Of a stretch of 64,000 nucleotides of DNA, positions 1-64,000 are shown piece after piece. Position 1 is the stretch's first letter. The number at the start of each line of letters is the position of its first letter. Source of the DNA: Natrinema sp. SYSU A 869 (GTDB taxonomy: Archaea; Halobacteriota; Halobacteria; Halobacteriales; Natrialbaceae); the NCBI RefSeq assembly GCF_019879105.1, contig NZ_CP082249.1, forward strand, positions 868,001 through 932,000, written 5' to 3'. The notes under the pieces were generated by a model that worked only from the letters and a program-made list of their open reading frames with translations, did not search any database and was not told where the DNA came from. The position numbers and the translations under genes are program-made.

Positions 1-562
1 TATCGACGATATCCCGTGCGAGGACGGGATCGAGCCAGACGTGCGGGTCGAACGACGAGGGATCGTGGTCGTGCTCGCCCTCGTGGCCATCCTCGTCGTT
101 GTGATCGTGAGATTCACTGTCGCCGTCGTGGCTGTCGTTTCCGTTCTCATGGCCCCCAGCATCGACCTCGTGATCCCAGCCGAGCAGCTGGTCGTCGAGC
201 CCGCTGAGTCCGTCGATGACGGTGACCGTGTCGTAGTCGGCCTCGAGCGTCGCCGCGATGTCCTGCGCCCACGAGAACTCGGGCGTATCGAAGTAGATGA
301 ACGCACCGGAATCCGCGATCTCTCGAGTGAGGTCACCGCTTGGCGACCAGCCGTGTCCAGCTTCACCGGTCCCGACCGGATTCTCGAAGCTGATCGCGTC
401 GCCGCTGACCTGCTCGGTCCAGTCCCAGAGCGTAAAGAAGGCGGCGTAGCCGGTATCGAGGCCCGTGGTCGCACTGCCGACGTCGTCAAGACACCCGGCG
501 ATAGTGCCGGCAGTGGCCGCGCCGGCACCCGCCCTCACCAGCGCGCGTCGTGTCAGATTCAT
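1..562 (-). CDS. Zinc-type ABC transporter substrate-binding lipoprotein, 5' part (runs off left edge)
   Basis: Reading leftwards from an ATG at 562, the frame is open to base 1, so about 187 N-terminal residues are present and the C-terminus is missing. The N-terminus starts MNLTRRALVRAGAG and reaches TIAGC at about residue 24, a twin-arginine signal with a lipobox, so the protein is probably exported by Tat and lipid-anchored. The body looks like the ZnuA/TroA family of periplasmic metal-binding proteins: a region about a single Asp/Glu-rich domain, then a long His/Asp/Gly-rich loop (roughly residues 130-170, many His-Asp repeats) followed by SSFDPHVWLDP, the metal-ligand motif of the family. 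The His-rich loop points to zinc (or manganese). A TATA-like box lies about 25 bases upstream. Zinc specificity is inferred. Confidence 0.9.
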   Translation of the reverse strand, partial: MNLTRRALVRAGAGAATAGTIAGCLDDVGSATTGLDTGYAAFFTLWDWTEQVSGDAISFENPVGTGEAGHGWSPSGDLTREIADSGAFIYFDTPEFSWAQDIAATLEADYDTVTVIDGLSGLDDQLLGWDHEVDAGGHENGNDSHDGDSESHDHNDEDGHEGEHDHDPSSFDPHVWLDPVLARDIVD

Positions 563-584
563 AGTCGAGACTGGTCCCACTGAA

Positions 585-592
585 GTATAAGG
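585..592 (-). promoter_or_regulatory. TATA-box candidate for the zinc-binding lipoprotein gene
   Basis: On the minus strand this reads CCTTATAC and ends about 22 bases before the ATG at 562, the spacing expected for leaderless haloarchaeal transcripts. The next 70 bases upstream are unusually AT-rich (ttattatcc, atattattaac, gttaac), which is where a metal-dependent repressor could bind; no operator is identified. Confidence 0.45.
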
Positions 593-746
593 GTTATTAT
601 CCAGGTGGGAGATATTATTAACAGGCAGGTTCAGTAGTCGGCCATGTTAACAACAACTGGCCATATAGCGAGCTGAGTTATTACCAGTGTCGAGAGGAAC
701 GATAGCGATCGCGTCTCGACGGCGAGTGTGCGCCCGCTCGAGGTGC

Positions 747-1169
747 CTACTCGAGGGACACCTTGAGTTCGATCCCGTCGAGCCGGCGGTACGTCGGTTT
801 CCGATCGGGATCGGCGTTGCGAACGATGTCGAACGCGTCGAATCGGACGACGAGCCGTCCCGGCTCGATCGTCGCGCGAAGCACGGGGCCGCAACTCGTC
901 ACGACGACGTAGGGCGGCCCTGGGACGGGGCGGGCCTGGAGCTCGTGGCCGGTCGCCTCGACCACGTCGGCAAGCACGTTCGGCAGGAGTTGAAGGATCT
1001 CCGCCTCCTCGAGGGCCCGGTTGAGTCCGTCGGCGACCGCGTCGCCGTCGGTCGTTCGGGAGGTATCCCAGGGGTCGGCGATCGCGTCGGCGCAGGCGTC
1101 GATCCCGTCGACGATCGACACGTGTTCGGCCTGAATTCGACGCCGAGCGGCCCGGACTGAATGGGACAC
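747..1169 (-). CDS. Conserved haloarchaeal protein of unknown function
   Basis: 140 residues from a GTG at 1169; there is no in-frame ATG near the start. The protein is acidic and soluble, without signal peptide or membrane segment. The N-terminal half is helical (ARRRIQAEHVSIVDGIDACADAI, read as two helices), the C-terminal half looks like a small beta sheet ending with ELKVSLE. It contains one Cys (VVTSCGPVL). The composition is strongly acidic with high third-position GC, so it is a real gene rather than a shadow of other frames. I do not recognise a named domain. It is transcribed in the same direction as the zinc-binding lipoprotein but sits upstream of it with a 184-base gap, so a shared operon is unlikely. 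Confidence 0.75.
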   Translation of the reverse strand: MSHSVRAARRRIQAEHVSIVDGIDACADAIADPWDTSRTTDGDAVADGLNRALEEAEILQLLPNVLADVVEATGHELQARPVPGPPYVVVTSCGPVLRATIEPGRLVVRFDAFDIVRNADPDRKPTYRRLDGIELKVSLE

Positions 1170-1282
1170 GGTATTCGGTCGAACGGCGACTCACTAAGAT
1201 GTCCCGACTCGGTCGTGAGCATGTCACCGAGAGCAACAGTTAGTCACGGTGAATCGCCGACGAAGTGGTGTCGATAGTATAG

Positions 1283-1288
1283 TTTTAC
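1283..1288 (+). promoter_or_regulatory. TATA-box candidate for the cupin gene
   Basis: TTTTAC ends 24 bases before the ATG at 1313, within an AT-rich tract (tagtatagttttac). The spacing implies a leaderless transcript. Confidence 0.45.
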
Positions 1289-1312
1289 TGTTGCCCTCGT
1301 GAATGAGGCAAT

Positions 1313-1687
1313 ATGACATACCGAAAGGTCAACTACGAGGATGTCGAGCAGGTCTCGAGCGCGATGCATGTTCTCAGCGATCCCCTCGAGACCGAGCAGG
1401 TGGGGGTTACGGTGGCCCGTTGCGACCCCGGCTGGAACAGCAAGCCTCACGATCACACCGACAACGACCACGAGGAGGTGTACGTCCTCATCGAGGGAAC
1501 GGCGATGGTCGTCGTCGACGACGAACCGATCGCAATGGAGACCGGTGACGCGCTGTGGATCCCGCCCGAATCGACGCGCCAGATCCGCAACGGCGACCAC
1601 GAGAGCGCGTTCGTCCTCGTGAGCGCGCCGAGTATCGCGGACGAAGACGGCGACGACGAGTGGTCGCTCTCCGGCTTCGCCGGCTAG
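1313..1687 (+). CDS. Cupin domain protein
   Basis: 124 residues forming one small beta-barrel cupin. Cupin motif 1 is visible as HDHTDNDHEEVYVLIEG (about residues 46-62), supplying His and Glu metal ligands, and motif 2 as GDALWIPPESTRQIRN (about residues 76-92), where the usual motif-2 His is replaced by a Thr/Arg stretch. The C-terminal tail is acidic. Such single-domain cupins bind a metal and may be enzymes, sensors or storage proteins; nothing nearby fixes the substrate. The start is set by a TATA box 25 bases upstream. It is separate from its neighbours (gap of 120 bases to the next gene). Confidence 0.85.
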   Translation: MTYRKVNYEDVEQVSSAMHVLSDPLETEQVGVTVARCDPGWNSKPHDHTDNDHEEVYVLIEGTAMVVVDDEPIAMETGDALWIPPESTRQIRNGDHESAFVLVSAPSIADEDGDDEWSLSGFAG

Positions 1688-1806
1688 TCTCGAGTCGCCA
1701 TCGGGCCGGTTGCGGACCACCAACCGACATTCGGCGGGACGATTTAGTAGCCCGCGTGGTCGTCGGTGGTAGGTGACTCTCGATTTACTCGAAACACCAC
1801 GCGGTC

Positions 1807-2253
1807 GTGTCGCTCGTCGTCGCTGGGGTTCTAACCGCTCTATTGCCACCGGTTTCCCTGTTCGGTGACACCATTCCGGCTGCAGTCGTCATCGCTTACG
1901 GTACCGCCGTCGGCGTCTTTATCGATCTCGATCACTTTCTCATCGCCCGGTTCAAGACCGGGCGCTGGGACGCTGTCCGATTCTGTCTGTCGAATCCGCG
2001 TGCAGCGGTCGCCGATCAGTCAGAGATTTTCGAACCCGGCGACGTCGGCGTCCTCTCGCGGCTGTTGAGCCACGTGGTGATCGGCGGCATCGTCGTTCCA
2101 GTGATCGCCGCCGTCAGCGTCCCCCTTGCGATCGTGACCGGAGCCGTCCTCTATGCGCACCTGCTGGCTGATCTCGTCTGGGATATCTACCTGCTCGAGC
2201 AGCACGCGGACGTGGCGGTTTCGACGGACGATCTCGTCCAAATGATTCGGTAG
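1807..2253 (+). CDS. Multi-pass membrane protein with a DxDH motif (YdjM/DUF457-like)
   Basis: 148 residues from a GTG at 1807; an in-frame TGA at 1774 rules out a longer N-terminus. At least three hydrophobic segments are visible: residues about 1-35, 85-115 and a shorter one near 120-130. The first ends with FIDLDHFLIARF and the third carries HLLADLVWD; paired Asp/His motifs at the membrane face are typical of the LexA-regulated YdjM-like putative metal-dependent hydrolases. That relationship is my inference from the pattern, not an alignment. The middle section (residues 45-80) is hydrophilic and probably cytoplasmic. The gene stands alone between a cupin and an acyl-CoA dehydrogenase gene. 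Confidence 0.75.
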   Translation: MSLVVAGVLTALLPPVSLFGDTIPAAVVIAYGTAVGVFIDLDHFLIARFKTGRWDAVRFCLSNPRAAVADQSEIFEPGDVGVLSRLLSHVVIGGIVVPVIAAVSVPLAIVTGAVLYAHLLADLVWDIYLLEQHADVAVSTDDLVQMIR

Positions 2254-2301
2254 CGGGTGGTCGCCGCGATATCCCAGCTACGGGTTGCACTATTTGCCCC
2301 C

Positions 2302-2309
2302 GATTATTT
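2302..2309 (+). promoter_or_regulatory. TATA-box candidate for the acyl-CoA dehydrogenase gene
   Basis: GATTATTT ends 24 bases before the ATG at 2334, supporting that ATG over the GTG at 2328 as the start of a leaderless message. Confidence 0.4.
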
Positions 2310-2333
2310 CCACTACGGGAGCATCATGTGGGT

Positions 2334-3485
2334 ATGGAACTACTCGACGAAAGCATCGTCCCGGAGCACGCACGCGACGTCAAGGCTGAGGCCCGCGAGT
2401 TCGCACAGGAACACATCCGACCCAACGCACAGGAGTACTTCCAATCGGGCGAGTATCCCGAGGAGATCCTCGAGGCAGGCCGGAAAGCCGATCTCGTCGC
2501 ACAGGACATCCCGGAGGAGTGGGGCGGTCGGGGACTCGATCTGGCGCAGTTGCTCGCGCTCACGGAGGAGTTCTACCGGGCCGACGCGGGGATCGCGCTG
2601 ACGCTGCAGTTGGCGAGTTTCGGCTGTGAGATTACCTACGAGCACGGGACGGACGAACAGTGTGAGGAGTACGTTCAGCCGGTCGCAGAGGGCGAGCAGC
2701 GCTCCGGGCTCGCAGTCTCCGAACCCGACACGGGCAGCGACCTCGCGGGGATGCAGACCACGGCCGAGAAGGAGGGCGACGAGTACGTCATTAACGGCGA
2801 GAAGTACTGGATCGGCAACGGCGTCGAGGCGGACTGGATTACGCTCTACGCGCGTACCGGTGATGACGATGACAGTCGCTACGGTAACCACTCGATGTTC
2901 ATCGTCCCGACGGATACCGACGGCTACGAGGCCGAGCACATCCCCGAGAAGATGGCGATGCGCGCCTCGAAGCAGGCCCACATCGAGTTCGACGACTGCC
3001 GAATCCCAGAGGAGAACCTGATCGGCTCGGAGGGTGACGGCTTCATGCTGCTCGCGGACTTCTTCAATCACGGTCGCGTCGCCGTCGCCGGCCACGGCCT
3101 CGGCATCGCCGCGGCCGCCATCGAGGAAGCCTGGGAGTTTACCCACGACCGCGAGGAGTTCGGGCGGACGATCAGCGACTTCCAGTCCGTCCAGCACGGC
3201 CTCGCGGACATGCTGGTCGAGTTCGAGAGCGCCCGGACGCTCGTCTGGCGCGCCCGCGAGAAGGTCGCGACCGAGGACAACGCCGGCTACTGGGCCGCGA
3301 TGGCGAAGACGAAGGCGACGGAAACGGCGGTCGACGTCGCCGAGCAGGGGATGCAGTTCCACGGCGGCCGCTCGATTCTCGACGAGCGTCGGATCGCTCG
3401 CGTCTACCGCGACGCACGGATTCCGGTCATCTACGAGGGGGCGAACGAAATTCAGCGCAACCTGATTTACGGTCAGGCACCCTGA
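2334..3485 (+). CDS. Acyl-CoA dehydrogenase
   Basis: 383 residues, the normal length of the family. It catalyses FAD-dependent alpha,beta-dehydrogenation of an acyl-CoA, the first step of beta-oxidation, passing electrons to an electron-transfer flavoprotein. The N-terminal helical domain is followed by the middle beta domain with GLAVSEPDTGSDLAG (FAD/substrate binding) and INGEKYWIGNG, then the C-terminal four-helix domain with HGGRSILDE and IYEGANEIQRNLI, where the Glu of YEG is the usual catalytic base. Start chosen at the ATG at 2334 because a TATA box sits 25 bases upstream. A second acyl-CoA dehydrogenase and a hydroxyacyl-CoA dehydrogenase/hydratase follow within 6 kb, so the locus is a fatty-acid degradation region. 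Chain-length preference cannot be told from sequence. Confidence 0.95.
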   Translation: MELLDESIVPEHARDVKAEAREFAQEHIRPNAQEYFQSGEYPEEILEAGRKADLVAQDIPEEWGGRGLDLAQLLALTEEFYRADAGIALTLQLASFGCEITYEHGTDEQCEEYVQPVAEGEQRSGLAVSEPDTGSDLAGMQTTAEKEGDEYVINGEKYWIGNGVEADWITLYARTGDDDDSRYGNHSMFIVPTDTDGYEAEHIPEKMAMRASKQAHIEFDDCRIPEENLIGSEGDGFMLLADFFNHGRVAVAGHGLGIAAAAIEEAWEFTHDREEFGRTISDFQSVQHGLADMLVEFESARTLVWRAREKVATEDNAGYWAAMAKTKATETAVDVAEQGMQFHGGRSILDERRIARVYRDARIPVIYEGANEIQRNLIYGQAP

Positions 3486-3681
3486 GTGGCGGACTAGCCG
3501 ATAACTCTGCCGATTACAGTTCGAGTCCCTCCCCTCTTCTCCAGGGAATCGCCCCATTCCCGTCTCCGGGAGCCCGCGCCGCGGACTGATTGGTCGAAAG
3601 AACAATCCCGTTCGGAATCATGTGTCCTGACGAACCCGCTATCGTCGTGTCAGAGATGTTTCCAGCCAGCATTCCATTGAT

Positions 3682-5655
3682 ATGAGCCGGCCACGCGTAC
3701 TCTGTGTGAGCAGCGATCGCTCGACGCGAGCGTCGATCACACTGTCGCTGACGGACGCACCCGTCGATGTCATCATTGCGCAACGATTCGTCGATGCGGT
3801 CGACCGACTCAACCACGAGTCGATCGACGCGGTCGTCATCGATGCGAGAACGATCGCGAACGCCGCGGCGCTCGTTGACACCGTCGACGCAGCGACGCCG
3901 ACGTTCGTCTACCAGGAAACTGACGGCGATACCGGTGCCGTGCTGACACGGGTCAACACTCGAGCGGCCGACGCCGATTCGACGACGCAACTGGCGAACA
4001 CGATCACTGAGGGCATCGCGGCCGGGACGGGTGCCGAAATGCCGACCGAAATCGAGGACGACGCCGACGGTAGCGCCACGGCCGATGGGACCGTCGCGGC
4101 GGATCGAGAGCTTCCCGACGACCTCGAGCGACTCGTGAGTCGGGTCCGGAGCCGACTGGTCGACGCTACGTCGCCGCTGACCGTCGAACGGGTGCTCCGT
4201 GAGGAACTGATGGACGGCGATCGGTTCGCGTTCGTCTGGATCGGCGAGTACGACCGCGGCGAACGAGCGATCATTCCGTGGCTGTCCGATCCCGAGGCCC
4301 TGGAGTGGCCGCTCCAGCGACCGTTCGATATCGGCACCGGCGACCAGCCGCTGCTCGAACGCGTCATCCGCACCCGAACCCTCCAGATCCGGCAATATGA
4401 CGAGACGGACGGTGCTGCCGTCCCGTTCGGAGATCGCGCAGTCGAGCAGGGCGTTCAGTCGGTCGCCGCCGTCCCGCTCGCCGCACACGGTGACATGTAC
4501 GGCGTCGCCGTCATCTACGCGACGGACCCGCTCTCCGAGCACGAACGGGAGGCGGTTCAGGCGGTCACCGAGGCTGCGTCCCACGTCCTCGAGACGATCG
4601 CGATCCGCGGCCGACTCGAACAACAGGAACGAACGCTCCACCGGTATGAGCGACTCGTCGAGACGGCCGGTGACGGAATGTACGTGCTGGACAACGCGGG
4701 CCACATCATGACCGTCAACGACGCGATCCTCGAGATGACCGGCTACAGCCGTGAGGGACTGCTCGGCGAGCACGCGTCGATCCTGTTCGATCACGAGGAC
4801 GTCGAGGCCGGCGAGGCGATCATCCGATCGCTCCTCAAAAGCGGCGGGAGTACCGACACGCTCGAACTGACGGTCGAGACGAAGGCCGGAGAGACGATTT
4901 CCTGCGAGGCCCAAATCGCCATCCTCGTCCCCGACGGGGAGTTCCGCGGCTCCGTCGGGGTGCTTCGGGACGTCACCGAACGGAAACGCCAGGAACGGAA
5001 ACTCCACGAACGCAACGAGCGACTCGACGCCTTCACACGAATCGTCAGCCACGACCTCCGGAACCCGCTCGGCGTCGCACAGGGCTATCTCGAGCTGCTC
5101 GAGGAGACCGGCGACCCCACCTACGCCGAGAAGACTCGCAACGGACTCGACCGGATGGAGTCGATCATCGAGGACGTATTGGCCATCGCCCGCGAGGGAG
5201 AATGGGCGGCCGACACCGATCCCGTCGACCTCGAATCGATCGCTCGCGAGGCGTGGGATCACGTCTCGACGGCGGAGACGACGCTGTCGGTCACGGAGAC
5301 GATGACGCTCGCGGCCGACCGCTCGCGACTCTTGCGACTCCTCGAGAACTGTTTCCGCAATAGTATCGAACACGGCGAGACGACCGAGACCGTTCGCGTC
5401 AGGCCTCTCGAGAGCGACGAGCGAACTGACGAGACGCAGGGGTTCTTCATCGAGGACGACGGCGAGGGGCTCCCTGCGGAACTCCGAGACGAAATCTTCG
5501 ATCCGTCCGCGTCCACCTCCACGGAAGGGTTAGGAATCGGCCTCTGGATTGTCAGAGAAGTCGCTACCGGACACGGGTGGTCGGTCGTTGCGACGGAGAG
5601 CGATACCGGAGGGGCACGCTTCGAGTTCGAAATCGGCGCTCAGTTCTCGGACTGA
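3682..5655 (+). CDS. Sensor histidine kinase with receiver-like, GAF and PAS domains
   Basis: 657 residues, no membrane segment, so a cytoplasmic sensor. Residues 1-120 look like a degenerate receiver (VLCVSSD and VVIDART, but without the normal acidic cluster and Lys). A GAF domain spans about 150-315, a PAS domain about 320-440 (AGDGMYVLDNAGHIMTVND), then a HisKA helix with IVSHDLRNPLG (phospho-accepting His near residue 456) and an HATPase domain with N-box ENCFRNSIEHGE (about 553), DDGEGLP (about 592) and GLGIGLWIV (about 616). A response regulator with HalX output converges on it with a 16-base overlap of the 3' ends, so the two are likely partners. The signal is unknown; GAF and PAS suggest a redox or small-ligand cue. 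Confidence 0.93.
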   Translation: MSRPRVLCVSSDRSTRASITLSLTDAPVDVIIAQRFVDAVDRLNHESIDAVVIDARTIANAAALVDTVDAATPTFVYQETDGDTGAVLTRVNTRAADADSTTQLANTITEGIAAGTGAEMPTEIEDDADGSATADGTVAADRELPDDLERLVSRVRSRLVDATSPLTVERVLREELMDGDRFAFVWIGEYDRGERAIIPWLSDPEALEWPLQRPFDIGTGDQPLLERVIRTRTLQIRQYDETDGAAVPFGDRAVEQGVQSVAAVPLAAHGDMYGVAVIYATDPLSEHEREAVQAVTEAASHVLETIAIRGRLEQQERTLHRYERLVETAGDGMYVLDNAGHIMTVNDAILEMTGYSREGLLGEHASILFDHEDVEAGEAIIRSLLKSGGSTDTLELTVETKAGETISCEAQIAILVPDGEFRGSVGVLRDVTERKRQERKLHERNERLDAFTRIVSHDLRNPLGVAQGYLELLEETGDPTYAEKTRNGLDRMESIIEDVLAIAREGEWAADTDPVDLESIAREAWDHVSTAETTLSVTETMTLAADRSRLLRLLENCFRNSIEHGETTETVRVRPLESDERTDETQGFFIEDDGEGLPAELRDEIFDPSASTSTEGLGIGLWIVREVATGHGWSVVATESDTGGARFEFEIGAQFSD

Positions 5656-6212
5656 AGGTCCTGGAACGCGCCGACGAAGTCGTCGTGGGAGGACATGCCG
5701 GAAACCGTCTCATTGACTCGCTGCTCGAGCTCCGCAACCCGGTCGTGGAGCTCCTGGTACTCCTCGTTGTCCGCGAGTTCCCGATCGGCCTTCTCCGACT
5801 CCAGTAATGCCTTCTTCGAGACGAGCGCATAGTACTCCTGAATGTCGGATTCGTAGTCCGACCGGTCGGCGACGTCCTCGACCATCTCGACGAGTTCGTC
5901 CTTCGAGACCGGTTTGACCAGGTAGTCGTCGAAGCCCATCTCGATGATATCGAAGTCGGGATCGACCGCCGTCACCATGACGACCCGCGTATCGTATCCC
6001 TGCTCGCGGATTCGCTCGAGCACTTCATCACCGGAGAGTCCCGGCATCCGTCGGTCTAGCAGAACGACCTCGACGGAGTCTGCCATGCTCTCGAGTGCTT
6101 CCTCTCCGTCGTACGCCGTCTCGACGGCCCACCCATCCTGTAGCCACGCGGCGAACAGGTCCGCGAGTCGAGCTTCGTCGTCGACGACGAGCACCTCGGG
6201 CCCGTCACTCAT
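5640..6212 (-). CDS. Response regulator with HalX output domain
   Basis: 190 residues. Residues 1-118 are a complete receiver: acidic pair in VVDDEARL, phospho-accepting Asp53 in VVLLDRRMPG, conserved Thr in VMVTA and Lys in DYLVKPVSK. Residues about 120-185 form the helical, charged HalX domain (ALLESEKADRELADNEEY), a halophile-specific output module of unknown activity that lacks a recognisable DNA-binding motif. It points towards the sensor kinase gene and its last 16 bases overlap that gene's end, an arrangement that can couple their expression by antisense effects. The upstream 368 bases hold its promoter. Confidence 0.93.
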   Translation of the reverse strand: MSDGPEVLVVDDEARLADLFAAWLQDGWAVETAYDGEEALESMADSVEVVLLDRRMPGLSGDEVLERIREQGYDTRVVMVTAVDPDFDIIEMGFDDYLVKPVSKDELVEMVEDVADRSDYESDIQEYYALVSKKALLESEKADRELADNEEYQELHDRVAELEQRVNETVSGMSSHDDFVGAFQDLQSEN

Positions 6213-6580
6213 TGGGTAACCCCTCCATTCTCTTCATCGATTGCAGCCACGCGTCACCAATGGTACCTCTGGGTGATAAATCTCGCGACCAAATATCATA
6301 TTTCATGAATGTAAATCGTTCAAACACAGTCAGCAATTCGGTTACATATCGAATTTGATCGCGAGGGATATCAGGTTACTGCAATTATCTCGCGGCGAAG
6401 AGTAGCCGGATCGCGCGACCGACGAAGGCAAGTGGAGACGTTTCGACGGACCGGATCGAATCCGAACGCAATTAGTTGGCTCCGACCGTCAGACTCCCCT
6501 GCCCAGTCGAGACGATTACGTCCCTTCGAACTCCGGCTCTGTTCCGAAAGACTCGCTCCGCTCGTCGTTCGACGGTCGCC
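6213..6580. other. Intergenic region with an echo of the neighbouring gene's 3' end
   Basis: No gene seen in these 368 bases. An AT-rich part near 6270-6360 (atcatatttcatgaatg, catatcgaatttgatc) probably carries the promoter of the HalX regulator. Bases 6522-6540 (cccttcgaactccggctct) nearly repeat 6587-6605, the antisense of the last codons (EPEFEGK) of the hydroxyacyl-CoA dehydrogenase gene, so a short piece of that gene's 3' end appears to have been duplicated or left behind downstream of its stop. Confidence 0.5.
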
Positions 6581-8554
6581 TCACTTCCCTTCGAACTCCG
6601 GTTCTTCGTCACCCATGAAGGCCATAATGCCCTCCATTAGATCGTCGGTCGCCATCAGGTGGCCGAAAGCGGAGGCCTCGTACTCGAGGCCGGCCTCCGT
6701 GTCGTCGCGACCGGCGAGCATCGCGCGCTTGGTGAACTTCTGAGCGATCGGCGGGCCGCCGGCGAGATCGGTCGCCAACTCGAGCGCGCGGTCCTCGAGT
6801 TCGTCGTTGTCGACGAGTTCGTTGACGAAGCCGTAGTCGGCCATCGTCTCGGCGTCGTAGCGCTCGGCGGTGAGGATAATCTCCTTCGCACGGCCCTCGC
6901 CGACGATGTGCTTGAGCCGCTGGGTGCCGCCCCAGCCGGGAATGAGTCCGAGATCGAGTTCGGGCTGGCCGAACTCGGAGCGCTCGCTCGCCACGCGCAG
7001 GTCGGCACAGGTGGCGAGTTCCATTCCGCCGCCGAGACAGAAGCCGTCGATCCCCGCGACGACGGGCATATCACAGGCCTCGAGTTCACCGAACGTTGAC
7101 TGTCCCAGTCGCGAGAGTTCCTGTCCCTCGATCGGGTCGGCACCGTCGCCGGCCATGCTCTGGACGTCCGCCCCCGCGGAGAACGCCTTCTCGCCCTCGC
7201 CGGTGACGAGGAGCGTGCGAACCTCGTCGTCGGCCTCCAGGTGCTCGATCGCTGCGGACAGTTCCTCAAGCAGCTCGTCACTGATCGTGTTCATCCGGTG
7301 TGGCCGGTCGAGGACGATATGGCCGACCATATCGCCGGGGTACTCGATGCGGATCGTCCCGAAGTCTGTCGCGTCCGCGTCCTCCTCTGCCTCGTAGAAA
7401 CCGCCCGCCTCGGCTCGCTCCGCGAGGTATTCCGCGGGCGCGTACCGCTCGTGGCCGGTCTCCTCGTAGGCCTCCGTGAGCGTCTCGTGGAGCGTCTCGA
7501 GGCCATAGTCGTCGACCAGCTTGACGGGGCCGTCGGGAAAGCCGGCCCCGAGCTGGACGGCCTCGTCGATCGACTCCGGCGGGGCGACGTCGCCGCCGAT
7601 CAGCTTCGCGGCCTCGTTCGCCATCGTCGCGAGGAGTCGTTCCGTGACGAAATCCGACTGCTGATCGGTCGGGATCTGGACGCCCTCGCCGTCCTCGTAA
7701 TCGTAGAAGCCCTTGCCCGTCTTCTTACCGAACTCCTCGTTTTCGACCTTCTCAGCCAGGAGCGGAGCCGGCTCGTAGGCTTCGCCCAGCACCTCGTGCA
7801 TGTACTCGAGGACGTGATAACTGACGTCGTTACCGACCTGATCGCCGAGTTCGAAGCTGCCCATCGGTAGGCCCATGTCGTACTTTGTCGTCGAGTCGAC
7901 CTCGGCGATGGTTGCCTCGTCATTGCTGACGAGCCACGCGGCCTCGTTCATCAGGGGCACGAGGATGCGGTTGACGATGAAGCCGGGCGAGTCCTTGTGG
8001 ACTCTCACCGGCGTCTTGCCGAGATCCTCGGCGAGTTCCGCCGTCACCTCGAGGGTCTCCTCGGCGCTCTCGGCACCCGAAATCACTTCCACGAGCTGCA
8101 TCCGCACCGGCGGATTAAAGAAGTGCATCCCGCAGAACTGCTCGGGCCGCTCGGTGAACTCGGCGAGATCCGTGATCGAGAGGCTCGAGGTATTCGTCGC
8201 GAAGATTGCGCGGTCGGGCGCGGCCTCCTCGAGTTCGGTATAGACGTCCTTTTTGATTTCCATCTGTTCGGGGACCGCCTCGATGACGAAATCGGTGTCG
8301 GCAACGGCCTCCGCCATGTCGACCAGCGGCGTCACTCGCTCGAGGGCGGCGTCGGCCTCTGCCTCGGTGAGCTGATCGTTCTCGGCGAGTTTGCCCAGCG
8401 ACCACTCGATCTGCTCGTAGCCGTTCTGGACGAACTCCTCTTTGATATCGCGCATGTTCACGTCGTAGCCCGCCATCGCGGCGACCTCTGCGATACCGTG
8501 ACCCATGTTGCCCGCACCCAGAACTGTGATGGTGTTGATATCCTCTAGGTCCAT
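6581..8554 (-). CDS. Bifunctional 3-hydroxyacyl-CoA dehydrogenase / enoyl-CoA hydratase
   Basis: 657 residues starting MDLEDINTITVLGAGNM; the ATG at 8554 is preferred over an upstream TTG because the Rossmann motif begins ten residues later. Residues 1-290 are the NAD-binding dehydrogenase half (VLGAGNMGHGIAE; catalytic His in CGMHFFNPP near 137; KDSPGFIVNRI), about 290-385 the helical dimer domain, and about 395-657 a crotonase-fold hydratase with FSAGADVQ, the oxyanion loop GIDGFCLGGGMELA and GLIPGWGGTQRL. It carries out hydration of enoyl-CoA and oxidation of the 3-hydroxyacyl-CoA in beta-oxidation. The order, dehydrogenase first, is opposite to bacterial FadB and is the one known from archaeal two-domain enzymes. 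It is divergent from the acyl-CoA dehydrogenase at 8670, sharing a 115-base promoter region. Confidence 0.95.
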   Translation of the reverse strand: MDLEDINTITVLGAGNMGHGIAEVAAMAGYDVNMRDIKEEFVQNGYEQIEWSLGKLAENDQLTEAEADAALERVTPLVDMAEAVADTDFVIEAVPEQMEIKKDVYTELEEAAPDRAIFATNTSSLSITDLAEFTERPEQFCGMHFFNPPVRMQLVEVISGAESAEETLEVTAELAEDLGKTPVRVHKDSPGFIVNRILVPLMNEAAWLVSNDEATIAEVDSTTKYDMGLPMGSFELGDQVGNDVSYHVLEYMHEVLGEAYEPAPLLAEKVENEEFGKKTGKGFYDYEDGEGVQIPTDQQSDFVTERLLATMANEAAKLIGGDVAPPESIDEAVQLGAGFPDGPVKLVDDYGLETLHETLTEAYEETGHERYAPAEYLAERAEAGGFYEAEEDADATDFGTIRIEYPGDMVGHIVLDRPHRMNTISDELLEELSAAIEHLEADDEVRTLLVTGEGEKAFSAGADVQSMAGDGADPIEGQELSRLGQSTFGELEACDMPVVAGIDGFCLGGGMELATCADLRVASERSEFGQPELDLGLIPGWGGTQRLKHIVGEGRAKEIILTAERYDAETMADYGFVNELVDNDELEDRALELATDLAGGPPIAQKFTKRAMLAGRDDTEAGLEYEASAFGHLMATDDLMEGIMAFMGDEEPEFEGK

Positions 8555-8637
8555 GGACCAGAATCCCATTCGGACCCGTTTCAACGTTTCCCTCTCCTTT
8601 AGTAGAAACTATATTTCTGTTTACTCCCGGTTACAAA

Positions 8638-8646
8638 GCTCTTTAT
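8638..8646 (+). promoter_or_regulatory. TATA-box candidate for the second acyl-CoA dehydrogenase gene
   Basis: The sequence gctctttat ends about 24 bases before the ATG at 8670. The 115-base gap to the divergent hydratase gene also holds an AT-rich tract at 8602-8622 (gaaactatatttctg) that could serve the minus strand. Confidence 0.35.
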
Positions 8647-8669
8647 CACTCGGATAGTATCGATTGTCC

Positions 8670-9815
8670 ATGGAATTCGGACTCAGTGACGAACAGGAGC
8701 AGATCCGCGACGAAGTCCGCCGGTTCGCCGAGAACGAGATCGTTCCCAACGCCGAGGAGTACGACACCGAGGAGAAGTTCCCCCACGAAATCGTCGACGA
8801 GGCCGCCGAGATGGGCCTGGTCGGCTCCTCGATTCCTATCGAGTACGGCGGTGCCGGCTACTCGACGCTCGAGTCGGCCATCATCGCCGAGGAACTGTTC
8901 TCGCACGATCCCGGCATCGCGCTCTCGATCATGGCCTGTTCGTTCGGGACTGAGGCCATCCGCGAGTTCGGGACCGAAGACCAGAAGGAGCGCTACTTAG
9001 AGCCCGTCGCGCTGGGCGATAAAATCTCCGGCGCTGCGATTTCGGAGCCGGATACCGGCTCGGACGTCTCCTCGGTCTCGACGCGCGCCGAGAAGGACGG
9101 TGACGAGTGGGTAATCAACGGCAACAAGATGTGGATCACCAACGGTACCGTCGGCGACTTCTTCGTCGTCCTCTGTAAGACCGACCCCGACGCCGACAGT
9201 CGCTACGGCGGCTTCAGCCAGATTATCGTCGAGTCCGACCGCGACGGCTTCAGTTCCGACAAGATCACCGGCAAGCTCGGCATCCGAGCTTCCGACACTG
9301 CCGAACTCATCCTCGACGACGTCCGCGTCCCCAAGGAAAACCTCGTCGGCGACGAGGACGCCGCGTTCCTCCAGCAGATGCAGTTCTTCGACGCCACTCG
9401 AACCGGCGTCGCTGCACAGGGACTCGGTATCGCCAAGGGCGCACTCGAGGCCGCCCTCGATTACGCCGAGGACCGCGAGCAGTTCAGCCAGTCCATCTCG
9501 GAGTTCCAGGCCATCCAGCACAAGCTCTCGGAGATGGCCACCGAGACCGAGGCCGCGCGCAACCTGACCTACAAGGCTGCCTGGAACGTCGATCAGGGCA
9601 ACGACATCACGAAACTCGCCTCGATGGCTAAGGAGTACGCCTCCCGCGTCGCCGTCGACGTTGCCAACGAGGCCGTCCAGATCCATGGCGGTGCCGGCTA
9701 CGTCAACGACTTCCCCGTCGAGCGGTTCTACCGCGACTCGAAGATCACCCAGATCTACGAGGGCACCACCGAGATTCAGAAGAACGTGATTGCCCGAGAA
9801 CTCCTCGAGGACTAG
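8670..9815 (+). CDS. Acyl-CoA dehydrogenase
   Basis: 381 residues beginning MEFGLSDEQEQIRDEVR, a typical family N-terminus; the TTG two codons earlier is discarded. The middle domain has ISEPDTGSDVSSVS and INGNKMWITNGT, the C-terminal domain HGGAGYVNDFPVERFYRD and IYEGTTEIQKNVI with the catalytic Glu. This looks like the short/medium-chain branch (acd/butyryl-CoA dehydrogenase-like). Together with the divergent dehydrogenase/hydratase fusion it supplies the first three chemical steps of a beta-oxidation cycle; the thiolase is not in this window. It is clearly a different enzyme from the one at 2334, with which it shares the fold but modest identity. Confidence 0.95.
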   Translation: MEFGLSDEQEQIRDEVRRFAENEIVPNAEEYDTEEKFPHEIVDEAAEMGLVGSSIPIEYGGAGYSTLESAIIAEELFSHDPGIALSIMACSFGTEAIREFGTEDQKERYLEPVALGDKISGAAISEPDTGSDVSSVSTRAEKDGDEWVINGNKMWITNGTVGDFFVVLCKTDPDADSRYGGFSQIIVESDRDGFSSDKITGKLGIRASDTAELILDDVRVPKENLVGDEDAAFLQQMQFFDATRTGVAAQGLGIAKGALEAALDYAEDREQFSQSISEFQAIQHKLSEMATETEAARNLTYKAAWNVDQGNDITKLASMAKEYASRVAVDVANEAVQIHGGAGYVNDFPVERFYRDSKITQIYEGTTEIQKNVIARELLED

Positions 9816-9834
9816 AACCGAACTTTTGCTCTGC

Positions 9835-9974
9835 GGGCCGGCTTCGCCGGCCCTCGGCAAAATCCTCAAAAGAACGTTCTACAGGAGCGTTCTTTGGACT
9901 GGGCGATTCCGGAGGAATCGCTTGCAGTCGGGCGGCGCTGCCGCCCGACGACCTCGCGGGATCTTCGATCCCGC
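9835..9974. repeat. Five consecutive perfect inverted repeats
   Basis: Arms and loops read directly: 9835-9853 (7-base arms gggccgg, 5-base loop), 9869-9895 (8-base arms aaagaacg, 11-base loop), 9903-9921 (8-base arms gcgattcc, 3-base loop), 9927-9949 (10-base arms gtcgggcggc, 3-base loop) and 9956-9974 (8-base arms gcgggatc, 3-base loop). Each has a different sequence, so this is not one repeated unit; the common feature is perfect pairing with mostly 3-base loops and spacers of 5-15 bases. Confidence 0.85.
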
Positions 9975-10106
9975 TTCGCTTCGATGAAAAGTACTTCTCC
10001 TTCCTCTCTACTCGTATCCTCGCTCCGAGTCAGTCGTCGGCCCGCTCGCTCGGCCTGCGGCCTCGCTCGCGGTGGGTTTCGGTGAACTGCCTGCCCTCCC
10101 CGGGTC

Positions 10107-10138
10107 ACGCGGTTCGCCGTGAGTGCGGCGAACCGCGT
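10107..10138. repeat. 13-base-pair perfect hairpin
   Basis: acgcggttcgccg and its exact complement cggcgaaccgcgt flank the 6-base loop tgagtg. It is not followed by a T run, so it is not an obvious terminator. It belongs to the same non-coding stretch as the five shorter hairpins upstream. Confidence 0.8.
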
Positions 10139-10351
10139 TCCCGGCCAACCGATCTACGGGTCCTGTTTCAGTGGACCGTGATCCTCGGCGTTGTTCCAGT
10201 CGGTTGCTGACCGGCAGCGTGAGCGTCCATTCGGTGATAGATACCGCTCCACGACGATAAAAGCCGCCGTCGTCCGGGACGACCTGCGCAACTGGCAGGG
10301 CGCGCCGAGTGTCGGGAAACCCTTTGTCGCGTCGGTCCCTATTTCAGCGCG

Positions 10352-11098
10352 ATGAGAGAGTTCGTCTTCGCCCTCGAGTACGATCCCGGCACGAACCCGG
10401 TCGCGGATGCGCTCGAGTCCCATCCGGACACGACGGTGCGGTCGCTGTCGTGTCACGTCACGCCCGAGAGCCTCTGGCGGGTCGATCACGCGACCGGGTC
10501 AGCGGCCGGGATCGACGCGCTCGAGGAGGCCTACCGCGAGCCGTCGTTCTGTGCTGACTGTCTTGTTCGAGACGATTGCGGGGCCGACTGCGAGACGCAG
10601 GTCCTCGACCGCTCCGACGACGAACTCGTCGTCTACACCTATTGGAACCGGACGGACGTCTGTACGTCGGTTCCTCACCTCGCCCTCGAGTATCTCGGCG
10701 AGGGACTGCTGTTCGAGACCTACCGCGAGGGGCGGCGCTACCGCTGGCGGATCGTCCTCGGGAGCGACGCGCCGATTCACGACTTCTTCGACGCGCTGGG
10801 GGACGAAGTCGGCGAGTGTGCCGGCATGGAGATGTTGCGGCTGACCGATCTCGATCCGGACCGCGAGCGACTCGAGTCGGATGACACGCTCCCGGCCGAG
10901 CAACGGGATGCACTGCGGGCTGCCGTCGAACGCGGCTACTACGAGACCCCACGGCGGATCGATCTCTCCGAACTCGCGGATGAACTGGACGTGCCGCGAT
11001 CGACCCTCTCCTACCGACTCCGCCGGGCCGAAGCGAGTCTCGCGACGGCGTTCATGGCGGCAGACGACTCGCTCGAGACACTCGCGGCCGGTCACTGA
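10352..11098 (+). CDS. Bat-type HTH transcriptional regulator with Cys cluster
   Basis: 248 residues. The C-terminal 55 residues are the Bat-type HTH (HTH_10) domain: IDLSELADELDVPRSTLSYRLRRAEASLA, ending in AFMAADDSL. The N-terminal 190 residues are the halophile-specific sensor half, with SLWRVDHATG, a Cys cluster CADCLVRDDCGADC (about residues 67-80), further Cys in DVCTSVPHLALEYL and GECAGMEML. The close Cys spacing suggests metal or redox sensing. It lies 96 bases upstream of, and codirectional with, a heavy-metal P-type ATPase gene, so regulation of that exporter is the likely job; this is inferred from position and the Cys residues. Confidence 0.9.
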   Translation: MREFVFALEYDPGTNPVADALESHPDTTVRSLSCHVTPESLWRVDHATGSAAGIDALEEAYREPSFCADCLVRDDCGADCETQVLDRSDDELVVYTYWNRTDVCTSVPHLALEYLGEGLLFETYREGRRYRWRIVLGSDAPIHDFFDALGDEVGECAGMEMLRLTDLDPDRERLESDDTLPAEQRDALRAAVERGYYETPRRIDLSELADELDVPRSTLSYRLRRAEASLATAFMAADDSLETLAAGH

Positions 11099-11194
11099 GC
11101 GCGGCCGGAACTGCGGTCGAGTAGTCGTGCGACAGGACTCGGCTTGGCGCACGCCAAACAACTCGTATGGGTGCCGGGTGAGTATAGGCAGGTA

Positions 11195-13780
11195 ATGAGC
11201 GAATCGACACCACCGACACCACCGGACGAGGACGCGGATACGGACTTGAGTCGGACCCTCGAACTCCGTGTCCCCGAGATGGATTGTCCCTCTTGTGCGG
11301 GCAAAGTGACCAACAGCGTCGAGCGCCTCAAGGGGATCGACGAACTCGACGCGCGCGTGACGAGTGGCCGACTCGTCGTCAAGTACGACCCGACGCGGAC
11401 AAGCGACGCGGAAATCCGCGAGCGGGTCCGCGCCGCCGGCTACAAGATCGCGGGTTCGGACGCCGAACTGACGGTCTCGGTCCCGGACATGGACTGTGCC
11501 TCGTGTGCGAACAAAGTCGAGAACGCACTCGAAGGCGTCGACGGCGTCAGTGCGATCGAGACCCGACCCACATCAGGCCGCGTGACCGTCGTCCTCGAGG
11601 AGGAGACCGATCCCGAGACCGTCACCGCGGCGATCGGCTCCGCGGGCTACGACGCGACCCCGATAAGCGACGGGAGCGGCTCAATCGGTGACGACGACCC
11701 CATCTGGAAGAGCCGACGGGCCGCCATTACAGGTGCTGGAGCCATCGTCGTGGCCGCCGGTATGGCCCTCGAGTTCGTCTTCACCGGAGCGGACCTGACC
11801 CTCTTTTCGGTCCTCGGTCGGAGCTACGACCTCTCGGCGCTGCTGTTCATCATCACTGCGGCCGCCGCCGGCGCGCCTATTTTCCGGAACGGCTACTACT
11901 CCGCGCGCAATCGGAGCCTCGATATCGACTTCCTGATGAGCGTCGGCATCGTCGCCGCCGTCGCGGCTCACCACCCCTTCGAAGGGGCGACTCTCGCCGT
12001 CCTCTTCAGCATCGCCGAATTGCTCGAGCAGTTCTCGATGGATCGGGCGCGGGACTCCCTGCGGGAACTGATGGACCTCTCGCCGGACACCGCGACCGTC
12101 AAACGCGAGGATGGCACCACGGAGACGATTCCGGCCGAAGAGCTGGCGATCGGCGATGTCGTCGTGGTCCGCCCGGGTGAGAAGATTCCCGCGGATGGGA
12201 CCGTCCGCGAGGGCGAGAGCGCGGTCGATCAGTCGCCGATCACCGGCGAGAGCGTCCCCGCGGATAAGGCTGAGGGCGACGAGGTCTTCGCTGGCACCAT
12301 CGCCGAATCGGGCTATCTCGAGGTCGACGTCGAGCAGACGGCCGCGGACTCAACGATCGCCCGGATCGTCCGCATGGTCGAGGATGCCGAGCGCGAGCAA
12401 ACCAAACGCGAGCAATTCGTTGACCGCTTCGCGAGCGTCTACACGCCGATCGTCGTCGCGCTCGCGGTCGCGGTCGCCGCCGGTCCGCCGCTGCTCGCGG
12501 GGGCGTCGTGGAACACGTGGTTCCTGCGTGGGCTGACCCTGCTGGTTATCGCCTGCCCATGCGCGTTCGTCATCTCGACGCCCGTCAGCGTCGTCTCAGG
12601 GATCACCAGCGCCGCGCGAAACGGCGTGCTCATCAAAGGCGGCCGTCACCTCGAGGCGGTCGCCGAGAGCGACACCCTTGCGGTCGACAAGACCGGGACG
12701 CTCACGACGGGCGATCTCTCGGTGACCGACGTGGTCCCGCTCGAGGGGGCCGACGAAGCGGACGTACTCCGACGAGCGAGCGCGGCCGAGCGCCGAAGCG
12801 AACATCCAATCGGTCGATCGATCGTAGAGTACGCCGAGGAACGGGGTCTGGACGCGGATGACCCCGATGTCTCGAGTTTCGATGCGCTTACTGGGAAGGG
12901 TGTCCGCGTCGACATCGACGGGGAGACCCACTACGTCGGCAAACCAGGACTCTTCGAGGGGCTGGCGGACCTCGAGCACGTCCATGCGACGACCGACGGC
13001 GGGGAACTCCTCGAGACCGAATCGACAGCGGCGGATGCCAACGATCGCCCCGACTGCGAGCGCGATAACTGTGTCGACGTGCTGCGCGATGTCGTCCCGC
13101 GCCTCGAGGCTGAGGGCAAGACGGTCGTGGTCGTCGGCACCGAGGACGGCCCGCTGGGCGTCATCGGCGTCGCTGATCGAGTCCGGCCCGAAGCGATGTG
13201 GGCCGTCTCACGGCTGCAAGCGCAGGGTGTCCGCGTCGTGATGCTCACCGGCGACAACGAGGGGACCGCCCGCGCGATCGCCGAGCAGGTTGGGATCGAC
13301 GAGTTCCACGCCGAGTTGCTCCCCGACGAGAAACTCGACTGGATCCACCGACTCGAGGGAGAGCGTGACGGCAACGAGGATGACGACAGGGACGGCCACG
13401 TCGCCATGATCGGTGACGGCATCAACGACGCGCCCGCGCTTGCGACTGCGAGCGTCGGCATCGCCATGGGCGCAGCGGGAACTGATACGGCGCTCGAGAC
13501 GGCCGATGTCGCGCTGATGGGTGACGATCTCACGCGGCTCCCGTACCTCTATCAGCTCTCGAACACGGCCAACGGCGTCATCCGGCAGAACATCTGGGCG
13601 AGTCTGGCCGTAAAAATGGTCCTCGCCGCCGGGGCACCGTTCGGTTTCGTGTCGGTGATCCACGCGGTCGTTATCGGTGACATGGGAATGAGCCTCGGCG
13701 TGACGAGTAACGCGATGCGGCTCGCAAACGTCGAACCCAAGATCCCCGAAGACCTTGCAGGACGCGGCGACGACGAGTAA
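11195..13780 (+). CDS. Heavy-metal translocating P-type ATPase, Zn/Cd/Pb type (P1B-2)
   Basis: 861 residues; the ATG at 11195 is chosen because the first metal-binding domain follows within 30 residues. Two ferredoxin-like HMA domains carry MDCPSCAGKV (about 28-37) and MDCASCANKV (about 98-107). Then come the transmembrane CPC motif ACPCAF (about 452), actuator TGES (about 349), phosphorylation site DKTGTLT (about 494), SEHPIG (about 534) and GDGINDAP (about 740). The last membrane helices have a Lys (SLAVKMVL) and an Asp (VVIGDMGMSLGV) in the positions used by ZntA-type pumps and lack the Asn/Met/Ser pattern of copper pumps, so I infer export of divalent Zn, Cd or Pb. The Cys-rich regulator upstream probably controls it. 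A segment near residue 600-635 holds an insertion with CERDNC. Confidence 0.92.
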   Translation: MSESTPPTPPDEDADTDLSRTLELRVPEMDCPSCAGKVTNSVERLKGIDELDARVTSGRLVVKYDPTRTSDAEIRERVRAAGYKIAGSDAELTVSVPDMDCASCANKVENALEGVDGVSAIETRPTSGRVTVVLEEETDPETVTAAIGSAGYDATPISDGSGSIGDDDPIWKSRRAAITGAGAIVVAAGMALEFVFTGADLTLFSVLGRSYDLSALLFIITAAAAGAPIFRNGYYSARNRSLDIDFLMSVGIVAAVAAHHPFEGATLAVLFSIAELLEQFSMDRARDSLRELMDLSPDTATVKREDGTTETIPAEELAIGDVVVVRPGEKIPADGTVREGESAVDQSPITGESVPADKAEGDEVFAGTIAESGYLEVDVEQTAADSTIARIVRMVEDAEREQTKREQFVDRFASVYTPIVVALAVAVAAGPPLLAGASWNTWFLRGLTLLVIACPCAFVISTPVSVVSGITSAARNGVLIKGGRHLEAVAESDTLAVDKTGTLTTGDLSVTDVVPLEGADEADVLRRASAAERRSEHPIGRSIVEYAEERGLDADDPDVSSFDALTGKGVRVDIDGETHYVGKPGLFEGLADLEHVHATTDGGELLETESTAADANDRPDCERDNCVDVLRDVVPRLEAEGKTVVVVGTEDGPLGVIGVADRVRPEAMWAVSRLQAQGVRVVMLTGDNEGTARAIAEQVGIDEFHAELLPDEKLDWIHRLEGERDGNEDDDRDGHVAMIGDGINDAPALATASVGIAMGAAGTDTALETADVALMGDDLTRLPYLYQLSNTANGVIRQNIWASLAVKMVLAAGAPFGFVSVIHAVVIGDMGMSLGVTSNAMRLANVEPKIPEDLAGRGDDE

Positions 13781-13921
13781 CCGGTTTCTCGAACGGTGGG
13801 CTCGGATCGGCACCATTTTTGGGACACAGGTTGCCCTACTATGGCCACAATAACGGCTTTAACGCCAGTTCTGCATCGTTCGGGGTGGGGCCTAAACCCG
13901 GTCGGCACTACTATTACAGTG

Positions 13922-15790
13922 ATGACAGAAATAGCCAACGACAGTCATAGACGAGGGGCCGACGACTACCGAGCGGGGGCCACCGCCGGCGTCGAGAACT
14001 GCATCGAGACCGAGGGCGACCCCAAGTCGAACGGCGGACTCGAGTATGTGGTGGTAACGACACCTGTGCTCATCGTCGGGGCGGGCGCGGCGGGCGCTCG
14101 CGTCGCGATCGAACTCGCAGAATCGGGCGTCGACCCGCTCGTCATCGGCAAACGCGAGCACGGCGACGCGCACACGACGTGGGCGGCCGGCGGCGTCAAC
14201 GCCGCGCTCGGCTCGCTCGATCCAGCGGACGACTGGGCGATTCACGCGGCGGACACGTTCAATGAGGGCCACCACCTGAACGATCCCGAGGCCGTCGAAC
14301 TGACGGCTCAGGAGATGCCCGACCGCATCCGAGAACTCGTCGAGTGGGGGATGCCCTTCGATCGAACCGATGACGGCGAGATCAACCAGCGCTACTTCGG
14401 CGCGCAGTCCTATCGCCGTACCTGCTTCGTCGGCGATCGAACCGGCGAGGCCATGCTCGAGACGCTGATCGGTCGCGTTCGCGACCTCGAGGTTCCCTAC
14501 CGCGAGAACGTGATGATCACACGCTTGCTGTCGGACGGGGAGCGCGTCGACGGTGCCGTCGGCTTCGACATGGAGACCGGCGAGGGGCTGCTCTTCCGGA
14601 CGAATCACGTCGTCCTCGCGGCGGGCGGATTCTCGGCGCTCTATCACCGCCACTCCTCGCGGGACGACGAGAACAACGGCGACGGGCAGGCGCTGGCGCT
14701 CGAGGCGGGGGCCCGACTCATGGACCTCGAGTTCGTCCAGTTCCACCCGACCGGGATGGTGGGCGAACGCTACGGCGAGGAGTGGGACGGCCGACTGGTC
14801 ACCGAAGCGGTCCGCGGCGAGGGCGGGCGGCTGTACAACGCGGAGGGAGAGCGGTTCATGGAGCGCTACTCGCCAGACCAGATGGAACTCGATGCCCGCG
14901 ACGTCGCCGCGCGAGCTATCGCCCGGGAGGTCCGCGAGGTGCGGGGCACCGACGACGGCGGGGTCTCTCTCGACATTACCCACCGGGACGCCGAGTACGT
15001 CCGCGAGCGGCTGCCATCGATGGTCGAGCGCTTCGACTCCCTTGGCGTCGACATCACCGAAGAGCCGATGACGGTTGCCCCGACAGCCCACTATACGATG
15101 GGCGGCGTCGACATCGACTTTCGGACGGGCGAGACCGGCGTCGAGGGGCTCTACGCCGTCGGCGAAACGGTCGCGGGCGTCCACGGTGCGAACCGCCTCG
15201 GCGGGAACTCGCTGGCCGAGACCGTCGCGATCGGGAAACTCGTCGGCGACCACGTCGCGAGCGCCCTGACTGACGCCGACGAGGACCCAGACGTGACCAA
15301 CGGTCAGCAGGCGCTGGCCGAACGTGAGTTCCAAGCCCTCCGTGAACTCACCGCCTCGGATGGGAACGTCACGCCGATGGGACTCCTTGAGGACCTCGGC
15401 GACCTGCTCTGGGACCACGCCGGCATCCTCCGCGACGACGCGGGGCTCCGCGAGGGACTCGCGAAACTGGACGCCCTTCGGGAGCGCATCGCCGATCTCC
15501 GCGTCGAGAGCGACTTCACCTCGAAATCGTTCGAGTACGCCGTCGACCTCTCGATGAGTCTCACTGTCGCTGAGGCGATGCTCCGGGCGGCGCTGGAGCG
15601 AACCGAGTCCCGAGGTGCCCACTACCGGACGGACTACCCCGAAACGGAGTCGGACTGGCGGGTGAACCTCGTCACCGCCGTCGGAACGGACGGACTCTCG
15701 ATCAGTCGTCGCGGCGTCGGTGAGCCCGGCCCGGCCGTCCGGGAAGCGCTCGCGGAGGGGTACGAACTCGACTACCACCACCTCGAGTGA
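13922..15790 (+). CDS. FAD-dependent oxidoreductase of the SdhA/FrdA/NadB family
   Basis: 622 residues from the ATG at 13922; GTG codons at 14048 or 14051 are also plausible because the FAD motif LIVGAGAAGARVAIEL begins right after them and the 42 extra residues are hydrophilic and unlike the family. Other signatures: HTTWAAGGVNAALG, FVQFHPTGM, VTEAVRGEGGRLYN, APTAHYTMGGVDID (active site) and GANRLGGNSLAETV, then the C-terminal helical domain. These are shared by succinate dehydrogenase/fumarate reductase flavoproteins and L-aspartate oxidase. It has no iron-sulfur or membrane subunit beside it, and the true SdhA lies in the sdh operon at 31235, so it is more likely a soluble oxidase or fumarate reductase-like enzyme. 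Substrate unresolved. Confidence 0.88.
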   Translation: MTEIANDSHRRGADDYRAGATAGVENCIETEGDPKSNGGLEYVVVTTPVLIVGAGAAGARVAIELAESGVDPLVIGKREHGDAHTTWAAGGVNAALGSLDPADDWAIHAADTFNEGHHLNDPEAVELTAQEMPDRIRELVEWGMPFDRTDDGEINQRYFGAQSYRRTCFVGDRTGEAMLETLIGRVRDLEVPYRENVMITRLLSDGERVDGAVGFDMETGEGLLFRTNHVVLAAGGFSALYHRHSSRDDENNGDGQALALEAGARLMDLEFVQFHPTGMVGERYGEEWDGRLVTEAVRGEGGRLYNAEGERFMERYSPDQMELDARDVAARAIAREVREVRGTDDGGVSLDITHRDAEYVRERLPSMVERFDSLGVDITEEPMTVAPTAHYTMGGVDIDFRTGETGVEGLYAVGETVAGVHGANRLGGNSLAETVAIGKLVGDHVASALTDADEDPDVTNGQQALAEREFQALRELTASDGNVTPMGLLEDLGDLLWDHAGILRDDAGLREGLAKLDALRERIADLRVESDFTSKSFEYAVDLSMSLTVAEAMLRAALERTESRGAHYRTDYPETESDWRVNLVTAVGTDGLSISRRGVGEPGPAVREALAEGYELDYHHLE

Positions 15791-15868
15791 GCGATCCCGA
15801 TCTGCCCGCTGTTCCAACCGAGACACATATGGGTTCTCGGCCCCCTATTCTCGTATCCATACCACCGT

Positions 15869-16459
15869 ATGAACGAAGAGGCATACTCCGTCCTCCGTGA
15901 GGATCCCGTGATGGCTGCTCTCGTCGACCGGCACGACCCCTACGTCGAACCGGACTGGGACGAGTACGAGCGGCTCTGCATCTCGATCATCAACCAGCAG
16001 CTCTCGACCGCGAGCGCGGCGGCGGTTCGAGAGCGCATGTTCGACCTCCTCGAGAGGGACGTGACACCGGCGTCCGTCCTGGCCGCGGACGAGGCGGCAC
16101 TCCGTGACGCGGGCCTCTCCCGAAGCAAGGTCGAGTACATTCAGAACGCCGCGCGCGCATTTCAGGAGAACGATTACACGCGAGCGGGGCTGGCGTCGCA
16201 CTCCAACAGCGAGGCCATCGACTTGCTGACCGAGATCAAAGGGATCGGCGCGTGGACCGCGCGCATGTACCTCCTGTTCGTCCTCGAGCGACCGGACGTG
16301 CTCCCACTCGGTGATCTCGCCGTTCGCCGCGGGATCGAGCAACTGTACGGCGACGGCGAGGAGTTGACCCGCGCGGAGATGCGCGAGATCGCCGAGCCGT
16401 GGCGGCCGTATCGGAGCGTCGCGACGCGGTATATCTGGGCCGAATACGAGTCCGATTGA
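15869..16459 (+). CDS. HhH-GPD DNA glycosylase (AlkA-like 3-methyladenine DNA glycosylase)
   Basis: 196 residues, matching the compact archaeal/bacterial AlkA-like enzymes that lack the extra N-terminal domain. It removes alkylated bases in base-excision repair. Visible motifs are the helix pair CISIINQQLSTASAAAV, the helix-hairpin-helix LTEIKGIGAWTARMY (about residues 117-131) and the Gly/Pro...Asp loop PLGDLAVRRG with the catalytic Asp near 148. No iron-sulfur cluster Cys are present, which separates it from endonuclease III and MutY. It is a single gene, 78 bases after the flavoprotein gene. Substrate range beyond alkylated purines is not predictable here. Confidence 0.92.
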   Translation: MNEEAYSVLREDPVMAALVDRHDPYVEPDWDEYERLCISIINQQLSTASAAAVRERMFDLLERDVTPASVLAADEAALRDAGLSRSKVEYIQNAARAFQENDYTRAGLASHSNSEAIDLLTEIKGIGAWTARMYLLFVLERPDVLPLGDLAVRRGIEQLYGDGEELTRAEMREIAEPWRPYRSVATRYIWAEYESD

Positions 16460-16687
16460 AGCATCGGGATCGTATTGCTCACCGCACGGAGTCACGAACC
16501 GATTCTCGCGAGCGGTAAGCACATACTACACGCTATCTGGGCAGCGAAACAGTCGCCGTCAGACACGACAACAATGGATTACGCCCCAGCCTATGCCGGC
16601 CGAACGAGGGGTCTCGAGAAACGAGACACTGACCCGACGGGATGGCCCTATTGACTCAAGTGCGGGTCGGTCGCAAGGCCTAACGAG

Positions 16688-17977
16688 ATGGCAAACGATT
16701 CATCCTCAAACGAGACTGATATACCCGAGCAGCGACGGATGACCACTGATCCCAAACGCATCAGGGAGTGGGCCGAGGCCCGCGATGCCGTTCCGGTCAG
16801 GGTCCGAGATAGCGAGGACCACGGCCACTCCTTTGTCCGCCGCGACGAAATGGGCGAAAGTCACGAGGAGTACACCTGGGACGAGTTTGAGGAGCGGTTC
16901 GAAGACGACGACCTCGTTTTCATCTATCACGAGACGGAACCGACCGGCGAGGGGATAGGCTTCTTCGAGATCGTCGAACGCGAGCGGGCGTTCGAACGTG
17001 CCGACCTCGGCCGGGACGAACTCGAGGACTCGCTGCGACGCGGCGAGACGGTGACGACTGAGATCGTCGAGACGCAGGTCGTCGAACGGGAGATCGTCGA
17101 GCGAGACACGATCGAGAGCGAGGTGATCGATACGGACCTGGTCGAACGCGACGTCGTCGATTCCGAACTGATTGATCGGACGATCGTCGAGACGGAGTTC
17201 GTCTCCGACGATATGATCGAACTGACCGTCGACGAGACGCGCCTCGATACCATCGAGGAGATCGAACGCTACATCGTCGAGAGCCGCGTCGTCGACGTCG
17301 ACATCGAGCAAGACGAGGAGATCGAGCGGGACGATATCCAGACGGACATCGAACTCGAGAGCGTCCAGCGATCGATTCTTGAGAGTGATGTCGTTCGCTC
17401 GAGCGTGACGCCCGACGATGTCGTCGAACAGGAAGTGATCCAGAGCCAACGGACCGAAGGCGACACCGTCCGGAGCGAACTCATCGAGCGCCGGACGATC
17501 GAAGAGGAGTTGACGGACCAGCGGCGGATGCGCTACGTGCTCGAGGAGAGCGAACTCATCGAGTCTGAGGTGATCACCAGCGACGTACTCGAGGGTGAGA
17601 TCATCGACGTCGACGAGTACGAGGCGATGGAAACCGGCGGCATGGAAACCGGAACTGCCGGGGCCACGGCCGACGAGACGATGGCCGAGACCGAGTCCGA
17701 CGCCGGCATGGGAACGACGGACGAGATGGCGGACGCGTCGGCGATCGAACTCTCGCCGGACGATCAGGGGAAAGACGTCGTCGACGAGTCGGGCCAGCAG
17801 ATCGGCATGGTTGCCGAAGTCGAGGGCCAGACGGCGTACGTCGACCCCGAGCCCGGGCTGACGGATCGGCTCAAAGCGCGGCTGGACTGGGGCGGCCACG
17901 GTGACGACGACTATCCGGTCGAGTCGGCACAGATAACCGAGATCACAGACGACGAAGTCGTCATCCGCAGCGAGTAA
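16688..17977 (+). CDS. Acidic five-residue-repeat protein with C-terminal PRC-barrel-like domain
   Basis: 429 residues, very acidic, no signal peptide or membrane segment. Residues about 15-110 form an N-terminal domain (RIREWAEARDAVPVRV, EYTWDEFEERFEDDDLVFIYHE). Residues about 115-320 repeat a five-residue pattern hydrophobic-hydrophobic-acidic-x-acidic/polar, for example IVERD TIESE VIDTD LVERD, for some forty units with a few interruptions, a periodicity that would suit a beta-solenoid or long beta meander. A Gly/Met/Thr/Glu-rich linker (about 320-355) leads to a domain of about 75 residues that resembles a PRC barrel (DVVDESGQQIGMVAEV, DDEVVIRSE). I recognise no described function. It lies alone, facing katG. 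Confidence 0.85.
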   Translation: MANDSSSNETDIPEQRRMTTDPKRIREWAEARDAVPVRVRDSEDHGHSFVRRDEMGESHEEYTWDEFEERFEDDDLVFIYHETEPTGEGIGFFEIVERERAFERADLGRDELEDSLRRGETVTTEIVETQVVEREIVERDTIESEVIDTDLVERDVVDSELIDRTIVETEFVSDDMIELTVDETRLDTIEEIERYIVESRVVDVDIEQDEEIERDDIQTDIELESVQRSILESDVVRSSVTPDDVVEQEVIQSQRTEGDTVRSELIERRTIEEELTDQRRMRYVLEESELIESEVITSDVLEGEIIDVDEYEAMETGGMETGTAGATADETMAETESDAGMGTTDEMADASAIELSPDDQGKDVVDESGQQIGMVAEVEGQTAYVDPEPGLTDRLKARLDWGGHGDDDYPVESAQITEITDDEVVIRSE

Positions 17978-18084
17978 CGGAGAACCCGGTCGGCGAAGAT
18001 CACCGATCGGGTACAGGTAGGGGTATCCCAGCGAAATCGGTCGCTATCGCGATTCGAACGGTCCGTCGTGCACCTTGAGAGCGA

Positions 18085-20527
<2,443 letters not shown>

Positions 20528-20773
20528 TCAGCGTCTCGTCAGATCGACGATCAGATAGTCGTCAATGTCGCTCATACAGGAGGCCGGAACGATTATCTTT
20601 CCGTCATCGTTCGTATCGAACCTTCGAACGTTATCGATCGTCGGGGTCACAAGCAATCGTTGGAGTTCTCCGGTTTCGACGTTCATCGTGATGTTGTGAA
20701 CCGTGCCGATCTCCGTCCCGTCGGAGCCCATCACTGGCGTGTCGGAGAGGGTGGAAGCGAGGATCGTTGTCAT
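20528..20773 (-). CDS. PRC-barrel domain protein
   Basis: 81 residues making a single PRC-barrel fold: TLSDTPVMGSDGTEIGTVHNITMN at the N-terminus (two strands and the conserved Gly-turn), then LQRLLVTPT and KIIVPASCMSDIDDYLIVDL. Single-domain PRC-barrel proteins are common in haloarchaea and are related to RimM C-terminal domains and to photosynthetic reaction-centre H subunits; they often bind RNA, ribosome partners or membranes. It stands alone, 755 bases from katG's far side and close to the 3' end of the RimK gene but reading the same way. The complete start is the ATG at 20773. Confidence 0.88.
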   Translation of the reverse strand: MTTILASTLSDTPVMGSDGTEIGTVHNITMNVETGELQRLLVTPTIDNVRRFDTNDDGKIIVPASCMSDIDDYLIVDLTRR

Positions 20774-20880
20774 GCGAGTCGCTATTCGCGAAACAAATCA
20801 ATAAAATAACCGGAAGCGGAGATGCCGGACGATGGATCACAACCTCGAGATCCGTCCCTAGGCTGTCCCATGCCGTTTGA

Positions 20881-22224
20881 CTACTCTTCTTCCTCCGGCG
20901 TATCGGGCACATCGCTGTCGATTTGACGGCTGACGTCGACTTGATAGTTCTCGAGGATGTCCCGGCCGAGCAAGACGGGGTAATCCATGTGGCTGCGGTC
21001 CTCGACGCTGGCCGTTACGGTGTGTTGGTTGCCACCGACGCCGACGACGACGTCGACGACGGGCCGGCTCTTGGACTGTTTGCTACTCCCGGATCGGATT
21101 CGGGTAATGGACTTGATTGGGCCGGCACCAATGTCGGCGGCGAGGCCGGTATCGATGCTCGTCCGCGTCGCGCCCGTATCGGACTTTGCGAGCACCGACT
21201 TCGATCCGCTCGTTCCGGAAAGGACGATCTCCTCGGTGTACCCGATCACCGATGGTTCCGTGTCTTGAGCTACCGCCTCCGCGGGCTGCGCCGTCGGTCG
21301 GGAGTCGTCGAGAACGTTTGAAATCTCCTGTACTCGCTCGTCGTCGACTTCGCCGCCCGCACGTTCGATTGCCAGTTTCGCGATGTATGGTGCTGGGCTC
21401 ACTTGCGTTGCCTCGTAGAGTCCTTTGAATCCCGCTGTCGGGTTGACCTCGAGGACGAACCAGCCTTCGTCGCCCTCGACGAGGTCGACGCCGGCGTAGT
21501 CGAGGCCGACGATCTTGGCCGAACGACGGGCCATCTCGCGGGCCTCTTCGGGGAGGTCGTTGGTCGCGTCCTCGACGGAGCCCCCGAGGGCGACGTTGGT
21601 CCGCCAGTCGTTGTCCGGCGCGTAGCGGTACATCGCGGCGACGACCTCGCCGTCGACGACGTAGACGCGCAGATCACGGTGGCGGACGTCCGCTTGATCG
21701 ACGAGTTCCTGCAGGAAGGCGTAGCGGTTGCCGACTTTCGCATTGACCGGGTCGTCCGGCCCGACCTTCCACGTCCCGCCGCCGTGCGTACCGATCGCCG
21801 TCTTGTACACCGCCTCGTCGCCGTACCGTTCCCGCGCAGCGTTAAGCGTATCACCGCTGAGCGCAAGCGTCACGTCCGGTGTCCGAACGTCGTTCGACGC
21901 GAGCGCCGTCGCCGTCGAGAGCTTGTGAATCGCCGTCATCATCGCACTCGGTTCGTTGAGTGTCGGGATCAGCTGCGAAAACGCGTTTACCAGCCCGAGT
22001 TCCTCGGCGGGCTGTTCGGTGTTCGATAGCAGCATTCGGTTCGCGATCACGTCGACCTCGGGCTCGACAAGAGGGCTGCCGTCCGCGACGCTGATCGACG
22101 CGTTCTCGGTCCGAAGCCACTCGCTGTCGTGTCCGAGGTCCTCGACGGCGTTGAGAATTGCCTTAGTTTCCTTGCTCGTATGCAGGCTCAGTACCCCGAC
22201 GGTTACGGGATCGGCAACAGCCAT
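20881..22224 (-). CDS. RimK-type ATP-grasp ligase fused to a retropepsin-like protease domain
   Basis: 447 residues from the ATG at 22224. Residues about 1-310 are a RimK/LysX ATP-grasp ligase, which adds a glutamate or similar residue to a carboxyl group: YKTAIGTHGGGTWKV (nucleotide-binding loop), DLRVYVVDGEVVAAMYR, GVDLVEGDEGWFVLEVN (metal-binding Glu/Asn). Residues about 335-430 are a small aspartyl-protease-like domain with LAKSDTGATRTSID (active-site DTGA) and PVLLGRDIL (the psi-loop motif), as in the RimB-like putative ATP-dependent proteases usually encoded next to rimK. Fusing the modifier and the remover in one chain suggests a regulated glutamylation/deglutamylation cycle. The protein it modifies is unknown. 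The last bases (poly-Glu tail) are acidic. Confidence 0.9.
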   Translation of the reverse strand: MAVADPVTVGVLSLHTSKETKAILNAVEDLGHDSEWLRTENASISVADGSPLVEPEVDVIANRMLLSNTEQPAEELGLVNAFSQLIPTLNEPSAMMTAIHKLSTATALASNDVRTPDVTLALSGDTLNAARERYGDEAVYKTAIGTHGGGTWKVGPDDPVNAKVGNRYAFLQELVDQADVRHRDLRVYVVDGEVVAAMYRYAPDNDWRTNVALGGSVEDATNDLPEEAREMARRSAKIVGLDYAGVDLVEGDEGWFVLEVNPTAGFKGLYEATQVSPAPYIAKLAIERAGGEVDDERVQEISNVLDDSRPTAQPAEAVAQDTEPSVIGYTEEIVLSGTSGSKSVLAKSDTGATRTSIDTGLAADIGAGPIKSITRIRSGSSKQSKSRPVVDVVVGVGGNQHTVTASVEDRSHMDYPVLLGRDILENYQVDVSRQIDSDVPDTPEEEE

Positions 22225-22315
22225 ACGAACTAGACACCGAGCCGCCGGATAAGTATTGGCAGTGGCTTCATTCGCCGACGGGTCAGGGATGACATCGTCC
22301 GAAACGGTGGCAAGA

Positions 22316-23785
22316 TCAGCCAATGACCGACCGAACTTGTCCCGGATCGACCAGCCCGCTCAGCACCGCCAGCGCGCCCCACGTGATCGCTCCTACCGCG
22401 ATCGCGCCGAACAGCATGAGCAGGCTCGACACCATCGGCGTCACTAGCAACACGGAGACCGCCATCACGCCCGTAATTCCACAAATAAGTCCCGTCGTCC
22501 GGGCGAGCCGCCCGACGTGTAGGCCGAGTTCGGTGTGGACGATATAGAGGTTCACGGCGACGTACACCGAGTGGGTCGCGACCGTCGCGATCGCAGCGCC
22601 GACGACCCCGATCGTCGGAATCAGCAGGACGTTCAGTCCGAAGTTGGCGACGGCAGTCCCGCCCTTTGCGACGGCGCGCGCTCGAGCGCGCCCGAGGTAG
22701 TCAAGACTATCGCTGGTCAGGTTCGTAATCGCCTGCAACACGACGAATCCGGCGAGGACCTGCAGAATGGGGACTGCGTCCGCGTAGTCGTTCCCGATCA
22801 CCATCGTCAGGAACGGCTCCGCGACGATCGCGAGGCCGACCGCTGCCGGGATGTAAAGCAACAGGATGTTCGTCAGTGAGGTCTGATAGATCCGTCTGGC
22901 CTCCTCGAGTTCGCCGGCTGCCTTCTGTTCGCCGAAGTTCGGTGAGATGGTAAAGCCGAGCGACTCGGCGGGGGCGAGCACGAAATCGGTGATCTGTTTT
23001 GCGAGGGTATAGAACGCGACCGCGGCGGGGTTGAGGAAGAAGCCGACCAGCACGATGTCGATCTGTTTGTCGATGACGTTCGCGCTCCGGGTCGCCGTCA
23101 ACGGGATGCTGTACTCGAGTAACCGACGTGAGAGCCCGTCTTCGTACTCCTCGGCGGTCTCGTGTCGACTGTAGAAGCCGTAGTAGAGAATACCCATGCC
23201 GACGGCAGCAGCGATCGCGTAGCCGACGATGTAGCCGAAGAACGCGCCGAGCGCGCCGAGCCCCGCGAGCACGAACGCGACGGCGAAGATGAACCGGCCG
23301 GCCCCGCTGATCGCCTGGACGATCGCGCTGTAGCCGAGGTGATTAAACCCCTGAAGCGCCACCTGTGCGAAAGTGCTCCCGGAGAAGACGACGAGATAGA
23401 GCACGCCCGCAGCGAGAAACGGAGCCGCTCCGGGATCGCCGAGTGCAGTCGCGATCCGCTCGTGAAAGAGCAACAAGACGTAGCCGACGACCGTGAGCAG
23501 GATGATCTTGGCCGTGATCACCGACCTGAGGAGATACGGAATCTGGCCCGGATCCGTCTCGCGGTACTCCGAAATATACCGTGCGACGGACTTGCTGAGC
23601 CCGAGATCCGCGAACAGCTGGACGATAGCTAAGATACCGATCGCCCAGTACAGCGCGCCGTACCCGTCCGGATCGAGCAGGTACCGCGCCAGCACGAACA
23701 TTAACAACGCGCTCGAGATCATGTAGATCCCGCGCGCGACGAGCGTTGCCTTGAAGCCGTCGACGATGTGGTCCTCCCTGTTCAT
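22316..23785 (-). CDS. Polysaccharide flippase / oligosaccharide exporter (Wzx/MATE type)
   Basis: 489 residues with about 12-14 hydrophobic helices spread over the whole length. It begins MNREDHIVDGFKATLVARGIY, and shows YLLDPDGYGALYWAIGI, the family's first-loop motif, and LGLSKSVARYISEYR. The family moves lipid-linked glycans across the membrane; in haloarchaea it serves S-layer or N-glycan assembly. No glycosyltransferase gene flanks it here, so the substrate is unknown. It ends 91 bases before the RimK-protease gene and reads in the same direction, so the two may share a transcript. Confidence 0.92.
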   Translation of the reverse strand: MNREDHIVDGFKATLVARGIYMISSALLMFVLARYLLDPDGYGALYWAIGILAIVQLFADLGLSKSVARYISEYRETDPGQIPYLLRSVITAKIILLTVVGYVLLLFHERIATALGDPGAAPFLAAGVLYLVVFSGSTFAQVALQGFNHLGYSAIVQAISGAGRFIFAVAFVLAGLGALGAFFGYIVGYAIAAAVGMGILYYGFYSRHETAEEYEDGLSRRLLEYSIPLTATRSANVIDKQIDIVLVGFFLNPAAVAFYTLAKQITDFVLAPAESLGFTISPNFGEQKAAGELEEARRIYQTSLTNILLLYIPAAVGLAIVAEPFLTMVIGNDYADAVPILQVLAGFVVLQAITNLTSDSLDYLGRARARAVAKGGTAVANFGLNVLLIPTIGVVGAAIATVATHSVYVAVNLYIVHTELGLHVGRLARTTGLICGITGVMAVSVLLVTPMVSSLLMLFGAIAVGAITWGALAVLSGLVDPGQVRSVIG

Positions 23786-24246
23786 AGTAAATGTGGGTGA
23801 TGAGACACTCGTGACTGACCGACGCGGAAGTCGAGAGCGACCAACGTACTCGGTGGCTCAAGGGATCAGTCAATTGTAATGGGGGGACAACAGCCCGAAA
23901 GCGGCCACAACAGAATCGACGAGGGCGATATTCCCGGTACGCGGCTCCGATGTCGGCGGAATTCCGAGACGATCCGGATACATTCTCCCTGTAACGCCAC
24001 TCAAATAGCCGAAACACGCCCGTACAGGTAACTGAGGCTGGAACTCAGTCGTGACGGACAAATACGTGATTTGAACGGAACGGCGGAGACGGGGCGGTGG
24101 CGGCGAGCGATCGACCTGCGACTGGAACTGATCGATCCATCAATCTGGGAAACGAACCTGACCAGTTAGGGACGGTAAACGGGAGTCCGCAACCGGCGGA
24201 CCATTCCCTGTGTACTGCATCCGTGATCAGCGATGGAGACATCCAC
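23786..24246. other. 461-base intergenic region, no feature seen
   Basis: Neither strand gives a credible gene. A small imperfect hairpin (actgag...ctcagt) is present near 24028. The base next to the flippase gene at 23786-23800 (agtaaatgtgggtgatg) gives a weak promoter-like stretch. Nothing else stands out. Confidence 0.4.
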
Positions 24247-25005
24247 CTACAGGTACGAGGCGTCCCATCGCGTCGCTTTCCGCCGATTGCCACACACGTT
24301 GCACTCGATCCGTCCCATCGCGTCCATCGCGTTGTCGACTGAATCACACGTGCCACAGAACCAGGCGTACTGATCGTGTCGGTCAGGGCTCTTGTAGGCC
24401 GTGTAAAACGGTGACCGGGTCCCACGGGCGGCTTCACCGTAGCTCACGTAGATCGTCTCACCGTCGACCGTGACTTCGTCGATCGCGCCCCACTCGCCGT
24501 CATCCTCGAGATCGGACTCAACGTAGACGTTCTCGGTGAACGTCTCGTCGCCGATCTCGACCTCGCGCTGACCGGCCTGCTCGAAGCCGTGGCTCCGGTA
24601 GAACTCGTTGCCGCCCTCGTTGTCCTCGAGGACGAAACAGCGGATCTGTTCCGCACCTGTCTCCAGTAACTCCTCGCGGGTGCGGACGAGCAGTCGCACG
24701 CCCGTGGCGTCGCCGCGGTGGTCGGGATGGACGTGTAGCCAGAGGAGCCGTCCGGTCTTCGACTGCTGGCCGACCAGTTCGCTCTGGGAGAAGCCGACGA
24801 CCTCGCCCTCGCGTTCGACGACCAGAAAGAGCGCGCGGTCGTCCGCGAGTTCGTCGGGAAACGAGTCACCGTACCATTGCTCGATCGCGTCGTCGATGGT
24901 CTCCTCGTTGATGAATGCCGTGTACGTGGAATTGAGCGAATCGCGGGCAATCGAGCGAATCGCGTCGGTGTCCGAACGGGTAGCATCACGGATCTCCATG
25001 CGCAT
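24247..25005 (-). CDS. GNAT acetyltransferase with C-terminal zinc ribbon
   Basis: 252 residues from the ATG at 25005 (MRMEIRDATRSD); an ATG at 24999 is equally readable, and a TATA-like ttttgtat about 22 bases upstream of 25005 favours the longer form. Residues 3-155 are a GNAT fold: LFLVVEREGEVVGFSQSELV, LLWLHVHPDHRGDATGVRLL (acetyl-CoA loop) and FYRSHGFEQAGQ. About 155-205 is an insertion with a beta structure. The C-terminus carries CGTC and CNVCG, four Cys about 22 residues apart, forming a zinc ribbon. Fusion of an acetyltransferase with a zinc ribbon suggests binding to nucleic acid or to a ribosomal/transcription partner. The target is unknown. Confidence 0.88.
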   Translation of the reverse strand: MRMEIRDATRSDTDAIRSIARDSLNSTYTAFINEETIDDAIEQWYGDSFPDELADDRALFLVVEREGEVVGFSQSELVGQQSKTGRLLWLHVHPDHRGDATGVRLLVRTREELLETGAEQIRCFVLEDNEGGNEFYRSHGFEQAGQREVEIGDETFTENVYVESDLEDDGEWGAIDEVTVDGETIYVSYGEAARGTRSPFYTAYKSPDRHDQYAWFCGTCDSVDNAMDAMGRIECNVCGNRRKATRWDASYL

Positions 25006-25183
25006 TAATACCATGCCCAGATACAAAACGTATGCCCACAGTCCCACATTCTGATCGCCGGTGTTCGAGGGAAAGCGCGTTTTTCCGGGAAACGTCGCAC
25101 GAACGGCTCGAGCGGGCGTAACAGGTGACCGCCGCAGACGTTGAAGGGAGAAGATTCACGGTGGTTCCCCCGGAGAACGTGGT

Positions 25184-26274
25184 ATGAGCGATGACGTGGC
25201 GAGCGAGCCGCCCGGCCGGCACGACTCCGACGCGATGGCCGAGGCGTTTACGTACAACGGGGGAAGGTCGATCCCGGGGAGTCAGCGAACATCCGCTACG
25301 GCATCAGCGAAACGTATCTCGGGGATCCCGTCAGGATTCCCGTCACGGTGATCAACGGCGAATGGCCGGGGCCAACGGTCTTCCTCTCGGCGGCGGCCCA
25401 TGGCGACGAACTCAACGGGATCGAAGTCGTCCGCGAAGTCGCCCACGACTGGGATCACTCCGTCCTCCACGGGACGCTTGTCTGTCTCCCCGTCATGAAC
25501 GTCCCGGGCTTTCTCGCACAGGAGCGGTATCTGCCGATCTATGACCGGGATCTGAACCGGTCGTTCCCCGGCCGTGAGGGTTCGACGAGCGCCCGGCGGA
25601 TGGCCTATCGAATCTTCACGAACTTCATCGAACCCTGTGACCTTGGGATCGACTTCCACACATCGACGCGCGGGCGAACGAACATGCTGCACGTTCGTGC
25701 AAACATGGAGCAGTCAGGCGTCGCCAGACTCGCCAAGGCGTTCAGTTCTAACGTTATCATCGCTGGTGAGGGTCCCTCGGGGACGCTCCGCCGGGAGGCA
25801 ACCGAAGACGGGATCCCCACGATCACCGTCGAGATGGGCGAGGCCCACCGGTTCCAGCGCCGACTGATCGATCGCGGGCTCACCGGAGTCGCGAGCGTAC
25901 TCGCCGAATTCGGACTCCACCGCGAATCGTCGGTTCACTGGCCGGGCTGGCGGACCGTCATCGACGACGACAACGAGAAGACCTGGCTCCGCGCGGACGC
26001 GGGCGGCATCGTCGACATGAAACGCGGCCGCGGCGCGCTCGTCGAAGACGGCGAGGTCATCTGTACCATCACGAACCCGTTCAAGGAAAAGGACGACATC
26101 GTCACCGTCGAGGCTCCGTTTACCGGCCTCATCGTCGGCGTCCTCGAGAACCCCGTGGTCTACCCGGGGAACCCGCTCTGTCACCTCGTCGGTCTCTCAC
26201 CGGACACGCTTACCGCCCTCGAGCGCGAGCGGACGACGAAGAGTTCGCGGTCCGAACTCCGGCAGACCAACTGA
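25184..26274 (+). CDS. Succinylglutamate desuccinylase/aspartoacylase-family protein, frame interrupted
   Basis: The ATG at 25184 opens a frame encoding MSDDVASEPPGRH...FTYNGG and then goes out of frame. One extra G in the G5 run at 25259-25263 restores KVDPGESANIRYGIS and an unbroken 363-residue protein; without it the first usable start is a GTG at 25348. The rest is intact: AAAHGDELNGIEVVRE (zinc His and Glu), DLNRSFPG, LGIDFHTSTRG (second zinc His), and ITVEMGEAHRF (catalytic Glu region). The family removes acyl groups from amines or splits small amides. The C-terminal 100 residues look like a biotinyl/lipoyl-type barrel (DAGGIVDMKRGRGALVEDGE). I believe the gene is functional and the deletion is an error or a recent mutation. 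Confidence 0.85.
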
Positions 26275-26447
26275 CCGAACCCGGTAGTCGAACGTACGAC
26301 AGCCGATACCCGAACGACTTCGGGAATCTGTTGGAAAATCTTTTTACTTCTGTATGTGTTGATATGTATGGAAGTCGGTACAGGAGAGATAAAAGTAACT
26401 TCTTTACCTGACTCAGTATTATAACAGCGGACTCTCATTGTTGTGGT

Positions 26448-26693
26448 ATGGGTGACATTGATGATTTTCAGAGTTTCGATCGCCGATTCCAGCAGCAACT
26501 CGATCGCATCGACGAGTTTCACCCCAAGGACCAGCCCTACGTCAAGCGATTCGTCCGAAAGTGCGACGGTCGTGTGAAGACCAGCAGCATGGCCGAATAC
26601 CTGGGGAACCTCAGGCTCAACGCAAAGCGTCTCGACCAACCGCTCATCGACCTTGACGAGGATAGGTTCGATGAGTTCATCTTCGAAAGGTCC
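26448..26693 (+). pseudogene. Truncated tyrosine recombinase (N-terminal SAM-like domain only)
   Basis: From the ATG at 26448, about 82 residues match the N-terminal core-binding domain of archaeal tyrosine recombinases: a helix HPKDQPYVKRFVRK, then SSMAEYLGNLRLNAKRLDQP and IDLDEDRFDEFIFE. The catalytic half (Arg, His-X-X-Arg, Tyr) is absent: after FDEFIFE the frame runs into sequence that belongs, on the other strand, to the C-terminus of the Orc1/Cdc6 remnant. The join lies near 26680-26693. The domain is recognised by pattern, not alignment. Confidence 0.65.
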
Positions 26694-27555
26694 GCCGCCA
26701 CGAGACTGGGTCGTACCCTCGCCCTTCGAAGATTTCTGCCTGGTACTCCTCTAGGCCGCTCGCATCTCGTTCCCGGATGCCGGCCCGATTGTCCGAACGA
26801 TTTCGTACAGTCGCTGGTGGGGGAGCGGCAGCGACCGTAAGTTTGCCTTCCGGATCTTCCGCTTCGCACGCTCGAATGCATCCGCGACGTCCTCGTTGAG
26901 CAATTGATCGTGGTTGCGCTCGAGAGCCAACTCCGCAGCGGACAACACCGACTTGATCGCCCACCGAGCGACGCCGCCGGTCTCGTCGGCGATCCACTCG
27001 AGGTGCCCCGGCTGAGTCGGGTCGTCAGTCAGTCCGTGTTCGACGCGGGGCTCGAGAATATCCACGAGCTCCTCAATCGAGTACTTCCGAAACTCGATCT
27101 GACTGTCGCCGTGGAAGTGGGGCCGGAGGTCGCGATCGACGCGGTTGAGCCACTCGACCTGCCGGTAGGCGATCGCGATCACCGAGACGCCGTCGACGGC
27201 GAACAGATCCTCAAGGACACCCAGGTCGGGGATGACGTCAGCCTCGTCAAGCACGAGGACGTAGGGCTCGCCGTCGACGGCCGCCTTGAGAGCGTCGACC
27301 AACTTGTCGGGGGTTATTGCGATGGACCACACCACTATCGGAGTGTTTGGTCACAGCCTCGTAGAGGATTCCGTTATGCGTCTCCCCAGAGCATTCAAGG
27401 ACTGCCGACTCGAGGGCGTAGCGCTGTCGGAGATCGCGCAGCATCCACTGGGCCGACGCGGTCTTCCTAACGCCGCTGGGACCATGGATTAACACGTTCT
27501 CCGCAGGAAAGCCATACTGAGTCTCCCAAGCAGCCGTGAGAGTACATGAAGTTCC
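26677..27555 (-). pseudogene. Broken Orc1/Cdc6-family AAA+ gene
   Basis: Read right to left, the first open part (27555 to about 27330) has ENVLIHGPSGVRKTASAQW: a Walker A loop whose second Gly is Arg (GVRKT instead of GVGKT). There is no ATG upstream (a TGA closes the frame at 27556-27558), only a GTG. A frameshift near 27330 leads to the frame with VLVLDEADVIPDLGVLEDLF (Walker B), a sensor region, and the helical lid with LPLPHQRLYEIVR, which stops after GNEMRAA at about 26751. A second shift continues it with LEEYQAEIFEGRGYDPVS, the start of the C-terminal winged helix, up to 26680. So the gene is missing both ends and has at least two shifts. It is of the plasmid/element type of Orc1/Cdc6. 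Confidence 0.75.
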
Positions 27556-27710
27556 TCATTACGGTGGAGAATCCGAGTTTCGTAAGCATCGTCGAAGACC
27601 CACCGAGATTCGATTATACCAGACAGTTTCAATAGGTGTCATAAAAGCCGTAATGGGCGGCGTTTTGAAACAGCCTCTTCTCCCATTGAGTGGTAAAAAG
27701 CCGACCGGAA

Positions 27711-28187
27711 CTATGGCTCCCCAACCGTCTCGTGCCTTCGATATAGGTAGAAGGCTGCCGACAAGATGTTTACCAGCCAAATGGCCCCTGCTATACACCA
27801 CACAACTGTATTGGGGTTCCATTGACTGTTCGCCCGGACGTATTTAGCGTCGTAATAGGTTGCCACTGGGATCAACGCCCAAGCGATTAGAACACAGAGT
27901 CCGAGGAATGCCTCAACTGCTCCTCCGACACTAGAGCTTGCAACTACCAGAAGGAGGACCCACATAACAGCACCAGCTGCGATCCCATAGTACCATGTCT
28001 CAGAGACAGTCGTCTCATACTGTGATGGATCGTGTTTCCCTACCGCCGGAGATGATGCTGAAGTTGAGGTTGAGCTTTCTGCTTTCTTATTTCGAACACC
28101 ACACTCAGGGCAAATCTCTGCTTTCTCCTTTATTGGTTCGCCGCATGAGCGACAGAATACCTCGTCAGCTGCCTTTGCCCGCGACAT
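27711..28187 (-). CDS. Zinc-ribbon membrane protein, paralogue 1
   Basis: 158 residues. The N-terminus is a small zinc ribbon, EVFCRSCGEPIKEKAEICPECG (four Cys; split across about residues 9-32), followed by a Ser/Thr-rich linker, then three hydrophobic segments (about residues 66-90, 92-110 and 125-150). Its start codon overlaps the stop of the upstream paralogue by one base (TGATG), so the two are translationally coupled. The region has lower GC than the window in general. I do not recognise a known family beyond the ribbon, which could bind a nucleic acid or a partner protein at the membrane. Confidence 0.85.
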   Translation of the reverse strand: MSRAKAADEVFCRSCGEPIKEKAEICPECGVRNKKAESSTSTSASSPAVGKHDPSQYETTVSETWYYGIAAGAVMWVLLLVVASSSVGGAVEAFLGLCVLIAWALIPVATYYDAKYVRANSQWNPNTVVWCIAGAIWLVNILSAAFYLYRRHETVGEP

Positions 28188-28603
28188 CAGTATCCCTCAA
28201 CCCCTGCTCGTCGGAGTTCGCTACGTGAATCTTTGATTATTTTCCTCGTATGGAACGGGACAATGACGATGCCAAGTAAGAAGTAATTTAGTGTAAGGAA
28301 ATTGATGATGGCGAGGCCAGTCTTCCCGACCATGTAATATCCGACAGGGGTAAGCAAGAAGCTCACCAACATGATCGTGGTTATGTCTTTATTCGCTATC
28401 TTTTCAAATTCGAACTGCTTCGCATCAGGAATCGTATAATCACCGCCATCCTCCGCTTCTTCTTGCTGAACACCGCATTCAGGACAAACTTTAGCTTCAG
28501 CTTTAATCACTTCACCACAACTCGAGCAGAATACCTCATCGGCACCTGGTGAGGGGGACTCTTCTTCATCCTCTCCTGCAAACTCACCGCTATCACTTGC
28601 CAT
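28187..28603 (-). CDS. Zinc-ribbon membrane protein, paralogue 2 (TM2-like)
   Basis: 138 residues. An acidic leader (EFAGEDEEESPSP) precedes the ribbon EVFCSSCGEVIKAEAKVCPECG, almost identical in layout to that of the gene downstream. Two closely spaced hydrophobic segments follow (about 78-98 and 102-120), with FLLTPVGYYMVGKTG between; the helix-turn-helix layout is like TM2 domains. The C-terminus is basic (FHTRKIIKDSRSELRRAG). Coupled to the paralogue downstream. It begins about 100 bases after the stop of the coiled-coil remnant and reads the same way. No defined function. Confidence 0.85.
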   Translation of the reverse strand: MASDSGEFAGEDEEESPSPGADEVFCSSCGEVIKAEAKVCPECGVQQEEAEDGGDYTIPDAKQFEFEKIANKDITTIMLVSFLLTPVGYYMVGKTGLAIINFLTLNYFLLGIVIVPFHTRKIIKDSRSELRRAGVEGY

Positions 28604-28701
28604 ATTACATTTCCATCAACTAATGACTCCCTCTTAATTCTTATCACTAAAAGACTATTTTCAAATCTGATAAATCGGGCGATTGTATCAGCTATAACGT
28701 T

Positions 28702-29018
28702 TCACTCGCCGATCGCGACGCCGTTATCGAGCATGTAGTCCATATCCGAGTGCAGCCGATCAGCGTCCCACCGGTCGTCGTCTTCGGTCATATACTCGAC
28801 AACGCGATCGCGCGGAACACCATTCGCATGAGTGCGTCGTAGTCGCAGTCCTCGTCGACCTCGGATAGTCGAAGCTCCATCGCAGTGAGCTCCTCGAGGA
28901 TCTCGTCGCGGTCCTCCTAGAGCTCCTTGATCTCGTCCTCAAGGCCGTTCACCTTCGAGAGCGCACGCTGGGCGACCTGGAGGGCATCCTCCGGGCTGAC
29001 GTCGGGTTCGTCAGACAC
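28702..29018 (-). pseudogene. Interrupted coiled-coil/winged-helix protein of viral or element type
   Basis: From the GTG at 29018 the frame reads MSDEPDVSPEDALQVAQRAL and a coiled coil, then meets a TAG stop after about 33 codons, continues in the same frame as EDRDEILEELTAMELRLSEV and shifts near 28835 into LRRTHANGVPRDRVVEYMTED, ending VAIGE at a TGA at 28702. So at least one stop and one frameshift break it. Similar proteins, which follow small zinc-finger genes, occur in haloarchaeal proviruses as far as I remember; I could not check. The start overlaps the stop of the upstream 50-residue gene. Confidence 0.6.
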
Positions 29019-29163
29019 GGCGAACCACCACGTGGCCAACCACGCAGCCATTACAGATCGTCAGCTCACCGTGCTTCGGGTGGTCGATCACGACGTCGGC
29101 GTCATCCGTGCATCCGAGCGCCCCGCAGAACGGGCCGAACCCGCCGTCGGTCTGGGCGCTCAC
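29011..29163 (-). CDS. Small zinc-finger protein, 50 residues
   Basis: From the GTG at 29163 the frame encodes MSAQTDGGFGPFCGALGC and ends VVVRRV at a TGA at 29011-29013. Two Cys pairs, FCGALGC and ICNGC, with an intervening His-Lys-His stretch (DHPKHGE), would bind one zinc. The start overlaps the stop of the preceding gene by four bases (GTGA), and its own stop lies inside the first codons of the next gene (GTGTCTGA), so translation is coupled on both sides. Such mini zinc fingers are frequent in haloarchaeal viruses and integrative elements. Role unknown, possibly DNA or RNA binding. Confidence 0.7.
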   Translation of the reverse strand: MSAQTDGGFGPFCGALGCTDDADVVIDHPKHGELTICNGCVVGHVVVRRV

Positions 29164-29405
29164 GCTTGACCACCTCTCGAGAAGTGTCGATCACGGCGAC
29201 GGGGACTGATTGACCCGCCGTTGCTGACGGTGGAGCAGTCAAAGCAAAGTGTTGCGTGGGGATGTTCGGGCGACTCCGGGGTCTCGTACTCGATACGCTC
29301 GACCTTGTTTGTGTCGAACGTCCGGCCACAGAGCGTGGTGTACTGCAGCCCCGACTCGAGGTGGCAACCGTAGCCATCCTCGACGATCAGCACGAAGGTC
29401 GTCAC
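29160..29405 (-). CDS. Small Cys-containing element protein
   Basis: 81 residues from the GTG at 29405. The body is well-formed ([49 protein letters not shown]), with Cys at C14, C27, C55 and C58, so a zinc-binding fold is possible. The C-terminus is basic and less ordered (PRRRDRHFSRGGQ). Both its start (overlapping the stop of a 13-codon mini-ORF) and its end (GTGA overlap with the 50-residue zinc finger) are coupled to neighbours. I do not recognise a family. Confidence 0.7.
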   Translation of the reverse strand: MTTFVLIVEDGYGCHLESGLQYTTLCGRTFDTNKVERIEYETPESPEHPHATLCFDCSTVSNGGSISPRRRDRHFSRGGQA

Positions 29406-29443
29406 GCCGCGACACCTCCGATCTGACCACCAGATTGATGCAC
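29402..29443 (-). CDS. 13-codon leader ORF of the zinc-finger run
   Basis: GTG at 29443 starts [13 protein letters not shown] and stops at TGA 29402-29404, overlapping the next start by GTGA. About 20 bases upstream on the minus strand lies ttagatatc, a TATA-like box, so this GTG could be the leaderless start of the whole run. A peptide this short may be a remnant of a longer gene or a translation leader. Support is only position and overlap. Confidence 0.35.
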
Positions 29444-29524
29444 TGACCGGCAGATATCTAATCGTCTACTTCTTTGGGCGTGCTTTGCCGGTTTCTCTGG
29501 AACACTGGGAACACAAGAAGTAAC

Positions 29525-29532
29525 TTCTATAC
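29525..29532 (+). promoter_or_regulatory. TATA-box candidate for the sdh operon
   Basis: TTCTATAC ends 21 bases before an ATG at 29554 and 29 bases before the sdhC ATG at 29562. The first ATG opens a 3-codon minicistron (ATG AGC GCA TGA) whose stop overlaps the sdhC start. Confidence 0.45.
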
Positions 29533-29561
29533 CCCCACGGTCAAACGGTCCACATGAGCGC

Positions 29562-29993
29562 ATGAGTCAGTCTTACAATCGCGGTCTCATCGAGGACTTC
29601 GGTCGCTGGAAGGAGTTCTCGGCCGGCATGTGGGCGTGGATCTTCCACAAGTTCACCGGATGGGTCCTGATCGGCTACCTGTTCACCCATATTGCCGTGC
29701 TGAGTACGTCTATCGGTGGCGCACAGGGCGAAACGACGATGGTCGACGGAGAAGCGGTCAACGTCTACACTGCGACGCTGCAGGGACTCGAGGGCCTGTT
29801 CCTCATCCGACTGCTTGAGGTCGGCCTGCTCGCGGTGGCCGTCTTCCACATCCTGAACGGCCTCCGCCTGCTGATGGTCGACCTCGGCGTTGGACTCGAG
29901 GCACAGGACAAGAGTTTCTACGCCTCACTGGTGTTGACGGGTGCGATCACCGTCGCGAGCGTTCCGACCTTCCTGACGGAGGTGTCCATCTAA
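29562..29993 (+). CDS. sdhC: Succinate dehydrogenase cytochrome b subunit SdhC
   Basis: 143 residues and three hydrophobic helices (about 28-48, 75-95 and 112-135), the layout of SdhC. Motifs include [20 protein letters not shown] and FTHIAVL, plus [15 protein letters not shown]; His residues in helices 1 and 2 would bind haem b. It anchors the complex in the membrane and takes part in quinone reduction. First gene of a four-gene operon with sdhD (overlapping ATGG), sdhB and sdhA. The minicistron in front of it is described separately. Confidence 0.95.
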
Positions 29994-30358
29994 TGGCGGA
30001 ACGATACTCCTCATTTACCCCCGGCGGCACCGGCTGGTTCCTCCAGCGGATCACGGCGGCGTTTCTTGTCGTCGTTCTCGCCTTCCACTTCTTCCTCTTG
30101 CACTTCGTCAATCACGCGTACGAAGTAACCTTCATGAGCACTCAGGCCCGAATGGAGAACGTTGGTTACTTCCTCACGATGGTTCTGTTCCTGATCACTG
30201 CCACGTTCCACGGCGTCAACGGCGTCTACAACGCGCTGATCAATCAGGGTCTCGAGGGAACCCAGAAGAAGGTCGTGCTAGCGGTGCTGGTCCTCGCCAG
30301 CGTCGCACTCATCGCACAGGGAACCTACGTCGCACTCGTAATGAGAGGACTGATCTAA
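29993..30358 (+). CDS. sdhD: Succinate dehydrogenase membrane anchor SdhD
   Basis: 121 residues with three hydrophobic helices. Starts [25 protein letters not shown], with FHFFLLHFVNHAYEV and ATFHGVNGVYNAL; the conserved His residues are consistent with haem/quinone sites. Its ATG overlaps the end of sdhC (the last A of TAA region), so the two are translated together. It pairs with SdhC to hold SdhAB at the inner face of the membrane. Confidence 0.93.
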   Translation: MAERYSSFTPGGTGWFLQRITAAFLVVVLAFHFFLLHFVNHAYEVTFMSTQARMENVGYFLTMVLFLITATFHGVNGVYNALINQGLEGTQKKVVLAVLVLASVALIAQGTYVALVMRGLI

Positions 30359-30359
30359 T

Positions 30360-31232
30360 ATGAGTACACAACAAGCCGAACCCGAGAGTCAAGAAGCACC
30401 GGAAGATCCGGAGATGAAAGGTGCGGAGTCGCCAGCGGCCGAAGAGCAGAAAGGCGGCGGCATGGTCGACAAACACGCCGAAAAACGAGCGGAACTCGAG
30501 GGGGAGACGGTCCATATCAAGGTGTTCCGCTACGACCCCGAAATCGAGGGCAAACAGGAGCCCCGTTTCGATGACTTCCACGTCCCCTTCGAAAAGGGGA
30601 TGACCGTCCTTGACGCGGTTATGTACGCCCGCGACGAGTACGACTCGTCGCTGACCTTCCGACACTCCTGTCGGCAGGCCGTCTGCGGTTCCGACGCGTT
30701 CTTTGTCAACGGCAAGCAGCGACTGGGTTGCAAGACCCAGATCTCGGAACTCGAGCAGCCGGTTCGCATCGAGCCGCTGCCCCATCAGGAGGTCGTCAAG
30801 GATCTGGTCGTCGACATGGATCACTTCTACGACCAGATGCACACGGTCGAGCCGTACTTCCAAGACGAGGATACGCCCGACACGGACGCGCTCGAAGAAC
30901 AACGCCAGAGCCCGGAAAACCGCGAGAAGATCAAGATGTCCTCGCGATGTATCTGGTGTGGCGCGTGTATGTCCTCGTGTAACATCGCGGCCGGCGACAA
31001 CGAGTATCTGGGCCCCGCGGCGATCAACAAGGCCTACAAGTTCGCGATGGACGACCGCGAGGGCGAGGAGATCAAGGAGCACCGACTCCGCATTCTCGAG
31101 CAGGAACATGGCGTCTGGCGGTGCCAGACCCAGTTCTCCTGTACTGAGGTGTGTCCGAAGGACATTCCGCTCACCGAGCACATTCAGGAGCTCAAGCGGG
31201 AAGCAGTCAAGAAGAACCTGAAGTTCTGGTAA
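30360..31232 (+). CDS. sdhB: Succinate dehydrogenase iron-sulfur subunit SdhB
   Basis: 290 residues with an N-terminal [2Fe-2S] ferredoxin fold, FRHSCRQAVCGSDAF and RLGCKTQ, where the Asp in CGSD is normal for SdhB, followed by the C-terminal helical domain with CIWCGACMSSC and FSCTEVCPKDIPL for the [4Fe-4S] and [3Fe-4S] clusters. A 50-residue acidic, Glu/Pro-rich leader (QAEPESQEAPEDPEMKG) precedes the fold. It relays electrons from SdhA FAD to quinone. Starts one base after the sdhD stop. Confidence 0.96.
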   Translation: MSTQQAEPESQEAPEDPEMKGAESPAAEEQKGGGMVDKHAEKRAELEGETVHIKVFRYDPEIEGKQEPRFDDFHVPFEKGMTVLDAVMYARDEYDSSLTFRHSCRQAVCGSDAFFVNGKQRLGCKTQISELEQPVRIEPLPHQEVVKDLVVDMDHFYDQMHTVEPYFQDEDTPDTDALEEQRQSPENREKIKMSSRCIWCGACMSSCNIAAGDNEYLGPAAINKAYKFAMDDREGEEIKEHRLRILEQEHGVWRCQTQFSCTEVCPKDIPLTEHIQELKREAVKKNLKFW

Positions 31233-31234
31233 TT

Positions 31235-33073
31235 ATGTACGAACACGACGTTATCGTGGTCGGCGCCGGCGGCGCCGGCCTCCGGGCCGCGATCGCAGCG
31301 AACGAGGCGGGAGCTGACGTGGCAATGGTCTCGAAGCTCCACCCCGTCCGAAGCCACACCGGCGCGGCGGAGGGTGGCATCAATGCCGCCCTCCAGGAGG
31401 GCGACGACTGGGAACTCCACGCCTACGACACGATGAAGGGGTCGGACTACCTCGGCGACGCGCCCGCAGTCGAGACCCTCGCCCAGGACGCTCCCGAGGA
31501 GACGATCAACTTAGAGCACTGGGGGATGCCGTTCTCCCGCGAGGACGACGGCCGGGTCTCCCAGCGACCGTTCGGCGGACTCTCGTACCCGCGGACCACC
31601 TACGCCGGCGCGGAGACCGGCCACCACCTGCTGCACACGATGTACGAGCAGGTCGTCAAACGAGGCATCCAAGTCTACGACGAGTGGTACGTCATGGATC
31701 TGGCGACGACCGACGAGTCCGATCCCAATGATCGGGAGTGCCACGGCGTCGTCGCCTACGACGTCCAGTCCGGCAACATTGAAGGCTTCAAGGCGAATCA
31801 GGGCGTCGTCCTCGCGACCGGTGGCCCCGGACAGGCCTTCGATCACACCACCAACGCCGTCTCCTGTACCGGCGACGGCCACGCCATGGCCTACCGTGCG
31901 GGCGCGCCGATCGAGGACATGGAATTCATCCAGTTCCACCCGACGTCGCTGCCGTCAACGGGCGTCCTCATCTCCGAGGGTGTCCGCGGCGAGGGTGGCA
32001 TCCTATACAACAACGAGGGCGAGCGGTTCATGTTCGAGCACGGCTACGCGAACAACTCCGGCGAGCTCGCCTCGCGGGACGTCGTCGCCCGCGCCGAACT
32101 CACCGAGGTCAACGAAGGCCGCGGCGTCGAGGACGAGTACGTTCACCTCGACATGCGCCACCTCGGCGAGGAGCGCATCATGGATCGCCTCGAGAACATC
32201 CTCCACCTCGCAGAGGACTTCGAAGGCGTCGACGGGCTCGTCGAGCCGATGCCGGTCAAGCCCGGGCAACACTACGCCATGGGTGGTATCGAGGTCGACG
32301 AGAACGGCCAGACCTGCGTTAACGGCCTCTACGCCGCTGGCGAGTGTGCCTGCGTCTCCGTCCACGGTGGCAACCGGCTCGGTGGGAACGCCCTGCCGGA
32401 ACTGATCGTCTTCGGCAAGCGCGCCGGCCGCCACGCCGCCGGCGAGGATCTGGGCGATCCCGAGATTCGGACCGGCTACGGCGACGACGTCGAGGACGAG
32501 ACCGAGACCGAGCTCCCAGTCGCCCCCGGCGAAGCGGGACTCGACACGAGCGGTGGTGTCGCCGCAGACGGTGGCGTTACTGCCGATGCCGAAGGTATCC
32601 TCGAGCGGACCGTCGAAACGGCTCGCGAGCGCGTCGACCGCCTGATGGACAAGGACGACGGCGTCCAGCACGCCGAGATCCGCGCAAAGCTCCAAAAGGC
32701 CATGACCGACTACGTCAACGTCTTCCGGACCGAGGAGGGCGTCAAGAAAGCACTCGAGATCATCCGTGAGTGTCGACAGGAGTACCAGGACGTCTACGTC
32801 GACGACCCCTCGAAGACGTTCAACACGGACCTCCAGCAGACGATCGAAACGCGGAACCTGATCGACGTCGCCGAGACGATCGCGCTCGGCGCGCTCGTAC
32901 GCAACGAGTTCCGCGGCGCTCACTGGCGACAGGAGAACCAGATCCGCGACGACGAGAACTGGCTCAAGCACACGCTCATCTCCTGGGACGAGGGCGAACC
33001 CTCGATCTTCTATCGACCGGTCATTCTCGAGGGCGAGAACAAGACCTACGAGCCGAAAGAGCGCAGTTACTGA
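31235..33073 (+). CDS. sdhA: Succinate dehydrogenase flavoprotein SdhA
   Basis: 612 residues starting MYEHDVIVVGAGGAGLRAAI; the start is the ATG two bases after the sdhB stop, the longer upstream frame being overlap. The covalent-FAD His is in VRSHTGAAEGGINAAL, and FIQFHPTSL, EGVRGEGGILYN, PGQHYAMGGIEVD and GGNRLGGNALPEL line the active site. A short variable insert (DVEDETETELPVAPGEAG) sits before the C-terminal domain. It oxidises succinate to fumarate in the TCA cycle. It resembles the flavoprotein at 13922 in domain order, but only this one has SDH partners. Confidence 0.97.
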   Translation: MYEHDVIVVGAGGAGLRAAIAANEAGADVAMVSKLHPVRSHTGAAEGGINAALQEGDDWELHAYDTMKGSDYLGDAPAVETLAQDAPEETINLEHWGMPFSREDDGRVSQRPFGGLSYPRTTYAGAETGHHLLHTMYEQVVKRGIQVYDEWYVMDLATTDESDPNDRECHGVVAYDVQSGNIEGFKANQGVVLATGGPGQAFDHTTNAVSCTGDGHAMAYRAGAPIEDMEFIQFHPTSLPSTGVLISEGVRGEGGILYNNEGERFMFEHGYANNSGELASRDVVARAELTEVNEGRGVEDEYVHLDMRHLGEERIMDRLENILHLAEDFEGVDGLVEPMPVKPGQHYAMGGIEVDENGQTCVNGLYAAGECACVSVHGGNRLGGNALPELIVFGKRAGRHAAGEDLGDPEIRTGYGDDVEDETETELPVAPGEAGLDTSGGVAADGGVTADAEGILERTVETARERVDRLMDKDDGVQHAEIRAKLQKAMTDYVNVFRTEEGVKKALEIIRECRQEYQDVYVDDPSKTFNTDLQQTIETRNLIDVAETIALGALVRNEFRGAHWRQENQIRDDENWLKHTLISWDEGEPSIFYRPVILEGENKTYEPKERSY

Positions 33074-33132
33074 CGCCACACCGGCGTCTCTCCGATCGTC
33101 GTTCTGCAGCCGGTTCGATTGCCGTCGGAAAG

Positions 33133-33140
33133 TTTTATAT
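33133..33140 (+). promoter_or_regulatory. TATA-box candidate for the 60-residue membrane protein
   Basis: TTTTATAT ends 24 bases before the ATG at 33165, a near-ideal leaderless arrangement that supports the small gene as real. Confidence 0.55.
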
Positions 33141-33164
33141 TCCTGATATTGGAACCGATACTAA

Positions 33165-33347
33165 ATGGACGAGCAACGAATCGTTCGCCGGTTAAACCTT
33201 ATTATCGTCCTGCTTCTCGGAAGTATCGGGTACTTCGTCCTCGTATCCGCCCCACCGTCGATACTCGCTATCGGCGTTATTGGCGGACTATTTCTCATTC
33301 CCATCCTCTTTCCCGTCGTGATCTGGTGGCGTGGGACTCGTCTGTAA
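33165..33347 (+). CDS. Small two-helix membrane protein
   Basis: 60 residues starting MDEQRIVRRLNLIIVLLL with two hydrophobic segments (about 11-29 and 33-53), a charged N-terminus and a basic tail (WWRGTRL). A good TATA box 25 bases upstream makes this a genuine gene. Similar short hydrophobic proteins are common in haloarchaea and of unknown role. Confidence 0.75.
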   Translation: MDEQRIVRRLNLIIVLLLGSIGYFVLVSAPPSILAIGVIGGLFLIPILFPVVIWWRGTRL

Positions 33348-33402
33348 GCGACCGGGTCGTCCAGATATACTTCGAGCGGCGATTTCACACCCGTTCGCGC
33401 CG

Positions 33403-33597
33403 CTATATTCCGAGTATCTCGAGTAGGTCCACGCCGATGTCGAGATACTCGATCACCTTGTAGCCGACGTAGATCCCGACGATGCCCATGATTCCGGGAA
33501 ATTCCGGCGGAGCGGGGATCGGAACGTTGAGAAATCGGAATAGGGCACCCGTCAGCAACCCAGTCAGCAGCGCGAGGATAGTGATTTGCGTCGACAT
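33403..33597 (-). CDS. XapX domain protein
   Basis: 64 residues with two hydrophobic segments and the conserved block LLTGALFRFLNVPIPAPPEF, followed by GIMGIVGIYVGYKVIEYL. This matches the XapX (DUF1427) family of small membrane proteins, seen next to xanthosine transport in E. coli but mostly of unknown role. The signature region is complete. It converges on the two-helix protein with 55 bases between. Confidence 0.88.
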   Translation of the reverse strand: MSTQITILALLTGLLTGALFRFLNVPIPAPPEFPGIMGIVGIYVGYKVIEYLDIGVDLLEILGI

Positions 33598-33836
33598 TGC
33601 GTCCCCCTACTACTCGGGAGTGAGCCCACAAAAGCAGTCCGTCCGAATTCACGGGCCGCAGGATTCCTGCCAACAGGTATCGTCTGTCGCTGATACGACG
33701 ATCAACTATATGCGAAATCGGGCACTCGAGCGGCCAGCGTACGGTCTCACCGCCTGTTCGACGAACGACGGACCAGACATCGACGGTACAGGGGGCCGTC
33801 TCGGCCCCGCGTTTTCGACGATCGTTGTAGATGACA

Positions 33837-33844
33837 TTTATTAT
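33837..33844 (+). promoter_or_regulatory. TATA-box candidate for the HTH gene
   Basis: TTTATTAT ends 23 bases before the ATG at 33868. Confidence 0.5.
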
Positions 33845-33867
33845 CGTCGAAACACAGAATATCGAGT

Positions 33868-34092
33868 ATGACTCAGACAGCGACGACGGGCCTCGATGTC
33901 TCGGTGCCGACCGATCTCGACTCCGCTTGCGCGAAACTGGTGTACGTGTATCTGGCCGCCAGCGACGGTGCGACCCCTCAAGACCTCTGTGATGACCTCG
34001 CGGTCACGAAGGGGACCGTCCTCTCGATCACCGGGACGCTTCGGGATCGCGGGTATCTCGAGCGGACCGAAGCAGGATTCGAAGTCGTCTGA
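33868..34092 (+). CDS. Small winged-helix transcriptional regulator
   Basis: 74 residues: a short leader, then a single winged helix of MarR/TrmB type (AKLVYVYLAASDGATPQDL, CDDLAVTKGTVLSITGTL, DRGYLERTEAGFEVV). The recognition helix is VTKGTVLSITGTLRDRG. No ligand or dimer domain is present, so it is likely a dimer of bare DNA-binding domains. A good TATA box fixes the start. Target genes are unknown. Confidence 0.85.
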   Translation: MTQTATTGLDVSVPTDLDSACAKLVYVYLAASDGATPQDLCDDLAVTKGTVLSITGTLRDRGYLERTEAGFEVV

Positions 34093-34395
34093 GACGATCG
34101 ATTAATAGTACGCCTCTGACAGTCGTAGAATCACTGAGTAGCGTATTTGGATTGCAGTAAGTGGCCTGATATTCGGTATTCAGGGAGTTATAAGGACAGA
34201 ACGTGGTCGTATATAGGGTAGATAGGTCGATATCAAGAAGATCCTGGTGCGGTGGGGGATGTTTCCACGGTAAATAAACCGGTAAGCGACATTATTCTGG
34301 TGGCTAGTTCGGTAGTAATGTTGGTGAACGTACCAGAGGTGTAGAAGAGAGAGCTGCGTTATCCACTCATACGCAGAGGTGGGGTTATTTGGAAC
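34093..34395. other. 303-base intergenic region, no feature seen
   Basis: No plausible gene on either strand and no clear repeat. It is AT-rich by the standard of this window (gattaatagtacg, tgatattcggtattc, ggtaaataaaccggtaag), so it may contain regulatory sites or decayed sequence. Confidence 0.4.
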
Positions 34396-35211
34396 CTACA
34401 ATTCGATCCGTTCGACCAGTTGCTCGCGGTTCTCGTTCGTGTTGAGCGCAACGATTCGGATCTGGTCTTCGAGTCCGGAGTCCTTGAGTTTGGCCTTGAG
34501 GAGGTTGTCGACCTGATAGACGCCGGCGGCGTTAGTCATCGCAATCTCGACCATGACGGGGGTAGTGTCGCCTTGCTGGAGTGAGACGCGGCTGATGGCC
34601 TGACTCGAGAGAGTATTGATCCCGCGGCCGCCGGACTCGTAGGGGATTCGGGAGCGGCCCCGTTCCATGTCGAGGGCGTCGGCGACGCGGATGACGCCGG
34701 CTTCGGTAGTGAGTGGCGTCTCGGCGGTGTGGTGACAGAGGATCGCGTGGAGGGTCTCGCCTTTCATCCGGACGGTATCGGCGACGTCGTAGAACTCGGG
34801 GAGGATCCGCTCGAGGATGTCCGCGGCCAGCGGGATCGAGTAGTAGGCGTGGCTATCGCGGTGGACGACGTGGCCGACGTCGTGGAGGGTCGCCGCGAGT
34901 GCGATGATAACCGATTCGTCCTCTTCGTCGAGGTTCTGCTGGCGCGCACCGTTGAAGTCGACGTCGCCCGCTTTGAGCAGGTCATACAGGCACAGTGCCC
35001 GGTTGCGGACGATTTCGATATGTTTCGTCCCGTGGTCGTTGTACCGCATTCGGTCGACTGCGTTGATGTTCTGTGCCTCGAGATAGGTTGTGATCTCCTC
35101 GTCGTCTTCGACATACTCGAGGACAGTGTTTACCTTCTCGTCGGGAAAGTTGTGGTCCTCGTCTGGAGAGTAGACGCGGCGGGAGTCCTCATCGGCGGCG
35201 GAATCGCTCAT
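34396..35211 (-). CDS. HD-domain metal-dependent phosphohydrolase
   Basis: 271 residues with an HD superfamily core: NDHGTKHIEIVRNRALCL (first His), ATLHDVGHVVHRDSHAYYS (the HD pair) and LHAILCHHTAET (further His), followed by VIRVADALDMERGRSR (the last Asp). The C-terminal 80 residues (GINTLSSQAISRVSLQQGD) form a separate acidic alpha/beta domain. HD enzymes cleave nucleotides or cyclic nucleotides; the substrate cannot be told. A TTTTTTA stretch at 35234-35241 (minus strand) lies 24 bases before the start. Confidence 0.9.
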   Translation of the reverse strand: MSDSAADEDSRRVYSPDEDHNFPDEKVNTVLEYVEDDEEITTYLEAQNINAVDRMRYNDHGTKHIEIVRNRALCLYDLLKAGDVDFNGARQQNLDEEDESVIIALAATLHDVGHVVHRDSHAYYSIPLAADILERILPEFYDVADTVRMKGETLHAILCHHTAETPLTTEAGVIRVADALDMERGRSRIPYESGGRGINTLSSQAISRVSLQQGDTTPVMVEIAMTNAAGVYQVDNLLKAKLKDSGLEDQIRIVALNTNENREQLVERIEL

Positions 35212-35277
35212 ACCTGACTGTCGGTTGCGGACTAAAAAAGCCCTGCGACGGTTGTGTATCGACGGTCCCGTGGTGAG

Positions 35278-35757
35278 TTAGGAGAGATTCTCGACTGCGG
35301 CCTCGACCTCGTCGTAGTCGGGTTCGACGCCGGGGTCGTCGCTGACCCACGAGTAGGCGACCTCGCCGTCGCCGTCGACGACGAACACCGAGCGCTTGGC
35401 AACGCCGTGGACGCCCAGATCGGCGAAGTCCATCGAGAGCCCGTAGTCGTCGACGATTTCCTTGTTGTAGTCGCTGAGAAGACCAAATTCGAGGCCGTTC
35501 TGCTCGCGGAACTCGTTCAAGGTAAACGGAGAGTCGCGGCTGACTCCGTAGACGGCGGCATCAAGGTCGTTGAACGCAGCGAGGCGGTCCTGGAACGTAC
35601 ACATCTCGGTCGTACAGACGCCGGTGAAGGCACCGGGGAAGAACGCGAGGACGATCGGTGCTTCGTCCGCGAGGCGCTCGGATAGCGTGAACTCCTCGAT
35701 GTCGCTGTTTGCGAGCGGTGCGGTGAAGTCGGGTGCGGCATCTCCGGTTGCTACCAT
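35278..35757 (-). CDS. Peroxiredoxin (AhpC/TSA family)
   Basis: 159 residues with a thioredoxin fold. The peroxidatic Cys is in FFPGAFTGVCTTEMCTF (the VCTTE motif, second Cys three residues on) and the active-site Thr/Arg region is GVSRDSPFTLNEFR. There is no C-terminal resolving Cys typical of 2-Cys enzymes; the nearby Cys (CTTEMC) is the candidate resolver, so it is probably a 1-Cys or AhpE/PrxQ-like enzyme. It reduces hydrogen peroxide and organic hydroperoxides, complementing KatG in this window. No operon partner is visible. Confidence 0.93.
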   Translation of the reverse strand: MVATGDAAPDFTAPLANSDIEEFTLSERLADEAPIVLAFFPGAFTGVCTTEMCTFQDRLAAFNDLDAAVYGVSRDSPFTLNEFREQNGLEFGLLSDYNKEIVDDYGLSMDFADLGVHGVAKRSVFVVDGDGEVAYSWVSDDPGVEPDYDEVEAAVENLS

Positions 35758-36019
35758 CGTCCTATCATTGCGTGTAACCCCGAAAGACAGTTTCGTTATC
35801 GGAACCGAACGGAGGCCAAAGCGCGTTGTGGAACGGGGGCTCGAGACGCTCGGTGTCGACGACTACGCGACTGTGTTCGTAGCCACAGTGTATACTCCAG
35901 TTGGATCGGTGAAACCTGGTATAGTCGCCGGATAGCAAACAGCACACTGTCCATCTGGACGAATTTCGTCCACAAGTGGACTGTCGCGGCCGCTTGCTTA
36001 CCTTAGTGGTCCAAAAAGG

Positions 36020-36027
36020 TTATAATT
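36020..36027 (+). promoter_or_regulatory. TATA-box candidate for tatA
   Basis: TTATAATT ends 25 bases before the ATG at 36053. Confidence 0.5.
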
Positions 36028-36052
36028 GCCAGCGGATAAGCCACGTATAGAG

Positions 36053-36367
36053 ATGGTAGTCGAAACCGCACCGCTGTTCATCCCCGGCGGCATGGGGCCA
36101 CCGGAACTCGCCATCATTCTAATCATCGCAGTCTTGCTCTTCGGGGCCAACAAGATTCCGAAGCTAGCACGATCGACCGGTGAGGCGATGGGCGAGTTCC
36201 AGAAGGGCCGCGAGAAAGTCGAAACGGAACTCGAGGAAATGCGTGACGGGAGCGGCAACGTCACTGAGAGCGACCTTGAGGAAGACGACGAGTTCGTCGA
36301 CACGGAACCCGTCACCACCGAAGAAGAGACGAGTACCGAGGCCGAAACCGAGACGGAAACCAACTAA
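36053..36367 (+). CDS. tatA: Sec-independent protein translocase TatA
   Basis: 104 residues from the ATG at 36053. A short leader (MVVETAPLFIPGGMGPPELA) precedes a single membrane helix (about 17-35: AIILIIAVLLFGANKIPKLAR) and an amphipathic helix KIPKLARSTGEAMGEFQKG, the TatA layout, then an acidic tail rich in Glu and Thr. TatA forms the pore for folded proteins with RR signals; the zinc lipoprotein at the left edge of the window is a likely client. tRNA-Arg begins 16 bases after its stop, and T-rich ctttttg at 36371-36377 may end its transcript. Confidence 0.93.
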   Translation: MVVETAPLFIPGGMGPPELAIILIIAVLLFGANKIPKLARSTGEAMGEFQKGREKVETELEEMRDGSGNVTESDLEEDDEFVDTEPVTTEEETSTEAETETETN

Positions 36368-36382
36368 GTTCTTTTTGCGCCG

Positions 36383-36455
36383 GGGCGTGTGGCCTAGCGG
36401 ACAGGGCAGGAGGTTCCTAACCTTCTGATCGTGGGTTCGAATCCCGCCACGCCCG
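36383..36455 (+). tRNA. tRNA-Arg (anticodon CCT)
   Basis: A 73-base cloverleaf. Acceptor GGGCGTG (36383-36389) pairs with CACGCCC (36448-36454), discriminator G at 36455. D-arm follows TG at 36390; the anticodon stem GGAGG/CCTTC encloses loop TTCCTAA, so the anticodon is CCT, reading AGG. T-stem GTGGG/CCCGC with loop TTCGAAT is canonical. No encoded CCA. Fragments resembling its T-arm recur about 45 and 95 bases downstream. Confidence 0.95.
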
Positions 36456-36496
36456 TTCGTCGGCGAACGATAGTGAGTCGTGCGAGCGGCTCTGAC

Positions 36497-36560
36497 GGGT
36501 TCGAATCAGACCGAGATTCTGCGCCGCAGGCGCAGGTTCTCAGGCGTGGTTCGAATCCCA
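36497..36560 (+). repeat. Two T-arm-like echoes of tRNA-Arg
   Basis: gggttcgaatc at 36497-36507 and gtggttcgaatccca at 36546-36560 repeat the T-stem/loop of tRNA-Arg (gtgggttcgaatccc). Between them lies the hairpin gcgccgcaggcgc. Partial tRNA 3' ends downstream of an intact tRNA are the usual scars of integrase-mediated insertion, but no recombinase gene is next to them. Confidence 0.55.
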
Positions 36561-36727
36561 TGCGCCACTTTCTCGAGATCAACCGGCGACGAGCGACGGC
36601 GACGCTCGAGAGACTGACGGCGATTCGTCTCGAGCGATACCCACCCGTCGCGATCTAGACGATCGTCCCATGCGACCGATAGACATGACTGCGATCGGCA
36701 GGAAAATCGGCGGCGATAAGCGTGTCG

Positions 36728-37491
36728 TCAGTGGCCGCCACTTCGCTCCCGATTAGGATCTCCGAACCGGGTCAGCGGCTCGAGTTCCTCCTCGGGGACG
36801 TCCTCGAAGGCGACACGAGCGATGACGCGGCGGTGGACCTCGTCCGCGCCGTCGACGATGCGGAACTGGCGGACCGACTCGTAGAAGCCCAACAGCGGGA
36901 GATCCTTCCCGATGCCATTGGCACCGCAACACTGCACCGCGAGGTCGATGGCTTCCTGGGTGGCGTTGGCGGTGAAGACTTTGCATATCGAGACGGGGAT
37001 GTGGGCCTCCGAGTCAGTTCGGGCGAGCACGATCAGGACGTCCGCCTCGACACGCCCTGAGTAGTCCACCACTTGTGGCCGTCGATGACCCACTCGTCAC
37101 CGTCTCGAGAAGCCGGACTTGATCTCGCCGGCGACCAGCGGCTCGAGGTACGTCTCCTTCTGCAGGTCGTCGCCGGCCAGTTCGAGCAGGTGCATGTTCC
37201 CTTCGTCGGGCGCGTCGACGCGCATCGCGACCTGCCCGAGGAGGCTACGGCCCGCTTCCTCGAACACGGGGAGCGAATTGCGGAAGCTCAGCCCCATCCC
37301 GCCGTACTCCTCGGGAATCTGCGGGCGTAGACATCGTATTCGCGGGCGGCCGCACGGCGTTCTGCGATGGTGCCACTCGAGACGGCCATCCCGCCGGATC
37401 GCTCGCGTTCGATCGGGAGGACGACTTTTTCCATCAAGGCGTTGGCACGCTCGGCGACATCACGTGCCTGGTCACTGTCATCGTAGCGCAT
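36728..37491 (-). pseudogene. Decayed acyl-CoA dehydrogenase
   Basis: From the ATG at 37491 the frame gives MRYDDSDQARDVAERANALM, VVLPIERERSGG, then shifts near 37300 to continue with MGLSFRNSLPVFEEAGRSLLG and LELAGDDLQKETYLEPLVAG. After GEIKSGF the segment that should hold the flavin-binding middle is deleted. A further piece (36728-37093) has ADVLIVLARTDSEAH and AIDLAVQCCGANGIGKDLPL, the C-terminal helical part. So the gene has at least one frameshift and one internal deletion; the acyl-CoA dehydrogenase identity comes from the typical C-terminal motifs. Confidence 0.85.
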
Positions 37492-37653
37492 AGTGTGGGG
37501 GTAGCCCCGATCGACGGCTAAGCGTTTGGAGAACCCCCACACGGTCGCAATTACATCCATGATTTTGGTAGAGAACGGATCGGACCGAACCAGATCGGTT
37601 CGAATCGGTTGTCCGTCGATTACAGAACGGAGAGCGGCCGTGAGGAATCGGAC

Positions 37654-38421
37654 CTACCGTGCCGTCCAGCCGCCGTCGGCCGCGAGCACGGAGCCGGTCA
37701 CGTAGTTCGCGGCCTCGCTCGCGAGGAAGACGACAGGACCGGCGATCTCCTTGGGGTCGGCGAAGCGATCCAGCGGCGTGCGGTCGATAATCGATTGACG
37801 CAGCCGTTCGTTGCCCTCGAGGTCCTCGGTGAGTTCCGTCGAGACGTAGCCCGGCGCGACGGCGTTGACCCGGACCTCCGGAGCCCAGTCCAGCGACATG
37901 CTCTTCGTGAGCCCGACGAGGCCGTGTTTCGACGCGACGTAGGGGTGCTGGCGCGGCAGGCCGACCAGTCCGCCGACGCTGGCGACGTTTATAACCGACC
38001 CCCCGTCGCTCTCGAGGAGGTGGTCCGCCGCGGCGCGCGTGACCTCGTACGCGCCGTTCAAGTTGACGTCCAGCACGCGGTCGAGGCTCTCGGTCTCGAC
38101 GTCTTCCGGTCGGCCGAGCGCATCGTCGGGGTTGAAGCCGGCGTTGTTGATGACGATGTCGACGCCGCCGAACTCGTCGACGGCTCGATCGATGACCTCG
38201 GTGACGGCGTCGCCGTCCGTCACATCTGCGGGAACGGCGATTGCGTCACCGCCGGCGTCTTCGATATCGGCGGCGACGGCCTCGATTTCGTCTGTCGATC
38301 GAGCGCTCGGGACGACCGCGGCCCCCGCGTTCGCCAGTTCGACCGCAATTGCGCGGCCGATACCGCGTCCGCCGCCTGTGACCACTGCGACCCGTCCATC
38401 GAGATCGAATAATTCGCTCAT
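37654..38421 (-). CDS. Short-chain dehydrogenase/reductase (FabG-like)
   Basis: 255 residues, a classical SDR. NAD(P) motif TGGGRGIGRAIAVELANAG near 16-34, NNAG in INNAGFNPDD near 92, catalytic Ser in INVASVGG and Tyr-Lys in YVASKHG (about 162-168), and VNAVAPGYVSTE. The Arg-rich SAR in VVPSARSTDE after the first strand hints at NADP. Family members reduce 3-oxoacyl or other ketones. The flanking genes are remains of an acyl-CoA dehydrogenase and an acyl-CoA synthetase, so it is probably the surviving member of a beta-oxidation cluster. Confidence 0.93.
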   Translation of the reverse strand: MSELFDLDGRVAVVTGGGRGIGRAIAVELANAGAAVVPSARSTDEIEAVAADIEDAGGDAIAVPADVTDGDAVTEVIDRAVDEFGGVDIVINNAGFNPDDALGRPEDVETESLDRVLDVNLNGAYEVTRAAADHLLESDGGSVINVASVGGLVGLPRQHPYVASKHGLVGLTKSMSLDWAPEVRVNAVAPGYVSTELTEDLEGNERLRQSIIDRTPLDRFADPKEIAGPVVFLASEAANYVTGSVLAADGGWTAR

Positions 38422-38443
38422 CGGTCCCCCGTTTCGGCGTCGC

Positions 38444-38527
38444 CTACGTCAAGCTTTCGCGCAGTCCTTTCTTGTCGAACTTCCCGGTCGCCGTCTCAGG
38501 TCGAACTTCTCGGTCGCTGTCTCGAGA
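38444..38527 (-). pseudogene. C-terminal scrap of an acyl-CoA synthetase, with a 26-base near-duplication
   Basis: On the minus strand ETATGKFDKKGLRESLT then TAG (38444-38446) is the characteristic end of AMP-forming acyl-CoA synthetases, whose TATGKFDK motif contains the catalytic Lys. Just upstream, 38474-38499 (gtcgaacttcccggtcgccg...) is nearly repeated at 38500-38525, so the stretch has been duplicated in tandem. The rest of the synthetase gene is absent. Confidence 0.6.
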
Positions 38528-38834
38528 TCCGCTCGATGACGCGAATTTCGGTGAGAAGCCACTGGTCGAGCTGCTCAAGCCTCGAGAGGTCGTCACCGTG
38601 CTCGTCGACTGCTCGATCAACTCGAGCAGGTCGGCCGCGCTCGGTGAGGTGCCGAGATAGACCTTCTCGCGGCGGAGGGGACGTTCGACCGGTCAGCTGT
38701 CGGCGACCAGTATCAGTTATGACCTAAAACCTGCGTAAGAAGAGGTGGATTGATCGCAAACAAGTAGATTTTAGATTATCAGAAATGGTAATGGGCGGAT
38801 GGATTTTTGAGGGGTGAACGTCAGTGTGGATGCA
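38528..38834. other. Intergenic region before the pilus operon
   Basis: 307 bases without a recognisable gene. Between 38528 and 38690 the minus strand can be read as a short open frame (DEHGDDLSRLEQLDQWL) that might be a remnant. The AT-rich gattttagattatcag at 38768-38783 and the Shine-Dalgarno-like gagggg at 38809-38814 are the probable promoter and ribosome site of the PilB gene. Confidence 0.4.
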
Positions 38835-41800
38835 ATGGCTATTGACGAGGCCGACCAATCGGATGCTGGGGACTTTTCTGAGGGGGAGGCATCCGACTCT
38901 GCGTCGGAAGATGAGCGGTCTCAAGGATCTGACCTGACGTCGAATTCGGCGATCAGCGTCGGCGAGTATACGTGGGAAGAGTTCATGAACGAGTACGGGT
39001 ACGGCGACGAAGTGTCCGCCCTGTATCCCGACGACGGGACCGAGACGGACCAGCTCGGACTTGATACCGGTGAGGATATCGGGCCACTCCCAAGTGGAGA
39101 CGATTGGGACCGAGTCGAGTTCGATCCGAAGTCGTACCTCGGCTACCACCCCGACGACCTCGAGGAACAGATCCTGCCGATCGCCGGCGATAACGCTGCC
39201 ACGCTCCAGCCGATCGTTCAGAAGTACACTGATCCGGAGACGACACCAGTTATCAAGGATATCTGGACTTGGGAACACTATAAGCTGGCATACGACCACG
39301 ACGAATCATCGCCGCTCGACAAATCGGAGGCGCTCGGCTTTGATCCCAACACGTTAGAGGGACGTCTGGCTGCTGCCAACGACGCCGCCTTGGATCTCGA
39401 CGACGTCGTTGAGGAACGCACCGTCAACGTCCAGGAGGATCTCGACGAGGACGAGTTCTTCGCGACGGCCACAGGAAACACCACTGTCTCTAATCGCTAC
39501 GATCTCGAGAAGGCGGTTCCCTTCGAGAAGAAGACCCACTTTCGGGAGGTCGAGCGCTACTGGGTGAACAAACCCTACGCCTACGTCATCATCTTCCACT
39601 CGGAGAAGGAGAACGAGAAGAAGTACTACATGATCGAGCCCTACCAGAACGAGATCGAGATGGAACTCAAGGAGTTCCTCTCAGGCAAACTCAGGAAGGC
39701 GATCAAGTACTCCGAGGACGACATCAAGGAAAAGGCGAACGAGGGCGGCCGCCGAGCGGTGATCGAGGACGAAACCCGGCGGTTGCTGAAACGATATGAC
39801 CTCTTCGAAGCGACCTCCGGTAGCACGTCCGAAGGAATGGTCCAAGTGGTTCGGAGAATGCTCGACGATGACGAAGAGGCCATAGTCGAGGCCGAGGATA
39901 CCGGCCCAGATCAACTCGGCGGAATAGAAGTCCGGCCCGAACCGGCCATCCTCATAGACGATCCGGACACGCTAAGCGAGTATCAGGTCGAAAAGCTCCT
40001 GTACCTGCTCACGCGGGACTTCATCGGCTACGAGCGCATCGACGGCATTAAACACGACATCAATGTCGAGGACATCTCCGTCGACGGCTACAATTCGCCC
40101 GTCTTCGTCTATCACTCCGAGTACGAGCAGATCATCTCGAACATCTACCACGGCGAGTCGGAGCTCGACGATTTCGTCGTCAAACTCGCCCAGCGGTCGG
40201 GCAAAGGGATCAGTAAACGACTCCCACAGGTCGACGCGACGCTGCCCGACGGCTCGCGTGCCCAGCTCACACTCGGCAAGGAGGTCTCCGACCACGGGAC
40301 TAACTACACCATCCGTCAGTTCAAGGACGTTCCGTTCACCCCAATCGACCTGATCAACTGGAACACCTTCTCACTCGACGAGATGGCGTTCCTCTGGCTC
40401 GCAATCGAGAACCACAAGAGTCTGATCTTCGCCGGCGGTACCGCGTCCGGGAAGACAACCTCGCTGAACGCCGTCTCGCTGTTTATCCCCTCGAGTGCGA
40501 AGATCGTCTCCATCGAGGACACCCGCGAGGTCGAACTCCCACAGCGCAACTGGATCGCCAGCGTCACCCGCCCCTCGTTCTCCGACGACGAGCAAGGTGA
40601 CGTCGACGAGTTCGACCTGCTCGAGGCCGCACTGCGTCAGCGACCTGACTACATTGTCATGGGTGAGATCCGTGGTGAAGAGGGCCGGACGCTTTTCCAG
40701 GTCATGTCGACCGGTCACACTACCTACACCACCTTCCACGCTGACTCCGTCGACGAGGTACTCAAGCGGTTCACAACAGACCCGATCAACGTCTCGAAAA
40801 CGATGTTCACCGCGCTGGACCTCGTCTCGATCCAGACGCAGACGCGGGTCCAAGGCCGGAAGGTCCGCCGGAACAAGTCGTTGACCGAGATCAACCACTA
40901 CGAGGCCGAACACGACGAGATCAACGTTCAAGACGTCTATCAGTGGCAGGCCGAGACCGACGAGTACCTCAAGATGGGGGACTCGAACACCCTAGAGGCG
41001 ATTCAGTTCGACCGCGGTTGGAGCAAGGAGAAACTCGAGGAGGAACTGTTCAAGCGAGAGGTCATCCTCGCGTACCTCATCAAGAACGAACTGAACACGT
41101 ACGCGCAGGTCGCTGCGACCGTTCAGGCGTTCATCAACGATCCTGAGACCATCCTCACGCTCATAGCGAACGGCCAACTCGAGGACAGTCTCGAGGACCT
41201 CCGCGAGATGGAGAGCGTCCTGATCGATGTCGACCCGGAGAAAGAGGAGCTTGTTCCACGGCCCGAGGCGACCAGCGAGACGTACAACCTCTCGATGGAC
41301 ATCCTAGAACGGGCCGAGGAGTCGCTGTTCGAGGAGTTCCGTGGTGAGGTTCCCAGCGGCCTCGCGGGCTCGCTTGGCGATGTCGAAGCAGAGAGTACGA
41401 TTGAGGTCGACCGCGCCGACAGTGACGAGTTCGAGTTCGGCGGCGATGTCGACGAGACCGTCGACGAGGGCGAGTGGGAACTGGGCGACAGTTCGACTGA
41501 GTTCGCGATCGACGGCGATGACGGCAGCGACGGCGACGAGCCGGCGTGGTTGAGCGAAGGATCTGAGGTCGATGGCGACGCCGGAGAGGCCGCGGCCGCT
41601 GGGAACGACCAATCCAGTGACGCAGCCACCGGCGAACCGGCTGCTGCCGCTACCGGGGTGGGATCGAGTACAGCCGGCGAAGCCGCGACCGGAAATAATC
41701 CCGACAGTACTTCTGATTCTCCCGCATTGAATAGCGCACCAGAGAAGAGTACTGCAGCCAAAGCCGAAATGTCGACTGCGGGCGGGAACGACGCCCGACC

Positions 41801-42701
41801 GGCCGATTCGAACGCGGACAACGAGCATCGCTCGGCGGACAACACAACTGAATCGAGCAGTACTGGAGCGAGTAACGAAGCCGGGTCGACGGCGAACGGT
41901 TCGACGGTGTTTCCGTCCGACGACGCCGACGATAGCGATCTGGGTGGACTGTTCGATGATATGGGAGAGACAATCGATGAGATTGGCAGTCCCGAGTCGG
42001 GGCAGGCAACTGGCGACCGAGAGTCGGCGGCAAACGGACGACTGGATACGTCCGGATTCGACTCGATGTTCCCGGAAGACGATCTCGATTCGATCTTCGA
42101 CCCGGAATCTGGCAACGACACGTCGGCGAACGATATCAGTGAGCAACTCGCTGCCGGGATGGACTCGGCCTCGAGCGACGAGCCGGAGCCGCCAACGATC
42201 GATATCGACAGCGGGTCGACGGATGCAGACAAGACCAGCCCAGACTCGCCCGCGACGGGCGCTACGGAGCCTGACAATTCGCCTGCCGGTCGTTCCGACG
42301 ATGGGAGCAGTGAGACCGGCACAGGAAACGAGGACCAGTCTGCGACGCCGGGAACCGCCAGCAAAGACCCGCCGACGATTGATATCGATGACGGTGGTGG
42401 AGACTCGTCGGCTGACCCTGCCTCCGATGACGGACCGGCCGCCAGTAGCGAATCGACGACCGCCGAACCGAAATCGGAACCGGACGACGAACCCGCCGCT
42501 GACGGTTCCATATTCGGCGACGAGTCGGAATCGATCTTCACTGACGACGAGGCGGAGACGGCCGACGATGACGGGTCACTGTTCGACGACGACGAGTCGA
42601 ACGACGACGAGTCGATTTTCAAAGGCAACGATGACGCGGAATCGACGGACAACGGCAGCATCTTCGACGTCGATGGACGTGACGAGGACAGCGATTCATG
42701 A
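38835..42701 (+). CDS. PilB-type secretion/pilus assembly ATPase with a long acidic tail
   Basis: 1288 residues from the ATG at 38835 (GTGs at 38814 and 38826 are alternatives, with a gagggg ribosome site before them). Residues 1-110 are an acidic leader, 110-420 a helical N-terminal domain, then the ATPase core: FAGGTASGKTTSLNAV (Walker A, about 533), ASVTRPSFSDDEQG, IVMGEIRGEEGRTLFQ (Walker B, about 605) and STGHTTYTTFHADSV (His box, about 625). Residues about 848-1288 are a Ser/Asp/Glu/Gly low-complexity tail with recurring SIF/SLF-acidic motifs. It powers assembly of archaeal type IV pili; the PilC-type platform gene overlaps by four bases (ATGA). Confidence 0.93.
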   Translation: MAIDEADQSDAGDFSEGEASDSASEDERSQGSDLTSNSAISVGEYTWEEFMNEYGYGDEVSALYPDDGTETDQLGLDTGEDIGPLPSGDDWDRVEFDPKSYLGYHPDDLEEQILPIAGDNAATLQPIVQKYTDPETTPVIKDIWTWEHYKLAYDHDESSPLDKSEALGFDPNTLEGRLAAANDAALDLDDVVEERTVNVQEDLDEDEFFATATGNTTVSNRYDLEKAVPFEKKTHFREVERYWVNKPYAYVIIFHSEKENEKKYYMIEPYQNEIEMELKEFLSGKLRKAIKYSEDDIKEKANEGGRRAVIEDETRRLLKRYDLFEATSGSTSEGMVQVVRRMLDDDEEAIVEAEDTGPDQLGGIEVRPEPAILIDDPDTLSEYQVEKLLYLLTRDFIGYERIDGIKHDINVEDISVDGYNSPVFVYHSEYEQIISNIYHGESELDDFVVKLAQRSGKGISKRLPQVDATLPDGSRAQLTLGKEVSDHGTNYTIRQFKDVPFTPIDLINWNTFSLDEMAFLWLAIENHKSLIFAGGTASGKTTSLNAVSLFIPSSAKIVSIEDTREVELPQRNWIASVTRPSFSDDEQGDVDEFDLLEAALRQRPDYIVMGEIRGEEGRTLFQVMSTGHTTYTTFHADSVDEVLKRFTTDPINVSKTMFTALDLVSIQTQTRVQGRKVRRNKSLTEINHYEAEHDEINVQDVYQWQAETDEYLKMGDSNTLEAIQFDRGWSKEKLEEELFKREVILAYLIKNELNTYAQVAATVQAFINDPETILTLIANGQLEDSLEDLREMESVLIDVDPEKEELVPRPEATSETYNLSMDILERAEESLFEEFRGEVPSGLAGSLGDVEAESTIEVDRADSDEFEFGGDVDETVDEGEWELGDSSTEFAIDGDDGSDGDEPAWLSEGSEVDGDAGEAAAAGNDQSSDAATGEPAAAATGVGSSTAGEAATGNNPDSTSDSPALNSAPEKSTAAKAEMSTAGGNDARPADSNADNEHRSADNTTESSSTGASNEAGSTANGSTVFPSDDADDSDLGGLFDDMGETIDEIGSPESGQATGDRESAANGRLDTSGFDSMFPEDDLDSIFDPESGNDTSANDISEQLAAGMDSASSDEPEPPTIDIDSGSTDADKTSPDSPATGATEPDNSPAGRSDDGSSETGTGNEDQSATPGTASKDPPTIDIDDGGGDSSADPASDDGPAASSESTTAEPKSEPDDEPAADGSIFGDESESIFTDDEAETADDDGSLFDDDESNDDESIFKGNDDAESTDNGSIFDVDGRDEDSDS

Positions 42702-44751
42702 GCCACCAAACCAAGGACAGTGGCGGATCGGGCGTGTCGGCCAGTTCCGATGCACTCGGTGATCTGTTCTACCCACTCTACGACAGGTTGTTCGGGGACG
42801 ACAGCGAGTTTGTCGCCAACGTCGAGACGAAACTCGCGCAGGCCCGGATGACGGACACGGTCGAACTCTACCTCTCGCGAGCGCTCGGCATCGGATTCAT
42901 CAGCGGCCTCACTCTCTGGCTGATCGGGCTGATGCTCGGCTATGGGATCTTCGCCATCGGCCTCCTCTCGAACGAGGCGCTCATCGGCATTCCGGTTGGC
43001 AACGGACTCCTCCTCAGTATCATCGAACTACTCCGCGTGCCGGCCATCATCTTTTTCACTGGACTGATACTCGGCTCGATCGGGTTCGCGATCGGTTTCG
43101 GATCGATGGTCGCAATCCCCTACTCGGGTGCGTCCACCCGTAAGCGCGAGATCAACATGCTTCTGACCGACTCGGTCTCGTTCATGTACGCCCTGTCAGT
43201 CGGTGGCCTGAATCAACTCGAAATCATCGAGACGATGGCCCATGCTGATGACACCTACGGCGAGGTCGCAAAGGAGTTCCAGAGCATCGTCAAGGAGACC
43301 GAGTACTTCGACATCGACTACCGGACGGCTATCCGAAAACAGGCATTGGAGACGCCCAGCGACGATCTCTCGCAGTTCCTGACCGATATGCTCTCGATCG
43401 TCAACAGCGGCGGTGACATGCAGAGTTTCCTCGAGGACAAGAAGGAAAAGCACATGCGCACCGCAAAGCAGGAACAGGAACTCACCCTCGAAACGCTCGA
43501 GTTGTTCGGAGAGATGTACATGACGCTGTCGCTGTTTCCGCTATTGCTGATCATCATTATGGTCATCATGCAGATGATCCCAAGCGCGGATGTGTCGAAC
43601 CAGATGCTCTTTATGGTCGTTTACGGGCTGATTCCGATGATCGGCGTCGCCTTCATCGTCCTCGTCTCGACGGTCAAACACGACGAGCCTGGTGATGGCT
43701 ACCTCTCGATGGGAGATACCGATCAGCGGACCGAAACCGGCCAGGATGACGGCCTGTTAGGCCTCGGACTCGTCGAACAGTTCACGGGCGACCACAGCGT
43801 CTTCGATCGGATCAAGAACCGCGAGGGGACCCACGAGACGATCGGAGTCCTACGGAAGCCACATCTCTTTTCAGAGACAATCCGCTGATCACCCTCGCGT
43901 TGACTGTGCCGACGGCACTCGTCATCCTCGTCACGGCCATGGTAAACGGAGCGACACCGATGTCGTGGGAAGAACTCCTCGAGAGACCGGTCTGGGGAAC
44001 GGTCATCTACCTCTATATTCCGCTGTACATCATCGCGCTTCCGTTGGCCATTTTCCGCGAATGGAACGCTCGTCACAGAACCGCCGTCGTCAACAAACTC
44101 TCTGAAGACCTCCGCAAACTCTCGAGTTCCAACGATACCGGACTGACACTCCTCGAGTCGTTCAAGGCTGTCTCAGACACGACGAATGGCAAACTTGCCA
44201 GCGAGTTCGAGATGGTGCATACGAAGGTCAACTACGGGACGAGTCTGAAAGAGGCGCTCATCGAGTTTAACAACAAGTACCACATTCCACGGCTCGCCAG
44301 AACGATGCGCTTGATCACCGAAGCTCAGGAGGCCTCGAATGAAATCTCGGATGTTCTCCGGACGGCTGCGACTGCGAGCGAGAATCACGATGACATCCAG
44401 CGCGAACGCAAGTCCCGAACCCGCATGCAGATCGTGATCATCATCATGACGTTCATGACGGTGCTCGCAGTGATCGCGATTCTCAAGACGCAGTTCATCG
44501 ACACGATGGCCGGTCTTGAGAGTAGTGGTGGTGGTGGATCCGGCGGTGGCGGCGATGCGCAGGGTGCCAACTTTAGCGAGAACATCAACGTCGACATGCT
44601 GGCGGTGTTGTTCTTCCACGCAGTGACCCTCCAAGCGATCATCTCCGGATTTATCTGTGGGTATATGCGGGATGCCAGCATATTGAGCGGGTTGAAATAC
44701 GCGGTCGGACTGTCCGCGGTCGCTCTTATCGGCTGGACACTGGTGGCCTAA
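42698..44751 (+). CDS. PilC-type membrane platform protein, frame interrupted
   Basis: The frame from the ATG at 42698 runs to a TGA at 43886, after LRKPHLFSETIR. One extra T in the T4 run at 43868-43871 gives RKPHLFFRDNPLITLALT and continues without a break to 44751, a 684-residue protein. It contains two copies of the T2SSF/GspF-like domain: the first with REINMLLTDSVSFMYALSVG and ALETPSDDLSQFLTD, the second with RLARTMRLITEAQEASNE. About nine membrane helices are visible. The partner ATPase lies directly upstream. I consider the single missing base an error or recent mutation, since both halves are well conserved. Confidence 0.88.
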
Positions 44752-44752
44752 T

Positions 44753-45274
44753 ATGAACAGACAACGAACAGACGACCGAACGCGGAACCGATCTCGACGA
44801 CCCCGAACGATTTCCATCTCACTCGCAGAACGAGGCCAGACTACGCAGGATTTCGCCGTCGGAATCGGTGTCTTCCTGCTGGCGATCGCCTTCGTCTTCT
44901 CGTTTCTCCCATCACTCGTGACGCCGTACGAATCGTCGGGCGGTGCGAAGACGGCACAGGCCGATCGGATCGCGGACCGGATCGTCGACGACCTCGGGAC
45001 GGGATCGGGTAATGAGATCAACTTCACCGACTACGCTGGAGATGACAACCTGACCGAGGAGGTTGGGCTCAGGGCAAGCAGTGGCGATGTCGTTTACGAT
45101 AACCTGAATATATCCATTAAATATGTGAACAATAGTACCACGCTTAACCCTAGTACCACCGCCGGGGAACCGTACACCAACCAGTCGGCGGCCAGTTCGG
45201 CACGGATCATTACGCTCGAAAACGGGAGCAATGAGTGTGACCCCGCCTGTCGTCTCGTCGTGAGGGTCTGGTGA
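44753..45274 (+). CDS. Pilin-like protein with class III signal
   Basis: 173 residues. A basic leader (RTRNRSRRPRTISISLAERGQTTQDF) ends in a prepilin-peptidase site followed by GIGVFLLAIAFVFSFL, the hydrophobic helix that packs pilin fibres. The rest is an acidic, Asn/Thr-rich head with CDPAC near the C-terminus, probably a disulfide. It follows the platform gene by one base and belongs to the pilus operon. It matches halophile-specific pilin-like families I know as DUF7287; this name is from memory. Confidence 0.85.
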   Translation: MNRQRTDDRTRNRSRRPRTISISLAERGQTTQDFAVGIGVFLLAIAFVFSFLPSLVTPYESSGGAKTAQADRIADRIVDDLGTGSGNEINFTDYAGDDNLTEEVGLRASSGDVVYDNLNISIKYVNNSTTLNPSTTAGEPYTNQSAASSARIITLENGSNECDPACRLVVRVW

Positions 45275-45278
45275 TACC

Positions 45279-45920
45279 ATGGTCGGAACCGATATTCCGT
45301 CTAGCGATGATCGCGGACAGGCCTATACGCTCGAGGGGTTCATCGGCGCGATGGTCGTGTTGATGGCGACCCTATTCGCATTGCAGTCGGTCGTGATCAT
45401 GCCGTCGACCGGCGGTGTCGATCGGTCGGATCAGGCACAGATGCAACAGGAAGCGCTGGACGCACTGGTCGTCGCAGCCGAAGACGAAAATCTCTCGGAG
45501 ACGATCCGACGCTGGGATGATGAAGGTAGATTCGAAGGGGCTGACGGGCAACCGGAACCAGACGGCGACGACTACTGGACGTACCACCCTGATACCTTTG
45601 CCAATAAATCGATACTCGGGACTGTATTGAACAAGCGGTTCAACGAGCGTGGCGGGGGATACAACGTCGAACTCCATCCGAAAGGCGGGGAAAAGAAAAC
45701 GGTCGTCTTCCAGTCGGCACCGCCGCCATCGAGCATTACAGCTAGTTATACCGTGACGCTGTACGACGATCAGTATGTGGTTCCGGACCGAGAGCAAACG
45801 CTGAGCGACCTCAACGGGAGTGTGTCCAATAAATCGGAGAAGCCGATGATTCAGGGCTTAAACAACAGTGAGGAAAATCATGTCTACAACGTTGTCGAAG
45901 TCCGGGTGATCGCATGGTAA
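45279..45920 (+). CDS. Pilin-like protein 2
   Basis: 213 residues with a short leader, DDRGQAYTLEGFIGAMVVLMATLFALQ, in which RGQA/YTLEG is the prepilin processing zone, then an acidic head with several Asn-Lys-Ser motifs (FANKSILG, GSVSNKSE). No membrane segment beyond the N-terminal helix. Its last bases overlap the start of the next pilin gene by seven bases. Probably the DUF7288 type; a guess from memory. Confidence 0.85.
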   Translation: MVGTDIPSSDDRGQAYTLEGFIGAMVVLMATLFALQSVVIMPSTGGVDRSDQAQMQQEALDALVVAAEDENLSETIRRWDDEGRFEGADGQPEPDGDDYWTYHPDTFANKSILGTVLNKRFNERGGGYNVELHPKGGEKKTVVFQSAPPPSSITASYTVTLYDDQYVVPDREQTLSDLNGSVSNKSEKPMIQGLNNSEENHVYNVVEVRVIAW

Positions 45921-46779
45921 CCATCTCCAATCGCAACCGCGACCGCGGTCAATTGCTCCTCGTCGGCGCGATTACCCTCGCGTTCGTCATTCTGGGGGCC
46001 GTCGTCGTCTACAATGGTGTGCTCGCCACCGAAACGCTCTCTTCTGGGCCCACGGCCCAGAGCGGATCCGATGCCAAAGTTACGAACGAGGAACTCGAGA
46101 ATGGGATACGGGGAATCACCCATCGAGGGAACATCGACTGGAATGAGACTGAGACCAGTGATTACAACGAGACGCTTCAGAATGTGACCGAGGGAACGAA
46201 AGCATCCCAGGATACGCGCAAGCATATCAGAATACAACAGCCAACAACCGACCAGCGATCATAGAGATCGACAACGTGACGGTTGACACGAAGGCGCGAG
46301 TTGCGACCAACAAGATATCCAATTCGAGTCTAAATCTGACGAATAACGACTCAACCGTCAATACGACGAGACAGATCGGCCATTTTGCTCTGGAATTTGA
46401 TGAATACAGTAAGGGATATCTAGAGATAGCTACTGAGGACGATAATGTAGAATTCAATTACGATAATGATGACAATAAATACGTAGTTGAAGGTTGTGAT
46501 TTCAAACCACCTGCACGAGTTGATCTCGTTAGCGGAGAGATTAACGGGACAGACTGTGACCCCGAACTGATCTATCTGAACGAGTCGTACGACGAATTGA
46601 ACTTCTCCAAGAACAGCGGCGTCTCAGGCTCGTACGAACTCGTTGTGAAAGGTGGAAACTCGATCAGCGTTGACAACCACGACGGCGCGTGGGACGTCCT
46701 TGTGGATATTACATACGAATCTAGCCATATTTCCTACACAAGATCAGTACAAATCCCCATCTATGAGAGGGAGAGATAA
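45914..46779 (+). CDS. Pilin-like protein 3, frame interrupted
   Basis: Starts MVTISNRNRDRGQLLLVGAI, so the prepilin site lies at RGQ and the fibre helix is LLLVGAITLAFVILGAVVVY. The frame ends at 46264. Adding one C to the CCC at 46206-46208 restores GTKASPGYAQAYQNTTANN and carries the reading to TAA at 46777-46779, a 288-residue protein (DUF7261-type by my memory). The last 160 residues are AT-rich for this genome (gataatgtagaattcaatt) and rich in Asn and Asp. As with the platform gene, one missing base in a short homopolymer is the simplest explanation. Confidence 0.8.
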
Positions 46780-46780
46780 G

Positions 46781-47275
46781 ATGGACGCCAAATTCTATCA
46801 GGACGACCGCGGTGTTTCGATCACGGTCACGCATGCACTGACGATCGCTATCACGACAGTACTCATCGCGATGCTATTGATGGCCGGGGGGACGCTCCTT
46901 GAGAACGAGAAGGAAAACAGTGCGCAGACATCGCTCGAGACGGTCGGCGAGCGCCTGAGCGACGAAATTTCGAACGTCGACCGGGCCGCGGTCGGGACGA
47001 ACGACGAGGTGACCGCTACCGCCGACCATCCGCGAACGGTTGCAGGGTCGTCGTACATGGTCGAACTACTCACCGCGGGCGATTGTCAGGACGCGCCGCT
47101 TCTCGAGGGTTCGACCGATTGTCTGCGACTGACGGCGACCGACGCGGATTCGGTAGTCTACGTCCCTGTCAAGGTCGACGCAACGGTAAACGACGGGGAT
47201 CCGATATTAGGTGGCACGATCGAGATCCAATATCGACCTACTGGTGAGATATCGATCCACGGAGGGACCTCATGA
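46781..47275 (+). CDS. Pilin-like protein 4
   Basis: 164 residues from the ATG at 46781, one base after the previous stop. The leader MDAKFYQDDRGVSITVTHAL ends at RGVS, with the helix TIAITTVLIAMLLMAGGTLL. The head includes TAGDCQDAPLLEGSTDCLRL (two Cys, likely a disulfide). The longer upstream frame beginning at 46652 is discarded as a shadow. A DUF7266-type family name is from memory. Confidence 0.85.
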   Translation: MDAKFYQDDRGVSITVTHALTIAITTVLIAMLLMAGGTLLENEKENSAQTSLETVGERLSDEISNVDRAAVGTNDEVTATADHPRTVAGSSYMVELLTAGDCQDAPLLEGSTDCLRLTATDADSVVYVPVKVDATVNDGDPILGGTIEIQYRPTGEISIHGGTS

Positions 47276-48033
47276 AACGGAATCGAACCTCGGAGACGAG
47301 CGCTGGACGTGCCAAAAACGATCGTGCGGTGTCCGATGTCCTCGCGTTTACCCTCGTGTTCGCGACGATCATCGGCTCCGTCATGCTGCTGTCCATGACC
47401 GGTTTTCAGGCGATGGCCGATTACAGTGACAACGAGCAGCTACGGAACTCCGAACGGGCAATGGAGGCGCTCACGGAGAACTTCAACGACGTCATGCGAT
47501 ACGACGGAATCGACAAGCGACGCGGTGAACTGTCGCTTCAGGAAGGGACGCTTTCGACCGAACCCGGTGGAACGGAACTCAACATTTCCCTCGATACCGA
47601 TAGCGCCGATGCCAGCCCCGTCAATCTCGGCGAACTTGCGTACACTACCGGTTCCGATACCATCGTGTACGAGGGTGGTGGTATCGTTCGCTCCGCCGAA
47701 AACGGCGGTAGCGTCGTTCTCAAACGGCCACAACTAACGTGTGATCCAACAAACGAAACGGCTATGATTACGCTCACCTCGGTTGAAGCGGACAACAGGT
47801 CGATACAGAGTAGCGGCACACGGGAATTGACAATGACCGAGTCAACTCGCAGCACGCAAATCGCGAATAATGTCACTGATGTGTCTATTAATGCGGATAC
47901 GGACTACGACAACGCGTGGAACACAACGCTTGAACGCTCCGGATGGAACACTGATTCGTATCCCGATGCTACGTGTTCCGGTACCAACCTGCGAGTCGTC
48001 ATAACGGTCGTCGAAGCCGACATCGAGTACTGA
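47272..48033 (+). CDS. Pilin-like protein 5 (DUF7289-type)
   Basis: 253 residues, start overlapping the preceding stop (ATGA). NDRAVSDVLAFTLVFATIIG is the class III signal/helix typical of archaeal pilins (Arg-Ala before the Val-Ser-Asp helix). The long acidic head is rich in Ser, Thr and Asp with Cys in LTCDPTN and ATCSGT. This is the last gene of the pilus operon; the 3' end is followed by a gap to a small gene on the other strand. Confidence 0.85.
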   Translation: MKRNRTSETSAGRAKNDRAVSDVLAFTLVFATIIGSVMLLSMTGFQAMADYSDNEQLRNSERAMEALTENFNDVMRYDGIDKRRGELSLQEGTLSTEPGGTELNISLDTDSADASPVNLGELAYTTGSDTIVYEGGGIVRSAENGGSVVLKRPQLTCDPTNETAMITLTSVEADNRSIQSSGTRELTMTESTRSTQIANNVTDVSINADTDYDNAWNTTLERSGWNTDSYPDATCSGTNLRVVITVVEADIEY

Positions 48034-48081
48034 CTCCACTACGATTTTTCCAAGAGACTGTCAACGGTCGCCGTCGGAACG

Positions 48082-48216
48082 TTATTCCCAATCCCCCGTG
48101 AGCATTGTTCGCAGTCCCGCTCGAGCGGCGAGTGCCTCGATGCGTGCGGCTCGATCATTGAGATTACCTTCCGTCGCGAGATAGAGACCGTTCGAGAGCT
48201 GTGTCGATTCGGTCAT
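48082..48216 (-). CDS. Small conserved-looking protein, 44 residues
   Basis: From the ATG at 48216 the frame encodes MTESTQLSNGLYLATEGNLN and ends at LRTMLTGDWE then TAA at 48082-48084. It has a good codon pattern and a compact alpha-helical end. It lies 33 bases after the end of the 374-residue gene and in the same direction, so it could be co-transcribed. No family recognised; too short to be certain. Confidence 0.5.
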   Translation of the reverse strand: MTESTQLSNGLYLATEGNLNDRAARIEALAARAGLRTMLTGDWE

Positions 48217-48248
48217 CGGCGAGCCGTCGGTGTGGGCGGGGGTGGCGT

Positions 48249-49373
48249 TCAGGACTGTACGGTCGGCGTCGTCCGGACTCCAGGGACTTCGACGCCGGAG
48301 AGGCCTCGGTCGAACAAGTACTCGGCGGTCTCGACGAGTGCCCCCTCCGCCGTCGAGTGGCCGATCGCGCCGATCGAACCGCGATCGTTGAAGAACCGGA
48401 CGACGTATTCGCTGCCGTCGGAACTCCCTTCGGAGCCGGTATCGGTGTCAGCAGTCGGTTGGCTCAATTCGTCGTCGGGGGAAGATCCCGATCGATCGTC
48501 CGATTTGGTCTCTGCCGCGTCGTCCGTTCCAGTTTCGCCGGCAGTGTCCGAGTTCGAGCCCGCAGCACTCTCGCTTCCGGCTCGAGTTGCGTCCGTTCCC
48601 GGGCCGGTGGCATCGTTGCCACCCGGCCCGAGTGTCGTCCCGGATCGGGAGCCGGGTTCGCGGTCGACATTCGTCTCCCCGTCATCGGTGACCGTCGATT
48701 CACTGAACCGAATCGAGACGTCCGTCCCGGTGTCTGCCGGGTCCGGTCTATCCTCGGCGAACGCGACGACGAGTTGGTCGAGGAATCGATCGGCCGCGGA
48801 TTCGAACTCGTCGGCATAGACGTCGCCCTGAACGGCGGCCGTCGTCAGCCGCTCGACGATTGAGTCGACGAGCCGCGGTCGCTCGAGGGCGAGTCGCCGG
48901 GCGACGTGGTCCCGCGAGTGGTGCTCGAGTCGGCGAGCGAGGGTCGCTCTCGAGTAGTTTTCCAGCGCCGACTCGGCATCGGCGAGTTCGGAGAGCCTGA
49001 GCGCGTGGTAGTCGACGTCCGACGTGCCCGCGAGCAGGAGGTATTCACGGCCGTTCGTATAGATCGCGCGGTCGACACCCGTCCAGGCCATCGCCCCCCG
49101 GAGTGCGTTTGCTCGTGACTCCTCGAGTGACGCGTCATAGCTCTCGACGGCGGCGAATAGCGCCGGCACTGAACCGATCGTCGGCACGTACTCGACTCGG
49201 GTGCCGTCGACGGTTCGGTCAGTCACGCACGAGTCGGCACGGCAATCCCAGCCGAGTGTCTCGAGAAGGGGCTCGACGAGACACGTACGGGTTTCCTGAT
49301 GAGAGGTCGGCGGCGAAGCGTCAATCAGCGCCGCAGTGCGGGCGAGGAACGGTCGGAGGTCGAGCGGAGGCAT
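48249..49373 (-). CDS. Protein with an HsdR-N-like domain and acidic linker
   Basis: 374 residues. The N-terminal 110 residues, with CLVEPLLETLGWDCRADSCV and MAWTGVDRAIYTNGREYLLL, follow the pattern of the type I restriction enzyme R subunit N-terminal nuclease domain. The metal-binding part is degenerate: VEYVPTIGSVPALFAAVESYD has Glu but no following Lys, so cleavage is unlikely. Residues 200-330 are a Gly/Ser/Asp/Thr-rich linker; about 330-374 (EYVVRFFNDRGSIGAIG) a small alpha/beta piece. It sits between the chemotaxis operon and the pilus operon. I infer a repurposed nuclease fold, perhaps a nucleic-acid or protein binder. Confidence 0.75.
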   Translation of the reverse strand: MPPLDLRPFLARTAALIDASPPTSHQETRTCLVEPLLETLGWDCRADSCVTDRTVDGTRVEYVPTIGSVPALFAAVESYDASLEESRANALRGAMAWTGVDRAIYTNGREYLLLAGTSDVDYHALRLSELADAESALENYSRATLARRLEHHSRDHVARRLALERPRLVDSIVERLTTAAVQGDVYADEFESAADRFLDQLVVAFAEDRPDPADTGTDVSIRFSESTVTDDGETNVDREPGSRSGTTLGPGGNDATGPGTDATRAGSESAAGSNSDTAGETGTDDAAETKSDDRSGSSPDDELSQPTADTDTGSEGSSDGSEYVVRFFNDRGSIGAIGHSTAEGALVETAEYLFDRGLSGVEVPGVRTTPTVQS

Positions 49374-49499
49374 TCGTTGAGAGTATTCGACGAACCGTCA
49401 TGTAATAACTGGTTATTTTCCGAGCTGTGAACAGCAGTGATCAGTGCTCGGTCGGAGGTTCCCCATGTCGTCCGTCGATCGCTCCGCGTCTCGTCCACC

Positions 49500-50408
49500 C
49501 TACGATTCGGAGTTCGAGTTCGCACGGCGGTCGGTCGTCCCGCCGTTCGTGCCGCGTGTTTCTCGCTGATAGATACGCAAGCGAGCCTCGCGGACGGCGA
49601 AGGCCGACTTGAGCGTCGGTGGGATCGTTTCGGCTTTGCCGATGACGAGGTAGCCGTCCGTCCGAAGCGACCGGGCGATCGTCTCGAGCATCGGCCGTTT
49701 ATAGGCGTTATCGATGTATATGAATAGATTCCGGCAGATGACGAGATCGAACCCCGACTTCGGATCGTCGTTGATCAGATCGTGGCGCTGGAAGCGAACG
49801 TTTTGCTTGACCTCGTCGCTGATGCGGTAGGTCCGATCGTCGACGTCGACGTACTGTCGATAGTCGTCGAGAAAGGAGAGTTGATCGTCGAGGTCGACGG
49901 TTCGGGATTCCTCGTAGACGCCTTCCCGGGCCGTCTCGAGTGCCGGGGTACTGATGTCGGTCCCGAGGATGTAGACGCTGGATTCGTCGATCTTGGGATC
50001 GTCGCGTGCGAGCATCGCAAGTGAGTACGGCTCTCGACCGTCGGCACACGCGGCGCTCCAGACTCGGACGGTGGTATCCTTTGCGGACAGCTTTCGGAGG
50101 ACGGTCCGAATCCCTGTCCAGACATCCGGATTCCGGAAAAAACCCGTGACGTTGATGCTCATCGCCTCGAGCAGCGCCTCCTGCTCGTCGGAATCGTGCC
50201 GTAGTTGCTCGAAGTAGGTTTCGTAGGTTTCGTTTCTGGTACGGCGCATCCGTGAGGAGATGCGCCGGTCGAGGTAGCTGTCGTTGTAATGACTTGTTGC
50301 GAACGACAGTTCATCTTCGACGAACCTGAGGAGGTCGGCGAACACCTCGTCGTCCCGGTCGCCGGCGGCAGGATCAGTGCCAGCGTCGCCAGCGCCGTCG
50401 CCAATCAC
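49500..50408 (-). CDS. cheR: Chemotaxis methyltransferase CheR
   Basis: 302 residues, GTG start at 50408 overlapping the cheD stop (GTGA). An acidic leader precedes the N-terminal helical domain (YLDRRISSRMRRTRNETYETY) and the SAM-binding domain with VWSAACADGREPYSLAML and GTDIS plus LVICRNLFIYI. It methylates glutamates of receptor (Htr) signalling domains. The last gene of the chemotaxis transcript on this strand. A short basic/hydrophilic tail follows the fold. Confidence 0.95.
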   Translation of the reverse strand: MIGDGAGDAGTDPAAGDRDDEVFADLLRFVEDELSFATSHYNDSYLDRRISSRMRRTRNETYETYFEQLRHDSDEQEALLEAMSINVTGFFRNPDVWTGIRTVLRKLSAKDTTVRVWSAACADGREPYSLAMLARDDPKIDESSVYILGTDISTPALETAREGVYEESRTVDLDDQLSFLDDYRQYVDVDDRTYRISDEVKQNVRFQRHDLINDDPKSGFDLVICRNLFIYIDNAYKRPMLETIARSLRTDGYLVIGKAETIPPTLKSAFAVREARLRIYQRETRGTNGGTTDRRANSNSES

Positions 50409-50920
50409 AACTCCGTCACTCCGTTATCGCCATCGGATGTCTTCACAATGAGGGCGCCCGTTCCCGGTGTGAACTCGACGGTTCGACCGTATTCGCCGCC
50501 GACGTCTTCCGCCTCAAGGGGGACGCCGAGTTTCTCGAGTTCCGTCTTCGCGGCGGCAATATTTCGCTGTCCGACGCCATCACCGAAACTCTCGAACTCG
50601 AACATGTCGCTGCCGCCGGCGATCTTTGCTTCGACGGCGGTGTAGTTGGCCCCCTGCTCGACCATGCGCCGGAGGAGTGCCCGGATCGCCGTATCGGCGT
50701 ACTTGCCGGGTTTGCGTTCGCTGTTGTCCGCGGCGTCGCCGTCGGGCAACATGACGTGTGCCAATCCGCCGATATTGGAGTTCGGATCGTACAGGGCGAC
50801 GGCCAGACACGACCCGAGGCCATAGGATTTGAGCGTATCGTCGCCGTCGCTGACGACGAGTTTGGAGATGCCGACCTGGACCGGCGTCGGTGCACCTGGT
50901 TCGGTACCGTACGTTTTCAT
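50405..50920 (-). CDS. cheD: Chemoreceptor glutamine deamidase CheD
   Basis: 171 residues. The catalytic Cys and His are in SYGLGSCLAVALYDPN and GLAHVMLPDGDAAD; the conserved GGSDMF and NIAAAKTELEKLGVPLEAEDVGG follow (the first part of the CheD fold). It deamidates Gln in receptors and binds CheC. It overlaps its neighbours by four bases on both sides, so it is tightly coupled to cheC upstream and cheR downstream. Confidence 0.95.
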   Translation of the reverse strand: MKTYGTEPGAPTPVQVGISKLVVSDGDDTLKSYGLGSCLAVALYDPNSNIGGLAHVMLPDGDAADNSERKPGKYADTAIRALLRRMVEQGANYTAVEAKIAGGSDMFEFESFGDGVGQRNIAAAKTELEKLGVPLEAEDVGGEYGRTVEFTPGTGALIVKTSDGDNGVTEL

Positions 50921-52185
50921 GCGTTATCGACTTCCTGGAACTCCGCCGTCGTCTGGGCGTCTTCGATCCGATCGACGTCTAAGTTGTTCAGCGCCCGCTC
51001 GAGATCCGACTCGTCAGGAATCGCGTACACTTCACAGTCGAACTCCCGACCGTCGGCCATGACGACCGTGTCGAAGACGAACGCGAAGTCCTGATTCTCG
51101 CCGAGTTGGATGATGACCGGGTCGACGGCCGCAGCGCCGATGTCGTGGATGAACTCCGGCGTCGAGTGGTCGATCGTCGTATCGAGGACGTTCGCCCAGC
51201 CGTCGAGGAACCCGCTGGCCATGATATTTCCGAGCTCTTTGATAGCGCTGGTACCCATCTCGCCGAAGCCGTCCTCGTCGACCTCCATAGGCACCATCGC
51301 GTCGACGATCTCGTGGGCCGACTCCTCATCGAACAGGAAGAGGAGATAGCCACTCGGCATCCCGTCGAACTCGAAGGCGACGCCGACGAGTTTCTCGTTA
51401 GCTACCTGCTCGGGAATCGCCTCGAGCGAGACGAAGTTCAGCCGGCGGATCTCCACGCTGGTATCGATACCGGTCAGCGTGGTCGCCGTCTTGGCGACCT
51501 CCTCGGCACCGCGTTCTGCCATCCGGTCGAAGCCGTCGAGTTTGTCGTACTCGATGCCCTCGCTGGTACGGAGTTGCTCTAAGAGCTTCGACATCGACTC
51601 GCGTTTCGGGAAGAGGTAGTGACTGAAGCCGACCTCGGTGCCGACGGTTTCGATCTGGCTTTGGAAGAGTAAAGCGAGGTCGTCGTCGGCCGGTGCCTCG
51701 TCGATGTCGCCGAAAAAGGGCTCGGCGGTCTGACCCTCGACGAACTCCGGCGTCGAGACGTCGATGACGGTCTCCAAGACGTCGGCCCAGCCGTCGATGA
51801 AGCCGCTGTTCATGATGTGACCAACCTCGGTCGCGGCGCTTTCAGTCATCTCGTCGAAGCCGTCGATCTCGCCGACATCGGTGTCGACGTCCGCATCGGG
51901 GCCGGCTTCTGCGAGCAGGGTTTCGACGATTCGGAGCGCGTTCTCGCGCTCGAAGACGACGACCGAGTAGCCCTCGATCCCGCCGGTCAGCTTGACTCGG
52001 ACGCCGACCTTCTCGGTCGAGTCCTCGAAATCGCGCCGGATCTCCTGGCCGCGCATGAAGTTGAGTTTCGTCACGCCGACTTTCGTCTCGACACCCAACA
52101 TATGGGTGAGTCGGCCCGCTGCCAATCCAGCTCCCTCTCGAGCCATCCGGTAGAACGTGCCGAGTGCGTTAACGTCGAGTTTCAT
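50917..52185 (-). CDS. cheC: Double-domain CheC
   Basis: 422 residues with two CheC phosphatase-like halves. The first half carries FDEMTESAATEVGHIMNSGFIDGWADVL (the E-x(3)-N-like motif), the second EMGTSAIKELGNIMASGFLDGWANVLD; each E...N pair would form a CheY-P phosphatase site. In the first half the conserved Asn is kept (HIMNSG). It overlaps cheD by four bases, and CheD and CheC form a complex in other archaea. A second, single-domain CheC lies upstream, so the cluster has three CheC domains in all. Confidence 0.93.
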   Translation of the reverse strand: MKLDVNALGTFYRMAREGAGLAAGRLTHMLGVETKVGVTKLNFMRGQEIRRDFEDSTEKVGVRVKLTGGIEGYSVVVFERENALRIVETLLAEAGPDADVDTDVGEIDGFDEMTESAATEVGHIMNSGFIDGWADVLETVIDVSTPEFVEGQTAEPFFGDIDEAPADDDLALLFQSQIETVGTEVGFSHYLFPKRESMSKLLEQLRTSEGIEYDKLDGFDRMAERGAEEVAKTATTLTGIDTSVEIRRLNFVSLEAIPEQVANEKLVGVAFEFDGMPSGYLLFLFDEESAHEIVDAMVPMEVDEDGFGEMGTSAIKELGNIMASGFLDGWANVLDTTIDHSTPEFIHDIGAAAVDPVIIQLGENQDFAFVFDTVVMADGREFDCEVYAIPDESDLERALNNLDVDRIEDAQTTAEFQEVDNA

Positions 52186-52787
52186 GCGGATTGGACTTCA
52201 ATGCCGTTGACCATTTCCACAAACTCTTCCAAGTCAGGGAATGCGTAAATCTCGGCTTCGATCTGGTAGCTGGGAACCGACAGATCGGAGTCGAAGAACA
52301 GGGCCAGATCGTCGCCGCCGAGACTGGCCGTCCGGGTAACGATGTCACCCGTCGGCGCGTAGACGAGCTGTGGCGCGGCGATGTCGATCGCGCGCCCGAG
52401 CACGTCTGCCCAGCCGTCGATGAAGCCACTTGCCATCATGTTGCCCATCTCCTCGACGGCGCTGCGGGCCATCTTCCCGGAGACATCGCCCATGTCGTCG
52501 ACGACGTCGCGGAGCATGATCGCCGTGATCTTCTTCGCGCTCGCCTCGGGGAAGAGGATGAGGATGTGCCCGTGTGGGGGGTCTAGCAGCCGGACGCGGA
52601 CGCCGACCCGCTTCCCGCTATCGAGTTGGGACTCGATGTCGTCGACATCGATGAAGTTGGTCTTCGTCACCTCCATCTGGGCGTTCTCGCCGGTCAGTTT
52701 ACTCATATTGTCGGCGACGCCGTTCGTCCCGACCTTTGCCATCTCGTTTATGAAGCTCAGCTTTCGTATATCGACCATCATCGTCAT
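52182..52787 (-). CDS. cheC: Single-domain CheC
   Basis: 201 residues, starting MTMMVDIRKLSFINEMAKVG. One CheC fold with MARSAVEEMGNMMASGFIDGWADVL, having the Glu and Asn of the phosphatase site, and a preceding VGVRVRLLDPPHGHILILF. It lies directly upstream of the double CheC (overlap of four bases) and 35 bases after cheA. It should dephosphorylate CheY-P or act with CheD in adaptation. Confidence 0.93.
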   Translation of the reverse strand: MTMMVDIRKLSFINEMAKVGTNGVADNMSKLTGENAQMEVTKTNFIDVDDIESQLDSGKRVGVRVRLLDPPHGHILILFPEASAKKITAIMLRDVVDDMGDVSGKMARSAVEEMGNMMASGFIDGWADVLGRAIDIAAPQLVYAPTGDIVTRTASLGGDDLALFFDSDLSVPSYQIEAEIYAFPDLEEFVEMVNGIEVQSA

Positions 52788-52821
52788 GGATTCCTCCGTA
52801 GGTGTGGGTGTTCGTGTTCGT

Positions 52822-55800
52822 TCATAGTGTCGTCACATCCAGAATGTTGACTACTTCCCCTCGCCCCCGCACCGTTGCACCGCTGAGCCCCGGGATGTCG
52901 CTCATAACGCCCTCGAAGGGCTTGACGACGACTTCTTGCTGGCCCTGAACGTGATCGCAGTGGAGGGCCACCTCGCGAACCTCGTCGCGAATGCGGACGA
53001 CCATTCCGTCGCCGTTCGCACCGGGAGTCGGCGTCTCGAGGACGTCGGTCAGTTGGATGACGGGGTAGTCGTTGTCGTCGTCGCGGAGTACGGATTCGCC
53101 GGCGGTCGTCTCGACTGCGGCCGCGGGTTCGATGTCCTGAACGGCCTTGGTTGGAATGCCGAACTCCTTGCCGCCGCTCTCGACGAACAGGATTTCGTCG
53201 ATCGCGACCGTTACCGGGAGCGTCATCGTGACGGTCGTTCCTTCGCCCTCGTCGCTGTCGATCGAGACCGTCCCCTCGAGGTCCTCGATCGTTCGTTTGA
53301 CGACGTCCATTCCGACGCCGCGGCCACTGACATCCGTCACCTCCTCGGCCGTCGAGAGGCCGGGATGGAAGATGAGATCGTAGGCCTCCTCGTCGGGGAG
53401 ATCGGCGGCCTCGTCCGAGTCGAGAACGCCTGCTTCGACGGCCTCGTCGCGCAGTCGATCAGGATCAAGTCCGCTCCCATCGTCCTCGACCGTGATCGTC
53501 ACGCGATCGCGCGAGCGGTCGGCGTTGACCTCGACGGACCCTTCGCTCGGCTTATCGACCTCCTCGCGCCGTTCTGGCGATTCGATCCCGTGGTCGACGG
53601 CGTTGCGAACCAGATGGATCAGCGGATCGCCGATCCGATCGAGAATACTTCGATCCAGTTCGACGTTCTCGCCGCTCATCTCGAAGGCGACCTCCTTGTC
53701 CTGATCGCGAGCGATGTCGCGAACGACTCGCGGCAGGCGGTTCGTCACCGTCTGGAGCGGCACCAGCCGGATGTCCATCACCGTCTCCTGAAGATCAGTC
53801 GTCAGGTCCGACAGCGCATCGAGTTCTGTCTCGAGGGCTGTGCCGTCGTCATCTGCATCGGCCGCGTGACGGAGGCGGACGCGACTAGTCACCAGTCCCT
53901 CGACGAGCGTGAGCAGGGAGTCGACTTGCTCGATGTCGACGCGAACCGACTGGATCTCGTCAGTTTCGTCGTCGGCGTCCGGTTGGTCACTCGCCTCCGG
54001 AAGCGGGATGTCCGGAATCTCCATTTCGGGTTCGTCGACGATCCGTACGACGTCATCGTCGTCATCGCCGTCGGTATCCGAATCACTCCCATCGTCGCCG
54101 AATGACGCGGCGGCGGGGAGACTCGAGTCCGAATCGGTTTCGGCGTCCGACGCCGGCGATTCGAAGCCGGCAGTATCGGTATCGAACTCGGTGGTTCCGG
54201 CGAACGACTCGTCGTCGGGTTGTTCGTCCAGTTGCTCGTCGAACCCGCTCTCGAAGTCGTCCTCCGACTCCGTCTCGGAGTCGGCGGGATCGTCCGAGAA
54301 GTCCGCGAACGAGTCGTCGGTATCCGCTGCGAAGCTGTCGTCGTCGAAGGGGTCTGACTCATCGTCGGCCGTTTCAAAGTCGTCGTCGAAGGCTGCCGTT
54401 GGCTCGAACCCGTCGTCGTCGGAGTCATCGAACGAGTCGGTCGTCGCTCCGTCGTCCGCTGCAGTCTCCGCGGCGTCGGCCGTTTCTTCGACCACAGCAG
54501 TTTCGTCGGTCTCCTCGGCTGCAGCATCGGCCTCGATGTCGGTTGTGACACTTGTGTCGACGGACTCGACAGTAGCGTCGGTCGTGGGTTCAGTTGCATC
54601 GTCGAACGAATCCGAGTCAGCAGTGTCGGCCACGACATAGTCGCCGTCGTCGGCGACCGAAGCGCCGTCGGCTGTCTCCGTCTCGTCGGCGGTGTCATCC
54701 TCGATATCGTCAGCGTCGCTCTCGGAAGCGACATCCTCGGTAGCCTCCCCGATATCGGGACTCTCATCGGCAGCGACCGTCTCGTCGGAAACGTCCGCAG
54801 CAGTGGCCGTCTCATCGGTAGCGTCCTCGTCAACGGTCGCCTCAGCAGCAACGTCCTCGTCAACGACTGCCTCCGCAGCAACGTCTTCGTCGGTGACCGT
54901 CTCATCAGTACCTGTCTCGTGGGCGACCATCTCATCGCTCTCCGCTTCGGCCACTACCGAATCGTCGGCGATGTCTTCGTCAACCGTCTCCGCCTCGAGG
55001 TCGGTCACGTCGGCCGTCCCGTCGCTCGGTGCGTCGGGTTCCGAATCGGCCGCTACAGAATCATCCGCCGGTGTGTCCGGGAACGACGCCTCGAGAGTAT
55101 CGTCCCTCGACCCCGCGTCATCGATATCAGTCGCCGCTTCGCTATCTTCTTCATCGAACTCAAGGTCGTCGACGGCATCGTCGAGGTCATCTTCGGTCGG
55201 CGAGAACGCGTCGTTATCGCCGACGTCAGCACTCGACTCGTCCGCAGTGACGGTTCGGTCCTCGGCGGTGTCGTCCGGACTTGGAACGTCGTTCGACTCC
55301 GATTCGACCAGAATGTCGTCGACCGCGTCCGCTGACGGTTCCTCGTCGTCGAGGAACGAGTCGTCATCGGCGTCGTTGCCGAGGAGTTCGTCCATATCGA
55401 CTTCCTCTTCCTCGTCGAACTCGTCGAACTCGAGTTCCTCGAGTTCGTCCTGTAACTCGTCGAAGCCGACCATTTCGACCTCGTCTTTGAGTTCGTCGAA
55501 GACCGCACCGGCATCGTCGACTTCTTCGTCTTCGGATTCGGATGCCGCGTCGGCTCCGGTCTCGTCGTCGGCCGCTGACTCCGTCGTCTCCGCAGCCTTG
55601 GCGGTCGATCCGTCGTCCGCATCGAGGCCATCGGCCGGGGAGTCGCCTGGTTCGGCATCGATTTCATCGATGTCCTCTTCGTCAAGCAGGTCGTCGAACG
55701 ACCCGGCTTCGCCCATATCCTCGAACGCGTCGAGTTCCTCGTCCTCGACGTCTTCAACCATCTCATCGAGGTTATCGAACTCGTTGAACTCGTCGAGCAA

Positions 55801-56628
55801 GTCGTCGACCTCGAGGTCCTGAGCTTCATCGGCAGAGATATCGTCACCCGGTTCGGTGTCGTCTGCCGACTGCGCCGTGGTCGCGCCCGCGACCGCGTTA
55901 GTACCCTCAAATCGATCGGAGACGTCGACGATCTCGAACTCGTCGACCTCTTCAACCGGCTCGAGTCCCGAGGCGATCGCGTTCTCGCCGACCGCAGTCC
56001 CGAAGACCGCATCGAAGCTCTCGCCGTAGTCCGCAGCCTCGATCGTTTGGCGGGGCGGGTCGGTTCCGATCAGATCGAACGCGTCGATCAGTGCGTCGAC
56101 GACCAGTTCACCGTTGTTGATCCCTTCCTCCTGTGCGATCGCGAGGCGGGCGAGATAGACGTCGTGACCGTCGTCGGCTGGCGGCTCGAATCGGGAACAG
56201 ACATCGTCAATCTCGTCCGCGGTAGGCGGTTCGATTCCCGAGACCGCGCCGTCTGCGTCAGCCAGGTGATTCCGAAGCGCCTCGATCGTCGCCGACGGAT
56301 CGGTCTCGATCTCGCCGGTCTCGGCGACCTCGTCGATCATCGTCTCGAGTTCGTCGACGGCGTCGAAGACGACGTCCATCAGCTCCGCGGTCACCTCGAG
56401 ATCATCGCGGCGGACGGCATCGAGCAGGTCCTCGATCGCATGGGCGAGGTCGCTGGCTGTTTCCAAGCCCAGCGCCCCACAGTTCCCCTTGAGGGTGTGT
56501 GCGATCCGGAAGATGTTCTCCATCGCCTCCTCGTCGTCGGGCTCGCGCTCGAAGGTGAGCAAGGCGTTGTTCAGTTCCGTAATCCGTTCTTCGCTCTCCT
56601 GAACGAAGTCTGTCAGATAATCACTCAT
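52822..56628 (-). CDS. cheA: Chemotaxis histidine kinase CheA with a giant acidic linker
   Basis: 1268 residues, about twice the usual archaeal CheA. P1/Hpt has NIFRIAHTLKGNCGALG (phospho-His44). Residues about 130-240 look like a P2 response-regulator-binding domain. Then comes a linker of about 640 residues (roughly 250-890), almost entirely Asp, Glu, Ser, Ala, Thr and Val, including a tandem DEDVAAEA repeat. P3 dimer helices (DIEQVDSLLTLVEGL), P4 ATPase with HLVRNAVDHGIE, GSGLDPDRL and GRGVGMDVV, and the CheW-like P5 (PVTVAIDEILFVESGGKEFGI) follow and are complete. The ATG at 56628 is preferred over an upstream frame because the Hpt begins there; it overlaps the cheB stop by eight bases. 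Confidence 0.95.
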   Translation of the reverse strand: MSDYLTDFVQESEERITELNNALLTFEREPDDEEAMENIFRIAHTLKGNCGALGLETASDLAHAIEDLLDAVRRDDLEVTAELMDVVFDAVDELETMIDEVAETGEIETDPSATIEALRNHLADADGAVSGIEPPTADEIDDVCSRFEPPADDGHDVYLARLAIAQEEGINNGELVVDALIDAFDLIGTDPPRQTIEAADYGESFDAVFGTAVGENAIASGLEPVEEVDEFEIVDVSDRFEGTNAVAGATTAQSADDTEPGDDISADEAQDLEVDDLLDEFNEFDNLDEMVEDVEDEELDAFEDMGEAGSFDDLLDEEDIDEIDAEPGDSPADGLDADDGSTAKAAETTESAADDETGADAASESEDEEVDDAGAVFDELKDEVEMVGFDELQDELEELEFDEFDEEEEVDMDELLGNDADDDSFLDDEEPSADAVDDILVESESNDVPSPDDTAEDRTVTADESSADVGDNDAFSPTEDDLDDAVDDLEFDEEDSEAATDIDDAGSRDDTLEASFPDTPADDSVAADSEPDAPSDGTADVTDLEAETVDEDIADDSVVAEAESDEMVAHETGTDETVTDEDVAAEAVVDEDVAAEATVDEDATDETATAADVSDETVAADESPDIGEATEDVASESDADDIEDDTADETETADGASVADDGDYVVADTADSDSFDDATEPTTDATVESVDTSVTTDIEADAAAEETDETAVVEETADAAETAADDGATTDSFDDSDDDGFEPTAAFDDDFETADDESDPFDDDSFAADTDDSFADFSDDPADSETESEDDFESGFDEQLDEQPDDESFAGTTEFDTDTAGFESPASDAETDSDSSLPAAASFGDDGSDSDTDGDDDDDVVRIVDEPEMEIPDIPLPEASDQPDADDETDEIQSVRVDIEQVDSLLTLVEGLVTSRVRLRHAADADDDGTALETELDALSDLTTDLQETVMDIRLVPLQTVTNRLPRVVRDIARDQDKEVAFEMSGENVELDRSILDRIGDPLIHLVRNAVDHGIESPERREEVDKPSEGSVEVNADRSRDRVTITVEDDGSGLDPDRLRDEAVEAGVLDSDEAADLPDEEAYDLIFHPGLSTAEEVTDVSGRGVGMDVVKRTIEDLEGTVSIDSDEGEGTTVTMTLPVTVAIDEILFVESGGKEFGIPTKAVQDIEPAAAVETTAGESVLRDDDNDYPVIQLTDVLETPTPGANGDGMVVRIRDEVREVALHCDHVQGQQEVVVKPFEGVMSDIPGLSGATVRGRGEVVNILDVTTL
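54790..54905 (-). repeat. Tandem 30-base coding repeat in the CheA linker
   Basis: On the minus strand the linker encodes VDEDVAAEA three times with changes (EDVAAEAVVDEDVAAEATVDE, broken here into two adjacent 10-residue units, then a degenerate third). At DNA level the unit is about 30 bases long (cctcgtcaac(gg/ga)...gcagcaacgt). Such repeats expand and shrink by slippage, which fits the extreme linker length. Confidence 0.6.
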
Positions 56629-57775
56629 CGTTCTCACCGTCCGTCGTGAACGCGTCGACGATCGCATCGGCGATGCCGTCAGCGGGCGCGACCGTATCGA
56701 CACAGCCTGTTTCGATTGCCTGACAGGGGATGCCAAAGACCGGACTTGTCGCCTCGTCCTGTGCAATGGTCCGACCGCCAGCGGCCTTGACCGCCTCGAT
56801 CCCGGCCGCACCGTCGCGGCCCATACCAGTCAGAACGACGCCACAGAGCGCGTCGGAGACCCGTTCGGCGGCGCTCTCCATCGTCACGTCGATCGCCGGC
56901 CGTACGCCGTGGACTCGCTCGCCGTCGTCGAGTCGCAGGCGAAGAGCGCCACCGACGTTGCTCGCCACTTCGAGATGGTGATTGCCCGGTGCGACCGCGG
57001 CCTCGCCGGACTGGATCCGATCCCGATTCGTTGCCTCGCTGACGTCGTACGCGCTGCGTGCGTCGAGCCGCTCAGCGAACCGCTCAGTGAATCCGGGAGG
57101 CATGTGATGGATGACCAACACTTTTGCCTCGAGGTCGGCTGGCAGTCGTTCGAACAGTCGCTCGACGATCTTCGGCCCACCGGTCGACGCGCCGAGGACG
57201 ATCGTCGGTGCGTCGGCCCGGTCGCCATCGACGGCGATCGGGTCCGCGTCCTCGTCCGGGTCGCCGGTGGAACCAATCTTGGGAGCCGTATCGGGGGCGG
57301 TCGTCCCTCGTCCCGCACTGTCGGCACCCCTCGAGCGGGTCGCGTAGGCCGTCGCGGAGGCCCGTGCAAGCGCCACTGACGAGACATCGGCCTCGGCGAG
57401 GTCGTCGACCGCTTCGACGACCTCGTCAGTGAGGTGAGCGATGTTTCGCGAATTGGAGCCGTCGGGCTTGTGAAGGAAGTCCACGGCCCCTCGCTCCAAA
57501 GCGTCGAGCGTCGCCTCAGTGCCGCGTTCGGTGTGAACGCTGAGCATGAGGATTGCGGTCGGATTCGTCGCCATGATCCGCTCGACGGCGTCGATACCGC
57601 CCATCTTGGGCATCTCGACGTCCATCGTCACGACGTCTGGATCGAACGCGGCGACGGTCTCGACTGCCTCGGATCCGTTCGCAGCCGTTTCAATATCGTA
57701 GCTGGCCGCCTCGAGCGCGTTGCCGATGACTGTCCGCATAAACTTCGAGTCGTCGACAACGAGTACTCGCGTCAT
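56621..57775 (-). CDS. cheB: Chemotaxis methylesterase CheB
   Basis: 384 residues: receiver domain 1-118 with the phospho-Asp in DVVTMDVEMPKMGG, a linker rich in Ala, Ser and Gly, and a C-terminal methylesterase domain about 185-375 with the catalytic triad in VLGASTGGPKIVERL (Ser), IHHMPPGFTERF (His) and GMGRDGAAGI (Asp). It removes methyl groups from receptors to reset signalling. Overlaps cheY by four bases and cheA by eight, so the cheY-cheB-cheA set is tightly coupled. Confidence 0.95.
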   Translation of the reverse strand: MTRVLVVDDSKFMRTVIGNALEAASYDIETAANGSEAVETVAAFDPDVVTMDVEMPKMGGIDAVERIMATNPTAILMLSVHTERGTEATLDALERGAVDFLHKPDGSNSRNIAHLTDEVVEAVDDLAEADVSSVALARASATAYATRSRGADSAGRGTTAPDTAPKIGSTGDPDEDADPIAVDGDRADAPTIVLGASTGGPKIVERLFERLPADLEAKVLVIHHMPPGFTERFAERLDARSAYDVSEATNRDRIQSGEAAVAPGNHHLEVASNVGGALRLRLDDGERVHGVRPAIDVTMESAAERVSDALCGVVLTGMGRDGAAGIEAVKAAGGRTIAQDEATSPVFGIPCQAIETGCVDTVAPADGIADAIVDAFTTDGENDE

Positions 57776-58134
57776 GCAGCGACGACGTCTGAAAGGGCTT
57801 TTCTGACGCTGGGTTCCTCGAACGGCTTCGTGACGTAGCCGTCCGCGCCAGCTTTTACGGCGAGTTTCATTTTCTCACGCTGTCCGACACTCGTACACAT
57901 GATGACGCGGGCGTCCGGGTCGATCTTCTTGATCGCCGCGGTCGCCTTGATGCCGTTGCATTTGGGCATCACGATGTCCATCATGACGATGTCAGGATCG
58001 TGTTCTTTGTACAGCTTGACGGCTTCAGCGCCGTTGGACGCCTCTCCGAGAATGCGGTAATCTTGTTCCAGGATCTGGCGCAATAGATTCCGCATAAAAT
58101 GAGAGTCGTCCACGATGAGCACCCCTGTCGACAT
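57772..58134 (-). CDS. cheY: Chemotaxis response regulator CheY
   Basis: 120 residues, a single receiver domain: acidic pair in LIVDDSHFM, phospho-Asp in IVMMDIVMPKCNG, Thr in VIMCTSVG and Lys in YVTKPFEEP. It carries the signal from CheA to the archaellum via adaptor proteins (CheF is not in this window). An AT-rich promoter-like gcatttatgg lies about 45 bases upstream on the minus strand; the gene is the first of the run that ends at cheR. Confidence 0.95.
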   Translation of the reverse strand: MSTGVLIVDDSHFMRNLLRQILEQDYRILGEASNGAEAVKLYKEHDPDIVMMDIVMPKCNGIKATAAIKKIDPDARVIMCTSVGQREKMKLAVKAGADGYVTKPFEEPSVRKALSDVVAA

Positions 58135-58269
58135 TCAGTAGTACACCAAACTCCCGTAGAGATACAACTACCATAAATGCTGTCTCTCGATTATCAGTCG
58201 TGATAAACGTCGATTATACCCCGGAGAGCCCAGTCAGGGTACGGGATCCGAAACCGGCTGTTGCGGCAA

Positions 58270-59061
58270 TTATTGTGACTGTCCGGATGCCAATAGCAGT
58301 TTGGTGATATCGATCACCGCGGTCACCTCGACGACGACCTCACGCGTTGAATCGCCGTCATCGCCCTCGTCGTTCGGTTCGGCGGCGGTTTCCTCGGTCG
58401 GTTCGACCTCGAAGGCCTCTCCAACTGACTCGCCAATTCCGCCGCCTGTCCCGCGGGTCGACGACAGTGCCGTCGATCCACCCGCCCCCGCCGGCCCGCC
58501 GGTTTCGGGGCCAGTCGTCACGCCGGCAACGTCGTCAGCCACTCCGCTTCCGGCGTCGGCATGCGACTCCCGCTCCTGTGTAATGAGTGCGACGATCAGG
58601 GGGTGCTCGAGGACATCGCCGGAGAGATCGCTGGCCTCGACGGCGTCCTTGTCGAGGACACTGCTCTCGGAGAGCGACTCGACGCCCATGACCTCATCGA
58701 CCCGGATCGCGACTGACTGCTGGTCGCTCGCCCGGTCGAGTACGAGCAGGCGCTCGCGCCCCGTCCGTGATTCGGTGACGGGGAAGTGAACGCGGGGATC
58801 GATGACTGCAGTGATCTCCCCGCGGAGGTCCATCAGTCCCTCGATAGCCGGGGGTGAGCGCGGGACTCGAGTGAGTTCCGCCGGCGGCTCAGTAATCGTC
58901 CTAACTGCGTCGACCGGAAGCGCAAGCCGGTGTTCGCCGAGGCCGACGAAGAGGAACTGGAGGAGGAGTTCATCCTCCCCGTCTCCGGTGTCCGAATCGC
59001 CGGTCCGATCGGCATCGTCGCTATCAATTCCGAGAAGCTTTTCCGAGAGGTCCGGGGCCAT
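58270..59061 (-). CDS. cheW: CheW adaptor with a long insert
   Basis: 263 residues; a typical CheW is about 150. The N-terminal part (LQFLFVGLGEHRLALPVDAVR, EITAVIDPRVHFPV) and the C-terminal strand (VVVEVTAVIDITKLLL) are one CheW fold. Between them, about residues 165-235, is a Gly/Ser/Ala/Glu-rich insert (GPAGAGGSTALSSTRG, EPTEETAAEPND). The insert falls before the last strands, so the core can still form. CheW links receptors to CheA. It sits 135 bases upstream of cheY on the same strand. Confidence 0.9.
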   Translation of the reverse strand: MAPDLSEKLLGIDSDDADRTGDSDTGDGEDELLLQFLFVGLGEHRLALPVDAVRTITEPPAELTRVPRSPPAIEGLMDLRGEITAVIDPRVHFPVTESRTGRERLLVLDRASDQQSVAIRVDEVMGVESLSESSVLDKDAVEASDLSGDVLEHPLIVALITQERESHADAGSGVADDVAGVTTGPETGGPAGAGGSTALSSTRGTGGGIGESVGEAFEVEPTEETAAEPNDEGDDGDSTREVVVEVTAVIDITKLLLASGQSQ

Positions 59062-59276
59062 GGTCCTGTTCGTGTATCAGGTTCCACCAATAAAACGTTG
59101 ACTCCACCGTGATTGTTTCTTTATCTGATACTTGCGGATCGGTGTGATCTCGATCGCCCGTGTTTCGTCACGATCGGCGATCAATCCGGTGGCGATTGGT
59201 TATTACTCTACCCAGATCGGTCTCTGTCCTGTACACTAGCACATTCGGCACTGATCTAATATTTACTCCATCAGAA

Positions 59277-59284
59277 GATTTATT
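59277..59284 (+). promoter_or_regulatory. TATA-box candidate for the divergent CheW gene
   Basis: TTTATTTT precedes the ATG at 59316 by about 31 bases. The 254-base region to the minus-strand cheW gene contains other AT-rich blocks. Confidence 0.4.
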
Positions 59285-59315
59285 TTCCGGCCAATCATCA
59301 GTCAGATGGAATGGA

Positions 59316-59768
59316 ATGGAATCGGCTTTGAACGAGACCGAAACCGACGAGCGCATCACAGTACTCACGTTCGACCTCGAGGAAAAACGGTACTGCGTCA
59401 GGGCCGCATCGATCGCCTCCGTACTCGGCGTCACAGACGACGAACCGCTCGTAGACGCCGATGATCCGTGGAACGCGGGGACGCTCAGCGTCGCCGACGA
59501 ACGGGTCAGAGTCGTCGATCTCCCGCGAGTGTTCGGCTCGTCGTTCCAGACGGCGGCTCGAGTCGATGATCCGAGACTACTCGTCTTTTCGACCACTGAC
59601 GGCGACGGCCGCTACTACGGCTGGCTCGTCGACGACGTCGACGTGACCAGAACGATCCGAACCGCCTCGCTCAAGTCCCCGCGCATGGACACGAGCCATG
59701 TCAAGGGGCGACTCGAAATCGACGATACCGAAGTCATCTGGCTCGACGAGCAAGCAATTCACGGGTAA
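59316..59768 (+). CDS. cheW: Second CheW-like adaptor, divergent
   Basis: 150 residues from the ATG at 59316; the longer upstream frame is discarded because it crosses the promoter. Strands ITVLTFDLEEKRYCVRAASIASVL, RVVDLPRVFGSSFQT, LLVFSTTDGDGRYYGWLVDDV and LEIDDTEVIWLDEQA fit a whole CheW domain. It is transcribed away from the rest of the cluster and may supply a second receptor coupling protein with its own regulation. Sequence divergence from the CheW at 58270 is large. Confidence 0.85.
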   Translation: MESALNETETDERITVLTFDLEEKRYCVRAASIASVLGVTDDEPLVDADDPWNAGTLSVADERVRVVDLPRVFGSSFQTAARVDDPRLLVFSTTDGDGRYYGWLVDDVDVTRTIRTASLKSPRMDTSHVKGRLEIDDTEVIWLDEQAIHG

Positions 59769-59819
59769 CATCCGGTTTTCGGAGCCGATAGCCGACCTGA
59801 GAAGTGAACTGTCGTTGAG

Positions 59820-60590
59820 CTACAGGAGACCAGGCGGCCCGCCGCCCGAATCGTCGTCGGTATCGACGTCGAGGCCGAACTCCTCGCGCTCCTCCCGGAG
59901 TCGCTTGACCTGTCGGTAGTAGTACCCGATCCCGATTCCGCCGAGCAGGATGGCCGTCCCGACGAGACCGAGGAACAGCGGGACGTCCCGCGCGAGGTAG
60001 TATCGGAGCGAAATCGTGCTATCGAGGTCGTTCCAGGAGAGGCGCTCCTGATCGTCGACGACCTCGCGTTCGTACCCGTTCGGCGAGACGTCCCCGAACA
60101 GGAAGTTCGACGTTCGATGGCCCTCGGGGACTGTCACTTCGTAGGAGCCCTCGACGTAGGCCGGCAGCTGGAACGTCTTCCGGCCGGCGTCGCCCGAGAA
60201 CGCGAGCGTGCCGTTCTCGTCGGGCACCTGCACGGTCGTTTCTGACTGGCCCTGTTCGACCTCGAGTTCCGAGCCCGTGAGTTCGGTACCATTCGGATAC
60301 CAGTAGCGGACGCTATCGATCTCCAAGGGTTCGTCGCGGAAGAGCGTGGATCGGTACAGCGACAGTTCTTCGGTTTCCTTGAGATCGTAGACCGCCCGGA
60401 ACTCGCCGTCACTGATCAGATTGCCGTCTTCGAGATCGATGGCGACATCGGCCTCGCTGTCACGCAGATCGCTGTAATTCCCATCCTGATCGAGCTGTTC
60501 GTCCGAAATACCGCCGGAAAGCGCCGAACAGCCCGCTAGCGTCGCGAGCAATGCGATTGCGATCGCCGCGAGAACGAGCCGTCGATTCAT
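59820..60590 (-). CDS. DUF5803 membrane-anchored lipoprotein
   Basis: 256 residues from the ATG at 60590, which gives a short signal LAAIAIALLATLAGCSALSG with a lipobox (TLAGC). The surface part contains conserved RYWYPNGTELTGSELEV and GRKTFQLPAYVEGSYEV. A membrane helix (about 205-228: LFLGLVGTAILLGGIGIGYY) and a Gly/Asp-rich tail end the protein. I know such lipoproteins as DUF5803 of haloarchaea; from memory, not searched. It begins one base after the DUF2110 gene ends, and both are downstream of tfe. Confidence 0.88.
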   Translation of the reverse strand: MNRRLVLAAIAIALLATLAGCSALSGGISDEQLDQDGNYSDLRDSEADVAIDLEDGNLISDGEFRAVYDLKETEELSLYRSTLFRDEPLEIDSVRYWYPNGTELTGSELEVEQGQSETTVQVPDENGTLAFSGDAGRKTFQLPAYVEGSYEVTVPEGHRTSNFLFGDVSPNGYEREVVDDQERLSWNDLDSTISLRYYLARDVPLFLGLVGTAILLGGIGIGYYYRQVKRLREEREEFGLDVDTDDDSGGGPPGLL

Positions 60591-60591
60591 G

Positions 60592-61275
60592 CTAGGGGAC
60601 GACACAACGGAGTTCGGCCGGGAGATACTCGCCCACACTCGCGAGCAGCCCCGGCGGATCGGTACTCTCGGTACAGATGACGCTCTGCTCGAGCAGGCCG
60701 ATTCGCTCGACGGTCACGTAATCCTGTGCATGGCCCGCGCGGTTGAGCGTGGCTCGAACTTCCGCTCGCGTCGCGCTGTTGACGTTGAGCCGGCCGTCGC
60801 CGCGGGTCCACTCGTAGAGATGGTCCTGTTCGGCATCGGAGAGACGAGACGGTTCGTCGTCCGTTCCGCCGTAGACGAACTGGAGGGGCAGATGCTGGAC
60901 CAGTCCGTACCGTTCACGGATCTGCGTCGCCGACCCCGGGCCGAGCCCGAGTTCGTCGGTCGGAATCCGTACGCCCTCGCCCTGTCCTGCGTCGAGGACG
61001 AATCCGTCGTCATCCCAGGACTCGAGCGTACCGGTGTACGTCTCGCCAACCTCGAGATCAGGGACGATCTCGCCGAACTCCTCGCGGAGGATATTCCGCG
61101 CGACCGTCGCGTCGTCGCCCTCGATCGTCACGGAGGGGAAGTCGTCGTGGCGGATGCCGATCTCGAACTCGACGTCGAGTTCGCCGATCTCGTTGTTCAC
61201 CAGCGAACGCAGGGAATCCAGTGACCGCTCGCGAGCCTCGCCTTCGACGTAGAGTTTTGTTGCAAGTACGACCAT
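60592..61275 (-). CDS. DUF2110 family protein
   Basis: 227 residues: MVVLATKLYVEGEARERSLD, an N-terminal domain with EIGIRHDDFPSVTIEG, a small OB-like part (TGTLESWDDDGFVLDAG), and a C-terminal helical hairpin (RLNVNSATRAEVRATLNRAG). DUF2110 occurs in archaea next to tfe; a function in transcription is often guessed but not shown. Its start overlaps the stop of tfe by one base, so the two are coupled. Confidence 0.9.
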   Translation of the reverse strand: MVVLATKLYVEGEARERSLDSLRSLVNNEIGELDVEFEIGIRHDDFPSVTIEGDDATVARNILREEFGEIVPDLEVGETYTGTLESWDDDGFVLDAGQGEGVRIPTDELGLGPGSATQIRERYGLVQHLPLQFVYGGTDDEPSRLSDAEQDHLYEWTRGDGRLNVNSATRAEVRATLNRAGHAQDYVTVERIGLLEQSVICTESTDPPGLLASVGEYLPAELRCVVP

Positions 61276-61799
61276 TAGGCGTTCGCATCGATGTTGAGTT
61301 CGTCCTCGAGCGAGTCGAGGCGGTCGTCCATCGCATTGACCAGTCGGTTGTTATCCATTGATTCTAGCGGCGATCCGCATTCGGGACACTCGAAGTTGAA
61401 GTCCATTGCCTCGCCGAATTCGAAGCGGATCGAACAGATCTCACAGAGATAGAACTCGTGGTTGCGCTCGTACTCCCGGCGCTCGTCTAAGGCCTCGTGG
61501 AGCCGATACATCTCCTCCTCGAGGTTCTCCGGAATGTTATCGTACTCGAAGGTCCAGAGGTAGGTCAGCCACCCCGAGTCCTCGTCGCGCAGTCGCCGGT
61601 ACGTGGCGAGATCGTTCTCGTAGAGAATGAACAGCGCGCGCCGCACGTCGTTCAATTCGAGGTCGAGTTCCTCCGCGAGCTCTTCGTCGGTCACCTCGCC
61701 ATCTGGGGGAGCCGCCGCGACGGGCATCCCCTTGGGACCGACCAGCTCGTGCAAATATTTCTGGATCACCGGGTCCTCGAGCAGGTCCTCAAAAGCCAT
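61275..61799 (-). CDS. tfe: Transcription factor E (TFE, TFIIE alpha)
   Basis: 174 residues. The N-terminal winged helix (DEELAEELDLELNDVRRALFIL, EDSGWLTYLWTFEYDNIPENL) and the C-terminal zinc ribbon with FYLCEICSIRFEFGEAM and FECPECGSPLE (four Cys) are complete. It stabilises the open complex at archaeal promoters, helping TBP and TFB. First gene of a three-gene unit with the DUF2110 and DUF5803 genes. Confidence 0.96.
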   Translation of the reverse strand: MAFEDLLEDPVIQKYLHELVGPKGMPVAAAPPDGEVTDEELAEELDLELNDVRRALFILYENDLATYRRLRDEDSGWLTYLWTFEYDNIPENLEEEMYRLHEALDERREYERNHEFYLCEICSIRFEFGEAMDFNFECPECGSPLESMDNNRLVNAMDDRLDSLEDELNIDANA

Positions 61800-62130
61800 T
61801 ACCTACGTGTAACGGCATGAGGCCATTAAGTCTTATCAAGTGCCCCGCTGCTGATGATCCGAGTTCAGATAGTGTGGTCACTGATCTGGTAATACGGAGT
61901 CAGTCGGCTGTATCGGCGGGACAATCTATGCGATCGTTGGGGCCTCAGCGGTTGCAACAGCTCTATGGCCGTGGTATGCCACCCTTCCAGACTTTGAAGC
62001 GAGTGCCTGAATCAACCCGCTCATATCTCCACCAGTATCCGCCGTTCGGCGGCATCACTGCAACGCTATTGGGGACCATCGGCGAGTTCGAGCGCGACGC
62101 TTATGTTGCTGGCTGGCACGTTTGGAGACA
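61800..62130. other. 331-base intergenic region with a short coding remnant
   Basis: No intact gene. On the plus strand one frame, open from about 61889 to a stop near 62010, encodes GGTIYAIVGASAVATALWPWYATLP, broken here as two adjacent stretches that look like the end of a membrane protein. It has no start and is the only hint of coding, so it may be the debris of a transporter. The rest shows nothing. Confidence 0.35.
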
Positions 62131-63126
62131 ATGACTACCGACGCTTCTTGCGGTACTGTCCGGGCCGATCGCGCTCTCTCACGGATTCATCGCCTCGAGT
62201 TCGACGTTCCCTGGCCGCCCAAACACGTCGCTGCCTACCTGCTCGAGGGGTCCAAACCGATCCTGATCGACGCGGGCGCGCCGGATGAGGCGGGCGAGTC
62301 GGAACTACGGGAGGGACTCGCCGAGTTTGACTACGAACCGGCTGATATCGATCACGTGCTGGTGACCCACATCCACAGCGATCACATCGGGCAACTCCCC
62401 GCACTGCGGGAGGCTGGCGCGACGGTCCACGCGCCAAAGGCAGGACTCTCGAGGCTCGAGCACGAACTGGCGGAAGTCCGATCTGGCCTCCGGGAGACGG
62501 CGATGTCAGCGGGTTACAGCGGTGAGGCTCTGGACGACGTGATTGAGGAGGAACTCGAGTCGCGTCGTCGAGACCGACGACTGGTCGACCGCGAGACCGC
62601 CCAGCCAATTGATCCGACCGAACCCGTCTCCATCGGCGGTCGCGAGTTCAGGGTCTTCGAGACGCCGGGCCACGAGATCGACCACCTGTGTTTCGAGACG
62701 ACCCTTGAGGGGACGGACGTGCTCTTTGCAGGCGATACGCTCATCGAACCGTTTCGTGCGGGGGCCTTCCATGTCGGGTTCAACCACGGTGCCTATGATG
62801 CCGTCGAGGCCTACGACAAGTCCATGGATCGGCTGACCGAGACGACCGCGACGCACGTCTTCCCCGGCCACGGTCCCGTGTTCGAGGACCCCAAGCGAGT
62901 CGTCGAGACGACACGGGAACGGTTGGAGACGTTGCTCAAGGAGACGGTGACTGCGCTTGAGGCGATCGAACCGGCGACGCCGCTGGCGATCGCCGAGGAA
63001 CGCGTCGGGAACGTCCGCTATCACGCGCCGGTGCTCGACACGCTCGGGGCGCTGGGCACGCTCGAGAAGCAGGGCAACGTGTCCTCCGAGGTCGAAGAAG
63101 GCGTCCGATACTACGAGACGGAGTAG
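62131..63126 (+). CDS. MBL-fold metallo-hydrolase
   Basis: 331 residues from the ATG at 62131. The metal site is complete: HIHSDHIGQLP (HxHxDH), TPGHEIDHLCFE, LFAGDTLI and FPGHGPVF. The insertion (about 115-165: LEHELAEVRSGLRETA) is typical of the glyoxalase II-like/hydroxyacyl hydrolase group. The C-terminal 70 residues (RLETLLKETVTALEAIEP) are helical. It hydrolyses an ester or thioester, or a phosphorylated lactone; the substrate is unknown. Confidence 0.93.
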   Translation: MTTDASCGTVRADRALSRIHRLEFDVPWPPKHVAAYLLEGSKPILIDAGAPDEAGESELREGLAEFDYEPADIDHVLVTHIHSDHIGQLPALREAGATVHAPKAGLSRLEHELAEVRSGLRETAMSAGYSGEALDDVIEEELESRRRDRRLVDRETAQPIDPTEPVSIGGREFRVFETPGHEIDHLCFETTLEGTDVLFAGDTLIEPFRAGAFHVGFNHGAYDAVEAYDKSMDRLTETTATHVFPGHGPVFEDPKRVVETTRERLETLLKETVTALEAIEPATPLAIAEERVGNVRYHAPVLDTLGALGTLEKQGNVSSEVEEGVRYYETE

Positions 63127-63267
63127 GGTCGCTCGAGTCGCAGTGCCGTGGAAGATAGGGGAGAACATAGATCATAGATTCGGATTTTGGGCAGTCGCAT
63201 GCGACCACTGTTTCGAGTAGATTCGGAAAACCTGGCGGATACGGAGACCCGATCGAGGGTTCGAAGG

Positions 63268-63546
63268 TCAGGTCTCGTCGACAGTGTCGAGCGTCGCGTC
63301 ACAGTGCGTACACCGGTCACGGTCGGTTTCGTTCGGTGCGCCACACTCCGAGCAGTTGATCCGAGCCGGCGGCTCGCTGTCGGCGTTTAACGAGTCCATT
63401 GCGAGTGCGAGGAGAAGGAGGAAAATCCCGAGTGCCAAAAACCCAACCAGGTTGAACGCTAAGAGGACGACCAGAACGTATCCGACGACCGCAAGTATCG
63501 GAATGCCGACGATCGCGTAGAGTAGCTCTCTCGACACCTCGTACAT
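63268..63546 (-). CDS. Small membrane protein with zinc ribbon
   Basis: 92 residues. Two hydrophobic helices near the start (about 9-28 and 30-48: LLYAIVGIPILAVVGYVLVV, FLALGIFLLLLALAM) are followed by a zinc ribbon with INCSECGAPN and DRCTHCDATL (four Cys). The topology is inverted compared with the ribbon-first proteins at 27711 and 28187. It reads alone, converging on the MBL-fold gene. Confidence 0.85.
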   Translation of the reverse strand: MYEVSRELLYAIVGIPILAVVGYVLVVLLAFNLVGFLALGIFLLLLALAMDSLNADSEPPARINCSECGAPNETDRDRCTHCDATLDTVDET

Positions 63547-64000
63547 GAATCATACTCTTCAACTCGAGGACGAAAGGGTTCCGGTCGCACGCGTATTCTC
63601 AGAACAGATTCTGTGATCCGGTGGATCGCGCATGGGGTCGTCCAGAAACGAATTGACCGTCGAACCCTGCTTCGGTGTCCCCACTGGGTACCCCGATTGT
63701 ACTGGTCGTCAGTTACGGCCCGATCACCCACACGGCCGCGCCGTGTGGCTGTCCGGTGTCCGCTGACGTTCTCGAGGGCAAAACTGACTCGACCGAGTAA
63801 GGGATCAGGAGGGGATGTGCGGCGGTACGCCCGTTTTTTAGGCGGTGTGTCTCGGTGCAACCCCGTACGTGTCCCAGCGATCGACGATCTCAGTCATCGT
63901 CTGCAGAATGGTCAGTCCCTGGTCGATTGTCACGAGGTGCCTACATACCCTACTCACGCGTAACGCTATGTGCCGAAATCGAGTTGAACACGATGCAGCA
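63547..64000. other. 454 bases at the right edge, one possible tiny ORF
   Basis: No credible gene of normal size. A hairpin acacggc...gccgtgt lies near 63731-63747. On the minus strand a frame from GTG 63933 to TAA 63838 encodes MTIDQGLTILQTMTEIVDRW and ends GVAPRHTA; it has a good codon pattern but no promoter sign. Nothing else stands out. Confidence 0.35.
63838..63933 (-). CDS. Possible 31-residue ORF
   Basis: GTG start at 63933, TAA at 63838-63840. The encoded peptide is amphipathic and acidic in codon usage like its neighbours, but there is no TATA box or other support. Reported only because it is the sole coding-like signal in the right-edge region. Confidence 0.25.
   Translation of the reverse strand: MTIDQGLTILQTMTEIVDRWDTYGVAPRHTA

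Follow-up and report, generated by a model that had tools for sequence, protein, structure and literature searches.

We found that the gene at 16688..17977 of the window, the 64,000-nucleotide stretch of DNA analysed here, encodes a 429-aa protein with three domains, the central one of which carries a five-residue acidic repeat that is real and far beyond chance. In the libraries searched, nothing places this pentad domain in a described family or gives it a confident fold relative; taken as a whole, the protein is a new variant of the archaeal PRC-barrel proteins, built of several domains. Structure prediction points to very long antiparallel beta strands. Our leading reading, which we hold tentatively and with slightly less than even confidence, is that the protein is a stress-associated scaffold in the cytoplasm whose acidic beta arm is rigid and whose PRC domain serves for docking; more of this confidence lies with the long-strand architecture than with the function. 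The features of the locus, all on the forward (+) strand, are given below.

16653..16661, +: promoter-like element GACTCAAGT; it starts 35 nt upstream of the ATG, where a leaderless transcript would have its TATA box
16688..17977, +: whole gene, one open reading frame with three domains; full-length relatives of up to 86% identity across Halobacteria
16730..16999, +: N-terminal alpha/beta domain, residues 15-104 (tblastn, alignment, reverse search)
17090..17206, +: predicted strand S1, residues 135-173, gapless pentads (both AlphaFold2 runs; period-5 analysis)
17207..17212, +: tip of the first predicted hairpin, residues 174-175, where insertions in the family chiefly fall (107-sequence comparison)
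17213..17311, +: predicted strand S2, residues 176-208 (both AlphaFold2 runs)
17354..17431, +: a pair of short helices predicted in the stretch that joins the two hairpins, residues 223-232 and 242-248 (AlphaFold2, block pLDDT low at about 47-66)
17465..17539, +: predicted strand S3, residues 260-284, pentads (both AlphaFold2 runs)
17552..17605, +: predicted strand S4, residues 289-306, pentads (domain-only AlphaFold2)
17624..17737, +: acidic G/A/T/M-rich linker of variable length, residues 313-350 (pLDDT about 33)
17738..17974, +: C-terminal PRC-barrel domain, residues 351-429 (VIA-align fold matches; weak Pfam PRC matches in family members)

Spectral analysis of hydrophobicity over residues 120-309 gave a power of 24.9 at period 5 and 35.9 at period 4.95, against a shuffle mean of 1.0, and none of 5000 shuffles equalled this region at any period from 2 to 12. 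The power was 0.09 at period 2 and 0.17 at period 3.6, indicating that the pattern is neither that of a membrane beta-barrel strand nor that of an alpha helix. When we scanned 372 proteins predicted in the window and in 41 related loci for period 5, closer family members mostly scored 28-40, compared with about 8 at most for unrelated proteins. In the first 12 pentads, position 1 was V, I, L, T, F or M and position 2 was V or I without exception (12/12); E or D occupied position 3 in 10 out of 12 and position 5 in 9 out of 12, and R, T or S occupied position 4 in 10 out of 12. The consensus of this gapless first part is [VILT][VI][ED][RTS][ED]. The pentads are gapless at residues 121-180 and then resume to about residue 306 (window 17045-17605). 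The first-pass annotation had placed the repeat at 17030-17650; the repeat is indeed present and distinctive, and the two extents differ slightly. The pentad region contains 34% D+E (versus a mean of 18% for the predicted genes of the window), 9% K+R and 32% V+I+L, with a net charge of -48. The sole predicted gene in the window whose product is more acidic than the pentad protein lies at 52825-56811 and encodes a predicted protein of more than 1300 aa with about 32% D+E.

The pentad pattern recurs across Halobacteria: a pentad-domain profile matched 80 of 292 sampled genomes and 26 of 77 genera, with one gene per genome. The whole-protein query matched 120 of the 125 genomes of the window's family, many of them via the C-terminal domain alone. 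When 84,980 bacterial and archaeal species were scanned by a search that relies on short peptide patterns, 41 loci came up, all of them from Halobacteria, and as far as searched the pentad family appears to be confined to that group. A viral origin was rejected, as IMG/VR and phage records contained no relative of the pentad protein. Haloarchaeal megaplasmid records of full-length relatives are annotated "hypothetical protein", and our literature search found no paper describing this five-residue repeat. Single and profile queries with residues 110-310 against Pfam, NCBIfam, PHROGs and PDB sequences produced chance-level matches only. We discarded PHROG 5707 (E 0.00095), whose match lay mostly over the low-complexity linker (residues 286-351). 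The profile searches thus bore out the earlier view that the acidic pentads are distinct from the pentapeptide repeat and other described families, and none of them placed the repeat in a family of known function.

Compared with five relatives from Natrinema species, the repeat region had a dN/dS of 0.13-0.25, close to the values for the N-terminal domain (0.10-0.19) and the PRC domain (0.08-0.16) and well below that for the linker at residues 313-350 (0.42-1.17). The repeat is under purifying selection similar to that on the folded domains, and the linker is nearly neutral. Eight residues (E133, E138, E143, E193, E198, R164, T188 and S199) were invariant in a 37-sequence alignment and at least 90% conserved in a 42-sequence alignment.

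AlphaFold2 modelling of the full-length protein with 42 sequences gave a mean pLDDT of 69.7 and a pTM of 0.31, with strands at residues 139-173 and 176-205 (both at pLDDT about 80-92) and at 260-284 in addition to the C-terminal barrel. For the pentad domain alone, the pTM was 0.53 and strands were predicted at residues 135-173, 176-208, 260-284 and 289-306, with pLDDT mostly 75-92. The two runs agree in predicting long antiparallel strands and no solenoid coil. Insertions followed residue 175 in 33 of 107 sequences (up to 104 aa) and residue 171 in 15 of 107 (up to 52 aa), while residues 176-206 and S4 were indel-free in 107 out of 107 sequences and residues 260-286 in 106 out of 107. This concentration of insertions at the predicted tip, with almost none within the predicted strands, is seen from sequence alone and fits the hairpin model. 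Mutual information was weak: the best antiparallel bands lay near the expected registers (i+j 341-345 for hairpin 1 and 569-573 for hairpin 2), and for S1-S2 a parallel band stood slightly above the best antiparallel one. From strand geometry, a period of five would put the hydrophobic pair alternately on both faces, so that each face would carry hydrophobic and acidic patches.

Foldseek searches with the pentad domain against PDB and BFVD returned no match at E≤0.001, and VIA-align returned no Z of 8 or more. The top Foldseek rows, MACPF and gasdermin, were weak (E≥0.012, query TM≤0.23); we judged these, together with the tail sheath and TULIP rows, to be generic long-strand matches and rejected them. 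Absence from the searched fold libraries does not prove the pentad fold new. Should the predicted long strands be borne out, the domain could represent a fold class of its own, and we entertain, with more doubt than belief, the following form of it: a free-standing cytoplasmic sheet of antiparallel strands of up to 39 residues, with hydrophobic residues alternately on both faces, that would stack with others, or twist, to give a rigid arm or a fibre stable at molar KCl; its hairpin tip would be an evolvable end for activity or docking at which some relatives gained a CxxC pair.

The N-terminal domain has bacterial homologues. With this domain as the query, tblastn hit 140 plasmid records at E≤1, the best bacterial rows having E ~2e-4 and 35-40% identity. 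These homologues are stand-alone proteins of ~87 aa from rhizobia, Xanthomonas, Tistrella and others (loci L131, L132, L133 and L169-L177 of our set, on rhizobial and other bacterial plasmids), for which no Pfam family exceeded its cut-off. Their alignment with the N-terminal domain had 11 invariant columns, and a reverse search led back to the pentad gene at E 3.4e-11. In Aminobacter and Tistrella, Ku and LigD genes adjoin the homologue; at other loci it lies beside a ferritin-like gene or near treZ and a UdgX gene. Across 12 bacterial loci we found 10 sigma-EcfG-type sites versus 1.2 expected from first-order shuffles, most of them near the gene and not directly upstream. With a site within 300 nt upstream on the coding strand in 1 of 12 bacterial genes, we rejected an EcfG promoter directly driving these genes. 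Two Sinorhizobium meliloti papers did not mention the homologue locus under the tags tried. The company of the bacterial genes hints that the N-terminal domain works in a general-stress setting, without proving this for the archaeal protein.

Fold comparison of residues 351-429 by VIA-align gave RimM (2f1l; Z 7.4, rmsd 2.5, 60 residues), A. fulgidus PRC1/PRC2 (8onw; Z 7.0, rmsd 3.2, 62 residues) and CdpB1/CdpB2 (8qzo; Z 5.8), and S. islandicus CdvA also matched. Nearly all top rows were PRC-barrels; all Z values were below 8, so the match is moderate. The window protein had no Pfam PRC (PF05239) match at E≤10, while 8 of 37 family members matched weakly (best E 0.0014), and in several plasmid records the C-terminal domain is annotated "PRC-barrel domain containing protein". 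Judged by its modelled fold, the C-terminus is a PRC-barrel, although its sequence falls short of the curated PF05239 score. The fusion of the repeat to a PRC-barrel-like domain, as first proposed, is consistent with these matches. The further claim that this domain resembles the PRC gene at 20528 survives for fold class but not for sequence: direct BLASTP between the two proteins gave E 0.82, and a search of the protein's own genome with the C-terminal domain returned six further matches, the gene at 20528 not among them. That gene (20528-20773, -) encodes an 81-aa PRC-barrel protein (Pfam E 9.5e-9) and occurs in 17 of 74 loci. About 17 kb upstream of the window, a Met/Gln/Gly-rich open frame (L073:4322-5640) lies close to a small paralogue of the C-terminal domain; its N-terminus is phasin-like and is followed by QQGM-like repeats.

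A promoter-like element of its own precedes the pentad gene. Among 32 loci (the window and 31 from Natrialbaceae), GACTNAAGT was present in 27 and stood at -32 to -36 in 26; the whole 64-kb window contains 2 occurrences, counting both strands. The usual order in Natrialbaceae is a DNA glycosylase gene (ogg-like HhH-GPD), the pentad gene, convergent katG and a rimK-like ATP-grasp gene. The rimK-like gene of the window (20881-22323) encodes an ATP-grasp protein whose C-terminal part looks retropepsin-like (Zn_protease PF05618 type), and a Pfam scan of the relatives' flanking genes suggests the same fusion of ATP-grasp and PF05618-type parts. Near the pentad gene of more distant loci, ogg, katG and rimK are all absent, and among 73 flanking proteins of divergent loci we saw no common theme, the top families accounting for 3 of 73 each. 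In Halovivax asiaticus, dnaK and a ferritin-like gene (DUF892-like, by reading) lie nearby. The scattered stress and copper genes near pentad genes are not statistically convincing.

Taking these results together, the protein would consist of three folded modules and would probably be cytoplasmic. The N-terminal alpha/beta domain, common to stand-alone bacterial proteins in general-stress neighbourhoods, may act in recognition. The pentad domain would form two very long antiparallel hairpins, with predicted strands of about 39, 33, 25 and 18 residues, which at full extension would make a rigid, acidic arm some 8-13 nm in length whose evolvable end is the tip of the first hairpin. The PRC-barrel, carried on the flexible linker, would serve as a docking domain for protein-protein contacts, as in other archaeal proteins such as CdpB1/CdpB2 of the divisome. 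Such a scaffold or adaptor would set a constant spacing between the N-terminal domain with its partner and the docking target of the PRC-barrel, and its own promoter may drive its synthesis either all the time or in response to stress. The scaffold and stress parts of this proposal draw on the company of the domains, and the flanking genes of divergent members do not add to them.

We weighed two other accounts of the repeat. A disordered acidic spacer, its composition merely a halophilic adaptation, could be argued from the 34% D+E and from low-confidence parts of the domain-only model such as residues 210-220 and 235-249. However, the strict hydrophobic period, the nearly indel-free strands and pLDDT values up to 92 are at odds with it, and the low dN/dS, which contrasts with that of the true linker, together with the conserved columns argues against it; we regard this account as largely refuted. 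AlphaFold2 of the repeat region likewise gave long strands, not the ordinary disordered helix that the first-pass annotation had named as its counter-case. That annotation called the repeat beta-solenoid-like. A quadrilateral or other beta-helix would be an acidic rod that could mimic DNA like the pentapeptide-repeat proteins MfpA/Qnr, and the strict period and the very acidic surface suit such a rod; moreover, AlphaFold2 can misjudge repeats when the alignment is shallow, here 42 sequences. By contrast, both predictions show long antiparallel strands and no coil, the fold matches listed include no solenoid, and the window protein had no match to the Pfam pentapeptide-repeat profile at E≤10. 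In the pentapeptide-repeat consensus, A(D/N)LXX, a small residue stands two before the core residue; in the pentads, that position is mostly E, D, T or Q. We therefore consider the solenoid improbable, and it is the annotation's alternative of an "unusual extended sheet" that agrees with both models.

Three other functions can be set against the scaffold reading. Metal or cation handling, in which E133, E138, E143, E193 and E198 and, in some relatives, a CxxC at the tip would bind metal or form a redox pair, seems unlikely to us, if the best of the three. At these five positions E rather than D is invariant or nearly so, and in 17 of 106 relatives (L060-L068, L116, L127, L135, L144, L147, L151, L162 and L163) R-x-C-x-x-C replaces a pentad just before the predicted tip, in a position that never varies and in most cases with a long insertion after it. 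Several of the CxxC-bearing genes have a copper-type ATPase or plastocyanin gene close by. A copper-type P-type ATPase gene lies directly downstream of the pentad gene in L060 and L068 and within about 5 kb of it in Halorussus limi, and in Halosolutus a plastocyanin gene is two genes away. The window's own protein has no CxxC, however, copper genes are near few members while neighbours overall lack a theme, and the haloarchaeal cytosol generally favours acidic residues. A cell-division or cell-envelope scaffold analogous to CdpB1/CdpB2 would draw on the PRC fold matches to those proteins, to A. fulgidus PRC1/PRC2 and to S. islandicus CdvA. CdpB1 and CdpB2 act in the divisome of the archaeon Haloferax (PMC12186497, review), and haloarchaeal vesicles are enriched in a PRC protein (PMC10927574). 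Yet the PRC fold is common to many unrelated functions, presence in 26 of 77 genera is patchy, unlike that of a core division protein, and we noticed no ftsZ or sepF neighbour at the loci inspected; such a role is improbable. A partnership with KatG in peroxide defence, raised in the first-pass annotation, is very improbable. The katG gene (18085-20223) lies immediately downstream and is near the pentad gene in 52 of 74 loci, a sample rich in Natrialbaceae, but the two genes are convergent and so not one transcript, a separate promoter-like element precedes the pentad gene, and no flanking gene is common to the more distant relatives. The pentad genes of Halovivax, Natronoglomus and Natronobiforma have no katG beside them but keep ogg and rimK, which points to simple local gene order. 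We accordingly dropped the idea of a katG operon.

As a conserved repeat outside any described family and with no solved relative, the pentad region lends itself to testing how an extended, isolated beta sheet could stay in solution instead of aggregating; here the acidic residues that fill most of positions 3 and 5 would achieve this in a molar-salt cytosol. In addition, a widespread bacterial orphan domain, found beside Ku and LigD in some alphaproteobacteria, gains a multi-domain archaeal relative that could help to find its function.

Parts of the protein can be compared with known systems. The N-terminal domain is like the bacterial proteins of the WP_011427509.1 type (Rhizobium etli p42b), with which it shares T-D-(H/P)-x-x-I-R-x-W-A-E-x-R ... 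W-D-E-F-x-x-x-F ... L-x-F-x-Y at 28-46% identity; unlike the pentad protein, those ~87-aa hypothetical proteins of rhizobia and other alphaproteobacteria consist of this one domain and lack both the pentads and the PRC-barrel. The C-terminal 79 residues have the PRC fold in common with the RimM C-terminal domain, PRC1/PRC2 (8onw), CdpB1/CdpB2 (8qzo) and CdvA (Z 5.2-7.4), whereas in the pentad protein the barrel is the last domain of a 429-aa chain that has two further ones. YsnF combines an acidic, V/E-rich domain with a PRC-barrel, and the YsnF/AvaK-type stress proteins (PRC-barrel plus DUF2382, PF09557) likewise pair the two. Their domain order is reversed relative to the pentad protein, and at the profile level DUF2382 matched 0 of 37 members at E≤0.1 and 0 of 61 genomes of the window's family, in a search whose control matched in B. 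subtilis. Pentapeptide-repeat proteins (quadrilateral beta-helix, PF00805 and relatives) have the five-residue period in common with the pentads, but the pentads consist of a hydrophobic pair followed by E/D-x-E/D and are predicted, at pTM 0.31-0.53, to form long antiparallel strands. Membrane beta-barrels and pore-forming hairpins also have long strands, built on a two-residue in/out hydrophobic alternation that the pentads lack.

Follow-up and report, generated by a model that had tools for sequence, protein, structure and literature searches.

Fusion of a RimK-type ligase and a retropepsin in haloarchaea, with a C-terminal tail that almost always ends in glutamate

In the window examined here, a stretch of 64,000 nucleotides from Natrinema sp. 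SYSU A 869, the minus strand carries a single open reading frame (20881..22224) that runs from an ATG at 22224 to 20881 and encodes 447 amino acids followed by a stop. Translation, Pfam, and NCBIfam place a RimK-family ATP-grasp ligase ahead of a retropepsin in its product; an in-frame TTG upstream, at 22323, is a possible alternative start. At exactly these coordinates, a sequence-only reading had seen a RimK-type ligase joined to a retropepsin-like domain that bears DTGA and LLGRD motifs, leaving the strand unstated, and Pfam, the structural model, and fold matches bear this assignment out. On the minus strand, the ligase spans residues 7–291 (21352..22206; VIA Z 28.7 to 7qys/5zct) and is followed by a linker of residues 292–324 (21253..21351), in which the AlphaFold2 pLDDT falls below 50 at 318–323, and then by the retropepsin domain at residues 325–433 (20926..21252), which is identified by the model, by fold matches, and by sequence profile matches to 9g59, 2pma, and 9g58. 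Alignment places a DTGA motif with the putative catalytic Asp349 at residues 349–352 (21169..21180) and an LLGRD motif at residues 418–422 (20959..20973), and a run of four glutamates, EEEE, at residues 444–447 (20884..20895; alignment and model) closes a tail, residues 436–447, that is predicted to be disordered (pLDDT <50 in AlphaFold2). Pfam matches RimK at residues 100–275 (E 1.7e-22) and Zn_protease PF05618 at residues 369–434 (E 1.1e-10, 42 bits), and the AlphaFold2 model of the whole fusion consists of two confidently predicted domains (mean pLDDT 86.0, pTM 0.77). Directly downstream on the same strand lies a gene for an 81-aa PRC-barrel protein (20528–20773), and an acidic, repetitive protein of 429 aa is encoded on the plus strand at 16688–17977, with relatives in 6 of the loci compared and no Pfam or NCBIfam match.

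The fusion in the window is confirmed as real. A gene-calling artefact, which the sequence-only reading had itself considered, is ruled out by the single frames of 36 out of 41 sampled relatives, each with one match reaching residue 437 or further, and is also countered by the end-to-end alignment of 39 chosen fusions drawn from haloarchaeal families and plasmids; a chance motif is ruled out by the sequence profile and fold matches. The other five sampled relatives (G026, G027, G032, G033, and G034) have other RimK proteins only. The search across archaea that had been proposed shows the fusion to be conserved over the haloarchaea. In a sample of the phylum, PF05618 occurs in 89 of 294 genomes: within the window's order it is found in 47 of 53 genomes, all in fused-size frames of 445–1068 residues (the total of 53 being taken from a kinship-ordered listing, with 185 matchless genomes unlisted), while outside the order it is found in 42 of 241 genomes in frames of 104–305 residues. 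Frame length alone is not proof of a ligase half; in the copies that were fetched, this half was read directly. Scanning named genomes gave 327 relatives, the best 80 of which have haloarchaeal titles and cover the query from residues 1–7 to residues 436–447. On plasmids, 11 records reach 80% coverage or more, all haloarchaeal.

Because fold searches with the whole model gave only ATP-grasp matches, the C-terminal domain was folded alone (mean pLDDT 84.6). Its first fold matches are RloA2, RloA, and a Legionella DUF785 protein, followed by Ddi1 and retroviral proteases, with a VIA Z of 13.3 for both 2pma and 9g59 and of 12.7 for 9g58; the suspicion that this domain might lack the retropepsin fold is thus dispelled by matches at Z ~13. 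With DTG at residues 349–351 and a predicted retropepsin fold, the fusion has the motif and the fold of an A2-like retropepsin in the sense of MEROPS. Its score of 42 bits for PF05618 (Zn_protease/DUF785) exceeds the gathering cut-off of 27 bits, and all 41 C-terminal domains aligned match the same profile with E values of 0.01 or below. The RimB equivalog NF052261, on the other hand, gives 16.1 bits against a cut-off of 200, and the best-scoring NCBIfam retropepsin models are those of the RloA retropepsins. The domain is also shorter than RimB, with about 24 residues missing after the DTG half.

Constant conservation of the catalytic aspartate had been named as a point to check, and it does not hold: column 349 is Asp in 37 of the 39 aligned fusions, 36 of which have the complete D-[TS]-G. 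LGRD is invariant (39/39). The three sequences that have lost D-[TS]-G (L072, L106, and L109) belong to one haloarchaeal family, and all three keep LGRD; two also keep the terminal Glu, which L072 has lost as well. The genomes of L072 and L109 each hold a second, DTG-bearing copy (L071 and L074), and a further copy in the group, L068, keeps DTG. The three sequences without the motif are possible pseudoproteases. Such losses would suit an arrangement in which the protease half has chiefly a structural or regulatory role and stimulates the ligase, with proteolysis secondary or lost, much as RimB is described in PMC11957791 as a bifunctional protein that stimulates poly-Glu synthesis by RimK. We regard this as quite improbable, given that DTG is kept in 80 of 80 loci when the best 80 of the 327 named-genome relatives are considered.

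In the ligase half (residues 7–291), the whole model matches RimK, ArgX, and LysX, with VIA Z between 26.8 and 28.7 for the best nine. At the level of the RimK family, the window fusion passes the subfamily model TIGR00768 (155.7 bits, cut-off 143.4), and four other fusions fall just under it (135.4–141.2 bits). None of the narrower equivalogs is reached: NF007764, the RimK ribosomal S6 glutamate ligase, scores 66.8 bits against 331, and MptN, LysX, and CofF score 122.9 against 350, 116.5 against 275.6, and 50 against 300 bits, respectively. Alignment pairs K141, E173, R186, N210, D247, E259, and N261 of the fusion with K141, E178, R189, N213, D248, E260, and N262 of bacterial RimK. These include the nucleotide contacts K141, E173, and N210 and the metal/acid residues D247, E259, and N261, which we take to be catalytic. 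The Glu-chain contacts of P. aeruginosa RimK include S7, R64, S68, R189, and N262 (PMC10092738), and 5 of 7 contacts are kept in the fusion, these five becoming S13, R63, S67, R186, and N261; the other two are changed, from R8 to L14 and from S14 to E19.

Phylogenetic inference places this ligase apart from its bacterial namesakes. In a first tree, the fusion ligase groups with LysX- and MptN-like rows and not with bacterial RimK (98/98). For a second tree, five rows of the first were dropped because they were in the wrong frame (L213–L215) or gappy (L230 and L232), and L218 and two fusion rows were also left out, as near-copies or to keep the tree smaller; here, the placement of the fusions among the LysX-/MptN-like rows is weak (51/59). 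This second tree, of 31 ligase domains, resolves seven fusions as one group (100/100) and nine bacterial-type RimK/RimBK sequences as another (100/100). A tree constrained to unite the fusions with two RimBK rows is 40.5 log units worse (p-AU 0.0008), and one that unites them with all nine bacterial-type rows is 19.8 log units worse (p-AU 0.013), the constrained groups having been tested after the first tree had been seen. As the ligase lies outside the bacterial RimK lineage, glutamate is its presumed rather than its established substrate; and as it groups away from bacterial RimK with two of seven Glu-chain contacts changed, the added residue may not be glutamate. The known target of RimK, S6, is probably not that of the fusion, since a profile search of this one Natrinema genome did not find bS6 (PF01250).

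The same evidence gives some weight to a different kind of enzyme, in which the ligase, in the manner of MptN, CofF, or LysX/ArgX, would make or modify a small molecule or an amino acid bound to a carrier, and release or recycling of the product would fall to the retropepsin and an AstE-like hydrolase encoded nearby. The grouping in the first tree, the rejected union with bacterial RimK/RimBK, the higher NCBIfam scores for MptN and LysX than for RimK (all under their cut-offs), and the presence of ArgX and LysX among the best fold matches are all consistent with it. LysX and ArgX are RimK-family ligases with LysW as their protein acceptor, and they are close to the fusion in fold and nearby in the tree; LysW ends in a C-terminal Glu, on which LysX and ArgX act. 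They differ from the fusion in that they have no fused protease and their carrier is a separate protein. In the neighbourhoods compared, we find no conserved adjacent gene for a free carrier protein or a cofactor, and fusion to a retropepsin of the poly-Glu type points to a peptide product, so that we consider this reading unlikely. The Glu-ended tail of the fusion could itself be the carrier, in which case this alternative would merge with the glutamate-tail reading developed below.

A ligase–protease hybrid with its domains in the opposite order is known from bacteria. The sequence-only reading had held that ligase and protease are separate genes in bacteria; this needs correction, as Little and co-workers describe a bacterial RimBK hybrid in which the RimB domain is N-terminal to RimK and which is active as a protease on poly-glutamylated RpsF, although glutamylation of the tested RpsF by RimBK was not observed (PMC11957791). 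The survey in that paper covers bacterial accessions, mostly Flavobacteriales and Rhodobacterales. RimBK (from Desulfotalea psychrophila and others) and the haloarchaeal fusion are alike in combining a RimK-type ligase and a RimB-type retropepsin in one chain, whereas the order is protease then ligase in the former and ligase then protease in the latter, and the C-terminal residue is Glu in the haloarchaeal fusions, compared to A and D in the two RimBK sequences read. Descent from bacterial RimBK is ruled out by the constrained-tree tests (p-AU 0.0008). The reversed domain order and the rejected grouping together indicate an independent archaeal variant, and judging from sequence, the haloarchaeal fusion looks to have arisen independently of RimBK. 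That a ligase–protease fusion would have arisen at least twice, in opposite orders, argues that having both activities at a fixed ratio is useful. Among listings of the open-licence literature, we recognised no paper describing the haloarchaeal fusion.

What is new here is the C-terminal tail of the haloarchaeal fusion, which ends in Glu. Past the retropepsin core, the tail is 6–30 residues long, variable in sequence, and acidic (mean of 6.1 acidic residues in the last 10). Among 105 distinct tails, the last residue is Glu in 101 and Asp in none. A terminal Glu is found in 37 of the 39 aligned fusions and in 78 of the best 80 of the 327 named-genome relatives, and a terminal Glu-Glu in 33 and 62 of these, respectively; counted by genus or MAG group, 39 of 41 contain Glu-ended members only. 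For comparison, of 451 control proteins from these loci, 80 end in Glu and 4 in Glu-Glu. Twelve ortholog clusters cover 12 or more loci each, and that of the fusion is the only one with a Glu-Glu end in the majority of its proteins (78%). KatG from these loci shows a single terminal Glu in 94%, with no EE, and a terminal Glu by itself is therefore no proof. The bacterial RimK, RimB, and RimBK proteins read have no Glu end (0/8), while stand-alone methanogen RimB has one in 4 of 10 printed sequences. Because related sequences are not independent, all of these tail counts are descriptive. Glutamate runs are short, with the longest being at most 5 in 99 of 105 tails and the terminal run at most 4 in 100 of 105.

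An acidic tail with this ending might alternatively act as a plug that inhibits the enzyme itself, or keep the protein soluble as an adaptation to salt, with another protein as the real substrate, which we judge possible but on the doubtful side. Its predicted disorder and its acidity fit either role, and the RloA channel is reported to be positively charged (PMC12239564). A solubility tail, however, should end in Asp as readily as in Glu, yet Asp never comes last although the two are equally common in the tail body (Asp 19%, Glu 19%), and for a plug, Glu as the very last residue would not be required.

A further feature of the locus is an AstE/AspA-like hydrolase gene, the divergent partner of the fusion (25348..26274, plus strand; PF24827, E 6e-47). 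Its first codons lie in another frame (25184–25348, plus strand), and the catalytic frame from 25348 encodes 308 aa, compared to 360–368 aa in relatives; this start looks broken, either by a real lesion or by a sequencing error. Out of 40 neighbourhoods of 16 kb, 32 have an AstE/aspartoacylase-family gene upstream of and divergent to the fusion, and the other 8 lack AstE. The chance expectation is small, as the genome of 5.67 Mb has 6 AstE_AspA matches, which would place one in ~1.7% of 16-kb stretches. Three loci (L068, L075, and L089) in which the fused frame is present but was missed by the gene caller are absent from the separate gene-by-gene comparison of neighbourhoods, on which the statements about carrier and cofactor genes and about the 429-aa acidic protein are based. 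An AstE-like gene is near 1 of 6 lower-identity second copies of the fusion and 31 of 34 other copies. In the named scan, only 36 of the best 80 of 327 loci show AstE, because the 3-kb flanks are too short where genes intervene. An AstE homologue is found in 4 of 8 haloarchaeal plasmids, these being 8 of the 11 plasmid records mentioned above: two at 70–71% identity, one at 28.5%, and one split over two frames. The one at 28.5% identity to that of the window is on a Haladaptatus pallidirubidus plasmid (L111), where the fusion is also near a gene of the glutamate–cysteine ligase family. The sequence-only reading had viewed the fusion as a self-contained writer and eraser; both domains do occupy one chain, while self-containment is doubtful with an AstE-like gene alongside in so many neighbourhoods.

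We lean slightly towards reading the haloarchaeal fusion as a two-headed enzyme that would write and trim glutamate tails. By sequence and predicted fold, one chain provides a RimK-family ATP-grasp ligase, a short linker, and one retropepsin half. A retropepsin active site needs two domains and RimK is a tetramer, so that the fusion is most likely a dimer or tetramer with its protease domains paired. The ligase would join amino acids, most likely glutamate, onto the C-terminal Glu of a protein, and the retropepsin would trim a sufficiently long chain, like the separate RimB on RpsF in Pseudomonas. The linked AstE-like hydrolase may then complete the removal or degrade released oligo-Glu.

The nearest acceptor would be the tail of the fusion itself, Glu-ended almost without exception. 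RimK adds Glu at the C-terminal Glu of RpsF, and on this basis we propose that the fusion's own tail accepts the added residues and that its retropepsin trims them. RimB cuts chains of ~6 or more Glu (5 counting the encoded one) and leaves Asp tails uncut, and RloA is reported to need 8 Glu and to fail at 6 (PMC12239564); these closest characterised relatives thus cut poly-Glu and spare poly-Asp or short runs. Since the encoded tails are mostly below the 5–6 contiguous Glu needed by bacterial RimB, only an extended tail would be cut. A self-acceptor that carries its own trimmer would need a tail of this kind, ending in Glu but just under the length at which cutting begins. The fusion might therefore be its own substrate, with the ligase extending the tail and the retropepsin, which would ignore runs shorter than ~6 Glu, cutting the extended tail, either as a self-limiting switch or as a self-primed release of oligo-glutamate for the AstE-like partner. 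We put this forward tentatively, as a proposal with clearly less than even prospects. A text search of two RimK papers found no wording for self-glutamylation. If the reading as a glutamate-tail enzyme is true, a writer and an eraser of such tails would exist in a domain of life without bS6, the only established protein target, giving archaea a reversible C-terminal modification; if the self-acceptor proposal is also true, they would carry their own acceptor, and the question of the archaeal target would be reduced to a mass measurement on one protein.

Related activities are combined differently elsewhere. In the RloA/RloC system of Pseudomonas, the RloA retropepsins, which are the best structural matches to the fusion, are linked to an ATP-grasp protein, but RloA differs from the fusion in being secreted and encoded by a separate gene, with a transglutaminase-like RloB (PMC12239564). 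The same three predicted activities as in haloarchaea adjoin in a separate RimK–RimB–AstE-like cluster on Phaeobacter, Vibrio, and Salinivibrio plasmids and in methanogen-side loci. There, they are single genes on one strand, whereas in haloarchaea ligase and protease are fused and the AstE-like gene is divergent, and the fusion ligase is just 27% identical to the Salinivibrio and Phaeobacter RimK. Among eight bacterial plasmid regions, these three have rimB, rimK, and astE-like genes adjacent, two (Thioclava and Aureibacter) encode RimBK and show no annotated AstE in the vicinity, and the last three carry RimK-like genes of other kinds. The methanogen-side loci hold rimB, rimK, and AstE-like genes together in 15 of 24 cases, with a RimK 73–77% identical to that of Salinivibrio, and from sequence comparison this bacterial-type cluster (L035–L049) looks like a transfer between domains. 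The other 9 of 24, mostly of a divergent PF05618 type, have no RimK or AstE within the flanks; the divergent type stands alone in L050–L054, L056, L057, and L059, with RimK and AstE not found within 1.5 kb. The recurrence of the same RimB/RimK/AstE-like trio in different orders suggests one pathway. We claim no priority for the RimK–RimB–AstE-like cluster, as a 2009 amidoligase survey by Iyer may already cover the association of RimK with DUF785 and AstE. Finally, succinate dehydrogenase genes (29562–33073 in the window) are syntenic with the fusion in haloarchaea, a synteny that is probably not functional, since the two plasmids with AstE homologues at 70–71% identity keep the adjacency of the AstE-like gene and the fusion without the succinate dehydrogenase genes; between the AstE-like and succinate dehydrogenase genes of the window lies an Orc1/Cdc6-related piece of 194 aa (26751–27335, minus strand; TIGR02928, 54 bits, cut-off 181).
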